DNA of 64,000 bases from Stigmatella ashevillena (GTDB lineage: Bacteria > Myxococcota > Myxococcia > Myxococcales > Myxococcaceae), in contig NZ_JAQNDM010000002.1 of the NCBI RefSeq assembly GCF_028368975.1, positions 7,868,425-7,932,424 of the forward strand, written 5' to 3'. Each line of letters begins with the position of its first letter. Position 1 is the first letter of the stretch. The notes beneath the pieces are model-generated. The model worked only from the letters and a program-made list of their open reading frames with translations. It ran no database searches and had not been told where the DNA came from. Positions 1 through 64,000 of this stretch are shown here, piece after piece. Both the position numbers and the translations under genes were made by a program.

Positions 1-712
1 GAACCTCGGGGGCATCGCTGTGCAGCAGTTGCTCCAGCTTGCGTGCGGAGCCGGCGCCCACCGCCCCCGTCTCCAGTTGGCCGAGGATTTGCGCGGTCAC
101 CTGAGGGTCCGTCGAGGCCGAAGCCGCCATCACCGCGGCATCCGCCGCCCGGCCGTCGCGTCCCCCGTAGACCTCCCGGTTGTCCTCGACGAGGTTGCGC
201 GCGGCTTCCTGGCGGACCTCGGGGGAACTGTCCCGGATCAGCCGCTCATACATATCCCCGGTTCGCTCCAGGGCCCCCGTGCGCCGGAGCGCCCGGACCG
301 TGGCGGCGCGGACCGCCGGGTTGGCATCTCCCAGCGCCCGCCGGGCCACGGCCTCCATTCCGGAGGACTCGAGCCCTCGCTCCGTCCGCGCGACGAGGGC
401 CGCCGCGAGGTGCTCGGCCAGGGCGGGGTCGGTTTCACGCTCGAAGGCCGCTTGAAGCTCGGGGGCGGGCAGGAGCACGGCGGACTCATTCAGGAGCCCC
501 CGGAGGTAGTTTTTGTAGGCTTCCGAACTTGAGCCGAGGCCTTGGCGGATCTGAGCCATCAATCCCTCGACCGAGCAGCTCCCCGCCTGGAGCAGGGGGG
601 CTTCGCCCGAAGGGCTTGGCGCTCCCGCGGCGGGCAGGACCGGTCCGAGCAGACAGAGGGTGAGCATCCAGGGGGACAGTGCGTTCATGCGCAAAAAAGG
701 GAGGCGTGTCAT
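1..712 (-). CDS. Secreted HEAT-repeat protein (3' end beyond window)
   Basis: The frame stays open from an ATG at 712 to the window edge (237 codons), so the C-terminus is missing. The N-terminus is a signal peptide: a basic start, a hydrophobic stretch (WMLTLCLLGPVLPA) and Ala-rich cleavage sites near residue 30. The body shows HEAT-type helical pairs such as ALGDANPAVRAATVRALR and DSSPEVRQEAARNL, typical of scaffold proteins that bind other proteins. An in-frame ATG at residue 9 is an alternative start. It lies 15 nt downstream of another HEAT-like envelope protein on the same strand, so the two are probably co-transcribed and may be paralogues or partners. Specific function unknown. Confidence 0.75.
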   Translation of the reverse strand, partial: MTRLPFLRMNALSPWMLTLCLLGPVLPAAGAPSPSGEAPLLQAGSCSVEGLMAQIRQGLGSSSEAYKNYLRGLLNESAVLLPAPELQAAFERETDPALAEHLAAALVARTERGLESSGMEAVARRALGDANPAVRAATVRALRRTGALERTGDMYERLIRDSSPEVRQEAARNLVEDNREVYGGRDGRAADAAVMAASASTDPQVTAQILGQLETGAVGAGSARKLEQLLHSDAPEV

Positions 713-727
713 GGGGGGCTCTGGGCC

Positions 728-1954
728 TCAGTCTTTGTGCTCGAAACAGCCGTGGGGGTCTTGCGTCGGAAGGCTGGACCAGAGCCGGTCGAAGTCGACG
801 ATGCCGCTGGCATAGAGGCGCTCGAATTCCCGGTAGTCCGCCTGGAAGCGTGAATCCTGGACGGCCATGTTCGCCATGACGGGCAGCGCGTTCCGGCCGG
901 CGGTCCGGGCGGCGAAGCGGAACAGGGCCCACCGCACGCACAGATCCCGCTCGGTGGCGAAGGCCTGGGCGTAGATCTCCAGCGCCTCGGTCTTGTCCTG
1001 GGCCATCGAGAGTTGGTGGGCGGCCACCTGCCGGACATCCTCACTGCCCTCGGTTGCGAGCACCTTCGCCAGCCCTGCGGTGGCCTGCGCGTCGAGCGGT
1101 GCATCGGCGTGCATTCCCATCTCGAAGGCAAGGTAACGGACCGGCTCCTCCAGCGACTCGCTGCCCACGGCGAGGAGCTTGTCGAGGTACGGCTTGGCGT
1201 TCCCGGAGCGGGAGAGGTCCTCCTTCATCACCCGGCCGAGGGTCCGGGTGGCGATCCAGCCGGCTTCTCCCGAGGTCGGGCTCTGGGCGAACTGGGCGAG
1301 CCGGTCAATCACCGCGGGCTCGAACCGGTGCTGGGTTTCCAGCGCCGCCAGCAAGCCCGCGCGCCGGCTGAGCTCCAGGCGTTCGTCGAGCCCCATCTCC
1401 GTGAGCTGCGCGGCGACCTTGGGATGGTGAATCGCCTGCGAGCCCCGAAGTCCGCCCAGGAACACCTTGAACTCGCCGGGAGACGCCTCGCGCGCCCAGC
1501 CGAGAACTTCGCTCGCCCGGCCAGGGTCATTCGCGATGAGCTCGGCGAGGCGGCCCTTGAGGTAATTCAGGACGAGCGGGTCCCCTGCGGCCAGCAGCGG
1601 AGCGGCCCACTCCCGGAACGTCGCGAGGGTCACCGCCTCGTTGAAGCGGTCCAGGTTCTGCCAGCAGGTGGTGCCGCCGAAGTGGCGGGGACGCGCCGTG
1701 GCCTCCTCGACAGGGGCCGGGAGCGGGTGGCCTGCCGTGGAGCCGTGTCGCGCCGGGCCTTCCGGCGCGGCGCCCGCTGAGGACATCCCGCTCGGGGGGG
1801 CGTCTTCCCCCTCCGCGTGGCCGGCTGCGCGGGAACTCAGCGCGAAGACGGCGAGCAGGGCCAGGACGCCGAGTGCGACTGCGGCCTTCGGCGCAAGACG
1901 GCTCCGGGGCGTGGCGGAGGAAGCAGCAGGGGGCGGAGAGGATTCTGGAGTCAT
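728..1954 (-). CDS. Membrane-anchored HEAT-like repeat protein
   Basis: Predicted 408-residue protein. A Pro/Ser-rich N-terminus is followed by one hydrophobic segment (about residues 20-40, AVALGVLALLAVFAL), then a linker and a helical domain with HEAT-like repeats (for example EGSEDVRQVAAHQL near the C-terminus). The topology suggests an N-in anchor with the repeats in the periplasm. I chose the ATG at 1954; an in-frame TTG at 1969 would add five residues, and neither has a clear Shine-Dalgarno. It is the first gene of a minus-strand pair with the HEAT protein downstream and is divergent from the kinase gene at 2129. The 174-nt AT-richer gap between them probably carries both promoters. Molecular function unknown. 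Confidence 0.75.
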   Translation of the reverse strand: MTPESSPPPAASSATPRSRLAPKAAVALGVLALLAVFALSSRAAGHAEGEDAPPSGMSSAGAAPEGPARHGSTAGHPLPAPVEEATARPRHFGGTTCWQNLDRFNEAVTLATFREWAAPLLAAGDPLVLNYLKGRLAELIANDPGRASEVLGWAREASPGEFKVFLGGLRGSQAIHHPKVAAQLTEMGLDERLELSRRAGLLAALETQHRFEPAVIDRLAQFAQSPTSGEAGWIATRTLGRVMKEDLSRSGNAKPYLDKLLAVGSESLEEPVRYLAFEMGMHADAPLDAQATAGLAKVLATEGSEDVRQVAAHQLSMAQDKTEALEIYAQAFATERDLCVRWALFRFAARTAGRNALPVMANMAVQDSRFQADYREFERLYASGIVDFDRLWSSLPTQDPHGCFEHKD

Positions 1955-2128
1955 GTCGGGCGGCACCAAGAAGAGGTCCCACTGGAAAGAGGGCCCGTCT
2001 TTTCCGCCGTCCCAAAAAAATCAGGAGGATTCAGAACTTCTTGAAATTCAGGGGGTTCCTTGCCCGGGCGTCCCGCTCTGCCTGATCAAATTGTGATAAA
2101 GCTGTAAAATGGGCAAGATCGCGCGTGG

Positions 2129-5201
<3,073 letters not shown>

Positions 5202-5209
<8 letters not shown>

Positions 5210-6092
5210 GTCAAGAGGACCGGGTTCTCTCTCCGCGCTGCTGAAGGCCCACGTAGGCCCCCAGCGGCGTGCCACGCTGGAACAGGAGCAAGGGCTGGAG
5301 GCCCTCCTGGAGTCCTATTGCCAGGCGGCGCGAGCCCAGTGGCCCACCTTCCCCTGGAGCGCGGAGCGCTTCATGCGTCATCTGGCCCGCCAACTGCCCG
5401 AGAGCCCGGGAGTGTCGCTGGGCTCGCTCCATGCCGCGGACCTGTATCTGGCCTGCGCTTGTGCGGAAGGGGAGCGGCTGGCGCTTCAGGCTTTCGAGGA
5501 ACACATCCTCCAGCGGGTGCCCTCGCGGCTCGGGCCACTGCCGGAGGCGACCGTGGACGAGGTGCTCCAGGTGCTTCGGGCGCGGCTGTTGCTCAGGCGA
5601 GGGGAGGCCCCTGCCCGGATCGCCGATTACTCGGGCCGGGGGCCGCTCCTGGCCTGGGTGCGCATCATCGCCACCCGCATTGCCGGTGAGCTGGCGAGTC
5701 AGCAGGGACGCCAGGAACTCTTCGATGAGCCTCCCGAGGTGTTCGCCCGGATGCTGGCCACGGACGACCCGGAGCGGGAACTGCTCCGGGAGGACTCGCG
5801 GCGTGTCCTCATGGACGCGCTGCGCAAGGCCTTGGCGGCGATGCCCGATCGGGAGCGGGCCTTGCTTCGCCTGCACCACCTGCATGGACTCACCATGGAC
5901 CGGCTCTCGGCGATGTATGGCGAGTCGCGCTCGGGTGTGGCCCGACGCGTGGCGCAGGCCCGCGAGCGGTTGTTGGCCCTCACACACGCGGAGCTGGCGG
6001 TGCGGTTGAATCTGGCGGGCCCCGAGGTGCAAAGCCTGTTGGGCCTGGTGCGGAGCCGGTTGGATTTCAGTCTGAACCACTGGATGGAGTGA
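5202..6092 (+). CDS. RNA polymerase sigma-70 family factor (Sig-70_gmx1 type)
   Basis: 296 residues, starting at the ATG inside the ATGAGTGA overlap with the kinase gene; longer in-frame starts lie within the kinase and are rejected. A sigma region 2-like segment is followed by a clear region 4 with a helix-turn-helix: MPDRERALLRLHHLHGLT, then DRLSAMYGESRSGVARRVAQ. The length and divergent N-terminus fit the sigma subfamily named gmx1, described from Gemmata and Myxococcus, better than canonical ECF factors. Coupling to a kinase that carries an anti-sigma-like zinc finger suggests the kinase controls this factor. That control is inference. Confidence 0.85.
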
Positions 6093-6231
6093 GCGGGCGC
6101 CAATGCCACGGTTTTGCTGGTTTCCAGAGTGATTATGTTCTTCGTCGAATAGCCTCTCGCGCTCCGGGGGGATGGTTCGTGCACCGCGTGTTCGACTACC
6201 TGCTGCTCCTCTTCACGCAGGGGGGGACACC

Positions 6232-7038
6232 ATGTCAGCAATCGGGCCTCAGGGCCGCGGCATCCGTCAGACGAGGACTTCGGCAGCATTCATCTGCTTC
6301 AGCCTGCAGTACCCGCGGGTGACGGGGCTGTTGTGCCTCACGTTGGTGATAGGTCTGCTGCCAAGCACTGCCCATGCGGAGGACTCTGTCCTCTCCTCCG
6401 AGCCCACCGTTGTTCCCGTGGAGCAGACGGCCCTCCCAGCAGAGCCCACCGTTGTTCCCGTGGAGCAGACGGTCCTCCTGGCAGAGCCCACCGTTGTTCC
6501 CGCGGAGCCCACCGCCCTTCCCTCAGAGCCCACCGTTGTTCCCGCGGAGCCCACCGCCCTTCCCGCGGAGCCGGCGGTTGTTCTGGCACGTGGCACCCCC
6601 CTCGTGACGTGCGCAGGGGGAAGCCAGCATGAGACATACAGCCCTCCTTTGATGCTCTCGCCGCAGGACGTCACCCTCACTGCCACAGGTCAGTTCTCCT
6701 CCTGTGCCGCTTTCGATGGGTCCGGGCCTACCTCAGGCCAATACACCGTGCGGGGCATCGGCACCGCGAGTTGTTTGACCTCAAGTATTGCCACCACATC
6801 TCACATCACGTGGAGCGACGGGACCACCAGCACGGTGGAGTTTGGCAAAAGCATGGATGCGAAGCAGGGCGTACAGGCGGTCGCCGTCATCGTCGGCCTC
6901 GTCATCGAGGGGCGCTATGTGGGTTCCCTGGCTGTAGGAGGATTCGTCTTGGAGACGGCTCCCAACGCGCTGCATTGCCTGAGCGAAGGGGTTCCCAGCG
7001 CCAGCGGCCTCTCGTTCCTCAAACTCATCCAGCAGTAG
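6232..7038 (+). CDS. Secreted protein with Pro/Glu/Val tandem repeats and Cys-containing C-terminal domain
   Basis: 268 residues from the ATG at 6232, preceded by a G-rich stretch; an upstream GTG would add 20 residues of poor signal-peptide character. Residues 31-45 are hydrophobic and end in a STAHA cleavage site. Mature residues 51-120 are 14-residue repeats of the type EPTVVPVEQTALPA, a probable extended linker or wall-spanning stalk. The C-terminal domain (about 120-268) has four Cys (TCAGG, SSCAAF, ASCLTS, HCLSE), likely two disulfides, and resembles small secreted beta-rich domains common in Streptomyces and myxobacteria. Function unknown. It lies downstream of the sigma factor and converges with the SNF2 gene. 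Confidence 0.75.
   Translation: MSAIGPQGRGIRQTRTSAAFICFSLQYPRVTGLLCLTLVIGLLPSTAHAEDSVLSSEPTVVPVEQTALPAEPTVVPVEQTVLLAEPTVVPAEPTALPSEPTVVPAEPTALPAEPAVVLARGTPLVTCAGGSQHETYSPPLMLSPQDVTLTATGQFSSCAAFDGSGPTSGQYTVRGIGTASCLTSSIATTSHITWSDGTTSTVEFGKSMDAKQGVQAVAVIVGLVIEGRYVGSLAVGGFVLETAPNALHCLSEGVPSASGLSFLKLIQQ
6400..6588 (+). repeat. 42-nt in-frame tandem repeat (four units plus a half unit)
   Basis: Units begin at 6400, 6442, 6484 and 6526, with a partial unit at 6568-6588. Each opens with gagcccaccgttgttcccg and encodes 14 residues. The first half of each unit is almost invariant; the second half occurs as two versions (EQT and EPT). The near-identity at DNA level points to recent duplication or slippage. 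Confidence 0.9.
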
Positions 7039-7067
7039 GGGGCCTCTGCGCTCCCGACGCCGGTGTC

Positions 7068-10000
7068 TCAGTCCAGCAGTTCCAGGAGGTCCGCCCGGGT
7101 GATGGCCGTAGCCCCGGCGGCGCCGCCGAGCGCCGCCTCGAAGAGGGCCCGCTTCTTCTCCTGCAGGGTGAGGATCTTCTCCTCCACCGTGCCCTGAGAC
7201 ACCAGCCGGTACACCATGACGGGCCGCTGTTGGCCAATGCGGTGTGCGCGGTCCGCCGCTTGTGCCTCCACGGAGGGGTTCCACCACGGGTCCACCAGGA
7301 AGACGTGGTCCGCCGCCGTGAGGTTGAGCCCCGTGGCGCCCGCCTTGAGCGAGATGAGCATCACCGGCGGGCCTTCGGGGGCTTGGAACGAGGCGGCCAC
7401 GCCGCCGCGGTCCGCGGTGCTGCCATCCAGCCGTGTGAATCCGATGCCTACTTCCCGCAGGGCCGGCTCGATGAGATCCAACAGGGACGTCCACTGCGAG
7501 AAGACGAGCGCCTTGTGCCCGTCCTCCACCGCGGTGCCGAGCGCCTCGATCAACGCCTGCACCTTGGAGGACGTCTTCGCCTGCTGTCCTGGCACGAGCG
7601 CGGGATGGCACGCCGCCTGGCGCAGCCGCAGCAGCGCTTCCAGCGCCTTCAGCACGCTGCCACCCTCTTCGAGCTGGGACACCACCTCCTCGCGCGTGGC
7701 GGCGTACACCGTGTCGTAGAGGGCCCGCTCAGGCTCGGTGAGGGTGACGTGCCGCACGGACTCGGTGCGCGGAGGAAGCTCGGGGGCCACGTCCCGCTTG
7801 AGCCTGCGCAGCACGAAGGGACGGATGCGCGCGCGCAACTGCTCGGCCGCGCCTTTCTGGTTGTCCGACACGGGCCGTGCCCACCGCTCGTCGAACTCCT
7901 TGCGCCCCCCGAGCAGCCCCTGGTTGGTGAAGTGCATCAAGCTCCAGAGCTCCTCGAGCCGGTTCTCGATGGGGGTGCCGCTCAGGGCCACCCGGAAGGC
8001 GGCCTGGAGCCCATAGGCCGCGCGAGCCACCTGGCTGTCCGGGTTCTTGATGGCCTGGGCCTCGTCCAGCACCACCGTGTCCCACGCCTGGGCCCCGAGC
8101 AATTCGGCGTCCAGGCGCAGCAGTGCATAGGTGGTGAGCGTCACATCGGCCGTCTCATCCAGAGAGCGTCCAGGGCCGTGGTAGACGGAGACCTTCAGGG
8201 AAGGACGGAAGCGCTTCACCTCCGCCGCCCAGTTAGGAAGCACGCTCGTGGGCGCCACCACCAGCGTGCCGGGCCCCAGGGTGCAGAGGGTCTGGAGCGT
8301 CTTGCCGAGCCCCATGTCGTCCGCGAGCACGCCGCCAAGGCCCGCTTGCCGCAGGAAGGTGAGCCAACTGACGCCCTGCAACTGATAGGGGCGCAGCGAG
8401 GCGGTGAGGTCCTTCGGGAGCTGCACGTCTGGCAGCTTCTCGAAGCCCTGGACCAGGGGCGCCAACCGCTCGAGCCCGGGCGGGGGAGGGTGCTCCAGCG
8501 CGTCACACAGCCCGGTGAGCTGCGGGAGGGCGTGGTTGGCGATCCGCCCATCCTTCCCGCGCGCGGCCAACAGGTCCGCCACGCGCTGGCCATGCGTCTT
8601 CAGCCACGCGGTGGGCAACGGGGCCCACCCACCGCCTTCCAGCGGCACCAGCCCCAGCCCTTCCTCCCAGGCGCGCATCACCGCATCCGCGTCCACCGTG
8701 CGAGGCGCGCCCGGTCCAGCGCCCTCCACCTGGAAATCGAGGGAGAAGCCGACCTGGGGCACACCGGTCTGCGTGGCGCCCGCGTCCACCGAGAGCGTGG
8801 GGCGCAACTGCACGTGGGGGCTCACCACGCGCGCGGCATCTCCGGTCAGACCGCCGCGCCAGCGCCGCAGCTTGTCGGCGAGCTGCACCGCCTCCTTGCC
8901 GTGCACCGTCACGCGTCGGCCGGGCACCATGTTCAGCTCATCGCGAAGCCCGTGGATGAGCTTCTGCTCGGTGGCCTCATCGCGCACGGGAACCGCGCCC
9001 GTCAGGTACACCATGCGCCCGTTGTCGATGCGCACCGAGGGCGGAGAGCCATACACCAGCGTGGGCAGCACCGAGAGGCCAGAGTCCAACTGGTTGAGCT
9101 CCACGGAGATGCGGGGCTTGAGCGTGCGGTCGATGGGCGGCAGCCGCTGGCTCTTCACATCCACCGGCATGCGCCGGGCGAAGTCCGGAAGCACCTTTCC
9201 GGTGAGATCTCCCATCTGCGCGGGCGAGAAGGTGCGCTCCTGAGGCAGCTGCTCCAGCCGTGTCCCCGTCAGGGGCTGCTCGCCAAGCCGACAGATCATC
9301 CCCCCACAGAGGGCCACCCCGGGGCTCACCACCTCGGTGATGCGCGGATCCTTCTCCACCTTGAGCACCGTCTGCTCGCCACGGTCCTCCACGGTGACGC
9401 GCGGGAGGAGGGGCTCGCTGGAGACGGACACGAGCACACCGTCGAAGAGCACGGTGCGTGCGGGCTCCAGCACCCGGAGGAGCGCATCGAGCCGTTCGGG
9501 CGGGAGCGCCCCCCGCGTGGGCCGCAGCAGCAGCTTGTCCGCGAGCAGATCGCATCGCTCCACCTGAATCCGGGCTGCCTCCACGGGGTTCTCCAGCAGA
9601 GACGTCAGGCTGCGCGCCAGGAGCCGGGCGGTGTTGTCTGGGCGCACCAGCAGGCGCTCGAGTTGCAGGCCTCCGTCCACGCGCTTGAAGCGGTACACCA
9701 TGCGCTCCGGCTTCGGCGCGGTACCGGGGCGCGCGCTGGCGGGGGCTGCGGGAGGCCGGGCCGGCGAAGGGGCTCTCTGGGGAGATGAACGCTGGGACAC
9801 CGATTGATGGAGGACGAGGGCCGCCGCCACCACGTGCTCGCAGGGGTCGACCCGGCCCTTGCAGTCGCACTCCCAGACGTCGTCTTCGGGGTAGAGCACG
9901 GTGGTCAGGGGCGTCGGCCGGCCGGTCACGCGGACGCGCAGGACGGCCTCTTCCGCGCCCATGGACTGCACGGAGACAGCGCCCGCGCGGGCCAGTGCCG

Positions 10001-10070
10001 TTCCGGCAGACCAGGTGTCCGGGCGTGCTTCCTCCCGGATGGTGTCAAGTAGCTCTGCGATCACGGACAT
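7068..10070 (-). CDS. SWIM zinc-finger SNF2-family DEAD/H helicase
   Basis: 1000 residues. The N-terminus has a SWIM zinc finger (C68-x-C70 ... C77-x-H79, WECDC then PCEHV). After a variable middle region the SNF2 ATPase starts near residue 555: motif [16 protein letters not shown], motif [13 protein letters not shown] (near 670), motif [18 protein letters not shown], and motif [13 protein letters not shown] (near 945) in the helicase C lobe. This is the bacterial SWIM-SNF2 architecture: an ATP-driven translocase on double-stranded DNA, presumed to remodel protein-DNA complexes in transcription or repair. All nucleotide-binding motifs are intact. It is monocistronic and divergent from the membrane protein at 10131. 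Confidence 0.93.
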
Positions 10071-10130
10071 GCGAGGCCCCCACCCCTAACCCCGCAGCAG
10101 GCCCTGCGCAACCGCCCTATACTTTCCGCG

Positions 10131-10718
10131 ATGGCGCTCTTCTTCTACTTGGCGGTTCGGGCCAACATGGTGTTGGTGCCTGCGGGCTATCTCCTCTGGT
10201 TCTTCCGCCATGAGCCCGAGGCCCAAGAGCGGTTCCGGGAGAACCGCAAGGCCCTGGTGCTCCTGGGCTCCTTCCTGCTCCTGACGGCCATTCCCTTCTT
10301 CTTCTGGTCCGAACTCGGCCTCGCGGGTTCGTTTCCGGACATGCTGCTCGGCATCATCGAGACGCTTCAGGTGCAGTCCTTCTTGCCGCTTCAATATGCT
10401 GGCTGGGTGACCGTGGCGCTCTTCCTGACCGCAGGAGCCTCGCGCCAGCATGTCCGCCTTGCGGAGAGAGCCCTGATCTTTCTTCCCATCGGGCTCTACC
10501 TGCTGCTGCACGTGGTCCTCAAGCGATGTGACGCCTACGCCTTCGAGGGAAGGGTGATGGTGTTCATCTGCAACCGGAACAAGCTCGCCACGAACAGTGG
10601 ACTCATCGCGGTGAGTGCGATGCTCGCCTTGATGCTCGCGATGCTCAGCCGGAAGGGCTACTGGTGGGGGCTTCTGTCCACGTTCATCGCGGCAGTTCTT
10701 TGCGCCTGCGCCTTCTGA
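10131..10718 (+). CDS. Hypothetical polytopic membrane protein
   Basis: 195 residues, mostly hydrophobic, with about five predicted membrane segments: near 5-25, 42-62, 85-103, 113-132 and 158-195. The loops are charged (HEPEAQERFRENRK, and RCDAYAFEGR). The last segment ends almost at the C-terminus (AAVLCACAF). I recognise no family motif. It starts 60 nt from the divergent SNF2 gene. The next gene, an oxidoreductase, is 123 nt downstream with its own AT-richer leader, so an operon is not obvious. Confidence 0.7.
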   Translation: MALFFYLAVRANMVLVPAGYLLWFFRHEPEAQERFRENRKALVLLGSFLLLTAIPFFFWSELGLAGSFPDMLLGIIETLQVQSFLPLQYAGWVTVALFLTAGASRQHVRLAERALIFLPIGLYLLLHVVLKRCDAYAFEGRVMVFICNRNKLATNSGLIAVSAMLALMLAMLSRKGYWWGLLSTFIAAVLCACAF

Positions 10719-10841
10719 GCGCACGAATAGGACGGAAGGGCACCTTCGCATTTCAGAATAAAGTGTTTGCGCTCCGGGCCTGTTTTTCTCCTGAAGGAGA
10801 AGGACCATGATGGGGACACATCTTTCCAAGGAGCCCCTGTC

Positions 10842-11855
10842 ATGAAGGCCATTGGGTACTACCAGCCCCTGCCCATCGAGAACCCCGAGTCGCTGCAGGA
10901 CATCGTCCTTCCCGAGCCAGTCCCCGGCGAGCATGACCTGCTGGTCGAGGTCCGGGCCATCGCGGTCAACCCGGTGGACACCAAGGTGCGCCGAGGCGCC
11001 ACCCCGAAGCCGGGCGAGGCACGGGTGTTGGGGTGGGATGCGGCGGGCGTCGTCCGCGCCGTGGGCAGCCAGGTCACCCTGTTCAAGCCCGGCGACCGCG
11101 TCTGGTACGCGGGGGACCTCAACCGCCCTGGCAGCTACAGCGAGCGCCACCTGGTCGATGAGCGCATCGCGGGCCGCATGCCTGCGAGCCTGGACTTCGC
11201 CCACGCCGCCGCCTTGCCGTTGACCACGATTACCAGCTGGGAATTGCTGTTCGACCGGTTGCGCGTGCAGGACGCCGACCCCACGCAGAACAGCAGCCTG
11301 CTGGTGATTGGCGCGGCGGGGGGCGTCGGATCGATCCTCGTCCAGTTGGCGCGGCAGCTGACCGGACTCACCGTGATTGGCACGGCCTCACGCCCCGAGA
11401 CAAGTGACTGGGTGCGGAGCCTGGGGGCCCACCACGTCATCGATCACAGCAAGCCGATCGCGGCGGAACTCAAGAGCGCAGGCCTGGGCGAGGTCTCCTA
11501 CGTGATCAGCCTGACCCACACCAACACGCACTTCGCGCAGATCGTCGAAGCCCTTGCGCCTCAAGGAAAGGTGGCCTTGATCGATGACCCCGAGGCCATC
11601 GATGTGCGCCAGCTCAAGCGCAAGAGCGCGTCGTTGCATTGGGAGTTGATGTTCACGCGCTCGATGTACCAGACGGCGGACATGAAGCGGCAGCACGACT
11701 TGCTCGGCCGGGTGGCGGCGCTGATCGACGCAGGGACGCTCAAGACCACGTTCTCGGAGCACTTTGGAACGATCAACGCCAAGAACCTCCAGCGCGCGCA
11801 CGCCCTGATCGAGAGCAACAAGGCTCGCGGAAAGATCGTCCTCGAAGGATTCTGA
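10842..11855 (+). CDS. Zinc-binding alcohol dehydrogenase family protein / NADPH:quinone reductase-like
   Basis: 337 residues. AAGGAG at 10828-10833 lies 8 nt before the ATG, so the longer upstream reading is rejected. The N-terminal GroES-like domain opens MKAIGYYQPLPIENP, a signature of the medium-chain dehydrogenase subfamily TIGR02817. The Rossmann fold has the NADP-binding loop GAAGGVG at 157-163. The classical catalytic Cys/His zinc ligands are absent, as usual for quinone-reductase-like members, so it probably reduces quinones or activated alkenes with NADPH. A short inverted repeat (ttctcct, aggagaa, 10786-10801) lies upstream and could be an operator. Substrate unknown. Confidence 0.88.
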   Translation: MKAIGYYQPLPIENPESLQDIVLPEPVPGEHDLLVEVRAIAVNPVDTKVRRGATPKPGEARVLGWDAAGVVRAVGSQVTLFKPGDRVWYAGDLNRPGSYSERHLVDERIAGRMPASLDFAHAAALPLTTITSWELLFDRLRVQDADPTQNSSLLVIGAAGGVGSILVQLARQLTGLTVIGTASRPETSDWVRSLGAHHVIDHSKPIAAELKSAGLGEVSYVISLTHTNTHFAQIVEALAPQGKVALIDDPEAIDVRQLKRKSASLHWELMFTRSMYQTADMKRQHDLLGRVAALIDAGTLKTTFSEHFGTINAKNLQRAHALIESNKARGKIVLEGF

Positions 11856-11993
11856 GCGCCGTTGAGCGCTGTCCTCCCCCTGCACGCTTGCTGTCCGGAC
11901 GGGCCAGGATGCTTTCGAGGTGTGGCGCCCCCGCTTGTGGATGAGAGGGGTGTCATTAGGTTTACGACGCTTTCCAACGAAAGGCGTGGGGCC

Positions 11994-12413
11994 ATGTCGA
12001 AATACGAATCCAAACAGCAGGTCGCTCCCGGGGCTATTCGCGTGGAGACTGCCGCCACGGTTCAAGGCCCTGCCGCGACCACCATCTTCGTGGAAGTCGA
12101 AGAGGCAAAGCTCGGGCAAATCGGGGATGGGGCCAACAGCGCCGAGCGCGCGGTCGCCATGGTTCCCCGCACCCTCGCCGGAAAACAGCAGTGGCAGGAG
12201 GAAGAACTCAGGCACTCCGGCGGCCGCCTCACGGAGGACGAGCGCGTCCTCAAGACGTTCAACGCGACGATTTCAGGTCCTGTCGATGCCCATGATTCCG
12301 GGGTTGCTGTGAAGGTGGAAACCCCTGCTGGGACTGTGTGGGCCAACGAGAAGAACAAGCCGCTGGCCACACGCGACGCAGACAAGGAGTTGCCCGCGAA
12401 GTCCAAAGCCTGA
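11994..12413 (+). CDS. Hypothetical small soluble protein
   Basis: 139 residues starting MSKYESKQQ; the start has only a weak purine-rich leader. There is no signal peptide or membrane segment and no Cys. It is rich in Ala, Val, Glu and Lys, with a charged C-terminal tail (ADKELPAKSKA). Codon use matches its neighbours, with Gly/Ala/Glu codons ending in G or C, which supports it as a real gene. No family recognised. It is 138 nt after the oxidoreductase and 77 nt before an SDR gene on the same strand. Confidence 0.6.
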   Translation: MSKYESKQQVAPGAIRVETAATVQGPAATTIFVEVEEAKLGQIGDGANSAERAVAMVPRTLAGKQQWQEEELRHSGGRLTEDERVLKTFNATISGPVDAHDSGVAVKVETPAGTVWANEKNKPLATRDADKELPAKSKA

Positions 12414-12490
12414 CCCAGCCCGGGGCGTTTCAAGATCGGGTACATTGTCCGCCGCGGGCCCGGGGCTGCCGGGACACATCGGGAGAGGAC

Positions 12491-13366
12491 ATGGGATACC
12501 GCTCTGTATTCGCGCCGGGCTGCTTCAAGGACCGGACCATTGTCGTGACGGGCGGCGGCAGTGGCATCGGCCGTTGCACGGCGCACGAGCTGGCATCGCT
12601 CGGGGCGCACGTCGTGCTGGTGGGGCGCAAGCAGGACAAGCTGGAGCAAGTGGCGTCGGAGCTTCGCGAGGACGGTGGGGCCTGCTCGCTGGAGGTGCTC
12701 GACATCCGCGACGAAGAGGGCGTGAAGGCCACGGTGGGCCGCATCGTCGCGGCGCGGGGCCGCATCCACGGCTTGGTGAACAACGCCGGTGGGCAGTTCC
12801 CCTCGCCGCTGGTGGCCATCTCGAAGAAGGGCTTCGAGGCGGTGGTCTCCACCAACCTGACGGGGGGCTTTCTGATGGCCCGGGAGGTGTACCTCCAGTC
12901 GATGAGCACGCAGGGCGGCGCCATCGTCAACATGCTGGCGGACGCATGGGGAGGCATGCCGGGCATGGGGCACTCGGGCGCGGCGCGCATGGGGATGCTC
13001 AACCTGACGCAGACGGCGGCGGTGGAGTGGGCGGCGGCGGGCGTGCGCGTCAACGCGGTGGCTCCCGGTTGGGTGGCGTCGAGCGGCATGGACAGCTACC
13101 AGGACGAGGGCGTCAAGGCGCTCATCCCCCTGTTGAAGCAGGAAGTGCCGTTGCAGCGGCTGGCCACGGAGGCGGAGGTGAGCGGCGCCATCGTCTTCCT
13201 GCTCTCGGACGTCGCGGCGTTCATCACCGGCGAGGTCATCAAGATTGACGGTGGCGCGTCGTGCAACACCAAGATCTTCCCATTGGAGGAGACCTCGGCG
13301 TCCCGGCCATATGAGGGCTTTCACCGCGCGGCCGCGCCTCGAATCCTGGGCGGCGACAAGAAATAA
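12491..13366 (+). CDS. SDR-family oxidoreductase, peroxisomal trans-2-enoyl-CoA reductase (PECR)-like
   Basis: 291 residues; GGAGAGG immediately precedes the ATG. The dinucleotide-binding motif is TGGGSGIG (20-27), followed by NNAGG. Where classical SDRs have Tyr-x3-Lys, this protein has GHSGAARMGMLNLTQ, which matches the PECR/2,4-dienoyl-CoA reductase subfamily (HSGAARAGV in human PECR as I recall it) rather than the classical catalytic site. It may therefore act on acyl-CoA substrates in fatty-acid metabolism. The C-terminus extends about 30 residues past the fold. It converges with another SDR gene 10 nt away. Confidence 0.85.
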   Translation: MGYRSVFAPGCFKDRTIVVTGGGSGIGRCTAHELASLGAHVVLVGRKQDKLEQVASELREDGGACSLEVLDIRDEEGVKATVGRIVAARGRIHGLVNNAGGQFPSPLVAISKKGFEAVVSTNLTGGFLMAREVYLQSMSTQGGAIVNMLADAWGGMPGMGHSGAARMGMLNLTQTAAVEWAAAGVRVNAVAPGWVASSGMDSYQDEGVKALIPLLKQEVPLQRLATEAEVSGAIVFLLSDVAAFITGEVIKIDGGASCNTKIFPLEETSASRPYEGFHRAAAPRILGGDKK

Positions 13367-13376
13367 AGCGGGAGGT

Positions 13377-14138
13377 TCAGATCGCCGTGGCGCCGCCGTC
13401 CACCGGCAGGGCGATGCCGGTGGTGAAGCCTGCGGCATCACTGCACAGGTAGAGCACCGCCGCGGCGACCTCCTCGACCTTGCCGATCCGCCCGATGGGG
13501 TGCACGGAGACGGCGAACTCGGCCTTGCGCGGGTCGGCCTCGTGGGCGCGGCGGTACATGTCGGTGTCGATCACCGCCGGGCAGACCGCGTTGATCCGGA
13601 TGTTCTTCTTCGCGTACTCGACCGCCACCGATTTGGTCAGGCCAATCACCGCATGCTTGGAGGCGGCGTAGAGGCTCATTTTAGGTGCCCCCCCCAGGCC
13701 GGCGACGGAGGACGCATTGACGATCGCTCCGCCGCCCTGGGCGAGCATCACCGGAATCTGGTACTTCATGCACAGCCAGACCCCTTTGACGTTCACCCCC
13801 ATGATGGCGTCGAACTCGGCCTCGGTTCCGTCGGCCAGCTTGCCCTTCTCGATGTCGATGCCGGCGTTGTTGAAGGCATAGTCGATGCGCCCGTAGGCCG
13901 CCACGCTGGACTCGATCAGAGTGCGGACCTCGGACGCGCGGGTGACGTCACAGCGGATGAAGCGGGCCTCTCCGCCTGCAGCGCGGATGTGCCCAACGGT
14001 CTCCTCGCCACCGGCCACATCGACATCGGAGACCACGACTTTGATGCCCTCGCGGGCGAAAGCCAGGGCGGTGGCCCGGCCGATGCCAGCGGCGGCGCCA
14101 GTGACCAGGGCGGTCTGGCCTGAAAGCGAACGGCTCAT
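13377..14138 (-). CDS. Classical SDR-family oxidoreductase
   Basis: 253 residues with a strong GAGGAG six nt before the ATG at 14138. The cofactor loop TGAAAGIG (13-20), the D-V after the second strand, NNAG (90-93), S143/S144 and the catalytic Y157-x3-K161 (LYAASK) are all intact, so this is a catalytically competent short-chain dehydrogenase. The sequence is typical of the glucose-1-dehydrogenase / 3-oxoacyl reductase-like group used for many alcohols. Substrate cannot be assigned. It is monocistronic, and its promoter lies in the gap shared with the toxin remnant at 14299. Confidence 0.9.
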   Translation of the reverse strand: MSRSLSGQTALVTGAAAGIGRATALAFAREGIKVVVSDVDVAGGEETVGHIRAAGGEARFIRCDVTRASEVRTLIESSVAAYGRIDYAFNNAGIDIEKGKLADGTEAEFDAIMGVNVKGVWLCMKYQIPVMLAQGGGAIVNASSVAGLGGAPKMSLYAASKHAVIGLTKSVAVEYAKKNIRINAVCPAVIDTDMYRRAHEADPRKAEFAVSVHPIGRIGKVEEVAAAVLYLCSDAAGFTTGIALPVDGGATAI

Positions 14139-14298
14139 AGGAAACTCCTCGTGTCGATGAACGCCCGCACAGTCTATTAGGTTTTCGAGCTCACCCGCAG
14201 GATGGGCGTGGAGGAGAAAGAGGCGCCACCTGGCGCATCCTGCTCTTCCCTGTGGCAGCTCTCTAACCTGCTCTCCTCCTCATATGAAGGGGTGACAT

Positions 14299-15661
14299 AT
14301 GATTCTGCGGGTTCTCTGGAGGCTCAACGCGCTGCTCCTTGCGTTTCTCGTGGCGTGCAGTGGCGTCCCGAGGGCTCCCGTTGTGGACGACAACGGCAAG
14401 GGGGAGGGCCATCGTCCATATGCCCCGCACAGCTGACCTCGCACCCGTCGTGTTGGAGGAGGGGGAGTTTCAGCAGGCCATGAGGCAACTGGCGCGCGAA
14501 GTCCGGTTGGCAGGCACGCCGCGCCAGACGGCGGAGCGGATGTTTCAGATCGATCCTCAGAGTGGTCACTACCTCTACCTGCCGAGGGATAGGAAGCTGG
14601 TGCCAGTGGAGCCGGGCCAGTCCCTGGAAGGGACGTTGACGAAAGAGGACTTGGAGGTGGCGGAGCGTTACTGAGTCTGGTGCCAGCGTGTGCACAACTC
14701 CTACGGAGACTGTCTCGGAGGCGCGCTGGTGGGTGGACGCTACCTGGACATGCAAGGCCGCTATGTCTGGGCGCTGGCCCTGAGCAAAAGCCCGGTGCTG
14801 GACGAGATGAAGAAGGCGCTGGGCGAGATGGTGGAGTTCCGGACGCTCATGAGTGCAGCCCTCTTCACGCTCGGTTCCATGCTGTTGATTCTGGCGCTCA
14901 ATCCCGTGGCTCCAGCGCTGGTGGCGGTGGTGGGCCTCGGGATGATCCTGTACGTGGGTTTCGACACGATCCGTAGCCTCGTGACAGGCTGGCTCGAACT
15001 GATGGAGGCGGTGAGGGCTGCCACGACCTTCGAGCAGATCCGCGAGGCGGGCGAGCGCTTCGGGAAGATCATCGGGCGCGAGTCGGCGCGCGCGCTCGCC
15101 ATGCTGCTGGTAGCAGCGATTGGACGAACGGCGCATGAATTCGCAGCGAGGGTGCCGACGCTGCCCGGCTCCGCACAGGTGGCCATGCAGGCCGAGGGGC
15201 AGGCCGGAATTCGTCTGCCAGCGCTGGGAGCGGTGGAGGAGATCTCGCTGACGGCCGATGGCGTGAGCGTCACGATGCCCGCGAACGCGATGGCGATGGC
15301 GGCACGGGGCAGTAGCGGTAAGGCCCCCTGTGTTGAGACGCACCACATTGCCACCATCTGCAACGACAAGTCCACCGCACGCGGGGGCCAGTGGACGCCG
15401 CGCTTCCAGGTGATCTTCGCCAAGGCGGGAATGTCACTGGATGACCCCGCGAACAAGATGCCCCTATTGGGCCATTACGGACCACACCCAAGGCGGTATC
15501 ATGAGATCGTGCTCAGGGAACTTCTCGACGCCACGTTGACCTGCCGCAGCGTCGTGGTGTGCCGTGCGAGGCTGACGCAGACCCTCAAGAACCTGGCGAA
15601 GGAAATCGCCACCCCGGGAACAGAGCTGAACCAACTCGTTACTCGGCAGCAACCGCGCTAA
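14299..15661 (+). pseudogene. Broken SitA-like lipoprotein toxin gene with C-terminal AHH nuclease domain
   Basis: Three reading segments line up as one myxobacterial SitA-type contact-exchanged toxin. (1) ATG at 14299 opens a lipoprotein signal with lipobox FLVACSG, but that frame stops at 14436. (2) The +1 frame continues with the family-typical PRTADLAPVVLEEGEFQ through LTKEDLEVAERY to a TGA at 14672-14674. (3) The same frame resumes with VWCQRVHNSYGDCL through the membrane-helix region to an intact AHH domain (ETHHIATICNDK, then LLGHYGPHPRRYHEIV) ending at 15661. One frameshift (about 14411-14436) plus one in-frame stop therefore separate the export signal from the nuclease. The immunity gene follows 9 nt later. 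Family assignment rests on remembered SitA architecture. Confidence 0.75.
14690..15661 (+). CDS. Remaining open frame of the SitA-like toxin: helical region plus AHH nuclease domain
   Basis: This is the longest intact part of the broken toxin gene, 323 codons from a GTG at 14690. Two hydrophobic stretches (about residues 58-85) are followed by a conserved helical region (REAGERFGKIIGRESARALAMLL). The AHH domain has paired His (THHIAT), W-x-P-x-F-x-x-x-F-x-KAGM, and the GHYGPHPRRYHE segment that gives the family its name. AHH proteins are HNH-like toxin nucleases. Without the lipobox the product could not enter the outer-membrane exchange route. Whether it is translated at all is doubtful, because the GTG lacks a convincing ribosome site. 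Confidence 0.5.
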   Translation: MHNSYGDCLGGALVGGRYLDMQGRYVWALALSKSPVLDEMKKALGEMVEFRTLMSAALFTLGSMLLILALNPVAPALVAVVGLGMILYVGFDTIRSLVTGWLELMEAVRAATTFEQIREAGERFGKIIGRESARALAMLLVAAIGRTAHEFAARVPTLPGSAQVAMQAEGQAGIRLPALGAVEEISLTADGVSVTMPANAMAMAARGSSGKAPCVETHHIATICNDKSTARGGQWTPRFQVIFAKAGMSLDDPANKMPLLGHYGPHPRRYHEIVLRELLDATLTCRSVVVCRARLTQTLKNLAKEIATPGTELNQLVTRQQPR

Positions 15662-15670
15662 AGGGTGCAC

Positions 15671-16234
15671 ATGTCCAAGCGTTTTTTCGAACTCGCCGAC
15701 GATGTGTACGTTCCGCACCGCTGGCACTTGGCGACGCCGACAAACAGTCACGGCCAAGAAGTGGACGACCGGCAGTTCCTGTACGGGACACCCGTCCACG
15801 TTGAGGCTCGTTTGAAATTCCCCATTGAGATTGCTGGCAAACCGCTGGACTTCACCCAAGCAGGCATCGGCGTCCCGGTGGTCCATGTCAGGGTCGCGTC
15901 CATGTTCGCGGAGTTGGCTCCTGACGATGTGCAACTGATCCCCGTGGATGTGGAGGGCCAACCGGATCAGTACCTCATGCTCGTGGCGACACGCCTCATC
16001 CGCTGCATCGACGAGACAGCGTCCCGAATCCGTCTCTGGACTCATGAAGACGGGCTCCCGGACATGGTGGGTCGCTATGCTTCCGTGCGTGACATGCGCA
16101 TCGACAAGGCCAGGGTGGGAGACGCCCAGGTGTTCCGTTGCGAGGGATGGATGGGCCCGCTGATCGTCTTCAGGGAGATCAAGGATGCACTGGAGCGCAT
16201 GGGCGCCACAGGCATGAGGTTTGAGGAGGTCTAG
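15671..16234 (+). CDS. Imm11-type immunity protein for the AHH toxin
   Basis: 187 residues, ATG 9 nt after the toxin stop (a GTG two codons upstream is possible). The C-terminal segment VGDAQVFRCEGWMGPLIV, then ALERMGATGMRFEEV, is the signature of the imm11 (MXAN_0049-type) family that sits directly behind AHH and related toxins in myxobacteria. The frame is intact, unlike its toxin. It is expected to be a cytoplasmic inhibitor binding the nuclease domain. Keeping immunity while losing the toxin fits a cell that still meets toxin-bearing kin. Confidence 0.8.
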   Translation: MSKRFFELADDVYVPHRWHLATPTNSHGQEVDDRQFLYGTPVHVEARLKFPIEIAGKPLDFTQAGIGVPVVHVRVASMFAELAPDDVQLIPVDVEGQPDQYLMLVATRLIRCIDETASRIRLWTHEDGLPDMVGRYASVRDMRIDKARVGDAQVFRCEGWMGPLIVFREIKDALERMGATGMRFEEV

Positions 16235-16513
16235 TCAAGAGCCCGAGGGGCGGCGAGCGCATCGGCGGTCCGGCCACTCGGCTTGTCCAGCCCGGCCCTG
16301 GTAGAGAGCGCGCCAGGGCCGCATCGGTGCTCACCGTGGAGCCCCCTCGCGCGTCGAATCTGGTGACCACGTGGTGGCCAACAAGAAGCAGTTCACGCAA
16401 GAAGTGCTTGGACGGTGGAACGCGGCCATAGTCCCGGCTTCCAGGCACTAAGCCAGGATTAGTCGGGATGGCTTAGTCGGAGGGCGGACCCCGCGTGCGG
16501 AGGGGAAGGAACC
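16235..16513. other. Gene-poor gap with a possible toxin-tail remnant
   Basis: 279 nt with no complete gene. On the plus strand a frame ends at the TAA at 16449 and reads RVESGDHVVANKKQFTQEVL then GRWNAAIVPASRH. It looks like the C-terminus of a protein but has no start (an in-frame stop lies about 50 codons upstream). Such headless tails are common next to polymorphic toxin loci. No family recognised. Confidence 0.3.
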
Positions 16514-17044
16514 TCATGAGAGTTTTTTGTAGAACAGCGTCGTCGCGCAGAGCTGGCCGTCGGGCATCAGGGCATAATCTGGAATGACCCCGACGCGTGT
16601 CCAACCGAGCTGGGCATAGAGCTGTTCCGCGGCAGAGCCCGTCACCGTATCCAGCACGAGCAGCGTTCGGTGCCGAAGAAGGGCCTCCCGTTCGATCTCC
16701 CGCACCAGGGCTTGCGCGATGCCTCGGCGCCGGCCGGTTCTGCGGACGAGCAGCTTCTTCAGATCTGCCCGGTGCCGCTGATTGTCGGGCAGGTCGAGAT
16801 CAATCTGCACGGTTCCTTGAACACCAGAGTCATCTCTCGCCACGAGGAGCACCGATGTGCCATTCCGGACCGCGCCAAACACCTTCCGCCAGAACGCTTC
16901 GGCGCGCTCAGGCGTCAGCCCGGCCATGAAGCTGACAGATGCGCCCCCTTCGACACAGTCCATCAGGACCTCCGCGAGCGCGGGCACAAGCTCCGCCTCG
17001 TCATCGGCCGAGGCCCGTTCGATCCTGAAGTCCATGGACGCCAT
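16514..17044 (-). CDS. GNAT-family N-acetyltransferase
   Basis: 176 residues. The acetyl-CoA pyrophosphate-binding segment is LLVRRTGRRRGIAQALVREIE (R/Q-x-x-G-x-G/A pattern), preceded by the beta-4 strand (GTVQIDLDLP). LYAQLGWTRVGVIPDYAL is the usual C-terminal GNAT motif. GNATs of this length acetylate small amines or antibiotics. The gene lies 36 nt downstream of the MFS transporter on the same strand, so a transporter plus modifying-enzyme detoxification pair is plausible, but that is inference. The ATG at 17044 is used; a second ATG three codons on is equally possible. Confidence 0.85.
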   Translation of the reverse strand: MASMDFRIERASADDEAELVPALAEVLMDCVEGGASVSFMAGLTPERAEAFWRKVFGAVRNGTSVLLVARDDSGVQGTVQIDLDLPDNQRHRADLKKLLVRRTGRRRGIAQALVREIEREALLRHRTLLVLDTVTGSAAEQLYAQLGWTRVGVIPDYALMPDGQLCATTLFYKKLS

Positions 17045-17080
17045 CGTGCGGTTTCACGCCGCAGGACGCAACGGGCTGCG

Positions 17081-18322
17081 TCAGGCCACGCGTCGTGTTC
17101 TCCAGAAGAGGAACGCGATGACGATGACGAAGCCAACAGCAGCGGAGCCAAGCGAGACGTGGATTCCCACCGCGCTCCCGAACAGGCCGACCACGATGCC
17201 GCTGAAGGCGCGAAGGCCCAGCGCCGCCATCGAGAAGAGACCGAGCACACGGCCTCGAATCGCGTCGGGTGCATTGAGCTGCACCAGTGCTTGCGTCATG
17301 CTGCTGAACGAGAGTTCGAAGAAACCCGCGGCGAACAGCAGCGCAATCGCCACCGCGTAGACGTGTACCGTCGCAAAGCCGAAGAGCGCGGCACCCCACA
17401 AAAGCGCGAGCGTCATCGCGACCCGGGGCGTCATTCGCAGCCAGCTTCCTCGCGTCTCCAGGAGAATGCCGGCGAGCAACGCGCCTGCGGCATCGGCGCC
17501 CAGCAGGGCGGTGTAGGCCGCTCCCGGGTCGCCATGTCCGAGGTCATCGGCGAAGCCCGGCATTTGCGCGTGGTAGCTGTTTCCGATGAAGAACGACGCG
17601 GCGCCTGCGAGCAGCACCATGCCGGACACGATGGGCAGGCCGCGAACCTCACGCACCGTCTGGACGATGTCGGCGAGCCCTCGCACTGCGCGTTTCGGTC
17701 CCGGCGCGACGCCGCGGTGGTGACGGCCGTATGGCGCGCGGATGAGCCAGATCATCAGGGGCAGATAGAAAACGACGTTGAGGAAGATGCCCCAGGTTGG
17801 TCCGAGCACGCGCATGATGAGGCTGCCGACGCCGGGGCCCACCAGCACCCCGAGGTAGCGTGCCGTCGCGTTCAGACGCACGGCGCTGGCAAGCGAGGCG
17901 GGACCGACAATGTCGTAGAGCAGCATCTGGCTGGACGTGCTCCAGAGCACGCCGGCGCACCCGTGGATCGTGAGCAGCACCATCGCGTGCCAGATCTTCA
18001 GGGAGTCCGTGACGAAGAAATAGCCCCAGCCCAATGACGCGATGATGAAGAGCACCATCCCCATTTGAATGAGCCGCCGTGAATCGAAGCGGTCATTCAG
18101 CGCGCCGATGGGCACTGAGAGCAGCAGGAAGGGCAGCCAGTGCGAGACGACCGCGAAGCCCCCCAGCGCCGCCGAGTGGAACTTCTGGAACGCCACCCAG
18201 TAGCTGATGACGTGCTCGATGTTGTCGGCCATCATCGCCAACATGAACGTCCCGAGGAATGCGACGTAGCCGGGAAGCCGAAGGGCGCTGGTGGGTGGAG
18301 CGGGAGACGGGGGAGAGGTCAC
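17081..18322 (-). CDS. Major facilitator superfamily transporter
   Basis: 413 residues with about 12 hydrophobic segments. The MFS loop 2-3 signature appears as GALNDRFDSRRLIQMG, and a related sequence (DAIRGRVLGLFSMA) follows segment 10, as in enterobactin-exporter/MFS_3-like efflux proteins. The GTG start at 18322 is preceded by GGGAG. The inner-membrane protein is probably an exporter driven by the proton gradient; substrate unknown. It is the first gene of a likely two-gene operon with the GNAT. Confidence 0.87.
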   Translation of the reverse strand: MTSPPSPAPPTSALRLPGYVAFLGTFMLAMMADNIEHVISYWVAFQKFHSAALGGFAVVSHWLPFLLLSVPIGALNDRFDSRRLIQMGMVLFIIASLGWGYFFVTDSLKIWHAMVLLTIHGCAGVLWSTSSQMLLYDIVGPASLASAVRLNATARYLGVLVGPGVGSLIMRVLGPTWGIFLNVVFYLPLMIWLIRAPYGRHHRGVAPGPKRAVRGLADIVQTVREVRGLPIVSGMVLLAGAASFFIGNSYHAQMPGFADDLGHGDPGAAYTALLGADAAGALLAGILLETRGSWLRMTPRVAMTLALLWGAALFGFATVHVYAVAIALLFAAGFFELSFSSMTQALVQLNAPDAIRGRVLGLFSMAALGLRAFSGIVVGLFGSAVGIHVSLGSAAVGFVIVIAFLFWRTRRVA

Positions 18323-18421
18323 GCGCTCCCTATAGCGCGGACAACGCCCGCGCTGGCGCCAATATCCGCCCCCCTTCTCTCCGTGTTGCGGCGGAGATGG
18401 GCTTGGAGCAGGCTCCGCGAC

Positions 18422-18904
18422 GTGGACAGTCCCTCAGGAATCATTCGTGCCTTGTTGCTGGCTGGGCAGCGAGGCACTCCCATGAAGCGTGTCCCTGAAG
18501 CAGAGGCCGTGGAGGGCCAGGGCTTCGTGGGCGACCGTCATGGCACGAAGAAACCACATGGCAAACGACAACTGCTGTTGCTCGACGAGGCCTCCCAGCA
18601 CGCCTTGCGGGTGGCGCCAGGCCAACTGAAGGAGAACCTGGTGATTGCGGGGCTTCCGCTCGATTCTCTGCCTGCGGGCCAGCGGTTGGCGTTGGGGGAG
18701 CAGGTGGTGGTGGAGTTGACGGAGCCGTGCGTGCCCTGCTCGAAGCTGGAGCTCATCCGCCCAGGATTGCTCAAGGAGTCCTGGGGCCAAAGGGGCCAGC
18801 TCGCCAAGGTGCTTCGAGGAGGCACCGTGAGGGAAGGAGACGGCGTGCGCCTGCTCGACGTCAATCCGGATGCCCCCCGCCCCATTCGCCCCAAATTGCC
18901 CTGA
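18422..18904 (+). CDS. MOSC-domain protein
   Basis: 160 residues from the GTG at 18422. The first strand VDSPSGIIRALLLAGQRGTPM matches the start of MOSC domains, followed by VEGQGFVGDRHG (the conserved G-D-R-H), RQLLLLDEAS, LKENLVIAGLPLDSL and EPCVPCSKLE with the conserved Cys. MOSC domains carry sulfur for molybdenum-cofactor-dependent or related reactions; stand-alone bacterial forms are poorly characterised. In-frame GTG/TTG codons at 18383/18386 would lengthen it by 13 residues. It is divergent from the MFS gene. Confidence 0.82.
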   Translation: MDSPSGIIRALLLAGQRGTPMKRVPEAEAVEGQGFVGDRHGTKKPHGKRQLLLLDEASQHALRVAPGQLKENLVIAGLPLDSLPAGQRLALGEQVVVELTEPCVPCSKLELIRPGLLKESWGQRGQLAKVLRGGTVREGDGVRLLDVNPDAPRPIRPKLP

Positions 18905-19002
18905 TGTCTCGCGAAGGCAGGCTTGAGGCCTGCTCAGGAAGGTGCTGTGGGCTATGAAAGAGGAACTCTTTCGGATGGTCAGTCGCCAGAGAGAAGGCTG
19001 AT

Positions 19003-19458
19003 ATGGGGTTGAGCAACGGTCTTGCTATTGCGATTGAGTTGAATTCCACAGGTGCATTGCGTCTTTTGGCTGAGCGCCTGAGGCTTGAGAGGGCAGATGA
19101 TACTCATTTGACCGGGCCTGCTTTGTGGGTCAGCGCAGGTGAGCCGGACCTGAACTACAAGCTCATGATTCAAGAGGGTTTTCATTTCACCCCAAATCTG
19201 TACCTGGGGTTTCGGCTCGATCCAGGGAGTGACGATTATCCGCAGGGAAGTCGCCTCATGTTACGCGCGACGTTGCTGCTGCTGGAACATGGGCGAGATG
19301 GAGTCCTCCTCTTTAATGGTGAGCACATCATCCTTCAGCGGTTGAGTGGCCAACTGGTGCTCAATGAAGATGCCAGGAACTGGGTGGATGGGCTCCAGCT
19401 TGAGGGTGAGATCCGACTACCTCATGAGAGGCGCTCTCTGCCTTCTCCGCTACAATAG
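19003..19458 (+). CDS. SitI3-like immunity protein (orphan)
   Basis: 151 residues. The pattern of an N-terminal ERLRLERADDTHL, a central EEGFHF-like motif (IQEGFHFTPNLYLGFRLD), SRLMLRATLLLLEHGRDGVL and a closing ERRSLPSPL is what I recall of SitI3, the immunity protein of the myxobacterial SitA3 toxin. No signal peptide: a cytoplasmic inhibitor. No toxin gene is adjacent; the nearest SitA-like sequence is the broken AHH gene about 3.3 kb upstream. The first 60 codons use A/T-ending codons more than most neighbours, hinting at transfer. A 6-bp hairpin (aaagag, ctcttt, 18957-18971) precedes it. Confidence 0.72.
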   Translation: MGLSNGLAIAIELNSTGALRLLAERLRLERADDTHLTGPALWVSAGEPDLNYKLMIQEGFHFTPNLYLGFRLDPGSDDYPQGSRLMLRATLLLLEHGRDGVLLFNGEHIILQRLSGQLVLNEDARNWVDGLQLEGEIRLPHERRSLPSPLQ

Positions 19459-19528
19459 CCTGTCTAAACGTTTGGATGGGCTTGTGGATCGGGTAAGTCA
19501 TGAGCTGACTGGACAGCCCGAGCAGTTG

Positions 19529-20971
19529 TCATGGCGAAGCGTTGGAGCCCTGGGTAGAGGTGGGCTGACGCTGAGGAGTGAGGGCTGGGGTGTAGCATCG
19601 GCCCTTGTAGAGATAGCCGTCCTCGCCGTTTGCCTCGCATGTGTCAGCATCCATGGCCAGTTGTACCCAGCAGCCGCCGTTGATGGCGATCTGGCCTCTT
19701 CGGGGGCATCGGTTGTTCGCATCCGGCTTGGACTGTCCCGGAAGGGGCCTGGGGGGAAGCTCCAAGGCAATGCTCCCTGCCGAGGGCGGGGCCCGGTGAG
19801 AGGCATTGGGCGCTGTCAGCAAGGTGTCTCCCACGGAGACACTGCCCGCGTCGTGAGTACTCGCGTTCTCAGGGGATCGCATCCGAGAGAAGGACACTTC
19901 GGCCCTTTGGAACACGTCCCGCCCGAGCCACAGGAGCAGCAGAAGTCCCAAGGCCCAGGAAGAAAACCCCAGCGTGCCCGTGGGGACGCGTGCCGTGAGC
20001 GGTGCTTGTGTGGAAGGTTTTGTCCGCTTCGGTCGGGGCGGAAGCGCCTCGAAGAGGGAGAGATCTTCTGCTGAGCCCGAGCGAGCTGCGGCGAGTTCCA
20101 GGGCTTCGGCCAACTCCTCGGCCGTGCCGCGCACCTCGGGTTGGCTGGAGAGCATGCGTTGGACGAGGGAGGCGAGAAGCGGTGTCACCCGGGGATTGCG
20201 TTTCTGAAGTGACCAGGGCCCTGCATCTTCGGGATTCCACGCAGGCGCTTCCGCCGAAGGAAGCTGCGTGGGTGGGTAATGCCCGGTGAGGAGGCGGTAG
20301 GCCGTGACGCCCAGGGAGAACAGGTCGTCGGAGTGCTGGGCCACGTAGTGGGACTCGGGCTCGTGGATGAAGCGAAAGGCGAAGCGAGAGGCCCCGGGAG
20401 AGCGGTAGGGGAGGGTGGCGGGCGGCATGGAGCGCCAGGTGAGGCGTTCCGAACCTTGGTAGTCGCCGGAGCCGAAGTCGGTGAGGAAGGGCCTGTCATC
20501 CGAGGAGCGAACGAGGATGTTGCCGCCTTTCACGTCACGATGAACGGCGTGAGCGGCATGGATGGCGTGAAGGGTGCGGGCCAACTGGGCAAGCAACTGG
20601 AGCAGCTCCCGGGACGAGGGATTGCGCGCTCGAGCCCAGGCATACAGGGAAATGCCCTCGATCCATTGCATGGCGAGAAAAGGGTGGAGGGTGCCCGCCG
20701 GGTGCCTCCAATCCCCGTGTCCGATGAGGCGGGGGATGCAGGGATGGCGGAGGCGGGAGAGCAACTCCGCCTCGCGAGCGAAGCGAGGGTCCTCCGGGAA
20801 GAGGGCCAACTTGAGCGCCACGGGATGCCGGTGGGGCCATCTCACCCGCACGGCTTGGTAGACAGCGCCATAAGCCCCTTGGCCGTGCCAGCGCACCACA
20901 CGCCACGGACCCACCTGGGTTCCCTCTGAGAGAAGGGCCAGCAATCTCCCGGAGTCGCCTGTGTTCTGCAT
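19529..20971 (-). CDS. Ser/Thr protein kinase with membrane segment and Cys-containing extracellular tail
   Basis: 480 residues. Kinase domain about 22-295: Gly loop GQGAYGAVY, K54, HRDVKGGN (D146, K148, N151) and DFG at 165-167. The activation segment reads PATLPYRSPGA rather than the usual APE. A hydrophobic segment (334-350, FSSWALGLLLLLWLG) is followed by about 130 residues that should be outside the cytoplasm and end in a Cys-rich domain (RCPRRGQ, GGCWVQL, DTCEANG, GRCYTP). This is the familiar myxobacterial receptor-kinase layout. It is monocistronic. Ligand and target unknown. Confidence 0.9.
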   Translation of the reverse strand: MQNTGDSGRLLALLSEGTQVGPWRVVRWHGQGAYGAVYQAVRVRWPHRHPVALKLALFPEDPRFAREAELLSRLRHPCIPRLIGHGDWRHPAGTLHPFLAMQWIEGISLYAWARARNPSSRELLQLLAQLARTLHAIHAAHAVHRDVKGGNILVRSSDDRPFLTDFGSGDYQGSERLTWRSMPPATLPYRSPGASRFAFRFIHEPESHYVAQHSDDLFSLGVTAYRLLTGHYPPTQLPSAEAPAWNPEDAGPWSLQKRNPRVTPLLASLVQRMLSSQPEVRGTAEELAEALELAAARSGSAEDLSLFEALPPRPKRTKPSTQAPLTARVPTGTLGFSSWALGLLLLLWLGRDVFQRAEVSFSRMRSPENASTHDAGSVSVGDTLLTAPNASHRAPPSAGSIALELPPRPLPGQSKPDANNRCPRRGQIAINGGCWVQLAMDADTCEANGEDGYLYKGRCYTPALTPQRQPTSTQGSNASP

Positions 20972-21015
20972 GGAGTCTCTCGGAGCGGTCTCAACGCGGA
21001 GACAGGCTGTTCCCT

Positions 21016-21558
21016 CTACCCGCGCCGCGCCCTCCAGGTGTCGCGGTCCTGACCCCAGACCTCGATCGGGGTGGTGTCATACGGCGCGGGCAGCTTCACG
21101 GGGCCTTTCAACTGAGAGCCCAACCGGCGGGCCACTTGCTGGGAGGGCGTGTTCTCCGGTGCGATGCAATGGATGACCTCGTGCCAGCCGAGGTGGTCGA
21201 AAGCCCAGGTGATGGCCGCGGCAGCCGCCTCGGTGGCATAGCCCTGACCCCAGTAGGGGCGCAGCAGGCCCCAACCCACCTCCGTGCTCGGCCAGCCCTC
21301 CGGCCGCCAGGGGCCCACACGGCCAATCCAGAGTCCGCTCTTCTTCTCCACCACGGAGAACATCGAGAAGCCTTGAAGCGCCCACGAGCCGGCCATGGCA
21401 CTCATGGCCCGCCAGGCCAGGGAGCGTGGTTGAACGCCTCCAATGAAGCGCGCGGATTCCGGGTCTCCCGCGAGGGAGATGAAGCCCTCCAGGTCCTCCG
21501 TGGCCGTGGGGCGCAACAACAGGCGGGGGGTCTCAAGGCTGGGGCCGGGAGCAATCAC
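21016..21558 (-). CDS. GNAT-family (RimJ/RimL-like) N-acetyltransferase
   Basis: 180 residues if the GTG at 21558 is used; the longer open frame overlaps the WYL gene and its extra sequence is not protein-like. The start of the fold, LETPRLLLRPTATEDLEGF, is the hallmark of the RimJ/RimL group. The acetyl-CoA loop YWGQGYATEAAAAAITWAF and the C-terminal IAPENTPSQQVARRLG are intact. These enzymes acetylate protein N-termini or small amines. It follows the WYL regulator on the same strand (82 nt gap). No good Shine-Dalgarno is seen, so the exact start is uncertain. Confidence 0.8.
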   Translation of the reverse strand: MIAPGPSLETPRLLLRPTATEDLEGFISLAGDPESARFIGGVQPRSLAWRAMSAMAGSWALQGFSMFSVVEKKSGLWIGRVGPWRPEGWPSTEVGWGLLRPYWGQGYATEAAAAAITWAFDHLGWHEVIHCIAPENTPSQQVARRLGSQLKGPVKLPAPYDTTPIEVWGQDRDTWRARRG

Positions 21559-21640
21559 AGGAAACCAGGGGCAAGGAGGAGGTGGGGCGGCGTTGAACGC
21601 CGCCGTCCCGGAAAGCGTATCAGGTTTGAGGTGGCCGGTT

Positions 21641-22603
21641 TCACGCGGTTCCGTTCGCGGCCCGGGCGAGGCGTTCGGACAGGCGGCGCAGGTGCTCGGC
21701 GAGTTCCTTGGGTTCATGCACCGTGAACTCGAATCCCATCCACCCGAGGTGAAAGGCGAGCGCCTCGAGGCTGTCCCCGCCGGTATGGATGAGGCAGCGC
21801 TCCTCCTCCAGAGATTCGACACGGGCCGCCACACCGGACAGCTGCTCGGAGACGACACGCGCGGGCGCATGCACGGTCACGCGCGCACGGAAGCGGTATG
21901 CATCCGTCGAGACGGCTTGCGAGACGTAGGCGGCCACGTCCTCGGACGGCAACGGACGGGCTTTGAAGGAGCGCCCGGTTCCAAGCTCTGGGCCGATCCG
22001 GTCAACGCGGAACGTCCGCCACGCTTCCCGTTCGAGATCGTACGCGAGGAGGTACCACCGGTAGCTGGTATGAACGAGGCGGTAGGGCTCGACGGAGCGC
22101 ACGCTCGCCGAACCGTCGCGGCCGCCGTAGCCAAACCGGAGCAGCTCGCAGTCGCGGCAGGCGTTCGCGATCACCGCCAGTGCCTCGGCGTTGACCGTGG
22201 GGCCCGCGTCACCGAGCCGCACGCTCACGGCTTGAAGCGCGTTCACCCTGCGCCGGAGCCGCTTGGGAAGCACCTGCTCCAGCTTCCCCAGGGCTCGCAC
22301 CGCGGCCTCCTCCAGGCCCTTCACCGGGCCGGTCGCCGCGATGCGCAGGCCTACCGCGACGGCCACGGCCTCGTCGTCCTCGAGCGGAAGGGGCGGCAGC
22401 TCCTTGCCGGCGCCCAGCTGATAGCCCCCTCCGACGCCCGAGGCCGCATGCACCGGATAACCGAGGGTTCTCAGCCGGTCCACGTCCCGCCGGACGCTGC
22501 GCTCGGTCACCCCCAGTTCGGCCGCCAGATCTCCACCTGCCCAGAAGCGCCGGGACTGCAACAGCGACAGCACCCTGAGCAGCCGGGCAGAGGTCCGGAC
22601 CAT
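21641..22603 (-). CDS. WYL-domain transcriptional regulator (YafY type)
   Basis: 320 residues from the ATG at 22603. The N-terminal winged HTH (VRTSARLLRVLSLLQSRRFW; ELGVTERSVRRDVDRLRTLG) is followed by a WYL domain (RLVHTSYRWYLLAYDLERE with the YRWYLLAYD motif) and a C-terminal WCX-like extension. WYL proteins sense nucleotides or other ligands and often control the divergent gene. Here that is the GFA gene 110 nt away, and I expect this regulator to act in that gap. In-frame upstream codons to 22642 are an alternative start. Confidence 0.88.
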   Translation of the reverse strand: MVRTSARLLRVLSLLQSRRFWAGGDLAAELGVTERSVRRDVDRLRTLGYPVHAASGVGGGYQLGAGKELPPLPLEDDEAVAVAVGLRIAATGPVKGLEEAAVRALGKLEQVLPKRLRRRVNALQAVSVRLGDAGPTVNAEALAVIANACRDCELLRFGYGGRDGSASVRSVEPYRLVHTSYRWYLLAYDLEREAWRTFRVDRIGPELGTGRSFKARPLPSEDVAAYVSQAVSTDAYRFRARVTVHAPARVVSEQLSGVAARVESLEEERCLIHTGGDSLEALAFHLGWMGFEFTVHEPKELAEHLRRLSERLARAANGTA

Positions 22604-22713
22604 GGGAAGGCTCCTCTCATCGCGGACCGAATCTGTCCGCAATCCCTCCTACCTTGTTCTCATCACCTGGGCGAGTCCAAAGGCGTCCCGCCCCCATCCA
22701 GCGAGTGTCCACC

Positions 22714-23190
22714 ATGGGTTCTGTCTCCTCCACGCATCCCTCCCTTCCCACGGGCATCCAGACGTACAAGGGCAGCTGTCCCTGTGGCGCCGTGCGCTTC
22801 GAAGTCGACTTCGAGCCGAGCGCCGGGACGACCCGGTGCAACTGCACCTTCTGCACCAAGAACGCTTGGTGGGGCATCAATGTGAAGCCGGACGCCTTCC
22901 GCCTTCTGTCGGGCGGGGAGGTGCTGCGCGATTACTCGCGCTCGGGGGTTTCGCATACCCAGTTCTGCGGGGTGTGTGGCAGCCGTCCGATCGGGTACGG
23001 CAACATTCCGGAGATGGGTGGGGAGTACCGCTCGGTGAACGCCAACTGTCTGGATGGCACAGACCTCTCTGGCATTCAGGTGGCTTACCTCGATGGACTC
23101 CACGACACCTGGGATCTGCTCGCCGTAGCACCCTATGTGAGTCCGTTCTCCGCTGGGGCGCACCCCGAGTCCCGCGCTCCCCAGTCCTGA
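22714..23190 (+). CDS. GFA-family (glutathione-dependent formaldehyde-activating-like) zinc protein
   Basis: 158 residues. It has the GFA fold's Cys pattern: SCPCGAVRFE (C22, C24), RCNCTFCTKN (C42, C44, C47) and FCGVCGSRPIGYG (C85, C88), binding two zinc ions. Family members add glutathione to formaldehyde or have other unproven roles. It is divergent from the WYL regulator, a recurrent bacterial arrangement. I chose the ATG giving MGSVSS; the upstream in-frame codons are not conserved-looking. A perfect 6-bp inverted repeat (tgaccc, gggtca, 23203-23220) follows the stop and may slow transcription. Confidence 0.85.
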   Translation: MGSVSSTHPSLPTGIQTYKGSCPCGAVRFEVDFEPSAGTTRCNCTFCTKNAWWGINVKPDAFRLLSGGEVLRDYSRSGVSHTQFCGVCGSRPIGYGNIPEMGGEYRSVNANCLDGTDLSGIQVAYLDGLHDTWDLLAVAPYVSPFSAGAHPESRAPQS

Positions 23191-23591
23191 CAAGGAGCGG
23201 ATTGACCCGTGTGTGGGTCACCGAGGTGTTCGGGGGCCTCTCAATGCCATACTCCGAGTACAAGTACGGCGACGGTATCGACGGCTCCAAGGCCGGATAC
23301 CGTCAAAGCGATATCAACGCCGATGAAATGAGGGTGGGTCATTTCGGATGAGCGATGTATCACGGAAATCAGTGGATTCCTTTGAGGTGGTAGCCAAGTT
23401 GCTGTCTCTTCAGCGAATTTTGCGCTGTGGAGCGCGGTAAAATCCAGATAGTCACGTATTGGATCACAGGACGGGACGCCAAGCGCTGGAAGCGCGGGAC
23501 ACTCTGTTCTCTGATCACCCAGGAGAGTAGGGTCTGCTTCTCTTTCGCAAGCCTCCCTCGATGTCTTTTTCCCGGTGAGGCTGGAGTCACC
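23191..23591. other. 401-nt stretch without a confident gene
   Basis: It starts with a small hairpin (23203-23220) after the GFA gene. A 35-codon frame from an ATG at 23244 (MPYSEYKYGDGIDGSK and on, ending at 23351) looks protein-like but lacks a ribosome site and may be a remnant. The part from 23352 to 23591 is lower in GC than the surroundings and probably carries the promoter of the following lipoprotein gene. Confidence 0.45.
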
Positions 23592-25949
23592 ATGGCGACG
23601 AAGTATCCCCTGCTGTTTGTGCTCGCATTGGCTGCCGCTTGTGGGCACAACCATCCATCGAATCATCCTCCCACTGTCGCGGGCGTTAGTGTCTCCACAC
23701 CCGAGGACACTCCGGTCGCCATCACCGTCTCGCCAGAAGATGCGGACGGCGACGCGCTCGAAGTCACATTCGCGTCTCCCAGCAATGGCACACTCACGGG
23801 CACGGGGACGTCGGTGACGTACACGCCCCATGCGAACTTCGCCGGGGAAGAGTCCTTTACGGTTACGGTCTCCGACGGCCATGCGACGGCGACGGCCACC
23901 ATCAAGGTCACGGTTCAACCGGTGAATGACGCCCCGGTGGCGGGCAACGACACGGCAACGACAGACGAGAACGTGCCGCTGACGCTGGCAGCCAGCACCC
24001 TGCTGGCCAACGACGGCGACGTGGAAGGGCAGACGCTGACGATCACCGGCGTGAGCAGCGCGGTCTCCGGCACGGTGGCCCTGGCGGGCACCGACATCCT
24101 CTTCACCCCCACGGCCAACTTCTCGGGCTCGGCCAGCTTTCAGTACACCGTGTCGGATGGAGCGCTCACCGCCATCGCCACGGTGGCCGTGACGGTGAAC
24201 CCGGTGAATGACGCCCCGGTGGCGGGCAACGACACGGCGACAACGGACGAGGACGTGCTGCTGACGCTGGCGGCCAGCACCCTGCTGGCCAACGACACCG
24301 ACGCGGACGGACAGACGCTGACGATCAGCGCCGTGCAGAATCCGAGCAATGGCATGGCCACGCTTTCCGGGACGAACATCACCTTCAGCCCCAACGCCGA
24401 CTTCAACGGAGCGGCGGCCTTTGAATACGTGGCAACGGACGGGCAATCCACCAGCATTGGTCTGGTCACTGTGACGGTGACCCCGGTCAACGACGCGCCC
24501 GTGGCCACCAACGTCACGGTGACGGTGGCCCATAATACCGCCACTGCTATCACCTTGACGGCCACGGACGTGGAGGGTGACGCGCTCACCTTCACCATCT
24601 CTACCCCTCCCGCTCACGGAACGCTGTCCGGGACAGGCGCCAACCGGACCTTCACTCCGGAAGCGAACTTCGGGGGACAGGACAGCTTTACCTTCACGGC
24701 CAGCGATGGCTCGCTGACCTCCAACTTCGCCACGGTCAGCCTCACCATCAAACCGCCCCCCGCTTGTGGCGACGGCACCATCGATCCGAACGAGGTGTGT
24801 GACGACGGGAACCGCACCGCAGGGGACGGCTGCCGCGCGGACTGCCGCGGCCTGGAGGTGTGCGGCGACGGACTGGTGGACAGCACCACGGGCGAGCAGT
24901 GCGATGATGGCAACACAGTCCCCGGAGACGGCTGCAGCGCCTCGTGCCAGCTGGATCCCTTCTCCAACGTCCCGTCGACGATCATCAGCGGGGCATTGAG
25001 CTGCAACACCAACACCTCGAACACGGGGCGCAAGGCGGCGGTGGATGCGCTGGGCCGCTTCTTCGTGGTCATGAACTGCGGTGGCACCGGGTATGTCAGC
25101 GTGAGCCTGGATCGCGGCCAGACCTGGGTAGGGCCCACCTCCCTGGGCATCACTGGCGTGGCGGAGATCGCGATTGAAGGGGGGCCCACGGGAACCGCCT
25201 ACGTGGTGGCCCTCGCCAACCCGGGCAAGGTGATTTTCACCCGGACCCTCGACGCGGGCGCGACCTGGGAGACCCCGCGAGAACTCTCCAATGCGGTCGA
25301 GGCCGAGGTGAGCATGGATTCCCTGGGCAACGCCATCTACATCTCCGTCTCGACGGGGGGTGGGGGGCTGCGCATCCTCCGGAACTCCTCGCGGGGCACG
25401 GGCGATTTCATCGCCACGGATCTGGCCCAGGCCAATAGCTTCCACGACCTGATCGTGGACAAGATCAGCGGAGACGTGTTCTCGGTGAGTGATAACCCGG
25501 CGTTCCACATCCGCCGCAGCAGTGACGGGGGCGCCAGCTTTGGTGCGGAGAGCGCACCGCCTGGGCAGGCCTTCTTCTCGGATTGGACGGGCTCGAACGG
25601 CTTCATCTACGCCGTAGGAACCTTCGGGGACGACAACGTCGATGTCATTCCCGTGTCGGCCCCAGGAACGAGCAGCCAGGTGACCGGCCTGCCCACGGGC
25701 GTCGGTCCTGGCCCTTACCGGAGCATCGACTCTGATGCGCTCGGTAACGGCTATGTCGTCACGCAACTGAGCTCGGGCGCCGTTCAGCTGGACAGAATGC
25801 TCGTCGGGGCCGCCTCGATCGCCGCAACGGACGCCCGGCCCGTCGGTACTGGCACCTACCCAGCGGTCGCGGCGCTTCCCTCGAATACCGGCGCCCTCGT
25901 GTCTTACACGAGTGGCACCAGCGTCTACGGCGCGGTCGTCGTGTACTAA
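23592..25949 (+). CDS. Large surface lipoprotein: Ig/cadherin-like tandem repeats, DUF4215 Cys repeats, beta-propeller-like domain
   Basis: 785 residues from the ATG at 23592; the open frame upstream is not protein-like. The N-terminus is a lipoprotein signal ([14 protein letters not shown]). Four roughly 94-residue beta-sandwich repeats follow, with [16 protein letters not shown] motifs, the calcium-binding-type repeat (tandem-95/cadherin-like) seen in large adhesins. Near residue 395 come two myxobacterial disulfide repeats ([34 protein letters not shown]). The C-terminal 320 residues resemble sialidase-type BNR/beta-propeller blades ([43 protein letters not shown]). Probably an outer-membrane-anchored adhesion or glycan-binding protein. 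Ligand unknown. Confidence 0.85.
23919..24764 (+). repeat. 282-nt (94-codon) tandem repeats inside the surface lipoprotein gene
   Basis: Repeat starts at 23919, 24201 and 24483 are exactly 282 nt apart. The first roughly 95 nt of the first two copies (ccggtgaatgacgccccggt and onward) are nearly identical, differing mostly at third codon positions. This indicates recent duplication or gene conversion, while the third copy has diverged. Confidence 0.85.
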
Positions 25950-25970
25950 ACCTCTCAGGACTCAACCGCA

Positions 25971-25997
25971 CAGCGCTCGCGTTTCAGGCGAGCGCTG
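25971..25997. terminator. Perfect 10-bp hairpin between convergent genes
   Basis: cagcgctcgc, 7-nt loop gtttcag, gcgagcgctg. It sits 21 nt after the surface-lipoprotein stop and 65 nt before the convergent NTF2-like gene's stop. There is no U-tract, so it may be a bidirectional transcription barrier or an mRNA-stabilising 3' structure rather than a classical intrinsic terminator. Confidence 0.45.
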
Positions 25998-26062
25998 CCT
26001 GGCGCGGCAAGTGCTTCGACACGGGCGATGCCATCTCGTGCGGATGACAATGGGCCTGAGCC

Positions 26063-26494
26063 TCACCCCGCGCTCTGGGTTTTGGCGAGTGCAGCCGCCT
26101 GGATGGCCGGGAAACGCTCGCCCATTCGCGCCGCGAGCGCCTGGGCTGCCTTGAGCGGGCGGACCATGACCATGAAGTCGATGATCTTGCCGTGCTCGTT
26201 GAACACCAAGAAGTCGCAGCCGGTGAGGTGGAGCCCGTCGACCTTGGCCTCGAAGACGTAGGCGTGGTGGAGGCCGTCCTGAAGCTCGCGCACGTAATGG
26301 AAGTCCTCGAAGACCTCGATCACCGCCTGCAAGATGGCGCTGGTGACCGCCTTGCCCGGGTAGGGCTTGAATGCGACGGGGCTGTGGAAGACGACGTCGT
26401 CGGCGAGCATCGCCTCGATGGCGTTGATGTCCTTGGCGTCGACTGCTTCTCGGAAAGTGGTCACGTGCCCTCCATACTCAACTTGTTGACTCAT
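26063..26494 (-). CDS. NTF2/SnoaL-like fold protein
   Basis: 143 residues. FREAVDAKDINAIEAMLADDVVFHSPVAF is the standard opening of SnoaL-like proteins, and the cone-shaped alpha+beta fold is supported by alternating strands (YVFEAKVDGLHLTGCDFLVF). The family includes ketosteroid-isomerase-like enzymes and many proteins of unknown role that bind small hydrophobic molecules. There is no signal peptide. A GTG 10 codons downstream, preceded by GGAGGG, is an alternative start. It converges with the surface lipoprotein and is divergent from the small Cys-rich gene. Confidence 0.82.
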   Translation of the reverse strand: MSQQVEYGGHVTTFREAVDAKDINAIEAMLADDVVFHSPVAFKPYPGKAVTSAILQAVIEVFEDFHYVRELQDGLHHAYVFEAKVDGLHLTGCDFLVFNEHGKIIDFMVMVRPLKAAQALAARMGERFPAIQAAALAKTQSAG

Positions 26495-26559
26495 TTGCCA
26501 CCGCTTCCAAGCAAAGCACCCCGCGTCTTGAACTGTGGTCTTCTTCTTCAGAGGTGACC

Positions 26560-26760
26560 ATGTCCCGACTGCTTCTCGTGCCGCTCGCGCTCTGTGTGCT
26601 CTGGTCCGCCTCCGTGGCTCGCGCCGAGTGTTACGCGGATTCGGAGTGCGGCGGTGGCAAATGCCGGAGCGTCAAGTGCACCACCGCTGGCGGTGAGTGC
26701 TACTCGAATTCCGAGTGCCCGGGCGGCAGTTGCCGCAGTGGTCAGTGCACCACTCGGTGA
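26560..26760 (+). CDS. Small secreted Cys-rich protein (two-repeat)
   Basis: 66 residues: a signal peptide (MSRLLLVPLALCVLWSASVARA) and a 44-residue mature part made of two similar repeats, ECYADSECGGGKCRSVKCTT and ECYSNSECPGGSCRSGQCTT. Each repeat has four Cys with spacing C-x5-C-x4-C-x4-C, so a compact disulfide-bonded product is expected, resembling Dickkopf-N-type Cys-rich modules. AGAGG lies five nt before the ATG at 26560; an in-frame GTG sits two codons earlier. It appears monocistronic. Function unknown; it could be a bacteriocin-like, inhibitory or binding peptide. Confidence 0.78.
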   Translation: MSRLLLVPLALCVLWSASVARAECYADSECGGGKCRSVKCTTAGGECYSNSECPGGSCRSGQCTTR

Positions 26761-26964
26761 GCAGTCACCCAGATTTTGGCGGGGCGTGAACGCGATCTCG
26801 GAGTTCGCGCCGTCGAGTCACGATGACGTCTCGTCGCCCCCAGCAGCAGGCTCAGCCGGCCTGTGTGCTGGTTGCGGTGCCGACGGCTGCGCGCGGACAA
26901 GGCTTGGCAAACACCGGGCCGTGCAGTTATGTAGGCACCTACGGTTTTTTTGACGGAGGTGGCG

Positions 26965-27468
26965 ATGGACGCTTCGAGCCCGCGCGGGGGCGCGATGATT
27001 GGCGCACGTCTGCGCAGGCTTTCCGAGCGCATTGATGGTGAAGCGAGCAGCGTCTATCGCGCGCACGGCATCGATTTCGAGCAGCGCTGGTTCGGTGTCC
27101 TCAATCAATTGTCGCTGGGAGGGCCACTCACGGTGAGCCAGTTGGCCGAGCGGCTCGGCATCACCCATGCCTCGGTCAGTCAGACGCGCCAGTCGCTCGA
27201 GAAGGCCGGTCTCGTCAAAGGCGCGGTGACTCCGGGCGATGCTCGCTCGCGGAGCCTGGCGCTGACGGCGCGAGGGCGCGCCCTTGTCGAGCGGTTGAGG
27301 CCGATGTGGAGGGCGTTCGAGGCGGCGGCGCTGGAACTCGACACCGAAGCGGGTGGAGTCGCGGAGGCGCTCGGTCGGCTGGAAGCGGCGCTCGACCGGC
27401 GCTCGCTCGTGGAACGCATCGGCGACCGGTGGGGCGTGCCGGATCGCGATGGCGAGGAGAGCGCATGA
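26965..27468 (+). CDS. MarR-family transcriptional regulator
   Basis: 167 residues, GGAGGT (26955-26960) just before the ATG. The winged helix reads GPLTVSQLAERLGITHASVSQTRQSLEKAGLV, then the wing TPGDARSRSLALTARGRALVERL, with the D-x-R signature of MarR. The stop overlaps the start of the serine hydrolase gene (ATGA), so the two are translationally coupled. It probably regulates this operon in response to a small ligand. Confidence 0.9.
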   Translation: MDASSPRGGAMIGARLRRLSERIDGEASSVYRAHGIDFEQRWFGVLNQLSLGGPLTVSQLAERLGITHASVSQTRQSLEKAGLVKGAVTPGDARSRSLALTARGRALVERLRPMWRAFEAAALELDTEAGGVAEALGRLEAALDRRSLVERIGDRWGVPDRDGEESA

Positions 27469-28847
27469 ACCGGCGCATCTTTCTGGTAGGGGGCTTACTT
27501 GCCCTTTGCCGTCCTGCTTGGGCCGAGCCACGAGGTGCGCTCTCCCCACGGCAGTGGCTCGACCGCTGGTTGGCGGCGTTCAATGCCGACAGCCTCGGTG
27601 TGTATGCCGCCTTCGTGAAGGCGCATGTGCCGACGCTTGTGCCCTATCTCGATGACGATCTTGGTTTGAGGGAGGCGACAGGCGGCTTCCATCTGCTTCG
27701 CGCCGAGGAGGGTGGCCCCGGTGAGATCACGGCGTGGTTTCGCGACCGCAATTGGGACCGGCGGTCGCGCGTCGTCCTCAAAGCGGAGGATGACCGGATT
27801 GGCGACCTGACGTTCCTCGGCGCTGGAGAGAGCGCTCCCGACGTCGCCCGCCTCGGCGAGCGTGCGGCGGTCTCCCTCCTTCGCCAGAAGTTGGAGGCCG
27901 AGGCGGACGCCGGCCGCTTCTCGGGCACGGTCCTTGTGGCGCGGAATGGTCGGCCTCTCTTCCGTTACGCCTCCGGCCTCGCTGACGCATCGCGCAGCGA
28001 GCGCATGCGCGCGGACACGCGCTTCTGCATCGGCTCGATGGGCAAGATGTTCACCGCGGTCGCGACGCTTCAGCTCGTCACCCGAAGCCAGCTGACACTG
28101 TCTGATCCGCTCTCCCGATGGATTCCGGACTATCCGAACACGGAGATGGCGCGCCAGGTCACGGTCGAGCACCTGCTCACGCATACCGGCGGCACCGGTG
28201 ACTTCTTCGGGCCCGATTACGAGGCGAATGCCGCGAGCCTCAAGACGCCCGATGACTTCATACGCCTCTACGGCGCCCGCGCCCCGCTGTTCCCAGCGGG
28301 TTCGCGCTACGGCTACAGCAACTATGGCTTCATTTTGCTCGGCGCGCTGATCGAGCGCGCATCAGGGCAGCGCTGGGACGATTACCTGCGGCGCAATATC
28401 TTCGAACGCGTCGGCATGCCGTCGACCTCGCCGCTGGCGAGCGCGGGAAAAACCGCCATCCCCTACACCGGTGCCTCCGCGACCGGGCTGAAGCCGCTCC
28501 CTTTCTACGTCGGGCTTCCCGCCGGTGGCGGGTATTCGACGGTCGATGACTTGTTGCGCTTCGGACGCGGACTCCGCGCGGGGCGGCTGCTCGATGACCG
28601 TGGCCTGGCGCTGCTCACGGCTGGACGCGTGACCGCGCGCGACAACCGCTGGTCGGCGGGCTTGAAGGTCGCGGAGCGGGGCGGCGCTTCCTTCTACGGC
28701 CACTCAGGCAGCGCACCGGGCGTGAACGGCGACTATGCCTTTTATCCGCGTTCAGGCTACGAGACGATCGTCCTCAGCAACCGTGGCTACCCGAGCGCGT
28801 CGAACGTCGCGGAATACATCGGACTTCGGCTGCCGACTGCCGCCTGA
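27465..28847 (+). CDS. Exported beta-lactamase-family serine hydrolase
   Basis: 460 residues with a signal peptide (RRIFLVGGLLALCRPAWA). Residues 28-125 form a small alpha+beta domain (RQWLDRWLAAFNADSLGVYAAF) like those in front of many serine hydrolases. The catalytic domain has S191-M-G-K194 (SxxK), Y284-S-N286 (YxN) and H413-S-G415 (H/K-x-G), the full set of the class C beta-lactamase/DD-peptidase/EstB family. Such proteins are esterases, peptidases or lactamases in the periplasm. True beta-lactam hydrolysis cannot be inferred. It is coupled to the upstream MarR gene. Confidence 0.9.
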   Translation: MNRRIFLVGGLLALCRPAWAEPRGALSPRQWLDRWLAAFNADSLGVYAAFVKAHVPTLVPYLDDDLGLREATGGFHLLRAEEGGPGEITAWFRDRNWDRRSRVVLKAEDDRIGDLTFLGAGESAPDVARLGERAAVSLLRQKLEAEADAGRFSGTVLVARNGRPLFRYASGLADASRSERMRADTRFCIGSMGKMFTAVATLQLVTRSQLTLSDPLSRWIPDYPNTEMARQVTVEHLLTHTGGTGDFFGPDYEANAASLKTPDDFIRLYGARAPLFPAGSRYGYSNYGFILLGALIERASGQRWDDYLRRNIFERVGMPSTSPLASAGKTAIPYTGASATGLKPLPFYVGLPAGGGYSTVDDLLRFGRGLRAGRLLDDRGLALLTAGRVTARDNRWSAGLKVAERGGASFYGHSGSAPGVNGDYAFYPRSGYETIVLSNRGYPSASNVAEYIGLRLPTAA

Positions 28848-28949
28848 GTGGTGTGGATGCTCAACGAGGTGGGGGTGAGGAGAAAAAATGGGTCATTTCG
28901 TTGAGTGGGGGCAGGCGCGAAACGCGCGCCCCCATCCAAGGAGCAGCCC

Positions 28950-30857
28950 ATGTCTTCCCGTCTTCGTTTCGCAGTCCGGCTCACCGCCGTGGCCGTCGCC
29001 ACCGCCAGCGTAGGGGCTTCCGCGCAGACCTACGCCTTTCCCGGCAGCAGCGCGGACCTTCCGGAGGGCAGCCACTGGTGGATCTCCAGCGACCACTCCG
29101 GCACCGAGAACCGCGACCTCAGTGCCGTGCGCTTCGACGCCACCGACCGCCGGTTCACCCGCGTGAAGATTCCCTTCGCGGACTACGCCGTGAACCCCAA
29201 GAACTCCGATTGGGTCATCTACGGGCTGCCCGTCACCGCCATCGCGGACGGCGAGGTGCTGACGTGTTGGCGCAACGCCCCCGAGGGCCTCAAGCCGGCC
29301 GTGCACGGAGGGGACGACGTGCCCCACCCGGGCCGCGCCGCGAATCCCCCCATCATCCCGCGCTCGGGCAACCACCTGAACATCCGCACGAACGATGGGA
29401 AGATCATCCTCTACGCGCACATGCAGCCGGGCAGCATCCCGGAGGCGCTGTGCCCCTTCAACGACACTTACGTTGCAAACGCAGAGGACCGCGTGGGCGA
29501 CCTGCCTCGCGAGGTGATGGTGCCCGCCACGCAGCGGGCCTTCGTGAAGCGGGGACAGTTCATCGGCCGCGTGGGCAACTCCGGCGCGTCGTCGAACCCG
29601 CACCTGCACGTGCACCTGCAGCCGATGACCAGCGAGACGACGATGGGCAATTCCCTCCCGCTCACCTTCTCGCAGGCCTGGCAGAAGGACGGGGCGGTGA
29701 CGTACGACTCGTCGCTCGACTTCGTTCCGCTGCGCTCCGAGGCGCTGAACCAGTTCCCCTCCGCCATCCACCCCGACCCCCTGCTGCGCCGGGGCTCCAT
29801 CACCGGTGACGCGGCGATGGAGGTTGCGCTGGCGTCCTCGAGCGACACGGTGGTGAGCGCCACGCGCGACATCTCCGGCCGACTCGTGATGGGCTCCTGG
29901 CGGCTCGCCGGGGACGGCACCTTCACGAAGCTCTCCGGCATCACCACCTCGGAGGCGTCCACCTACGTGTCCATCGCGAACCCCGGCCTGGGTCGCGACG
30001 TGGTGACGGCCGCACGGGACGCCGACGGCAAGCTCAAGCTCATCGCGTGGCGCGTGTCGTCCACGGGCCTCTTCTCCCGGCAGGCGGAGGCGGGAGGTGA
30101 CGTGGTGTCCAGCCAGATGGCGCTCGCGTCCATGCCGGGCGGAGGCCTGGGCGTGGTGAGCGCCGTCCGGGATGCAGCAGGCCGCTTGAAGGTCAGCACC
30201 TGGGAGACCTCGTCCAGCCTGGACACGATGACCCGCCGGGGCAACGGCTTCGGCGAGGATGCCACCCAAGTTTCGCTCGCGCCCGTCGCCTTCGGCCGTG
30301 TCGCAGGGGACACGGGCTATTTCAAGGGCGTCGTCACCGCGGTGCGCACCCCGGCGGGCAAACTGAGCGTCACGGCCTGGGAAATCGGCTCCACGGGCCT
30401 CGTCTACAAGCGCGGCAACTACGAGGGCGGAGACGTGGCGGACGTGGCCATCAGCAATCTCACCATCGGCAACAACGTGCGGGACGTGGTGGTCGTCAGC
30501 GCCCGGTTGCCCACGGGCGTGCTGCGCAACATCTCCTTCGACATCACCGACGCGGGCCAACTCGTGCGCCGTGACGACGAGGACGCCAGCGGCGTGCTGG
30601 ACGTGCAGGCGGCGCGGGTGGTGGGCCAGCACCTGGTGACGTCGGTGCGCGACTCGGCGGGCAACCTGCGCGTGTTCACGTGGGACGTGGACGCCAACAG
30701 TCAGGTGCACCGCACCGGGCAGGAACTCGCGGGTGACATCCTGGACGGGATGGCCATCACCTCCACCTACGTGGGCGCCCGCTTCGTCATCACCGGCGTG
30801 CGTCTGACCTCGGGCGGCGACGTGCGGTTGATCGCCTGGGACGCCAACCTGCCCTGA
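28950..30857 (+). CDS. Secreted M23-family (LytM-like) peptidase with C-terminal beta repeats
   Basis: 635 residues; AAGGAG precedes the ATG at 28950. A signal peptide ends in GASAQ. The LytM-like domain (about 40-230) shows GNHLNI, YAHM, FVKRGQFIGRVGNSG and NPHLHVHL, with the HxH zinc-binding/catalytic pair at 218-222. The family's first zinc site (HxxxD) reads H49-S-G-T-E53, a Glu in place of Asp, so activity should be tested. The last 360 residues are about seven repeats of roughly 55 residues with the core VVSAxRDxxGRLxxxxW, a probable beta-propeller or wall-binding module. Predicted role: cell-wall hydrolysis or prey lysis. Confidence 0.85.
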   Translation: MSSRLRFAVRLTAVAVATASVGASAQTYAFPGSSADLPEGSHWWISSDHSGTENRDLSAVRFDATDRRFTRVKIPFADYAVNPKNSDWVIYGLPVTAIADGEVLTCWRNAPEGLKPAVHGGDDVPHPGRAANPPIIPRSGNHLNIRTNDGKIILYAHMQPGSIPEALCPFNDTYVANAEDRVGDLPREVMVPATQRAFVKRGQFIGRVGNSGASSNPHLHVHLQPMTSETTMGNSLPLTFSQAWQKDGAVTYDSSLDFVPLRSEALNQFPSAIHPDPLLRRGSITGDAAMEVALASSSDTVVSATRDISGRLVMGSWRLAGDGTFTKLSGITTSEASTYVSIANPGLGRDVVTAARDADGKLKLIAWRVSSTGLFSRQAEAGGDVVSSQMALASMPGGGLGVVSAVRDAAGRLKVSTWETSSSLDTMTRRGNGFGEDATQVSLAPVAFGRVAGDTGYFKGVVTAVRTPAGKLSVTAWEIGSTGLVYKRGNYEGGDVADVAISNLTIGNNVRDVVVVSARLPTGVLRNISFDITDAGQLVRRDDEDASGVLDVQAARVVGQHLVTSVRDSAGNLRVFTWDVDANSQVHRTGQELAGDILDGMAITSTYVGARFVITGVRLTSGGDVRLIAWDANLP

Positions 30858-30967
30858 CACGGGTGTCCTCCCCCGAGCACCGTCTCGGGGGATTTGCCCG
30901 GTTTGCGCGACGCCGCCTTGCCGCCTGGGAGAGATTCAACGACCATCAGCGCCCTTTCCCGGAGGGG

Positions 30968-31519
30968 ATGCACTTGGAGATGCGACACGGCCACTCCGCG
31001 GGGGCCTCGCCGGACGCCGGGCTTGAAACGCTGCGGCGCGACCTGGACAAGGCCCTTGCCAGCGTTTGTCCCCCGTCCCTCGCGGACCGGAGGGATGACC
31101 TGCTGCAGGTGGCGATGATGCGGGTGGTGGAGCTGCGCAAGCGGGACCCGGGACACGCGGCGCTCTCGTCCGCGTACCTGTACCGGGTGGCGTACACGGC
31201 GCTCATCGATGAGCTGCGCCGGGTGAACGCACGCAAGGAGGTGGCGTTGGAGGAAGGGGAGCAGGCGCCCGTGCATCCCGTGGCGCCGGGAGACCCGGAG
31301 CGGTCGGCCGGCGCCGCGCAGATTGCCCGGGCCGTGCGCGACTGTCTCCAGGGGTTGATGCAGGACCGCCGCCTCGCCGTGACGCTGCACCTGCAGGGCC
31401 ACACCCTCCAGGAGGCCGCGGAACTGCTGGGCTGGGAGAGCAAGCGCACCGAAAACCTCATCTACCGTGGACTCAGCGCCCTGCGCGCCTGCCTCTCCAC
31501 GAAGGGAATCACGCCGTGA
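30968..31519 (+). CDS. ECF-like sigma factor of the CHAT operon
   Basis: 183 residues from the ATG at 30968 (GGAGGGG just upstream). Other in-frame starts, GTG 30863 and ATG 30980, cannot be excluded. Region 2 is DRRDDLLQVAMMRVVELRKR, then YLYRVAYTALIDELRRVNAR. Region 4 is MQDRRLAVTLHLQGHTLQEA then ELLGWESKRTENLIYRGLSA. No region 3.1, so ECF type. Its TGA overlaps the GTG of the anti-sigma-like gene (GTGA). It is the head of a four-gene unit ending in a CHAT protease and probably directs its own operon, but I could not identify the promoter. Confidence 0.88.
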   Translation: MHLEMRHGHSAGASPDAGLETLRRDLDKALASVCPPSLADRRDDLLQVAMMRVVELRKRDPGHAALSSAYLYRVAYTALIDELRRVNARKEVALEEGEQAPVHPVAPGDPERSAGAAQIARAVRDCLQGLMQDRRLAVTLHLQGHTLQEAAELLGWESKRTENLIYRGLSALRACLSTKGITP

Positions 31520-32226
31520 GCGAACACCGCCCCGAGGATGACTCCATCGACGACGCGGGCGTGGAGCGGCTGCGGACGGCGCTGCGCGATGAGGACGTGG
31601 CGCCAGGAGAGCCGGTGGACGCGGAGCTCGTCTGGCGTGCGGTGACGCAGGACTTGCCGGCCGAGGAGCGCCGGGCGGTCATCGAGCGCGTCGCGGCGGA
31701 TCCCGCGTGGGCGCAGGCTTGGCGGCTGGCCCGGGCGATGTCCCCGGCGGCCGCGAAGGCGGATGCACCGGCGAAGGTGCTGCCGCTGACGGACCGCAAG
31801 GCGCAAAGGAAGCGCTCCTGGGGGGGCCGTCCCGCGTGGGTCGCGATGGCGGCGATGTGGGTGGCCCTGGTGGGTGGGGCCGTGGTGCTGCGGCAGCAGC
31901 AGCAGGGGGAGGACCCGGATCGGATTCGGGGGGGAGCGGCCGAGGCCATCACCTCGGGGGTGCCGGAAGCCACCGCGCTTCCTCGCGACCGCTTCGTGTT
32001 GCGTTGGAGTGGCGTGTCCCAGGCGACGCAGTGGAGCGTGCAGGTGTCGTCGGAGGACTTGAAGGTGTTCCACCGTGTGGAGCGGCTGGAGCAGCGGGAG
32101 TACACCGTGCCGGCTTCGGTGCTGGCGGAGCTGCCCTCGGGGGCGAGGGTGCTCTGGCAGGTCGAAGCACGGTTGCCGGAGGGCGGAGTCCGGCGAAGCA
32201 GCACGTTCGTGAACCGTTTGCAGTGA
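31516..32226 (+). CDS. Single-pass membrane anti-sigma-like protein
   Basis: 236 residues. The cytoplasmic part (1-105) is acidic and helical, a single membrane helix follows (about 108-126, AWVAMAAMWVALVGGAVVL), and the outer part (about 130-236) looks like a small beta domain (FVLRWSGVSQATQWSVQV). Position directly behind, and overlapping, an ECF sigma gene plus this topology are the standard anti-sigma layout. The N-terminus lacks the zinc-finger HxxxCxxC motif, so the assignment rests on context and topology. The outer domain may sense an envelope signal or bind the next protein. Confidence 0.7.
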   Translation: MSEHRPEDDSIDDAGVERLRTALRDEDVAPGEPVDAELVWRAVTQDLPAEERRAVIERVAADPAWAQAWRLARAMSPAAAKADAPAKVLPLTDRKAQRKRSWGGRPAWVAMAAMWVALVGGAVVLRQQQQGEDPDRIRGGAAEAITSGVPEATALPRDRFVLRWSGVSQATQWSVQVSSEDLKVFHRVERLEQREYTVPASVLAELPSGARVLWQVEARLPEGGVRRSSTFVNRLQ

Positions 32227-32289
32227 GCGTGTGGCAAAGGCCCGCGTGGGGTGGGCGATTCATTCAATGACAATGCAGAGAGGGCTGTG

Positions 32290-32799
32290 ATGAAGACACT
32301 CAATGCGGCGAGGGGATGGATGCGTGCGGTGGCGGCGATGGCGCTCCTGGGGGGACTCACGGCGGCGGCGCAGGTCTCGCCCCCCATGACGATGATGACG
32401 ACGGTGCCGGTGCCGGGCGCGGCGCACGACACGGTGGTGGCTTCCGTGATGGACGTGGGTGTGAGCCGGGGCGGCACGTTGACGGTGACGTTGCGCATCC
32501 TGTCGGAGGGGGGCGTCGTGCTCGCGGAAGTCACCGGCCCGGTAACCGAGGGCTTCCCGCTGCGGCTCAACGCGACGGCTCCGACGTCCGCCGGGATCCG
32601 CGCCCAGCTCCTGCTGCCGCCGAACACCGAAGCGCTGGCCGCAGGCGTCCTGGTGCTGGAGCGATGGACCGGTACGGCTCCGCCGGTCGAGCCGCCCCCG
32701 GTCTGCCGGATTCCCAGGACGGCCACCATCGATCCGCGAGGCGGCACACCGGAGCCCACCACGTTGTTAGAGTGCTCGTACCTCCCCATCCGGAGCTGA
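32290..32799 (+). CDS. Small secreted protein of the CHAT operon
   Basis: 169 residues: a signal peptide (MRAVAAMALLGGLTAAAQ region) and a mature domain of about 135 residues rich in beta-strand patterns (GGTLTVTLRILSEGGVVLAE), with a Pro-rich C-terminal part containing two Cys (PPPVCRIP, LLECSY). It is separated by one nucleotide from the CHAT gene and by 63 nt from the anti-sigma gene, so it belongs to the same unit. Possible roles are inhibitor, partner or substrate of the protease; none is shown by the sequence. No family recognised. Confidence 0.72.
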   Translation: MKTLNAARGWMRAVAAMALLGGLTAAAQVSPPMTMMTTVPVPGAAHDTVVASVMDVGVSRGGTLTVTLRILSEGGVVLAEVTGPVTEGFPLRLNATAPTSAGIRAQLLLPPNTEALAAGVLVLERWTGTAPPVEPPPVCRIPRTATIDPRGGTPEPTTLLECSYLPIRS

Positions 32800-32800
32800 C

Positions 32801-35800
32801 GTGTCGGGACGCGGCTGGCGACAGCGCCTGGCCTGTCTGGGATGGCTCCTCCTCGGAGGAGGGCTGGTTCCTCACGGCTTCGCGGTCGCCGCCGAAGCCC
32901 CGGAGGCCTCCGCGCTCGCCCGGTGCGAGGCGGGCTTCGTCGCCCACCCGGAGGGTTCGGACACAGCGATGTGTTTCTTCCGCGAGGCCCAGGCCCCGGC
33001 GCGTCGTGAGGAGGCCCGGCGCAGGCTGCGGGGCCTCATCGCGAGTCATCCAGATCGCCCCTGGCTCATGCTCGTCCAGGGGCACCTGGAGATGCTCTCC
33101 GAACCGCGTCTGGCGGAGGCGTCCTACCGGAGCGCGGCCCTCGCGTTCCGGCGACTGGGGGACGCGGAGGGCGAGGTGATGGCCGGCATCAACCTGCGCA
33201 ACGTGTTGGGAGTGCTGGGCCGGACGGAGGAAGCGCACCCGTGGGTCCAGCGGGTGGGGGAGGTGGCCCGGGCCTCCGGCAACGCCCAGCTCCAGGTGCG
33301 CGCGCTCATCCTGGAGGCCGCCGAACTCTCCGACTTGGGGCAGGACCTGGGGCGTGCCTATCGCCTGCTCAAGCGCGCGGAGGCGCTCGCCTTCCCAGGG
33401 GGCAGCGACGGCGTGAAGAAGCAACTGCTGACCCCCCTGGCTTCCGTGAGCGCGAACCTGGGGCGCTTCGACGAGGCGCTGGATGCCTATGCGCGGCTCG
33501 CGGAGCTCGCACGGAGCACCCACGACGTGGGCACCGAGGCCCGCGTGCGCTTTGCCTTCGCGAACCTCGCGCTGAGGCGCAGCGAGGATCATCCCGAACC
33601 GGGAGGCCGACCGGAGCTGCTGCGCCTCGCGAGGGAAGCGCTCGCTGCGGCAAAGAACGCGGAGAGCAAGGCCTTTGAGGCCCAATCCCTGCGCCTCGTG
33701 GCGGAGCTGCTGGGGGACAGCCCGGAGGAGCGGAGCGAGGCGGAAGGACACCTGGAGCGCTGTCTGGACCTGGCCCAGGACGCGGGGCTGCCCGAGCGGC
33801 GCATCGCCTGTCTGTGGACGCGCGCGGAGCGGCTCGCGGGCGTGGATGCCGTCGCCGCCGAACGCGACGCGGACGCGGCCCTGGCCCTGGCCGCCGAGCA
33901 CGGCAACCCGCGCTATCTCGCCTCCGCGTGGAGGGCGCGCTCGATGGTGGCCTTCCGCACGAAGCCCCTGCCGGAGGCCCTGCAACAGGCGGAGCGTGCC
34001 CTAGACGCGGTGGAGGTCTTGCGCCAGTTGCAGAAGGACGCCTCCAGCCAGGCGGAGTTGTTTTCCGGCTGGGCCAATGACTATCACCGGCTCGCCGGTC
34101 GCACGCTGGAGGCGGGGGAGACGTCCGCCTTGCCGTCCCGCGAGGCACTGGAGCGTGCCTTCGCGGTGAGCGAGCGGCTGCGTGCGCGGACGTTGTTCGA
34201 GTCGCTGGTGGCCTCTCGGGCGCTTGTTTCCGCGGAGGACACACCGGAGCGCCGGGAGTCGCGGGTCGGTGTGCTGCGCGACCTGTCCGCCACCCAGCGG
34301 CGACTGCTGGCGAAGGAACTGTCCGCGTCCGAGCGCACGCGCCTGCTGGGCGAACTCCAAGAGTTGGAGCGACGGGAGCACGAACTGCGGCCGACCCCCC
34401 GTCACGCCGAGGTTCGGTTCGCCTCGTTGGCTCAGACCGAGCGGGGCCTGAGGCCCGAGGAGGCGCTGCTCGTCTTCCTCGTGGGAGCGGCTCAGGATCT
34501 CCAGGGTGCGCCTGCGGGGGGCGCGTGGGTGCTGGCCGTGACCCGAGAGGGGACGCGCGCGTACCGCCTCCCCGAACGTGCACGGCTGCGTCCCGCGGTG
34601 GCGCTCCTGTCGGGCCTCATCGAGCGGCGGGACGGTTCGGAGGCTGGGGCCGCTGCCGCGCTGTACGCGCAGTTGCTCTCCCCCGCCCTGCGGGAGCTTC
34701 CCCCGGGCGTGTCCCGCCTGCTGTTCGTACCGGATGGGCCGCTGCACGACCTGGCCTTCGCCGCGTTGCGGGAGCGGGCGGATGGGCCGCCATTGATCGC
34801 CCAATACGAGCTCGCGCGGGTGCCTTCCGCCAGCCTCCTGCACCACTGGAGGGAGCGGGCGGTCCGTCCCCCGGGAGGAGAAGCCCTGATTCTGGCAGAC
34901 CCCGACCGGGAGGCCGCCCCGACGGTGGTGGCCAGTGCGCGAGGCGGCGTGTTCGGGGAGACGGCGAACCTGGGATCGCTCCCCGAAGCGAGGCGCGAAG
35001 GGCACACCGTGGAGGACTCCTTGGAGGACACGGCCGTGAGGCCCCGGTTGCTGGTAGGAGCCGCCGCATCCGAGCAGGCCCTCAAGGCGTCCCGGTTGGA
35101 GGATGTGCGCATCCTCCACGTGGCCGCGCATGCCGTCGTCGACGTCGAAGCCCCCGAGCGTTCCGCGCTGGTGTTGGCTCCAGGCGCGGAGCAGGAAGAC
35201 GGCCTGCTCCAGCCTCGGGAAATCACCGGGCTGGGCCTGGGGGATGCGCTGGTGGTGCTCTCCAGTTGCCAGGGCGCGTCCGGCACGCTGCTCGCGGGAG
35301 AAGGGGTGCTGAGCCTCGCGAGGGCCTTCTTCGAAGCCCGGGCCCGCGCGGTGGTGGCGAGCCTGTGGCCCCTGCGTGACGCCGAAGCCGCGTGGCTCCT
35401 GGAGCGCTATTACAGACATTTGGCCGCCGGGCAGGGAGTGTCCCTGGCCTTGCGTTCCGCCCAGCGCGAGGCCTGGGAGGACGGTCAGCCCGCGGCGGCT
35501 TGGGCGGGGCTCGGGGTGATGGGAGACGCGGCGCTGGTCCCCGTTCCTTCAGACGAAGCGAAGGCCGCTCAGGCAAAGGGCAGGGGAGTCGGTCTGATGC
35601 TGGGGGGCGGTGCCTTGGGCCTCTGCGCCCTCGCATGGTGGTGGTGGCGTCAAGCACGCACAGGAAACGTTGAACCAAGAATAGGGTTTGTGTTTTGCAT
35701 TGCCATGTCCACTCCCGCCTTCGCGCAGCAGGAGGAGGGTCCGTTCGCCAGCACTTCCGAGCTGGTGAGCTACTGGTCGGCGCAAAACACCAGGGGTTCA

Positions 35801-35839
35801 GCCGTTCAGAGAAGGGCTCAGGATCTATCTCGACGGTGA
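32801..35839 (+). CDS. Exported TPR-CHAT (caspase-fold) peptidase with C-terminal membrane helix
   Basis: 1012 residues from a GTG with GGAG five nt upstream. A signal peptide (LACLGWLLLGGGLVPHGFAVAA) is followed by TPR-like helices (about 45-480). The CHAT domain (about 600-915) has the paired catalytic residues of the caspase/separase clan: H777 in LHVAAHA and C823 in VVLSSCQGA, with the conserved FEARARAVVASLWPL and GVSLALRSAQREAW after them. A membrane helix lies at 930-950. The protease domain is therefore predicted outside the cytoplasm, unlike defence-type CHAT enzymes. The last about 45 residues (after MSTPAFAQQ) look like part of a different secreted protein fused in frame. Confidence 0.87.
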   Translation: MSGRGWRQRLACLGWLLLGGGLVPHGFAVAAEAPEASALARCEAGFVAHPEGSDTAMCFFREAQAPARREEARRRLRGLIASHPDRPWLMLVQGHLEMLSEPRLAEASYRSAALAFRRLGDAEGEVMAGINLRNVLGVLGRTEEAHPWVQRVGEVARASGNAQLQVRALILEAAELSDLGQDLGRAYRLLKRAEALAFPGGSDGVKKQLLTPLASVSANLGRFDEALDAYARLAELARSTHDVGTEARVRFAFANLALRRSEDHPEPGGRPELLRLAREALAAAKNAESKAFEAQSLRLVAELLGDSPEERSEAEGHLERCLDLAQDAGLPERRIACLWTRAERLAGVDAVAAERDADAALALAAEHGNPRYLASAWRARSMVAFRTKPLPEALQQAERALDAVEVLRQLQKDASSQAELFSGWANDYHRLAGRTLEAGETSALPSREALERAFAVSERLRARTLFESLVASRALVSAEDTPERRESRVGVLRDLSATQRRLLAKELSASERTRLLGELQELERREHELRPTPRHAEVRFASLAQTERGLRPEEALLVFLVGAAQDLQGAPAGGAWVLAVTREGTRAYRLPERARLRPAVALLSGLIERRDGSEAGAAAALYAQLLSPALRELPPGVSRLLFVPDGPLHDLAFAALRERADGPPLIAQYELARVPSASLLHHWRERAVRPPGGEALILADPDREAAPTVVASARGGVFGETANLGSLPEARREGHTVEDSLEDTAVRPRLLVGAAASEQALKASRLEDVRILHVAAHAVVDVEAPERSALVLAPGAEQEDGLLQPREITGLGLGDALVVLSSCQGASGTLLAGEGVLSLARAFFEARARAVVASLWPLRDAEAAWLLERYYRHLAAGQGVSLALRSAQREAWEDGQPAAAWAGLGVMGDAALVPVPSDEAKAAQAKGRGVGLMLGGGALGLCALAWWWWRQARTGNVEPRIGFVFCIAMSTPAFAQQEEGPFASTSELVSYWSAQNTRGSAVQRRAQDLSRR

Positions 35840-35993
35840 GGTGTACCGCCCTGGTAACCCCCCTGACTACTACTACGCCGCCATCAAGACCTGCTACGGC
35901 GATGTGAGCTTCTACGGAGCGGTGAGGTATTACGTCGTCGAGAGCTATTACGACGGCTTTGGGCCGCTCTATCCTGGCAACGACTGCTATTGA
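35769..35993 (+). pseudogene. 3' remnant of a small secreted protein
   Basis: In a frame different from CHAT, a stretch ending at the TGA 35991-35993 encodes a Tyr-rich sequence (GLRIYLDGEVYRPGNPP, DYYYAAIKTCYGDVSFYGAV, RYYVVESYYDG, YPGNDCY). It has no start codon; the frame opens after a stop at 35766. The CHAT frame just upstream (35690-35800) contains what looks like a signal peptide (FVFCIAMSTPAFAQQEE). The simplest reading is one small secreted-protein gene split by a frameshift near 35780-35830, with its 5' part now fused to CHAT. Confidence 0.45.
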
Positions 35994-36081
35994 CACGGGT
36001 TGACGCGTTTATCTCCGCGTCGGAGGCATTCGGCAGCCTGCTGGTGGCCGTGTGTTCGAAGCCCTGGCGCTCACGGGCAGC

Positions 36082-37122
36082 TTATGTGAGCCAGCCCCAG
36101 TCGGTCTCCTCCAGGAGCGGGAGCCGGCCCCTGCGGCGCCGGGCGGAGACCTCCTCGCGCCAAGCCTCTCGTCCGCCCGGGAGCGGCCAGGCGCGTGAGA
36201 CGGTTCCCCGCGGGTCAGGGGTGAAGTTGAGCAGCAGCATGCGGTTGACGCGGTCGACGGTCTCCGGCGTCGCTCCGGTGCGCAGCTGGAACTCCGCGCT
36301 GAACAGGGCGCCCTCCTCGCGGACGGCGTTCCAGGGGCGAGGCCGGTCAATGAATGGCCACAAGCCCAGCAGCAGAGGCTCCACGCCTTCGAGCAGCGCG
36401 GCGTGGAGCCGGTCATGGCCATCCAGCACCACCCACTTCGCCAGGATGTCCACGAAGAGCAGCAGCACGGGCGGCAACGTCCCGTCCCTCGCGCGCTTTC
36501 GCCAGCTCTTCACGCGCCCATCCTCGGGAGCGGAGAGCGCACGCAGTCCGAGCACGGCGCCCGGCCGCTGTTCTGGCAGCGACTCCCACCAGTCCTCCTT
36601 CCAAGCGAACAGGAACCGCGTCACGGCGGCCAGCGAGTGCGGTGGCAGCGGAGGCTGACCGAAGCCCCACTCCATGGGGGAGACGGGGTGCCGCTCCGCC
36701 TTCTCCGCCGCGATGGCGCGCACGGGGCGCAGACACCAGTGGCCGGCGTGGAGCACGGGCAGGGGCGCCTCCACGAGCGAGCGCGCCACCCGCCAATTCC
36801 AGGCCTCCCACCACGTCTCGGAACCGGGTGAGGCCTCCACGGCCCGGACCTCGGGTGCGGACAGCGGCGGCAGGGCTTGGGGAGCAGTGGCCGTTCCCCG
36901 AAGGAAGACCGCGCGGTCCCAGTAGGAATCGATGCGGGTCCAGAGCAGCGTCTGTTCCCCTCCGCGCAACCGGATCCGGTAGTCCGGCGCGGCTTCCAGA
37001 TGCACCGAGGGCCGCCGCGCCCAGCGGCCCAGGGAGGGCACGTGCAGCAGCAGTCCAGGGCCAGGGGTCTCCAGTCCCCAACTCCGGGTGTCATCGGCGA
37101 TGATGGAGACTCCTGGGTTCAT
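36082..37122 (-). CDS. Uncharacterised protein with ParB-like LDGHDRL motif, downstream of a lanthipeptide precursor
   Basis: 346 residues, AGGAG 8 nt before the ATG. No signal peptide or membrane helix. The N-terminal half is rich in Trp (WTRIDSYWDRAVFLRG; TWWEAWNWRVARSL). The centre contains KWVVLDGHDRLHAALLEG, which resembles the nucleotide/nuclease-site motif of ParB/sulfiredoxin-like folds (V-x-DGHHRL). It lies 98 nt behind the mersacidin-type precursor on the same strand, so it may be co-transcribed and could act on or with the peptide. That is inference. I know no characterised lanthipeptide enzyme of this type. Confidence 0.7.
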   Translation of the reverse strand: MNPGVSIIADDTRSWGLETPGPGLLLHVPSLGRWARRPSVHLEAAPDYRIRLRGGEQTLLWTRIDSYWDRAVFLRGTATAPQALPPLSAPEVRAVEASPGSETWWEAWNWRVARSLVEAPLPVLHAGHWCLRPVRAIAAEKAERHPVSPMEWGFGQPPLPPHSLAAVTRFLFAWKEDWWESLPEQRPGAVLGLRALSAPEDGRVKSWRKRARDGTLPPVLLLFVDILAKWVVLDGHDRLHAALLEGVEPLLLGLWPFIDRPRPWNAVREEGALFSAEFQLRTGATPETVDRVNRMLLLNFTPDPRGTVSRAWPLPGGREAWREEVSARRRRGRLPLLEETDWGWLT

Positions 37123-37220
37123 GCGGCGCGCTCCTCGAGATGCCCGGTACCCATGGGCCCCTGGAGCGTACCCTGTGAGACGCCCGTGCCGCCTGTCGCG
37201 CGCCAGGCATAGCGAAGGGC

Positions 37221-37463
37221 TCACGCTTCCAGGTCACGGCAGGTCAGCGACAGCGTGGGACACTGGAGGGTGAAGAAGCAGCACACATCGGGATGGGTGA
37301 CTCTCAAGACCTGCCCACCGGCAACATCACCCAACTCGGAGTCTTCGAGATCCGTGAGCGGATTGCCGGAAGGATTCTCCGGGAGGGCTGTTCGCTGTTC
37401 GAGCGGCAGGCTCGCTCGGTACTCTGGGTTCTTCCAGGCCTGGACGATCATCGCAGGGGTCAT
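37221..37463 (-). CDS. Class II lanthipeptide precursor (mersacidin/lichenicidin family)
   Basis: 80 residues, GGAG seven nt before the ATG. The leader MTPAMIVQAWKNPEYRASLP then RTALPENPSG and LEDSELGDVAGG matches the mersacidin/lichenicidin leader (AWK-P-YR, LPENP, acidic stretch, terminal Gly-Gly). After GG50 the 30-residue core begins QVLRVTHPDVCCFF and contains Cys 61, 62, 68 and 75 with Thr/Ser at 56, 65, 70, 72 and 74, so up to four (methyl)lanthionine rings are possible. No LanM synthetase, LanT exporter or LanP protease lies in the window, so the modifying enzymes must be elsewhere or unconventional. The longer open frame upstream is not real. Confidence 0.82.
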   Translation of the reverse strand: MTPAMIVQAWKNPEYRASLPLEQRTALPENPSGNPLTDLEDSELGDVAGGQVLRVTHPDVCCFFTLQCPTLSLTCRDLEA

Positions 37464-37649
37464 GGCGTTCTCCGGGGGGCTGAGAAGGAAAGACGCCCCA
37501 CGGAGACTGTCTTTCATGCACAGATTTGTGACGGGGAGAGCCTCGCCGCCTGCATGAACGCTGGCTGCACCGTGCACAGGGAATGAATTATTCGGCGCCC
37601 GTTGCGTCTGAGTGCCTGGTTGGGTCCGATCCCTGAAGGCAGATCTCCT

Positions 37650-40103
37650 ATGCAGATGGCCAAATGGTGGCTTGGCGCGCTCGCGGGTGCGCTGGTGGGC
37701 GGTACGGCGTGTTCCGCGTCGGACTTCGACGCCGAGCCGACGGATGGAATGCCGGAGTTCCAACTGGAGCTGCTCTCGGGGCCCTCGAAGTTGGGCACGG
37801 GCTGGAAGGACCCCATGGTGGTGCAACTGTGCAACCGGGGCGACGTGCCCGGCAGCACCGAGGTGGGCTTCTATCTCTCGCGCGACAGCATGATCGACGA
37901 GAGCGATGAGTTCTTGGCCTCCAGCGAGACAACCCTGGTGCCGGCTGGGACCTGCCGCAGCACAATCGCGAAGGCCGAGACGCTGCGCGTACCGGAGGGC
38001 AGCTACTACCTGGGTGCCATCGCGGATCCTCATGACCTGGTGCGCGAGGGCAACGAGCGCAACAACCGCCACCTGGGTCGCACCGTGCAGGTGGACCTCA
38101 CCCCGCCGCCGGCGCCGGTGCTCTCGTGGCTGGAGTCGACAGGGGGCTCCTCGCCGGTGCCGAACATCTCGGCCCACAGTGAGCCAAACGCCGCCATCCT
38201 CCTCTTCCGGGGCGATCGCTGCACGGGCATGGCGGTGGCCAACCTGACATCGGGCTCGTCCTGCCCGTATCCGGACGGTTCTCCAGAGTACGTGGTGAGC
38301 AGCTACTCGGCGCGGGCGTATGACTTGGCGGGCAACGTCTCGGGCTGCACCAGCATCCCTGTGCCGTCCGGGTCCGGGTACCCGGACACGACGCCGCCGG
38401 CCCCGCCGGTGCTCGTGGGGGTGGACTGGCACTACGGCACCCCCCAGCACGAGCTGCGGGTGACGGGCACGGCCGAGCCACGCAGCGAGGTGGCCGTCTT
38501 CGTGGACGTGGCGTGCACGGGCATACCGGCGGCCACGGCGTTCGCGGGGACGAACGGTTCATTCAGCGCGGTGCTCGCGGTGGCAGCGACGGGTCCGGGC
38601 AGCATTCGCCGGGTGTACGTGGCGGCGCGGGACGCGGCGCTCAACGAGTCGTCGTGCGTGCAGGGGCCGACGTACGAGACGCCGTGCACGCCGGGTTACG
38701 GCAACTGCGATGGGAACCCGGCCAACGGCTGCGAGGTGGACCTGACGGCGGACGCGGACCACTGCGGCACGTGCGGCACGACGTGCACGGGGCAGCGCAA
38801 CGCGCAAGGGGTGTGCGTGGCGAGCACGTGCGACGAGGCGTGCCCGGTGGGCACGTACGACTGCGATGGGACGCGGGCCAATGGCTGCGAGTCCACGACG
38901 GCGTGTGGGTCGGCGACGTGCACGGTGGCGCGGACGAAGGAGCTGATGATCACCTCGCTGGCGGTGGTGGAGGACTCGACGCGCACGGCCCTGGGCGGGG
39001 CGTGGCACTTCGAGACGCTGATGCGGGCGATGGCCGGGGGCGGCGATCCTTCGGCGCTGGTGCGCCAATGGCTGAAGACGTGGAATACGCCGCAGACGAT
39101 CAACGGGCTGACGGTGTCGGCGCGGCCACGGATGACGACGAAGGTGCTGGGGCCGTGGGAGGAGCGAAGTGGGGGTGCGTCTCAGCCGTTGAACTTCGCG
39201 CACGCGCCGTTCCGGCTGCTGGCGATCGTGAACCGGATGGACCTGCGTCAGCCGGGGGTGCAGGCGGGAGAGGGCCGGTTCGTTTTCGGGGTGGTGGACC
39301 CGAATGGAGTCCCGCTGGAGTTCACGGTGATCCTCGAGTTCGCGCTGCCGGGCACGACGCCGGAGGCGATCCAGCGCTGGGCACGCGATTGGCACGAGCT
39401 GGGGCAGTTGAACCTGGGAAGCACGGAGTTCAAGACGAAGCTGCAGGGGCTGACGGACCGGTTCGCGAAGGCGGGGGTGCTGCCCGGGAGGCCGCACGGC
39501 AACGCGCTGAACCAGATCCGGACGAACGAGGTGGAGCTGGGCGAGCTGTGGGAGATGCGGGAGTTCGTGCTGACGGCGACGGGGTTGCAGCCGACGACGG
39601 TGAAGCTGACGGTGGACAACGGGTTCAACAACACGAATGTGCTGAGCAGCTTCATCAATACGAACGAGGAGGCGATCCTGGCGGAGCAGCACACGGTGCC
39701 GGAGAGCTTCTCGGGGCGGCGGTTCCTGGGGGCGTCGTCGAAGGTGCCAGAGGATTTCTTCTGGCGTGCGCCGTCGGTGGGGAACGAGGCGCGGCACAAG
39801 TTCTCGCTGAACACCTGTAACGGGTGCCATGCGGGAGAGACGGCGACGGAGTTCACGCACATCTCGAATCGAGCAGCGGGGCAACCGGCGCAGCTATCGC
39901 TGTTCCTGCGGGGGGGGGCGGTGCAGGATCCGGTGGCGTTGATCTCTCGTCCGTTCGATGACCTGGGGCGGCGAGCGCAGGACCTGGAGACGCTGGTGTG
40001 CGGGACGCCTGGAGGCTCGCGCCTCCAGGGATCGGAGCTGACGTTCGATGCGTTGCTGGGCTACCCGGCGCCGTCGAACCTGCCGAAGGCGCGAGTGCAC
40101 TAG
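37650..40103 (+). CDS. Large lipoprotein with CARDB-like, Cys-repeat and CxxCH-bearing domains
   Basis: 817 residues. Lipoprotein signal ending GGTAC21. The first about 140 residues resemble a CARDB beta-sandwich (MVVQLCNRGDVPGSTEVGFY; VREGNERNNRHLGRTVQV). Two beta domains with Pro-rich linkers follow, then Cys-rich modules (NCDGNPANGCEVDL; HCGTCGTTC; DCDGTRANGCES). The C-terminal about 370 residues form an enzyme-like or binding domain with a CxxCH haem-c-type motif (NTCNGCHAGET near residue 724), where covalent haem attachment is possible. It is a surface or periplasmic lipoprotein of unknown function. A second in-frame ATG lies two codons downstream of the chosen start. Confidence 0.8.
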   Translation: MQMAKWWLGALAGALVGGTACSASDFDAEPTDGMPEFQLELLSGPSKLGTGWKDPMVVQLCNRGDVPGSTEVGFYLSRDSMIDESDEFLASSETTLVPAGTCRSTIAKAETLRVPEGSYYLGAIADPHDLVREGNERNNRHLGRTVQVDLTPPPAPVLSWLESTGGSSPVPNISAHSEPNAAILLFRGDRCTGMAVANLTSGSSCPYPDGSPEYVVSSYSARAYDLAGNVSGCTSIPVPSGSGYPDTTPPAPPVLVGVDWHYGTPQHELRVTGTAEPRSEVAVFVDVACTGIPAATAFAGTNGSFSAVLAVAATGPGSIRRVYVAARDAALNESSCVQGPTYETPCTPGYGNCDGNPANGCEVDLTADADHCGTCGTTCTGQRNAQGVCVASTCDEACPVGTYDCDGTRANGCESTTACGSATCTVARTKELMITSLAVVEDSTRTALGGAWHFETLMRAMAGGGDPSALVRQWLKTWNTPQTINGLTVSARPRMTTKVLGPWEERSGGASQPLNFAHAPFRLLAIVNRMDLRQPGVQAGEGRFVFGVVDPNGVPLEFTVILEFALPGTTPEAIQRWARDWHELGQLNLGSTEFKTKLQGLTDRFAKAGVLPGRPHGNALNQIRTNEVELGELWEMREFVLTATGLQPTTVKLTVDNGFNNTNVLSSFINTNEEAILAEQHTVPESFSGRRFLGASSKVPEDFFWRAPSVGNEARHKFSLNTCNGCHAGETATEFTHISNRAAGQPAQLSLFLRGGAVQDPVALISRPFDDLGRRAQDLETLVCGTPGGSRLQGSELTFDALLGYPAPSNLPKARVH

Positions 40104-40150
40104 AACTTCCGATCGGTTTGACGCGCTGACCTTGTGGAGCGCCCAGACCG

Positions 40151-42139
40151 CTATGGGCCGAACTTCAGGAACAGCAGGTCCGGCCAGCGGTCAGCCGGTA
40201 CGTGGGACACGCCATCCACGATGATGGCGTGCCTGAACTGGCCTCCCAGCACCGTGCTCCCGTCCGCCGAGACTCTCAACTGTGGCGCTTCGATTCGCGA
40301 GTCCAGCAGGCGGGACCAGCGGTGCGCACCGGAGGAGGTGAAGCGCACCACGGCATAGGTGTACTGCACCGGATGCCCCAGCTCGCCGCCCCCCAGATCC
40401 ACCGGGCCGTTGGTATGCACCAGGACGGAGAGGTTGCCGGCCGGGTCCGAGGCGAGGCCATCAGCGTCCTCAAAGCCGGTGTCGCCCAGCCCCTTCGCCC
40501 AGATATCGCCGCCCGCAGGCGACAGCACCCCGAGCATTCCGTCAATCCCCGGCCAGGGCTCCGTCCCGTGCTGGCTGGTGATGGTGGAACCCGCGAAGCT
40601 GAAGGAGCCCTCGAAGCGGCCCGCGAAGGCCACACCGCCCCCGGGCATGGGTGTGAGTGAGTTCGCGTACCCAACCGGGCCATTGAGCGCGCGGGACCAC
40701 AGCAGCGTCCCCTCCGGGTTGTAGGCGGCGACGAACGGCGTCCTGCCGTTGATGGCGCCCAGGCGGCCGGCTCCCGCCTCCCCACCGACGAAGATGCGCC
40801 CGTCCGCATGGGCCGCCACGTCCCAACCCCAGGTGTCGCTGCCGTTGATGCCAGCGGGAACCGCCAGCGACCACAGGTGCTCGCCCTCCCAGGAGAACTT
40901 CGCGAGGAACATTCCGGAATGGGAGAGGTCCTCCGAGGACCGGAGCGCTTCGCCTCCCAGGTTCAGCAAGCCGCCGAAGTGGCCGGTGACGATGAGGCTG
41001 CCATTGGCATCGGTGGCCAGCCCGCGCGCCACGGCCTTGGCGTCGCCCCCCTCTCTGGACGGGATGAAGCCACGGGCCCACACGACGTTCCCGTTGGGCG
41101 AGAACTTGGCGATGAAGAGCGCGTAGGCGAATGGCTCGGTCCTGGGCAGGGGGCCTTCGCCGAAGTCGGGAGCGCCCATGTAGCTGCCCACCATGAGGAT
41201 GTTGCCCAGCGGGGTGACGGCCAGGGCGCTGGGGTGGACCTGGATGTCGGCGCTCCCGGGAACGTAGACGCGCGACCACTGGTGCGCCCCGTTCGCGCCG
41301 TACCTCATCAGGGCGAGTGCGTGGTTCGTGGTGAAGGTCTGCCCGCCGAAGTGGGCGCTGCCGTAATAGCGCGCCGCAGCGACGAAGCCCCCCCCGGGGT
41401 GCGTGGCCATGGCACTGAAGCCCTGTTCGTTCGCTCCTCCGCGCGCCCAAGTCCACGCGAGGTCACCTCCCGTGCCCCGGCGTTCGCAAAACGTCCAGGA
41501 CAGGGTGAGGATGAGCTGTGGCTCCAGGGCGCTCCGCTCGCTGGAGGCGAAGTCCACGCCATTGCCACCCGTGGGAATCAGCGCGAAGTCGTAGGTCCCC
41601 GCGCCCGTCACCACCGAGCTCACGTCGTACTCGACCTCAGTGTGACTGCCGACGGCGCCCAGGTCTCCCAGCGCGCCGCCCACGCGCGCGGGGCGGTTGT
41701 TCCACGTCAGGGTATCTGCGCTCCAGTTCGAGCCGGCGCGGTAGAGCGCGGGCCCGTCGGTGCTGCCATCCACGGCATACAGCCGGAGCCGCGTCCGCGT
41801 GAGCGTAACGTTCTGGAGGATTTCGGGGTCGACGGAGACGCGCAGGTAGGCCTCCATCCGGGGGGACCCATCCACGAGCAGCAGGTCCCCCCCCTCATGC
41901 GTCGCGGCCGGCTCCGCCTCGACCGCGTAGGCGTCCTCCGAGACCGTCACGCGGAACTCCATGTCCCGGGTCACCTGCTGGCAGGATTCCAGCGCGGCCT
42001 CCTGCTTCGACGTGCGCTCCTCCGGCGCGGGGCCGGGTGCCGCTGCTTCCTCGGCCATGCCGCAGTGAGTCAGCATCATCAGCCCCGCCGTTGCGCCCGC
42101 CACCCTGCCCACGCGCTTCCACACACTCCACCCTGACAT
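40151..42139 (-). CDS. Lipoprotein with DNRLRE-like domain and SBBP-type beta-propeller
   Basis: 662 residues, AGGAG seven nt before the ATG at 42139; upstream in-frame codons are rejected. Lipobox LMMLTHC. The first domain (about 60-225) has DAYAVEAEPAATHEGGDLLLVD then LRVSVDPEILQNVTLTRTRL and NWSADTLTWNNRP, the pattern of DNRLRE/CBM96-like carbohydrate-binding domains. The remainder is six or more propeller-like blades (FIAKFSPNGNVVWARGF; GLATDANGSLIVTGHFGG), as in SBBP repeats. Probably an outer-membrane surface protein for glycan or matrix binding. It converges with the preceding lipoprotein gene (47 nt between stops). Confidence 0.85.
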   Translation of the reverse strand: MSGWSVWKRVGRVAGATAGLMMLTHCGMAEEAAAPGPAPEERTSKQEAALESCQQVTRDMEFRVTVSEDAYAVEAEPAATHEGGDLLLVDGSPRMEAYLRVSVDPEILQNVTLTRTRLRLYAVDGSTDGPALYRAGSNWSADTLTWNNRPARVGGALGDLGAVGSHTEVEYDVSSVVTGAGTYDFALIPTGGNGVDFASSERSALEPQLILTLSWTFCERRGTGGDLAWTWARGGANEQGFSAMATHPGGGFVAAARYYGSAHFGGQTFTTNHALALMRYGANGAHQWSRVYVPGSADIQVHPSALAVTPLGNILMVGSYMGAPDFGEGPLPRTEPFAYALFIAKFSPNGNVVWARGFIPSREGGDAKAVARGLATDANGSLIVTGHFGGLLNLGGEALRSSEDLSHSGMFLAKFSWEGEHLWSLAVPAGINGSDTWGWDVAAHADGRIFVGGEAGAGRLGAINGRTPFVAAYNPEGTLLWSRALNGPVGYANSLTPMPGGGVAFAGRFEGSFSFAGSTITSQHGTEPWPGIDGMLGVLSPAGGDIWAKGLGDTGFEDADGLASDPAGNLSVLVHTNGPVDLGGGELGHPVQYTYAVVRFTSSGAHRWSRLLDSRIEAPQLRVSADGSTVLGGQFRHAIIVDGVSHVPADRWPDLLFLKFGP

Positions 42140-43720
<1,581 letters not shown>

Positions 43721-43754
43721 GCAAGGTGAGACGTGAGGCGCCGTCCAGGTCCCT

Positions 43755-44660
43755 TCACAACGCCTTCGCGGCCAGCTCCCTGGCGGCGTCCACGAAGAGG
43801 CGCAGCGCCGGGGAGCGCTGGGCTCGGCTGGGGAAGTAGAGGAAGAAGCCGGGGACCGTGGGGGCGTAGGACTCCAGCACAAGCTGCAGTCGTCCAGTGC
43901 GGAGCCGCTCCGCCACCATGGGCTCGAAGGCGTACGCCAGCCCCAGGCCCTGCTCCACCAGGGACGCTGTCAGCTGGCTGTCGTTGGTGACTACGCCCCC
44001 GCGAACCGGCACGCGCCAGTTTCTGCGGCCCCGCTCCAGTTCCCAGGCGTAGAGCGCTCCGGTGCTCCGCAAGCGGAAGGTGATGCACTCGTGGCGCAGG
44101 AGGTCCTCGGGGCGCTGGGGCGTCCCGTGGCGCGCGAGGTAGCTGGGGGCTCCCACCACCACGAAGCGGAAGGCGTCGGTGAGCCGTACCTGCACCATGT
44201 CGCGCTCGATGGCCTCGCTCAGTCGCACGCCCGCGTCGTAGCCCTCCGCCACGATGTCCACGAAGCGCTCCTCGATGACGACCTCCACCTCCACCCGCGG
44301 GTGACGCTCGCGGAAGGTGGAGACCACCGGGGTGATGACGTAGGGCACCGCCGCCCGCGGCACCGACAGCCGGACCCGGCCCACCGTCTCTCCCGGTTGA
44401 GCGGAAACCTCGGTGAGGGCCGCGAGCGCTTGTCCCACTGCAGGGCCCGCGCCCTCCACGAGCCGCCTGCCGGCGTCCGTCAGCGACACGCTGCGCGTCG
44501 TGCGGGTGAGCAGCACCACGCGCAGCTGCTCCTCGAGCTGCCGCACCGACTGGCTCACTGCGGCCGTGGAGACGCCGAACTCGCGCGCCGCGCCACTGAA
44601 GCTGCGCAGGCGCGCCACGGCGAGGAACACCTGGAGCTGGGGGAAAGGAGCTGTATTCAT
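43755..44660 (-). CDS. LysR-family transcriptional regulator
   Basis: 301 residues. The N-terminal winged HTH (FPQLQVFLAVARLRSFSGAA, VSTAAVSQSVRQLEEQL) and periplasmic-binding-protein-like effector domain (VGRVRLSVPRAAVPYVITPV and on) are complete, and the length is standard. It belongs to the DgdR/AaeR-like group that often accompanies oxidoreductase genes. It converges with the aldo/keto reductase, 34 nt between stops, and may regulate it. Self-regulation from the 44661-44847 gap is likely for the family. Confidence 0.92.
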   Translation of the reverse strand: MNTAPFPQLQVFLAVARLRSFSGAAREFGVSTAAVSQSVRQLEEQLRVVLLTRTTRSVSLTDAGRRLVEGAGPAVGQALAALTEVSAQPGETVGRVRLSVPRAAVPYVITPVVSTFRERHPRVEVEVVIEERFVDIVAEGYDAGVRLSEAIERDMVQVRLTDAFRFVVVGAPSYLARHGTPQRPEDLLRHECITFRLRSTGALYAWELERGRRNWRVPVRGGVVTNDSQLTASLVEQGLGLAYAFEPMVAERLRTGRLQLVLESYAPTVPGFFLYFPSRAQRSPALRLFVDAARELAAKAL

Positions 44661-44847
44661 TTGCGAGAACCGCCTTTGCGACGGCGCTACCGAGGAGTGG
44701 GTGCCTCACTGTTAAGCATCACTTAAGAGCCTATTGCCTCCTTCGCGCGGAGTCATCCACCGTGCAGCGCTATACCTGGGGCGATTGAACGTCGCTGATG
44801 CATCCCGGGTACGCTGTCAAAGACACAATGTCATGAGGAGCTGGCAG

Positions 44848-45540
44848 ATGAATGGAGCGAAGCGGCCGTACGTGGTGTGCCACATGGTTCCCTCCGTCGA
44901 TGGGCGGATCGTCACCGCGAGCTGGAAGCTCCCGCCCAGCGCCTTGGCCGAGTACGAGCGCACGGCCCAGACATTCGCCGCCGATGCGTGGATGATCGGC
45001 CGGATTTCGATGGAGCCCTACGCCGGGAAGGCAAGGGTTCCGTCGCGCAAGGTGGCGCACCCGATTCCGAGAACGGACTTCATCGCGAGGCGCGATGCGG
45101 AGTCCTACGCCATTGCTTTGGACCCCTCTGGCAAGCTCACCTGGAAGTCGAGTTCCATCGACGAGGAGCACGTGATTGCGGTCCTCACCGAGGCGGTCTC
45201 GGATGATTACCTGGCCTTCCTTCAATCCAAGGGCGTCTCCTATCTGTTTGGAGGCAAGACGGACTTGAACCTGAAGAGGGTGCTTGGAAAGCTCAGGAAG
45301 GAGTTTGGTATCAAGACGCTGCTCCTCGAGGGTGGAGGGAAGATCAACGGCTCCTTTCTGGCCGCGGACCTCATCGACGAGCTGAGCGTACTGGTGGCGC
45401 CCATTGCGGACGGTGCCATCGGTACCCCGTCGCTCTTTGATGCGAGAGAGGGAAAGGGGCCCGTTCGACCCCTGAAACTGGTCTCCTTCGAGAAGCGCAA
45501 AGGCGACCTGCTCTGGCTGCGCTACAAGCTGAAGCGCTGA
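44848..45540 (+). CDS. RibD C-terminal / dihydrofolate-reductase-like protein
   Basis: 230 residues; GAGGAG seven nt before the ATG. RPYVVCHMVPSVDGRIV opens the RibD C-terminal (bacterial bifunctional deaminase-reductase) fold. The NADPH-binding and closing motifs follow: FGIKTLLLEGGGKINGSFLAADLIDEL, then VAPIADGA. Stand-alone members reduce pterin-, riboflavin- or other ketose-like substrates with NADPH; without a deaminase domain a role in riboflavin synthesis is not implied. It is monocistronic and divergent from the LysR gene. Confidence 0.88.
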   Translation: MNGAKRPYVVCHMVPSVDGRIVTASWKLPPSALAEYERTAQTFAADAWMIGRISMEPYAGKARVPSRKVAHPIPRTDFIARRDAESYAIALDPSGKLTWKSSSIDEEHVIAVLTEAVSDDYLAFLQSKGVSYLFGGKTDLNLKRVLGKLRKEFGIKTLLLEGGGKINGSFLAADLIDELSVLVAPIADGAIGTPSLFDAREGKGPVRPLKLVSFEKRKGDLLWLRYKLKR

Positions 45541-45656
45541 CGCACCGGGCGCAGGATTTGCCATCGAGCGTCATGTCTTCCCCTCGCGCTGATGGCTGAA
45601 CTACGTCATTGACGGATTGCCAGGAGAGGGCGTCTCATTAGACACCAGGAAGGACA

Positions 45657-46859
45657 ATGCCGATGAGATGCAACAGATGCCAAGAGCTCGTGGTGACATC
45701 CCGCGTCACGAAGGTGATCATCTGCGCACGCTGTTACGGTGACTTCATCATGTGGATTCGCGGCCTGATGACGCGGTTTCCGAGCCGGATGATGACCAAC
45801 ATGGTGCTTCTCGAACAGGCGTACATCAACCGCTCGGTCATTTATTCCGACGAGGCCGAGGCCTTCAAGCTCGAGTCTCATCCGCCGGAGAATGCAAAGT
45901 GGGTCAAGCGGCTCACCTCCTCCGAGATCCAGGGGGGGACGGCGCCCGGTTTTACTGCTCATAGTAAGGAGTTCACGTCGAATGGAGATGTGTTGCCCTC
46001 GGTGGCGGTGAAGAACTTCATTCGGGGGCCCACGGTGTGCGAGTGCGAGGGGGCCGCGCAGTCCGTCGCCTACAACGCGCTTCACGACGTACTCGGTGAC
46101 GCCCTCTTCGACACCCTTTTCCCCCGCGTGGAGATGAAACTCAGGGGGTGTCCCCTCGACAAGTTCATGAGTAAGAAACAGGCCTCCCCTCAAGAGGTGA
46201 GGACGCTTCTTCCGGGGGAGTGGATCTATATCTACAATCAGGAGAAGAGCGCGTTCGATGACATCGTCCGCGAGTCCAAGACAGGGGGAGCGTCCTCGGG
46301 CTGGAATCTCGTCTACATGGGGGATGGCAACTATCTCGGCTTTGGTTTGAGCACGAACACCGTGATTCCCCTGTCTCTCGAAGAGGTTCGGCTCCGGATG
46401 ATCAACTCGGTATTGAGTGGTTTCGAGAAGCCCAAGCCGTCCAGTGGAGTCAAGAGCCCCGTGCCCGTGCTCCGCAGACGGGGCTCTGGCGAGCTCCCGT
46501 CGACAAGGTCTTCCAGGTCGTTCGATGTCGATCTCGGCCCGCGCAAAAGCTCGGCCATGAGTTCGTTCGACTTCGAGTTCGGGTCGCGCAGAAGCGCCCC
46601 CAAGAAATACGCGATAGGCCGCCCGGGGCTCAATCCGGAGCAGATCGTCCTCAAGTTGAGGATAAAGTTCAAGATCGAAGACTTCATTCGCTTTGTGAGT
46701 GACGCCATTCCTCCCGCCATGCTCCTGAGCAACCCCCTGCCACCACTCTCCCCGGCTTTGTCTCTGCCCATCAGGCTCCCGAGGGAGGCTTGGGATGCGC
46801 TCATGGAAGGAACGATCTCCATGTCCAAACGCCCCAGTTCAATCGACGAAGTCGATTGA
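45657..46859 (+). CDS. Unusual protein with zinc-ribbon-like N-terminus and Tgl-type transglutaminase-like core (tentative)
   Basis: 400 residues; AGGAAGG before the ATG. The N-terminus has C5-x2-C8 and C23-x2-C26, a likely zinc ribbon. The middle (about 115-235) reads NFIRGPTVCECEGAAQSVAY, then DVLGDALFDTLFP, LLPGEWIYIYN and LVYMGDGNYLGFG. This order resembles bacterial Tgl protein-glutamine gamma-glutamyltransferases, where adjacent Glu-Cys are catalytic; here E129-C130. The second catalytic Glu of Tgl is not obvious. The C-terminal 160 residues are Ser/Arg/Pro-rich with short repeats (SSRSFDVDLGPRKSS; SSFDFEFGSRRSA). Codon use is less GC-biased than its neighbours, suggesting transfer. Transglutaminase activity is a hypothesis. 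Confidence 0.65.
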   Translation: MPMRCNRCQELVVTSRVTKVIICARCYGDFIMWIRGLMTRFPSRMMTNMVLLEQAYINRSVIYSDEAEAFKLESHPPENAKWVKRLTSSEIQGGTAPGFTAHSKEFTSNGDVLPSVAVKNFIRGPTVCECEGAAQSVAYNALHDVLGDALFDTLFPRVEMKLRGCPLDKFMSKKQASPQEVRTLLPGEWIYIYNQEKSAFDDIVRESKTGGASSGWNLVYMGDGNYLGFGLSTNTVIPLSLEEVRLRMINSVLSGFEKPKPSSGVKSPVPVLRRRGSGELPSTRSSRSFDVDLGPRKSSAMSSFDFEFGSRRSAPKKYAIGRPGLNPEQIVLKLRIKFKIEDFIRFVSDAIPPAMLLSNPLPPLSPALSLPIRLPREAWDALMEGTISMSKRPSSIDEVD

Positions 46860-46958
46860 TACCGGGTTGTATGAAGTCGGAAGGGGATGGCAAAGGCCTC
46901 GCAGTTGAGCAGAGGGGACGGTACCTGCTCAAAAGCAAAGTCTTCGTCTGCGTCAGGG

Positions 46959-48152
46959 TTACGGCGTCACGGTGGTCATGAACTTCGTCTTGCCGTTTTC
47001 GATCTTCAGCACCACCGCCTGCTTTTCCGCGTCCCGCTGGGCGTTGAGGGTGATCTTCCCCGCCACGCCTGGGAAGTCCTTCGTCGCGGCGATGGCGTCC
47101 CGGAGCGCCGGGCCGGACAGGTCGGGCGCCCGCTTCATCGCCTCATACCCCACCATGGTCGCGTCGTAGGCCAACGCCGCCACGCTGTCGGGCACGCTGC
47201 CGTAGGCCTTCTGGTACTTCTCGATGAACGCCTTGAGCACCGGGTCTGGGTTGTCCACGGCGTAGTGGTTGGAGAAGTAGCTGCCCTCCAGCGCCGAGCC
47301 TCCCAGCTCGAACAGCTTCTCGGACTCCCAGCCGTCCCCGCCCATCAGGGGCACCTTCATGCCCAGCTCCCGCGCCTGCCGCGCGATGATGCCCACGTCC
47401 GTGTAGTACCCTGGCGCGAACACCCCCTCGGGCTTTGTCCGCTTGATGGCCGTCAGCTGGGCCCGGAAGTCCGTGTCTCCCTTGGAGTAGCTCTCGTTGC
47501 TGGTGATCTCTCCGCCCATCTCCTTGAACTTCGCGGCGAACACCTCGGCCAGGCCGATGGAGTAGGCGCTCTTGTTGTCCGTGAGGATGGCCACCTTGGA
47601 CAGCTTCAGGTTCTCCCTGGCGAACTTCGCCATCACCAGGCCCTGGAACGGGTCGATGAAGCACACGCGGAAGATGTAGTCGCCCTTCTGGGTCACCTCT
47701 GGCGCCGTCGAGGTGTAGCTGATCATCGGCACCTTGGCCGGTTGGGCCTTCTCCGCCATGGCCAGGGACACCGAGGACGCCGCCTCTCCGATGATGAGCG
47801 CCACCTTGTCCTGGGTGATGAGGCGGGTGACGGCCTGGGCCGCCTCCTCGGGCTTGCCCTGGCTGTCGTAGACCTTCAAGGCCAGCTTCTGGCCTCGCAC
47901 GCCGCCCGCCGCATTTGCCTCCTGGACGGCCAGCTCGATGCCGTTGCGTGCGGAGATGCCGAACGTGGCTTCATTGCCGGTCAGGCTGCCGACCTCACCG
48001 ATGAGGATGGTGTCCTTGCTGGCCGGGGGGCCCGCAGGGGCCTCGGCCGCTGGACTGGCCGCCGGGGGGGCCGGGGGGGGCTGGCTCTTTTTCTCGCATG
48101 CGACAACCGCGAGGGCGATGGTGGCGAGGAGCAGCGAAAGGCGACTGCGCAT
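46959..48152 (-). CDS. Branched-chain amino-acid-type ABC transporter substrate-binding lipoprotein
   Basis: 397 residues, GGAGGAAG before the ATG at 48152. Lipoprotein signal with C19 (ALAVVACEKK), a Pro/Ala linker, then the LivJ/LivK type I periplasmic-binding fold: TILIGEVGSLTGNEATFGIS, GIELAVQEANAAGGVRGQKL, RLITQDKVALIIGEAASSVS and PEGVFAPGYYTDVGII. It binds branched-chain or related amino acids for import. No permease or ATPase (LivHMGF) is nearby, so it either serves a distant transporter or acts as a sensor. It is divergent from the rrf2-suf operon. Confidence 0.9.
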   Translation of the reverse strand: MRSRLSLLLATIALAVVACEKKSQPPPAPPAASPAAEAPAGPPASKDTILIGEVGSLTGNEATFGISARNGIELAVQEANAAGGVRGQKLALKVYDSQGKPEEAAQAVTRLITQDKVALIIGEAASSVSLAMAEKAQPAKVPMISYTSTAPEVTQKGDYIFRVCFIDPFQGLVMAKFARENLKLSKVAILTDNKSAYSIGLAEVFAAKFKEMGGEITSNESYSKGDTDFRAQLTAIKRTKPEGVFAPGYYTDVGIIARQARELGMKVPLMGGDGWESEKLFELGGSALEGSYFSNHYAVDNPDPVLKAFIEKYQKAYGSVPDSVAALAYDATMVGYEAMKRAPDLSGPALRDAIAATKDFPGVAGKITLNAQRDAEKQAVVLKIENGKTKFMTTVTP

Positions 48153-48255
48153 GGTCGGTCTTCCTCCGAGGGAGGAGCCCCTCTTCACATGTCCTCCGGG
48201 CGTCTTCAACCCTGGACTCCTCGAAGAGGGGGTCGGCAGGCGGGCCCCATGGGTT

Positions 48256-48261
48256 TATAAT
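48256..48261 (+). promoter_or_regulatory. Possible -10 box of the suf operon
   Basis: TATAAT, 52 nt before the rrf2 start, in an unusually AT-rich stretch for this genome (48254-48293). No matching -35 hexamer is seen 16-18 nt upstream, which would fit a regulated promoter. The region down to 48312 is where the Rrf2 product would be expected to bind. Confidence 0.35.
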
Positions 48262-48312
48262 GTGTACTGTTTTGGTCCTGTTTAGATAAAGAGTCCCCCA
48301 ACGAGGGAACCG

Positions 48313-48785
48313 ATGTTTCGAATGAGCAAGATGACCGATTACGGCTTGGTGCTGCTGACCGAGCTGGCGCGTGAGGAGGGCGGCACCTGCACGGCGCGTG
48401 AGCTTGCCGAGCGCACGCGTGTTCCTCTGCCTTCGGTGAGCAAGGTGCTCAAGGGGTTGCAGAGCGCGGGGGTGCTGGTGTCCCACCGGGGCGCCATGGG
48501 GGGGTATGGGCTGGCTCGGCCCGCGGCGGCCATCCCCCTGACGCAGGTCATCTCCGCGCTGGAGGGTCCGGTGGCCATCACCGCATGTGTCCAGCACACC
48601 GAGGGGGAGCCTTCCTGCGAGCTGGAGTCCGTGTGCCGCGTCCGGGGCCACTGGCGGGTCATCAACCAGGCCATTCAAGAGGCGCTTGGGCGGCTGACGC
48701 TCGCGGACCTGTGCTCCTCGGAGCTGCGGGTCGAGCGATTGGTGGGCTTGAATCTGCCCGCGCGCCCGGACGCTGGAGGTGCTTC

Positions 48786-48789
<4 letters not shown>
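48313..48789 (+). CDS. Rrf2-family Fe-S-sensing regulator of the suf operon
   Basis: 158 residues. Winged [23 protein letters not shown] then [20 protein letters not shown] and [11 protein letters not shown]. Three Cys in [20 protein letters not shown] (C92, C102, C108) match the cluster-ligand arrangement of Rrf2/IscR regulators (TIGR02944-type SUF regulators). Its stop overlaps the sufB start (ATGA), so it is the first cistron of the operon and probably adjusts Fe-S assembly to demand by binding upstream DNA. Confidence 0.93.
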
Positions 48790-50222
<1,433 letters not shown>

Positions 50223-50224
50223 TC

Positions 50225-51001
50225 ATGCTGCTGAGCGTCCGGAACCTTCATGCGCGCATCGGGGACAAGGAGATCCTCAAGGGCATCGATCTGGAACTGC
50301 GGCCCGGCGAGGTCCACGCCATCATGGGCCCGAACGGCTCGGGCAAGAGCACGCTCTCGCAGGTGCTCGCGGGGCGCGAGACGTACCAGGTGACGCAGGG
50401 CGAGGTGCTCTTCGATGGGAAGGATCTGCTGGCCCTGTCTCCGGAGGCCCGCGCCACCTCGGGGGTGTTCCTCGCGTTCCAGTACCCGGTGGAGATTCCA
50501 GGCGTGGGCAATCTCCACTTCCTGCGCACCGCGCTCAATGCGCAGCGGCGCGCCCAGGGGTTGGAGGAGCTGGATGCCATGGACTTCCTCTCGCTCGCCA
50601 AGGAGCGGATGAAGCTCGTGCAGATGGACCAGAGCTTCCTGAACCGCTCGGTGAACGAGGGCTTCTCCGGCGGGGAGAAGAAGCGCAATGAGGTGTTCCA
50701 GATGGCCGTCCTCCAGCCGCGGCTGGCCATCCTCGATGAGACGGACTCCGGCCTGGACATCGATGCGCTGCGCATCGTCGCGGGCGGCGTGAATGCCCTG
50801 CGCTCGCCGGAGCGGGGGATGCTCGTCATCACCCACTACCAGCGGTTGCTCGACTACATCGTTCCGGACCGGGTGCATGTCATGGCGGGTGGGCGCATCG
50901 TCCTCTCGGGAGACAAGGCGCTGGCGCTGGAGTTGGAGAGCAAGGGCTATGCCTGGGTGGACAAGCTCGGCGTCCCCCCTGTGAAGGAGGTTCGTCCATG
51001 A
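50225..51001 (+). CDS. sufC: Fe-S assembly ATPase SufC
   Basis: 258 residues. ABC ATPase with Walker A GPNGSGKST (35-43), Q-loop AFQYPVEIPG, signature FSGGEKKRNE, Walker B LAILDETDSGLD and switch His in ITHYQ. The ETDSGLD and SGGEKKRNE wording is specific to SufC rather than transport ATPases. It drives conformational change of the SufB-SufD pair. Its stop overlaps the sufD start (ATGA). Confidence 0.97.
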   Translation: MLLSVRNLHARIGDKEILKGIDLELRPGEVHAIMGPNGSGKSTLSQVLAGRETYQVTQGEVLFDGKDLLALSPEARATSGVFLAFQYPVEIPGVGNLHFLRTALNAQRRAQGLEELDAMDFLSLAKERMKLVQMDQSFLNRSVNEGFSGGEKKRNEVFQMAVLQPRLAILDETDSGLDIDALRIVAGGVNALRSPERGMLVITHYQRLLDYIVPDRVHVMAGGRIVLSGDKALALELESKGYAWVDKLGVPPVKEVRP

Positions 51002-52323
51002 GTGGTGGGCTTCAGCACTACCTGGACGTGGCCCAGCGCTTTCAGGCGGGGCGGGGCACGGATCCGGTGTGGTTGCGGACGCTCCGGTTGGAGGGCCTCG
51101 AGCGGCTGGCGCAAGCGGGTTTTCCGACGACGCGCCACGAGGCGTGGAAGTACACGGATGTGGGGCCCGTCGTGTCGCGCCCGTTCGTGCCGGCCTGGCC
51201 TGGCAAGCGTGTTCACCTCGAGGCGTGTGTCGAGCAGCTCGCCCTGCCAGGGCCGAGGCTGGTCTTCGTGGATGGCCTGCTCGCGCTCGAGCTGTCCTCG
51301 CTGGAGGGCTTGCCCGCCGGCGTGCGGGTGAAGTCCTTGCGCGAGGCCGTGCGGGAGGAGGGCGAGGTGTTGGAGACGGTGCTGGGCCAACGCGCGCGCG
51401 CCGAGGCCCATCCGTTCGTCGCGCTCAACACGGCATTGCTGGAGGAAGGCGTTTTCGTGCGGGTGGCCCCGGGAACGGTGGCGCAGGTGCCCGTGCAGCT
51501 CCTCTTCCTGGTGTCGGGGGATGGGGCGGCGCAGGTGCTCGCCAGCCCCCGCATCGTGGTGGAGGTGGGGGCTCAGGCCGAGGCGGCGCTGGTGGAGTTC
51601 TATGGTGGGGAGGAGGACGGGGCGTCGTTCACGAATGCGGTGACGGAGGTGGTGCTCGGGGAGAACGCGCGCCTGCATCATTATAAGCTCCAGGCGGAGA
51701 CAGAGGGGGCCTTCCACCTGGCCAGCCTCCATGCCCGGCAAGCCCGGGACAGCCGGTTCGCCTCCCACTCCTTCGCGCTGGGAGGGGCCCTGGCGCGCAA
51801 CGAGGTGTCCTCGGTGTTCGGGGGCGAGGGCGGTGAGTGCCACCTGAATGGCCTGTACATCGGCCGGGGCGCTCAGCATTTGGACCACCGGACGGATCTG
51901 GATCACGCGGTGCCCCGGTGCACCAGCCGAGAGTTGTACAAGGGCGTGTTGGATGGCCGCTCCCGGGGCACCTTCCATGGGCGGGTGCTGGTCCGGCCGG
52001 ATGCGCAACACACGGATGCGGTCCAGTCCAATCGCAACCTCCTGCTTTCGGAGGAGGCGCTGGTGGACACGCGTCCCCAGTTGGAGATCCTCGCGGACGA
52101 CGTGAAATGCGCGCACGGCGCCGTGGTGGGACGCTTGGATGAGCAGGCCCTCTTCTACCTCCGGTCGCGAGGCATTCCCCGGCCCGAGGCGGAGCAACTG
52201 CTCACGTATGCCTTCGCCCACGAGGTGGTGGGGGCGGTGACCCTGGCGCCTCTGCGGGCTCAGGTGGGGCGGCGGGTGGCGGAGCGATTGCTGGGGACGG
52301 CCCGGCGGGAGGTCGAGGCATGA
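50998..52323 (+). CDS. sufD: Fe-S assembly protein SufD
   Basis: 441 residues. The N-terminal ETWKYT-like motif is present (TTRHEAWKYTDV). The beta-helical core ends with the SufB/D family C-terminus: QSNRNLLLSEEALVDTRPQL, EILADDVKCAHGAVVGRLDE and QALFYLRSRGIPRPEAEQLL. It pairs with SufB on the SufC dimer. It is coupled to its neighbours by 4-nt overlaps on both sides. Confidence 0.96.
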   Translation: MSGGLQHYLDVAQRFQAGRGTDPVWLRTLRLEGLERLAQAGFPTTRHEAWKYTDVGPVVSRPFVPAWPGKRVHLEACVEQLALPGPRLVFVDGLLALELSSLEGLPAGVRVKSLREAVREEGEVLETVLGQRARAEAHPFVALNTALLEEGVFVRVAPGTVAQVPVQLLFLVSGDGAAQVLASPRIVVEVGAQAEAALVEFYGGEEDGASFTNAVTEVVLGENARLHHYKLQAETEGAFHLASLHARQARDSRFASHSFALGGALARNEVSSVFGGEGGECHLNGLYIGRGAQHLDHRTDLDHAVPRCTSRELYKGVLDGRSRGTFHGRVLVRPDAQHTDAVQSNRNLLLSEEALVDTRPQLEILADDVKCAHGAVVGRLDEQALFYLRSRGIPRPEAEQLLTYAFAHEVVGAVTLAPLRAQVGRRVAERLLGTARREVEA

Positions 52324-53549
52324 GCACGAGCGGACTGGATGTGGCCCGGGTGCGCGCGGATTTTCCCATCCTCCATCAGGAGGTCCGGGGCCGTCCGCTC
52401 GTGTACCTGGACAGTGCCGCGTCGGGGCAGAAACCCCAGGCGGTCCTCGACGCCATCGCGCACTTCTACACGCATGACAACGCCAACGTGCACCGGGGCG
52501 TGCACCTGCTCTCCGAGCGGGCCACGGAGGCCTTCGAGGGGGCGCGTGAGAAGGTGAGGCGGTTCCTGAACGCCCGGGAGGCCCAGGAGATCGTCTTCGT
52601 GCGAGGCACCACCGAGGCCATCAACCTGGTGGCGCAGACGTTTGGCCGCAAGCACGTGGGCCCCGGAGACGAGGTGCTCATCACCGAGCTGGAGCACCAC
52701 GCCAACATCGTTCCCTGGCAGATGTTGTGCGAGCAGCAGGGCGCTCAGCTGAAGTACGTGCCGGTCGATGCGCACGGAGACCTGGTGCTGGAGGGGCTGG
52801 ACGCGCTGCTCACCCCGCGCACGCGCATCCTCGCGCTGACGCACGTCTCCAATGCCCTGGGCACGGTGGTGCCGGTGAAGGAGCTGGTGCGCCGGGCGCA
52901 CGCGAAGGGGGTGCCGGTGCTGGTGGATGGGGCGCAGGCGGTGACGCACTTCCCCGTGGACGTGCAGGCGCTGGACTGTGACTTCTACGCTTTCTCCGGG
53001 CACAAGCTCTTCGGGCCCATGGGCATCGGCGCGCTGTACGGGAAGAAGGCGCTGCTGGAGGCGATGCCGCCGTACCAGGGTGGAGGGGACATGATCCTCT
53101 CCGTCACCATGGAGAAGACGGTCTACAACCGCATTCCCCATCGCTTCGAAGCAGGCACTCCGGACGTGGCGGGCGCGGTGGGGCTCGGCGCGGCCATCGA
53201 TTATCTGGAAGGGCTGGGGCGGGAGGCCATCGCGGCGCACGACCAGGCGCTGCTGGCCTACGCGGAAGGGGCGCTGGGAGGCGTGCCGGGCGTGCGGCTC
53301 CTGGGCCACGGCCGGGAGCGCTCGGGCGTGGTGTCCTTCGTGATGCAGGACATCCACCCGCACGACATTGGCACCATCTTGGACCGGGAGGGCGTGGCCA
53401 TCCGGACGGGGCATCACTGCGCGCAGCCCTTGATGAAGTGCTTCGGGGTGGCGGCCACCGCGCGGGCCTCGCTGGCCCTCTACAACACCCGTGAGGACGT
53501 GGATGCGCTCGTGGCGGGGCTCCACAAGGTACGGGAGGTGTTCGCATGA
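52320..53549 (+). CDS. sufS: Cysteine desulfurase SufS
   Basis: 409 residues. Fold-type I PLP enzyme: ELEHHANIVPW, THVSNALGTV, DGAQAVTH, K229 of FSGHKLFGP (Schiff-base Lys) and C367 of RTGHHCAQP on the short catalytic loop that carries the persulfide (group II desulfurase). It removes sulfur from cysteine and passes it to SufU. ATG overlaps the sufD stop, and sufU overlaps its stop. Confidence 0.97.
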   Translation: MSTSGLDVARVRADFPILHQEVRGRPLVYLDSAASGQKPQAVLDAIAHFYTHDNANVHRGVHLLSERATEAFEGAREKVRRFLNAREAQEIVFVRGTTEAINLVAQTFGRKHVGPGDEVLITELEHHANIVPWQMLCEQQGAQLKYVPVDAHGDLVLEGLDALLTPRTRILALTHVSNALGTVVPVKELVRRAHAKGVPVLVDGAQAVTHFPVDVQALDCDFYAFSGHKLFGPMGIGALYGKKALLEAMPPYQGGGDMILSVTMEKTVYNRIPHRFEAGTPDVAGAVGLGAAIDYLEGLGREAIAAHDQALLAYAEGALGGVPGVRLLGHGRERSGVVSFVMQDIHPHDIGTILDREGVAIRTGHHCAQPLMKCFGVAATARASLALYNTREDVDALVAGLHKVREVFA

Positions 53550-53998
53550 GTTCGGAACTGAGGGATCTCTATCAAGAGGTGGTGTTGGACCATGGCAAGC
53601 GGCCCCGCAACTTTCGCGCGGTGGAGGGGGCCAACCACCGGGCCGAGGGGTTCAACCCGCTGTGCGGGGACCAGCTCACCGTGGCGCTGAAGGTGGAGGA
53701 GGGCGTCATCCGGGACATTGGCTTCCAGGGCCAGGGGTGCGCCATCTCCCGTGCGTCCGCCTCTCTGATGACGGGGGCGGTGAAGGACAAGACGTGCGAG
53801 GAGGCCGAGCTGCTTTTCGCGCGGGTGCACCAACTGGTGACGGAGGGGCCCGCGGAGGTGGACACGGAGGCACTGGGCAAGCTGACGGTGTTGTCCGGGG
53901 TGAGTGAGTTCCCGGCCCGGGTGAAGTGCGCGAGCCTCGCCTGGCACACGCTGCGCGCGGCGCTTCACGGCGCCCCGGAGCCGGTCTCGACGGAGTAG
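53546..53998 (+). CDS. sufU: SufU-type sulfur-transfer protein
   Basis: 150 residues. LYQEVVLDHGKRPRNF, then NPLCGDQL (C40, D42), GQGCAISRASASLM (C65) and RVKCASLAW (C128): the three Cys and Asp of SufU that bind zinc and receive persulfide from SufS. The insertion between the second and third Cys distinguishes SufU from IscU. Together with SufS this marks the Gram-positive-like SufSU route, used in place of SufE. Confidence 0.95.
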   Translation: MSSELRDLYQEVVLDHGKRPRNFRAVEGANHRAEGFNPLCGDQLTVALKVEEGVIRDIGFQGQGCAISRASASLMTGAVKDKTCEEAELLFARVHQLVTEGPAEVDTEALGKLTVLSGVSEFPARVKCASLAWHTLRAALHGAPEPVSTE

Positions 53999-54007
53999 GA
54001 GGGGCGC

Positions 54008-54565
54008 ATGCGAGGGTTGGTGGTGTTGGAGCGCGAGTGCGAGGTGACGCTGATTCCCAGCGGCGAGCGGGTGAAGGTGCCCGCGGGGACGGACTTGCGG
54101 GTGGTGCAGACGCTGGGGGGCCACGTCACCGTGCAGTCGATCTCGGACGGCCAGTTGCTGCGCATCGACGCGAAGGACGCGGCCTTGTTGGGCGAGGAGT
54201 TCGCGGCGCAGGCGGAGGCGGTGCCCGCGGCCGGAGGGGCCGAAGAGGGCCCCTTTGACGAGGCGCGCGTCTGGGAGCAGCTCCGGACGGTTTACGATCC
54301 GGAGATTCCCGTGAACATCGTGGAGCTGGGGCTGGTGTACCAGTGCCAGGCCGCGCCGTTGCCCGAAGGGGGACAGCGGGTGGACATCCAGATGACGGTG
54401 ACGGCGCCCGGATGTGGCATGGGGCCGGTGCTCCAGGACGATGTCCGGCGCAAGGTGCTGGGCGTGCCGGGCGTGAAGGAGGCGAGCGTGGAATTGGTTT
54501 TTGACCCGCCCTGGGACCAGAGCCGCATGTCCGAGGTGGCGCGGCTGGAACTGGGGTGGATGTAA
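54008..54565 (+). CDS. sufT: SufT (DUF59/MIP18-like) Fe-S maturation protein
   Basis: 185 residues, 9 nt after sufU. The N-terminal part (1-80) is the extension typical of SufT. The DUF59 domain has VYDPEIPVNIVELGLVY, the reactive Cys motif TAPGCGMGP (C136) and FDPPWDQSRMSEVARLELG. SufT proteins help deliver clusters to target enzymes. It is the last gene of the operon; the following gene converges 5 nt away. Confidence 0.93.
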   Translation: MRGLVVLERECEVTLIPSGERVKVPAGTDLRVVQTLGGHVTVQSISDGQLLRIDAKDAALLGEEFAAQAEAVPAAGGAEEGPFDEARVWEQLRTVYDPEIPVNIVELGLVYQCQAAPLPEGGQRVDIQMTVTAPGCGMGPVLQDDVRRKVLGVPGVKEASVELVFDPPWDQSRMSEVARLELGWM

Positions 54566-54570
54566 GGCCT

Positions 54571-55896
54571 TCAGTGGCCGGTGTCGCGCGAGTCCGGGCT
54601 CAGCTCGAAGTCCGCCAGGCCCCGGGGCAGGAGCACGCGAAATGTGGTGCCCTGGCCCAGCGTGCTCTCCACGGTGATGTCTCCGCCCAGCCCCGTCACG
54701 ATGCCGTAGCAGACCGACAGGCCCATGCCTGAGCTCTTTCCCACCCGCTGCTTCGTGGTGAAGAACGGCTCGAAGATGCGGCTCAGGTGCTCCGGGGCGA
54801 TGCCTTGTCCGTTGTCCTGGATTTCCACCACCACCCGTCCGTCTTCTTGAAGACGCGTGGCCACCCGGAGCTGCGGCTCCCTCACGGACTCTTTCAGGGC
54901 ATAGGCGGCGTTCACCAGCAGCCCGGAGAACACCTGTTGCAGGCCCGTCTCGCTCGCGCAGACCATGGGCACCGCCTCCAGCTCCCGCACCAGCCGGGTG
55001 CTGGGCCCAATCAGCTCCTGGGCTTCGCTGAGGGCCTGCTCTAGCACCTCGTGGAGGTCCACCTGGGTCCGGGGCGCCTGGTCCAGGCGGGAGAAGAGCT
55101 TGATGTTCTGGATGATGCGCCGGATGCGCTCGGCCCCTTCGAGCGACTCATCACACGCATCCCTCAGCTCCTGGACTTCCTCGGGTTGGAGGCGAGAAGG
55201 CTCTGTCTCCAGGGTCGAGCGCAGGTGTCCCAGGTTGGCCAGGATGAAGCTCAGTGGGTTGTTGATTTCGTGCGCAAGCCCCGCGGACAGCCGGCCCAGC
55301 GCCTCCAGCCGCTGGGCCTGGGCCAGCCGCGTGTTGACCGCTTCCAACTGCCGGGTCCGCTCCTCGATGGCGCGCGCCAGGTCCTCCATGCGCAGTCGGC
55401 TGCGCAGCAGCAACTCCCATTTCTCGGTGAGCGAATAGGCGAGTTGGCGCACCTCGATGCCATCGAAGGGCTTGCGCAGGATGAGCAGCCGTTGGCTGAG
55501 CCCCAGCCGCTGCATCATCTCTTCCCAGGAGTAGTCCGCGTAGGCCGAGCAGATGACGACTTGCAGGTCGTTGTCCTCCGCCCAGAGCTGGTAGGTCGTC
55601 TCCACGCCGTCGATGCCGGGGGGCATCCGGATGTCCACGAAGGCCACGGCGTAAGGGCGGTGCTGCTCTCGTGCGGCCCGGGCCATCCGGATGCCGTCCT
55701 CGCCTTGCGTGGCGGCGTCCACCTCGAAGCCTGGCAGAGGGGTGGGCCGCTCGTCCGGACCGAAGAGTTCCGTCTCCATTGCATTCAGCGAGTCATCTCC
55801 CGATGGCGGGCACAGGATCTTTCGAAAGTCCTCGTGGATGGTCCGGTTGTCATCGATCACCAGAATGCGGCGATTGGTGGATGCGGATGTACTCAA
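54571..55896 (-). CDS. Receiver domain plus histidine kinase
   Basis: 441 residues from the TTG at 55896, chosen because GAGGAG lies eight nt upstream; an in-frame ATG at 55938 lacks one. Receiver domain 1-150: ILVIDDNRTIHEDFRKIL, phospho-acceptor D88 in AFVDIRMPPGIDG, K141 in ILRKPFD. A coiled linker (RAIEERTRQLEAVNTRLAQA) leads to the dimerisation helix with H209 in GLAHEINNPLSFI and an HATPase domain (LLVNAAYAL, DNGQGI, SSGMGLSVCYGI, GQGTTFRVLLP). No membrane segment: a soluble two-component kinase whose receiver probably gates the kinase. Partner not in the window. Confidence 0.9.
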   Translation of the reverse strand: MSTSASTNRRILVIDDNRTIHEDFRKILCPPSGDDSLNAMETELFGPDERPTPLPGFEVDAATQGEDGIRMARAAREQHRPYAVAFVDIRMPPGIDGVETTYQLWAEDNDLQVVICSAYADYSWEEMMQRLGLSQRLLILRKPFDGIEVRQLAYSLTEKWELLLRSRLRMEDLARAIEERTRQLEAVNTRLAQAQRLEALGRLSAGLAHEINNPLSFILANLGHLRSTLETEPSRLQPEEVQELRDACDESLEGAERIRRIIQNIKLFSRLDQAPRTQVDLHEVLEQALSEAQELIGPSTRLVRELEAVPMVCASETGLQQVFSGLLVNAAYALKESVREPQLRVATRLQEDGRVVVEIQDNGQGIAPEHLSRIFEPFFTTKQRVGKSSGMGLSVCYGIVTGLGGDITVESTLGQGTTFRVLLPRGLADFELSPDSRDTGH

Positions 55897-56173
55897 GACC
55901 GGCTCTCCTCGCCCACCATCGATGGAGCTGCTTGGCATGTGGGGGGACGGCGGTCGCCAGGGGGCGCCTGGGCGGCGTCCGCGTGTCCCAGGGGCGATTG
56001 TGTTCAGATGTTGGCGCGTTGTTCAAAGCCTTGATGCAGGGTGTGGTCCTACCCAGGAGGGAAAAGCGCTCAGATGCGCCTCCCCGCCTACCTTGGAGAT
56101 TCTAATCACCCAAAAATGGCTCTGCCCGGAGGGGGGGGGCTGGACGCGGGGCGTTACCTCCGGGGTGGACATT

Positions 56174-56839
56174 TCAGACGCCCAGGAGCCGGCGTTCCCG
56201 GAGGCCATGGCCCAGAGCAGCGAGCGTGAGCCCGCCCAGGAGCCAGCGGGGCCAGTGCCGGGCCAGGATGGAGCGCTTTCGCGGGGTTCGTTGGGGCAGA
56301 TACTCGGCGAAGAGGGCCGTCATCGCCTGGTCGAACGCTGGGAGATCCTGCGGCCCCCGGCTGGAGACCCAGGTGCCATCTCGCACCACGGCCGCGTCTT
56401 CCCAGTGGCCTCCCGCGTTGCGGACATCGTCCTGGATGCCCGGCCAGGAGGTGAGGCGGCGGTCTCGCACCAGCCCGGCGGAGATGAGCAGCCAGGGGCC
56501 ATGGCAGATGACCGCGACCGGGCGTCCCAGCCGATCGAAGTCGGTGACGAACTCTCTTGCCAGCTCGCTCTGGCGCAAGGTGTCCGGATTCGCCAAGCCT
56601 CCGGGGAGCAGCAAGGCGTCGAAGTCGGCGGCCTTGACCTTCTTGAGGGGGGCGTCCACGCGCACCTTCTTGCCGGGGACCAGGTGGTTCATCCCTCGGA
56701 TGGCCGTGGGCAGCAGCGAGATGATTTTCACGCAGGCTCCTTCCCGACGGAGCTTCTTGACGGGCTGGGTGAGCTCCACCTGTTCGAACCCATCCGCCGC
56801 CAGTACGGCGACCCGTAGCCCCTTGAGCTTCTTTCCCAT
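56174..56839 (-). CDS. DJ-1/PfpI-family protein with C-terminal hydrophobic tail
   Basis: 221 residues; GGAG seven nt before the ATG at 56839, with longer in-frame starts to 56935. LRVAVLAADGFEQVELTQP begins the flavodoxin-like fold. The nucleophile elbow is AVICHGPWLL (C112-H113), and GGHWEDAAVVRDGTWVSSRG closes it, as in PfpI/YhbO glyoxalase or deglycase-like proteins. The last 35 residues are basic then hydrophobic (RKRSILARHWPRWLLGGLTL and AALGHGL), unusual for the family and a possible membrane tail. It is divergent from the asparaginase gene. Confidence 0.87.
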   Translation of the reverse strand: MGKKLKGLRVAVLAADGFEQVELTQPVKKLRREGACVKIISLLPTAIRGMNHLVPGKKVRVDAPLKKVKAADFDALLLPGGLANPDTLRQSELAREFVTDFDRLGRPVAVICHGPWLLISAGLVRDRRLTSWPGIQDDVRNAGGHWEDAAVVRDGTWVSSRGPQDLPAFDQAMTALFAEYLPQRTPRKRSILARHWPRWLLGGLTLAALGHGLRERRLLGV

Positions 56840-56985
56840 CGCCTCTCCTGTTTGTTCGGCTCCGCCCATGCTGGAGTCCTCCTGGACGGTGTGTACGCTC
56901 CCCACTGAGGCGAAAGGTCCAGAGAGACCAGGCATTCAGGCGGATGGCGTGCTGCCGCCTGGGGCTCCATGACAGCGAGGTTTCC

Positions 56986-58098
56986 ATGCACCGAAGAAGC
57001 TCCCGGTTCCCCTTGTCCACCACCCTGAAGGGCACGCTTGCCGCCGCCAGCGCGCTCCCGGGGCTCGTGTGGATGATGCCGCTCGGCTGTGCCGCCCCTC
57101 AGGCCCCGGCCGTCCGGGAAGAGGCCTTGTCGTCCCCGTCTCAGGCCCGGCCCAAGTGGGGGATCGTCATTCATGGGGGCGCCGGGGTCATGTCCCGCGA
57201 GAACCTCTCCGCGGAGCAGGAAGCACGAATCCGCGCCAGTCTCACCGAGGCGCTACAGGCGGGGCACGCCGTCCTGGCGCAGGGAGGCACCAGCCTCGAT
57301 GCCGTGGAGGCCGCAGTCCGCATCCTGGAGGATTCCCCGCTCTTCAACGCGGGCAAGGGGGCCGTGTTCACCCATGACGGGAGGAACGAGTTGGATGCCT
57401 CCATCATGGATGGGCGCACGTTGGCGGCAGGCGCCGTCGCGGGGCTGCGCCATGTGAAGAACCCCCTCGCGCTGGCGCGGCGGGTGATGGAGCGCTCCCC
57501 CCATGTGATGATGGTGGGAGAGGGCGCGGAGGTGTTTGCCCGCGAGCAGGGCCTGGAGTTGGTGCCGCCGGAGTATTTCCGCACCGAGGAGCGCTGGGAG
57601 CAGCTCCAGCGCGCCCTGGAGAAGGAGAAGGCCTCTCAGGGTTCACCGCCCGCCACGCGCGTGTCTCCGCGTCCGGAGGACGGGAAGTTCGGCACCGTGG
57701 GCGCCGTGGCGCTCGATCAGGCGGGAAACCTGGCGGCGGGGACCTCCACGGGGGGCATGACGAACAAGCGGTATGGGCGCGTGGGGGACTCCCCCATCAT
57801 TGGGGCGGGCACCTATGCCAATGCGCACTGCGCGGTGTCCGGCACGGGCCATGGGGAGTTCTTCATTCGATACACCGTGGCCCGGGATATCTGCTCGCGC
57901 GTGGAGTACCTGAAATCGCCGCTGCGAGAGGCCGCGGCCACCGTCGTGATGGACGTGCTGGTGAAGGCGGGCGGGGAGGGCGGCGTCATCGCGCTGGACG
58001 CCCGGGGAGAGGTCGCCATGCCCTTCAACTCCCCGGGCATGTACCGGGGCTACATGGGCGAGGATGGCCAGCCCTTCGTGGCCATCTTCCGGGAGTGA
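56986..58098 (+). CDS. Isoaspartyl peptidase / plant-type L-asparaginase lipoprotein
   Basis: 370 residues. The N-terminus has a signal with a possible lipobox (MMPLGC35AAP). The Ntn-hydrolase fold reads WGIVIHGGAGVMS, SLDAVEAAVRILEDSPLFNAGKG, ELDASIMDG and, at the autocleavage site, GKFGTVGAVALD with T237 as the predicted nucleophile, then STGGMTNKRYGRVGDSPIIG. It hydrolyses isoaspartyl dipeptides or asparagine after self-processing. Export is notable, since most relatives are cytoplasmic or periplasmic without a lipid anchor. Confidence 0.92.
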   Translation: MHRRSSRFPLSTTLKGTLAAASALPGLVWMMPLGCAAPQAPAVREEALSSPSQARPKWGIVIHGGAGVMSRENLSAEQEARIRASLTEALQAGHAVLAQGGTSLDAVEAAVRILEDSPLFNAGKGAVFTHDGRNELDASIMDGRTLAAGAVAGLRHVKNPLALARRVMERSPHVMMVGEGAEVFAREQGLELVPPEYFRTEERWEQLQRALEKEKASQGSPPATRVSPRPEDGKFGTVGAVALDQAGNLAAGTSTGGMTNKRYGRVGDSPIIGAGTYANAHCAVSGTGHGEFFIRYTVARDICSRVEYLKSPLREAAATVVMDVLVKAGGEGGVIALDARGEVAMPFNSPGMYRGYMGEDGQPFVAIFRE

Positions 58099-58128
58099 GG
58101 CCGGCGCGCCTGCTCCGCGCTGGGGGGA

Positions 58129-61100
58129 CTACTTGGTCAGGACGAGATCTCTCGTCTGAAGGAGGTCCACATCCCCGGCGAACTGCGAGAACGCCTCGTA
58201 GCCCTTCACAGGAATGCGGTTTCGCGGCACGCGCAGCGACTCGGTGATGGTGAGCACGCGCCCCTCCTGTTTCTCCGAGCGGGTGAGAGAGCCAAAGGCG
58301 CTGTCCACCCGGAGGCTCGCCTGCGGATCCGTCAGCCGCCAACCCTCGGGCAGGGTGGTGCGCACCTCGGTCTCGCTGGCCTCGGAGGCGTCGATGAACA
58401 GCGGCGTGTCGCGGGAGCTGAGCTGCACGTAGCGCCGTCCGAGCAGGGCCGGGAAGCTGACGGGCCCCAGCACGAGCCGGTTGCTGCCCTCGGCACGTGC
58501 GAAGCGCGGGACGTTGAACTCGTAGCGCAGGGTGAGCGGGGCCCCCACCTCCTCGGCGTGCTCCAGCTTCACGGAGGTGAGCTCCGCGCCGCCGAAGTAG
58601 CGCGCCACGGCGCCCTGGAGCGCCTGCTGGCGGTTCTCCGCCGAGAGGGCCTCGAAGGCGTCGGCGAGTTGCGCGGCTTCGAAGTCCGAGTACACCTCTT
58701 CGCCGCGGCCGGTGAGCTGGCCGTCGTCCTTCACCTCCAGCCACAGCTTCACCTGCTTGGGGGGCGTCTGGCGCAGGGGAGGCGTCTTCACCTTCTCGGC
58801 GGCCCGGCCCGGCTCGGGCAGCAGGTACGCCTCACGGTCTCCCATGGCCGACTCGGGCAGCCCTCCGAAGGGGCCAAAGCGCACCGAGGTGTCCAGCCAC
58901 ACCGGGGCCTCCCCGGGCACGTCCACCCGGAGGGCCACGAAGGTGAGCAGGGCGTCCGCCGGAAAGAGGTACGGCGCCGGGTCCGTATAGAAGGTGCGCA
59001 CCATGGCCAGCCGCACCGGAATGCCCAGCACGTCCAGGCTGGCCTTGAGCAACATCAACCGGCTGCCGCGATCCTGGGCCACCGTGGTGGCCGCCGACTG
59101 CGCGAGCCCCGTGTCCCGGCCTGGAATCTGCTTCATCACCGCCGCGTGCAGGGCCTTCACCGCCTCCATCCCCGTCTTCTTCTCCACCACCCGGCGGGCG
59201 AACGCCTCTACCTCCGAGTTGCGGGCCGCCCGGTCGAGGAAGTTGTCCGCGTAGGACGCCGCGGTGGTCTCGCTGCCCAACGTCCCCGCGCCCACCATCA
59301 CGAAGGGCAGGTACTCGTTGGCCGACTGGGGGGCATCCGGCTCGGGGATGTAGGGCGGCACCCGCCGGGCCTCGTAGGTGAAGATTTCCCGGTCCCCTTT
59401 CACCTCGGGGGCGGGCGCCTTCATGCCATGGGCATCCACACGCATGCCCGTGCCCTTGGGGGCCACCACGGTGTAGGTGGCCCAGTTGTTCGGCATGCCC
59501 GAAATCTGGAAGTAGAAGGCGGAGGCGGTGAAACCCGGCTGCGCGGGCCCGCGGGAGGGCTCCGCGAGCAGGTACTCCACCTCGATGTAGTCTCCGACCT
59601 GGACACCGGGGAGGCTGATGGCGTCCTTGCCCGCGATGGCCTCGGGCTCCAGCACCGTGCCGTCCGCCTTGAGGGTCCGCAGGGCCAGCACCTGGGCTCC
59701 CGAGGGGATGTTCACCTCGGCGATCTCCTGGATGCCGCTCTGCTCCAGCGCCTTCTGGATGATGTGGATGCGGTTGACCAACGAGCCATCCGGGAAGACC
59801 TGGACGGCGGCGGCATCCAGCACGTACGCGGCGGCGCTGTCTTCCTGGCCCCGCGCCGCTTCGTAGGCCGCGATGGCCTGCTTGCCGTCGATGGCGAACT
59901 CCTGAAGCAGATCCTGGCCCGTCTTCGCCCGGGTCACGGCGCGGTGCAGGGACAAGTCGTTGCCGTCGATGGCGAGTGCCTGCTCGCGCAGGGCGAGTGC
60001 CTCGGCAGGGGCGCCTGCGTACTCACGCACATCCGCCAGCCGCTTCAGGAGCGGGGCGTTCCGGGGCCACTGGACGGTGAGCTCTCGCAACGTGGCCGTG
60101 GCCTCGTCGTAGCGGCGCAGCGACACGAGCAGATGGGCCAGCGTGGCGCCCAGGTTCGGGTTGCCGGGATCCCTTGCGAGCAGCTCCGTGTAGGCCTGGA
60201 TGGCGCTGGCCGTGTCCCCTCGCTGGCGCGCGTGCTCGGCGGCGCGGTTCAAGGCGCCCGAGCAGCCCTCGGCCTCCGAGACGAGCCGGTCCATGAGTTC
60301 CACCGCATCCCTGCGCCGGGCCAGGGTGTAGCGCATTCCCAGGGCATCACACAGCTTCGGCCAGGCGGTCAGTGCGGCGGCGAGGGAGTCCTCGGCCTGG
60401 GCCTCCACGCCCAGCGCGAGCGCGGCCCGGGCCCGGAGCAGGTGCACGGGGAAGGCGGTGGGGCCCGCGGCCTCCAGCGCGGTCTGAAGCACCTCGAGCG
60501 CGACGGCGGGCTGCTCGTCTCCGAGGGACAGCTCCGCGCGCAGCAGCAGCGCCGTCACATCCTTGGGGTCCTTCGCGAGGGCCGTCTCCAGCTCTCGGGT
60601 GGCCCGTCCCCGCGCCACCTTCGTGGGCACCGTGCGATCCTGCGAGGCCAGCTCCGCGCGCAGGGTGAGCAGCGCGGGGGTGTTCACCTCGGCCGCCGCG
60701 CCCTCCAGCAGCACCCGGGCCCCATCGGCGTCCCGTCCCATCCCATCCCTCACGGCGAGGAATGCGGCCAGCAGCCCTCCGGCCTCCTTTTCAATCGCCG
60801 CCGCGAGCTGCTGCGGGCCGGGATAGAACAAGGGGACTTCCACGGATGCGGGGGCGACGGCGTTCCATGAGGGCGCGGGGCCGGTGGCGGGGGTGAAGCG
60901 CACGGTGGCGGGGCGGCCATCGGCGCGAGGCAGGGTGAAGGAGAGGTTGCCGGCGGTGTTGTTCTTGGTGAGCGTGGCCACGAAGCGGTACTTCCCCGGT
61001 GCCAGGGTCAGGGCTCGGCCCTTGACGGTGGACTCGGCGCGGGCGAAGGGGCGGCGCTCGAAGAGAAGCGTGCCGTTCATCCACACCTTGTGCGCGGAGG

Positions 61101-61905
61101 ACGAGACGGTCCGCGCCAGGTACACGCCCCCCTCGGTCACCTCCGCGTCGAAGGCCAGCACGTAGACATCTCCCTCGGAGGGTTCTCCGTCCAGGCGGTG
61201 CCGTCCATCCCGTGCGAGCAGGGGGCGGGGGACGAGGGGGCCCCGGGGGCCGACGAAGGGGCCCGCCAGGGAGCCATCCTTCTCGGGAGGGGTGAGGGTG
61301 TCGAAGCCCAGCAGGCGGTGAGGGGAGAAGGGGCCCACCAGCGTCACGTGGGTGGCGGAGCCCACATCGTGCAGCGCGGCCTCCGTGGCCTTCATGTCCC
61401 CCCGGATATAGGAGATGGCCATCTGCGCGCCGCGAAGAATCTGGGCGGTCTCGCCGGGTGCGCCCGCCGCGAGCGCCTGCTGAACCCCCTTCAGAATGCG
61501 CTCGTCTGACTCCGGTGAGGTGCCCACCTGGTCCAGCACGTAGCGGGCGGCGGCCGTCGCGAGCGGGTGGGTGGGGGCGCGCGCGGTCAGTTGCAGCGCC
61601 GCGGCCAGGGCCCGGTCCACCGCGGCGATGCGGCGGGCGAGCAGGTTCTGGCCCATGAGGCCGTAAGGGTCATCCGGCGCCTTGGCGACCGCCGCATCGA
61701 AGAGGCCTTGCGCCGCGGCCACGTCTCCCTTCACGAGGTAGGCGTGGAAGCCCGCGAGTGCGAGCGTGCGGGCCTCCCCATTGCCCTGCTGGGCCTGCTG
61801 GGCGGCGTTCTCCAGCAGTTGGGTGGAAGGAACGGAGGAGTGGGCGCAACCGGACAGGCCGGCGGCGAGGGCGATCAGCGCGAGGAGGCCGCGAAAGGTT
61901 CGCAT
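58129..61905 (-). CDS. Giant TPR lipoprotein with DUF3857 and transglutaminase-fold domain
   Basis: 1258 residues from the ATG at 61905. Lipobox GLSGCAHSS. The first about 200 residues and the region about 420-670 are TPR-like helical pairs (AEHARQRGDTASAIQAYTEL). Between them is a beta domain with a jelly-roll look (VYLARTVSSSAHKVWMNGTL). Then come DUF3857 (LVNRIHIIQKALEQSGIQEI, VEYLLAEPS) and a transglutaminase-like core. The expected catalytic GxC is replaced: RGSRLMLLKASLDVLGIPVR. It is therefore probably a non-catalytic envelope protein. It lies 74 nt downstream of a Ser/Thr kinase gene on the same strand, possibly one operon. Confidence 0.83.
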   Translation of the reverse strand: MRTFRGLLALIALAAGLSGCAHSSVPSTQLLENAAQQAQQGNGEARTLALAGFHAYLVKGDVAAAQGLFDAAVAKAPDDPYGLMGQNLLARRIAAVDRALAAALQLTARAPTHPLATAAARYVLDQVGTSPESDERILKGVQQALAAGAPGETAQILRGAQMAISYIRGDMKATEAALHDVGSATHVTLVGPFSPHRLLGFDTLTPPEKDGSLAGPFVGPRGPLVPRPLLARDGRHRLDGEPSEGDVYVLAFDAEVTEGGVYLARTVSSSAHKVWMNGTLLFERRPFARAESTVKGRALTLAPGKYRFVATLTKNNTAGNLSFTLPRADGRPATVRFTPATGPAPSWNAVAPASVEVPLFYPGPQQLAAAIEKEAGGLLAAFLAVRDGMGRDADGARVLLEGAAAEVNTPALLTLRAELASQDRTVPTKVARGRATRELETALAKDPKDVTALLLRAELSLGDEQPAVALEVLQTALEAAGPTAFPVHLLRARAALALGVEAQAEDSLAAALTAWPKLCDALGMRYTLARRRDAVELMDRLVSEAEGCSGALNRAAEHARQRGDTASAIQAYTELLARDPGNPNLGATLAHLLVSLRRYDEATATLRELTVQWPRNAPLLKRLADVREYAGAPAEALALREQALAIDGNDLSLHRAVTRAKTGQDLLQEFAIDGKQAIAAYEAARGQEDSAAAYVLDAAAVQVFPDGSLVNRIHIIQKALEQSGIQEIAEVNIPSGAQVLALRTLKADGTVLEPEAIAGKDAISLPGVQVGDYIEVEYLLAEPSRGPAQPGFTASAFYFQISGMPNNWATYTVVAPKGTGMRVDAHGMKAPAPEVKGDREIFTYEARRVPPYIPEPDAPQSANEYLPFVMVGAGTLGSETTAASYADNFLDRAARNSEVEAFARRVVEKKTGMEAVKALHAAVMKQIPGRDTGLAQSAATTVAQDRGSRLMLLKASLDVLGIPVRLAMVRTFYTDPAPYLFPADALLTFVALRVDVPGEAPVWLDTSVRFGPFGGLPESAMGDREAYLLPEPGRAAEKVKTPPLRQTPPKQVKLWLEVKDDGQLTGRGEEVYSDFEAAQLADAFEALSAENRQQALQGAVARYFGGAELTSVKLEHAEEVGAPLTLRYEFNVPRFARAEGSNRLVLGPVSFPALLGRRYVQLSSRDTPLFIDASEASETEVRTTLPEGWRLTDPQASLRVDSAFGSLTRSEKQEGRVLTITESLRVPRNRIPVKGYEAFSQFAGDVDLLQTRDLVLTK

Positions 61906-61979
61906 GGGGCCCGAGGGATAATGCAATCCCCGGGGCGGGGCTACATCCGCATGAAAAGGATGTCGGCCGGTGGCCGCTG

Positions 61980-63794
61980 CTACTTGCGCTTGCCACCCTT
62001 GGCCGGGGGGGCTTTGGCCGGGGGCCGCTTCGCGGGCGGGGCGGGCTTGGCCACCGGTTTGACGGAAACCTGGGCGGGCCGGGGCACCGGTGCCTGGGGG
62101 GCCACGGCCACGGGGGCGACGGAGGGCGCCTGCCGGAGGCTGTAGCTGAGCCCCTCGATGCGGCAGGTGCCCTCGATGCAGCCTACGGCCGGGCGGGGCG
62201 CGTCGCCCAACTGCTTCTGCCAGGCCGGGCCGATGATGAGGGGCTCGGCGATGGGGCGGCGATCCTTGTCGGTGCCCACGAAGGCGCGCAGCACCCCCTC
62301 GGCGTCAATCTCCATCTCCAGGTGGGCTTTGCCGGTGGGGGAGAACAGCCCCAGCATGGTGCCGCGGCGCTCGCCCAGGGCCCATTCCAGCGCCAGCGGC
62401 GCGCCCGCTCCATGTTGGACAAGGGCGACGTAGCGCCCCGTGGAGCCCACCAGCATCAGCGCGGCCTGGGCGTCCGGAGGGGGACCGTAGAGCACCGAGC
62501 GCAGGCGCACGGCCAGGGTGCTGGGGGGCGGCTCGGCGAGCACATCCGCCTTCAGCAGGGCGATGTCTCCTTCCATGTCCACCACGTCCACCACGGCCCG
62601 GCCCACGCGGGACTGCCCCTCCACTGCGGGGAACACCAGCCCCTTGGCCTCGGAGACCACGGGCCTGCCCGCGGTGAGCAGCGAGAGCGCATCGGGCCCA
62701 TCACCGGCCACCACCTTGCGCTCGGCGCCCTTGGTGAGCCGCCCTGGCAGCGAGCGGGTGGAGTGGGGGCCCAGGTCCGCGGTGAGCGCGGCGCCGGGCA
62801 TCACCCGGGGGCGCTTCTCGCCCGAGCGCAGCCACGCCACGCCCAGCACGCCCAGCGCCGAGAGCACCAGCAGGACGGCCACCCCTTGGGCGGCGACCCG
62901 GGCCGCGCGCCGGGCGCTCCGCTTCACCCGCCCCCAAAAGGTGAGCGGCTTGGAGATCTGCGAGAGGGTGAGCGGGGCCAGCGGCTCCAGATCCGCCATG
63001 AGGGCGCTCACCGTGGGGTAGCGCTCCTCGGGGTCCGGCTTCAGGCAGCGGGTGACGATGCCATCCAGCCGCCCGTCGATCTCCGGCTTGTGCTTGGAGG
63101 GCGGATCAAACGTGCCCAGGGGCACCTCGCCCGTGAGCAGCTCATAGAGGATGACGCCCAAGGAGAAGATGTCGGCGCGGGCGTCCGCCGTCTTCGCGTC
63201 CACGCGCTGCTCGGGCGCCATGTAGGACAGCGTGCCCATGGAGACGTGGGTGCTGGTGAGGTTGAAGCGGGTGTTGGCGTCGTCCACGAACGAGGCCAGC
63301 CCGAAGTCCGTCACCTTGGCGATGTTGCCGGCCTGCTGGTCGAAGAGGATGTTCTCCGGCTTGAGGTCCCGATGGATGACGCTGCGCGTGTGCGCGTACT
63401 GCACGCCCCGGCAGATCTCCATCATCATCCGCAGGGACTCGGGAATGGTCAGCAGCGGCGAGCGCATCAGCTCGCGCAGCGAGGGCCCATCCACGAACTC
63501 CATGACCAGGTAGTACGTGTTGTCCGTCTTCCCCTTGTCGACGATGTCGACGATGTTGGGGTGGGACAGGGTGGCCAGCGCGGCGGCCTCTTTCTGGAAG
63601 CGCGCGACGAAGTCGGCTTCCTTGGCCAGGTCCGGGTTGAGCAGCTTCACCGCCACGGTGCGGTTGAGGGACAGCTGGGTGGCCTTGTGCACTTCACCCA
63701 TTCCCCCCATGCCCACGAGCTTTTCGAGGCGGTAACCGGGGAGGGAGTCAGCGTTGCGCGGCCGGCTAATCGCGGTGGTGTCCAGAGAAGGCAT
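61980..63794 (-). CDS. Transmembrane Ser/Thr protein kinase
   Basis: 604 residues. Kinase domain 21-270: GMGGMGEVH, K50 in VAVKLL, IHRDLKPENIL (D143), DFG at 163-165 and SMGTLSYMAPEQR. A membrane helix (about 304-322, GVAVLLVLSALGVLGVAWL) is followed by an extracytoplasmic domain of about 230 residues with LamG-like strands (RLRSVLYGPPPDAQAALMLV) and a Pro/Ala/Lys-rich tail (PAPPAKRPPAKAPPAKGGKRK pattern). Receptor-kinase layout; catalytic residues complete. It sits between the truncated gene at the window edge and the giant TPR lipoprotein, all minus strand. Confidence 0.92.
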   Translation of the reverse strand: MPSLDTTAISRPRNADSLPGYRLEKLVGMGGMGEVHKATQLSLNRTVAVKLLNPDLAKEADFVARFQKEAAALATLSHPNIVDIVDKGKTDNTYYLVMEFVDGPSLRELMRSPLLTIPESLRMMMEICRGVQYAHTRSVIHRDLKPENILFDQQAGNIAKVTDFGLASFVDDANTRFNLTSTHVSMGTLSYMAPEQRVDAKTADARADIFSLGVILYELLTGEVPLGTFDPPSKHKPEIDGRLDGIVTRCLKPDPEERYPTVSALMADLEPLAPLTLSQISKPLTFWGRVKRSARRAARVAAQGVAVLLVLSALGVLGVAWLRSGEKRPRVMPGAALTADLGPHSTRSLPGRLTKGAERKVVAGDGPDALSLLTAGRPVVSEAKGLVFPAVEGQSRVGRAVVDVVDMEGDIALLKADVLAEPPPSTLAVRLRSVLYGPPPDAQAALMLVGSTGRYVALVQHGAGAPLALEWALGERRGTMLGLFSPTGKAHLEMEIDAEGVLRAFVGTDKDRRPIAEPLIIGPAWQKQLGDAPRPAVGCIEGTCRIEGLSYSLRQAPSVAPVAVAPQAPVPRPAQVSVKPVAKPAPPAKRPPAKAPPAKGGKRK

Positions 63795-63884
63795 GGGCGG
63801 AGGACGTAGGCTAGCAGACCTTGGGACGTTGAGGATCCCCTTGGTGAGAAGCCCTTCTTCGCCCTCTTCCCACGTAGGCCCGGG

Positions 63885-64000
63885 TTACCGGTTCACGCTC
63901 AGGGTCATCATCTCGCGCAGCTGCGAGCGCGTCTGCGACAGCGAGGAGCGCATCTGCCGGTGGCGCAGCGCCGCGCTCAGCCCGCTTGCCAGGGACTTGA
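63885..64000 (-). CDS. 3' end of a gene continuing beyond the window
   Basis: The last 38 codons of a minus-strand frame entering from the right edge: KSLASGLSAALRHRQM then RSSLSQTRSQLREMMTLSVN, ending R and TAA at 63885-63887. The segment is helical and basic. Too short for a family call. It is upstream of the kinase gene (90 nt), on the same strand. Confidence 0.6.
   Translation of the reverse strand, partial: KSLASGLSAALRHRQMRSSLSQTRSQLREMMTLSVNR

Follow-up and report, generated by a model that had tools for sequence, protein, structure and literature searches.

The window analysed herein, a stretch of 64,000 nucleotides of the Stigmatella ashevillena genome (10.95 Mb, two contigs), carries on its minus strand a small gene for a class II lanthipeptide precursor, accompanied by an upstream promoter-like element and a downstream gene of unassigned function, as listed below.

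37221–37463, minus strand: gene for a class II lanthipeptide precursor of 80 aa, with its ATG at 37463 and its stop codon at 37221–37223; supported by the translation, a TIGR03898 match (8.5e-18) and six relatives 53–71% identical
37314–37463, minus strand: leader, residues 1–50, with a GG end; TIGR03898 spans residues 6–50, and the C39 cut is predicted after G50
37224–37313, minus strand: core, residues 51–80, with four Cys and five Ser/Thr; C61, C62 and C68 are invariant in 7/7 sequences
37503–37532, minus strand: promoter-like element; GTCACA intact at 37532–37527, second box ACAGTCTC at 37510–37503 with an apparent 2-nt insertion relative to the relatives
36082–37122, minus strand: downstream neighbour gene, function unassigned, judged to lie outside the system; separate history with a boundary at ~37210, no Pfam match

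The leader of the precursor displayed the motifs AWKNPEYR and LPENP, an acidic stretch and a double Gly at residues 49–50, and was followed by a 30-residue core having Cys at positions 61, 62, 68 and 75 and Ser/Thr at positions 56, 65, 70, 72 and 74. In an NCBIfam scan, it scored above the curated cut-off (64 bits against 23.5; E = 8.5e-18) for TIGR03898, the mersacidin/lichenicidin family, a leader family that is tied to LanM, and its double-Gly leader end and Cys/Ser/Thr core also agreed with this family. The other matches at E ≤ 1 were to the plantaricin C model, under its cut-off, and a weak one to an NHLP leader, while no Nif11 model matched the leader (NCBIfam, E up to 1), Pfam gave no match for the precursor, and a PDB search gave no meaningful one. 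Because the frame matched TIGR03898 and has CC-bearing relatives at six other loci, it is a real gene and not a chance frame. The initial annotation had described an 80-residue gene with the family leader, Gly-Gly and a 30-residue four-Cys core including an adjacent pair but had named no strand; the minus-strand frame proved to encode exactly this precursor, and the plus-strand frame of 37221–37463 differs from the described peptide. As regards its view of the product as undescribed, no description of the core was found in the literature searched, which took in few subscription papers.

That neither LanM nor LanT is encoded within the 64 kb, as had been stated, was borne out by tblastn of the whole window using the LanM and C39 exporter of the same genome as queries (1e-15), which returned no relatives of either, and by a Pfam search of the frames between 17 and 54 kb, which revealed no RiPP enzymes among the 28 other frames (two of which are alternative readings, one longer and one shorter, of a single gene; the window ends were covered by tblastn alone). 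The neighbouring genes between 17 and 54 kb were ordinary, including those for TPR-CHAT, an aldo/keto reductase, LysR, the SUF system and MFS, among others. The genome-wide check for LanM, LanT and LanB that had been proposed identified one LanM over the family cut-off, C39 exporters and LanB-like proteins, all outside the window. This sole LanM (C2:6008341–6011139; 998 bits) has its own precursor just upstream, contains the DUF4135 and LANC_like domains with CHG at two zinc-site positions, and has LicM2 as its nearest solved relative (3.7e-136). A third precursor (C2:9628814) adjoins a C39-ABC exporter (C2:9629395–9631620). The bifunctional LanM expected of a class II system is thus present in the genome but is not clustered with the window precursor, which lies 1.9 Mb from it and is separated from the exporter by 1.7 Mb. 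Next to this exporter and the third precursor, a plus-strand frame (locus L009, 9025–9336) encodes a second small peptide (MSNKTEVQKTL...VVGGAAQ), possibly a further exported peptide.

The comparison with other myxobacterial precursors, likewise proposed at the outset, disclosed homologues in related genomes: 97 TIGR03898 precursors were catalogued in 25 of 116 genomes (the window genome included), with the CC core occurring at six other loci. A LanM over the cut-off was present in 29 of the 116 genomes, namely all 25 precursor-bearing ones as against four of the 91 precursor-free ones. Fifty-nine precursors were located within 15 kb of a LanM, and 38, distributed across 11 genomes, lay more than 15 kb from any LanM and are referred to as orphans (a LanM fragment under the cut-off in genome G066 was counted as a LanM). 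Twenty-one of the orphans are in one- or two-contig genomes and 17 come from assemblies with three or more contigs; some of these 17 may have a LanM across a contig end. One genome, G059, contains nine orphans together with one LanM over the cut-off.

Those LanMs of precursor loci that share at least 63% identity with the LanM of the window genome, hereafter the hub LanMs, constituted an 11-member clade in a tree of 40 LanMs; its support of 92/86 is below the tool's mark for firm, and it sits inside a 16-member clade supported at 100/100. The LanM places away from precursors, outside the tree (n = 20), were at most 49% identical to any hub LanM. Orphans were found in 10 of the 11 hub genomes versus one of the 14 other precursor-bearing genomes (Fisher test, uncorrected for shared ancestry), and 37 of the 38 orphans reside in genomes having a hub LanM. 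Two genomes departed from this pattern. G047 is a hub genome with no orphans, and G041, assembled as one contig, possesses one orphan and a hub-type exporter while the hub LanM is absent, its three LanMs over the cut-off sharing 35–44% identity with the G000 hub LanM. G041 contradicts the hub model.

In the genomes with both kinds of LanM, the orphan leaders were closer to the precursors of the hub in 25 of 25 cases; the other 13 orphans comprise 12 in genomes with hub precursors only and one, in G041, without a hub. Compared with the whole set, 37 of 38 orphan leaders were closer to hub precursors. The window leader shares 44% identity with the hub precursor of its own genome, the lowest value among the 37 orphans with a same-genome hub precursor. 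The hub-type exporter (77–100% identity) was encoded in all 11 hub genomes and in G041, and the best exporter match in the precursor-free genomes G001 and G004 of the same genus was 60%, with an internal stop. It is located near the hub LanM in Archangium-type genomes and separately in G000 and G005, yet belongs to the same exporter clade (100/99). Two hub-adjacent precursors (G020:C2:615580 in locus L078 and G003:C279:39711 in L118) have a normal leader and a Cys-free core, in which GPDQDL and TPYIRV are common to both genomes.

The promoter-like element conforms to the consensus GTCACA-N14/15-ACTCCNTC, mostly 63–80 nt before the ATG. According to a score derived by visual inspection of 28 upstream regions, with a threshold of 11, the element was detected before 48 of 61 hub/orphan precursors, versus 10 of 251 control genes (frames of at least 300 residues from the same loci, selected on their codon-position G+C, the first Met serving as start) and two of 35 non-hub precursors; on the reverse strand of the hub/orphan precursors it was found in 6 of 61. 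Among the precursors unseen when the element was defined, 29 of 37 hub/orphan ones passed versus two of 32 non-hub ones. The window copy scored 10.5, under the threshold and at a level reached by 17 of 251 control genes, because its second box probably contains an insertion of 2 nt.

The idea that the element is private to lanthipeptide genes was rejected, the strict pattern occurring in 64 of 116 genomes among the matches listed; the window genome gave four matches versus two for the reversed control, one of the four preceding a precursor (again among the matches listed). Since sites were also observed before genes for SnoaL-like, LanC-like and small secreted proteins (frames read without a family search at 20 sites and 3 loci; L201, L219 and L204 for those read as SnoaL-like and LanC-like), the element appears to represent a shared promoter class. 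ECF41 sigma factors were considered as candidate readers of the element. Their target promoter has been given as TGTCACA-n16-CGTC (PMC3426412), the first box of which is similar to that of the element while the second box and the spacing differ; no sigma factor was linked to the element. The plus strand of the window encodes, at 30863–31519 and about 6 kb from the precursor, a protein of the sigma-70 family whose matches to regions 2 and 4 are weak.

We consider it likely that the window precursor is one of a dispersed class II set served by a shared LanM and exporter encoded elsewhere in the genome. The gene would form a transcription unit of its own, probably driven by the GTCACA-type promoter, and its leader would be bound by the LicM2-like hub LanM from C2:6008341, which would dehydrate Ser/Thr residues of the core and close thioether rings on its Cys residues. 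The likely rings would connect T56 to C61/C62, T65 to C68 and T70/S72 to C75, so that one Cys of the CC pair would be free or engaged in another ring, and the C39-ABC exporter from C2:9629395 would then cut after the GG and export the product. We infer the action of this particular LanM and this particular exporter on the window peptide, as well as the ring pattern, from the genes described above; any biological role of the product would probably be in antagonism or signalling. The initial annotation had left two routes side by side, modification by a remote LanM in trans or by a different enzyme. The former is favoured by the LanM clade, the leader matching, the exporter clade and the shared element, and the latter found no such backing, as the sole co-directional neighbour had no Pfam match and an unlinked distribution.

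That neighbour (36082–37122; 346 residues, with a DGHDRLHAA stretch) is the next gene on the same strand, and a GTG of its longer frame overlaps the precursor stop, as might be seen if it encoded an undescribed modifying enzyme forming a mini-cluster with the precursor. Its 92.5% DNA identity to G057, a member of another genus, was however confined to 36075–37209; the block shared with G057 stops at ~37210, which argues for separate histories of the two genes. On the other side of the precursor, the block shared with G001 starts at 37581. Moreover, the neighbour had no match in G002, G003 and G006, which carry a CC precursor, and was present in G001, G051, G055, G060 and G062, all of which are precursor-free. 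A partner role of this gene was rejected on its distribution and the boundary at ~37210, and we consider it extremely unlikely. More broadly, the region 28867–42290 was observed to be a mosaic of blocks (28867–35650, 36075–37209, 37211–37535, 37581–40101 and 40135–42290), each 74–94% identical to different places in different relatives, and synteny between the blocks was absent in the loci compared. The genome also contains a class I set at C2:982–998 kb, composed of two LanB-like proteins, a LanC and two C39 exporters, and a class III RamC-like enzyme at C2:3.99 Mb, either of which could in principle modify the peptide; given that its leader belongs to the LanM-tied family TIGR03898 and that the orphans track the hub LanM clade, modification by these systems is very improbable.

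It is also conceivable, albeit rather unlikely, that the orphan is a relic copy which lacks a functional promoter, is neither produced nor modified, and awaits decay. The disturbed second box of the element, the least hub-like leader of the set, and the orphans elsewhere that are short or, in three of 38 cases, have cores without Cys would suit such a fate, as would the flanks of the window gene, which have no counterpart at any of the six other CC loci. On the other hand, the window frame is intact, its ribosome-binding site is kept and all four core Cys residues are retained. The CC pair is common to seven loci in six genomes (the window and six loci in five other genomes), and of the four Cys the first three (C61, C62, C68) do not vary, whereas the fourth is retained in 6 of 7 sequences. 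The dN/dS values of the leader, computed for the window gene against its relatives at the six loci, ranged from 0.16 to 0.43, by which the leader is under purifying selection; against the nearest relatives, G003a and G002, the values were 0.25–0.29 for the leader and 0.28–0.34 for the core, and both speak against a relic. The core gave 0.61–1.09 against three farther relatives, was not computable for one, and reached up to 2.75 among other CC pairs. The conserved DNA block of the CC loci is roughly the gene plus 70 nt upstream, and a search by shared flanks gave no sign of a larger mobile unit around the window gene. Between sister species, some of the remaining orphans do have long flanks in common, and the dispersal is therefore not general hopping.

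With the mersacidin/lichenicidin type 2 lantibiotics, the dispersed set shares the leader family, a LanM whose nearest solved structure is LicM2 and a C39-ABC exporter in the genome, but differs in that no LanM is clustered with the window precursor; the window core is presumably unlike the cores of that family. For Hyalangium/Archangium-type myxobacteria in general, the balance tips slightly toward a system in which up to ten isolated precursor genes, whose leaders are nearly constant, whose cores change fast and whose promoters belong to one class, depend on a single LicM2-like LanM of the CHG type and a single C39 exporter, the exporter lying far from the LanM in Hyalangium-type genomes. 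Scattered precursors of this kind are best known from ocean cyanobacteria. There, the scattered prochlorosin genes are reported to be served by one LanM (PMC10783134), and the prochlorosins and synechococsins (ProcM, SyncM) of marine picocyanobacteria to have conserved leaders and diverse cores, some of them Cys-free (PMC11251773). The likeness lies in the arrangement of one LanM with scattered precursor genes (38/97 orphans), on which the LanM would act. The two systems differ in their leaders, prochlorosin/synechococsin precursors being of the Nif11 type (PMC10783134) and the present ones of the TIGR03898 type, and in their enzymes, as the ProcM group is described with a CCG motif (PMC12328550), whereas CHG was found at both places in 11 of 11 hub LanMs.

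In the literature searched, again with few subscription papers in it, no account of myxobacterial precursors scattered in this way was found. In a survey from 2014, exporters lacking a cluster were pointed out, and it was proposed that the genes for the corresponding peptides lie elsewhere (PMC3951391). Of the 97 precursors in the catalogue, 38 would escape LanM-based genome mining that stops at 15 kb. If the proposed system holds, it would add a second, independent instance of combinatorial biosynthesis in the style of the prochlorosins, here lacking the CCG signature linked to promiscuity, and should a single LanM of ordinary appearance indeed act in trans on many dissimilar cores, it would be a non-cyanobacterial, LicM2-like tolerant synthetase; owing to the absence of the CCG signature, the basis of LanM substrate tolerance would thereby become testable.

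A class II lanthipeptide from Archangium violaceum, LanII-2B, has been made in E. coli and is reported to carry two dehydrations, two rings and a free third Cys, with four Ser/Thr (PMC9576775). Because the same make-up of three Cys and four Ser/Thr is found in some hub-adjacent cores (e.g., G059:C1:5436166), LanII-2B may be a product of the hub LanM clade, although it is cluster-borne and is likened here by core make-up, not by sequence.
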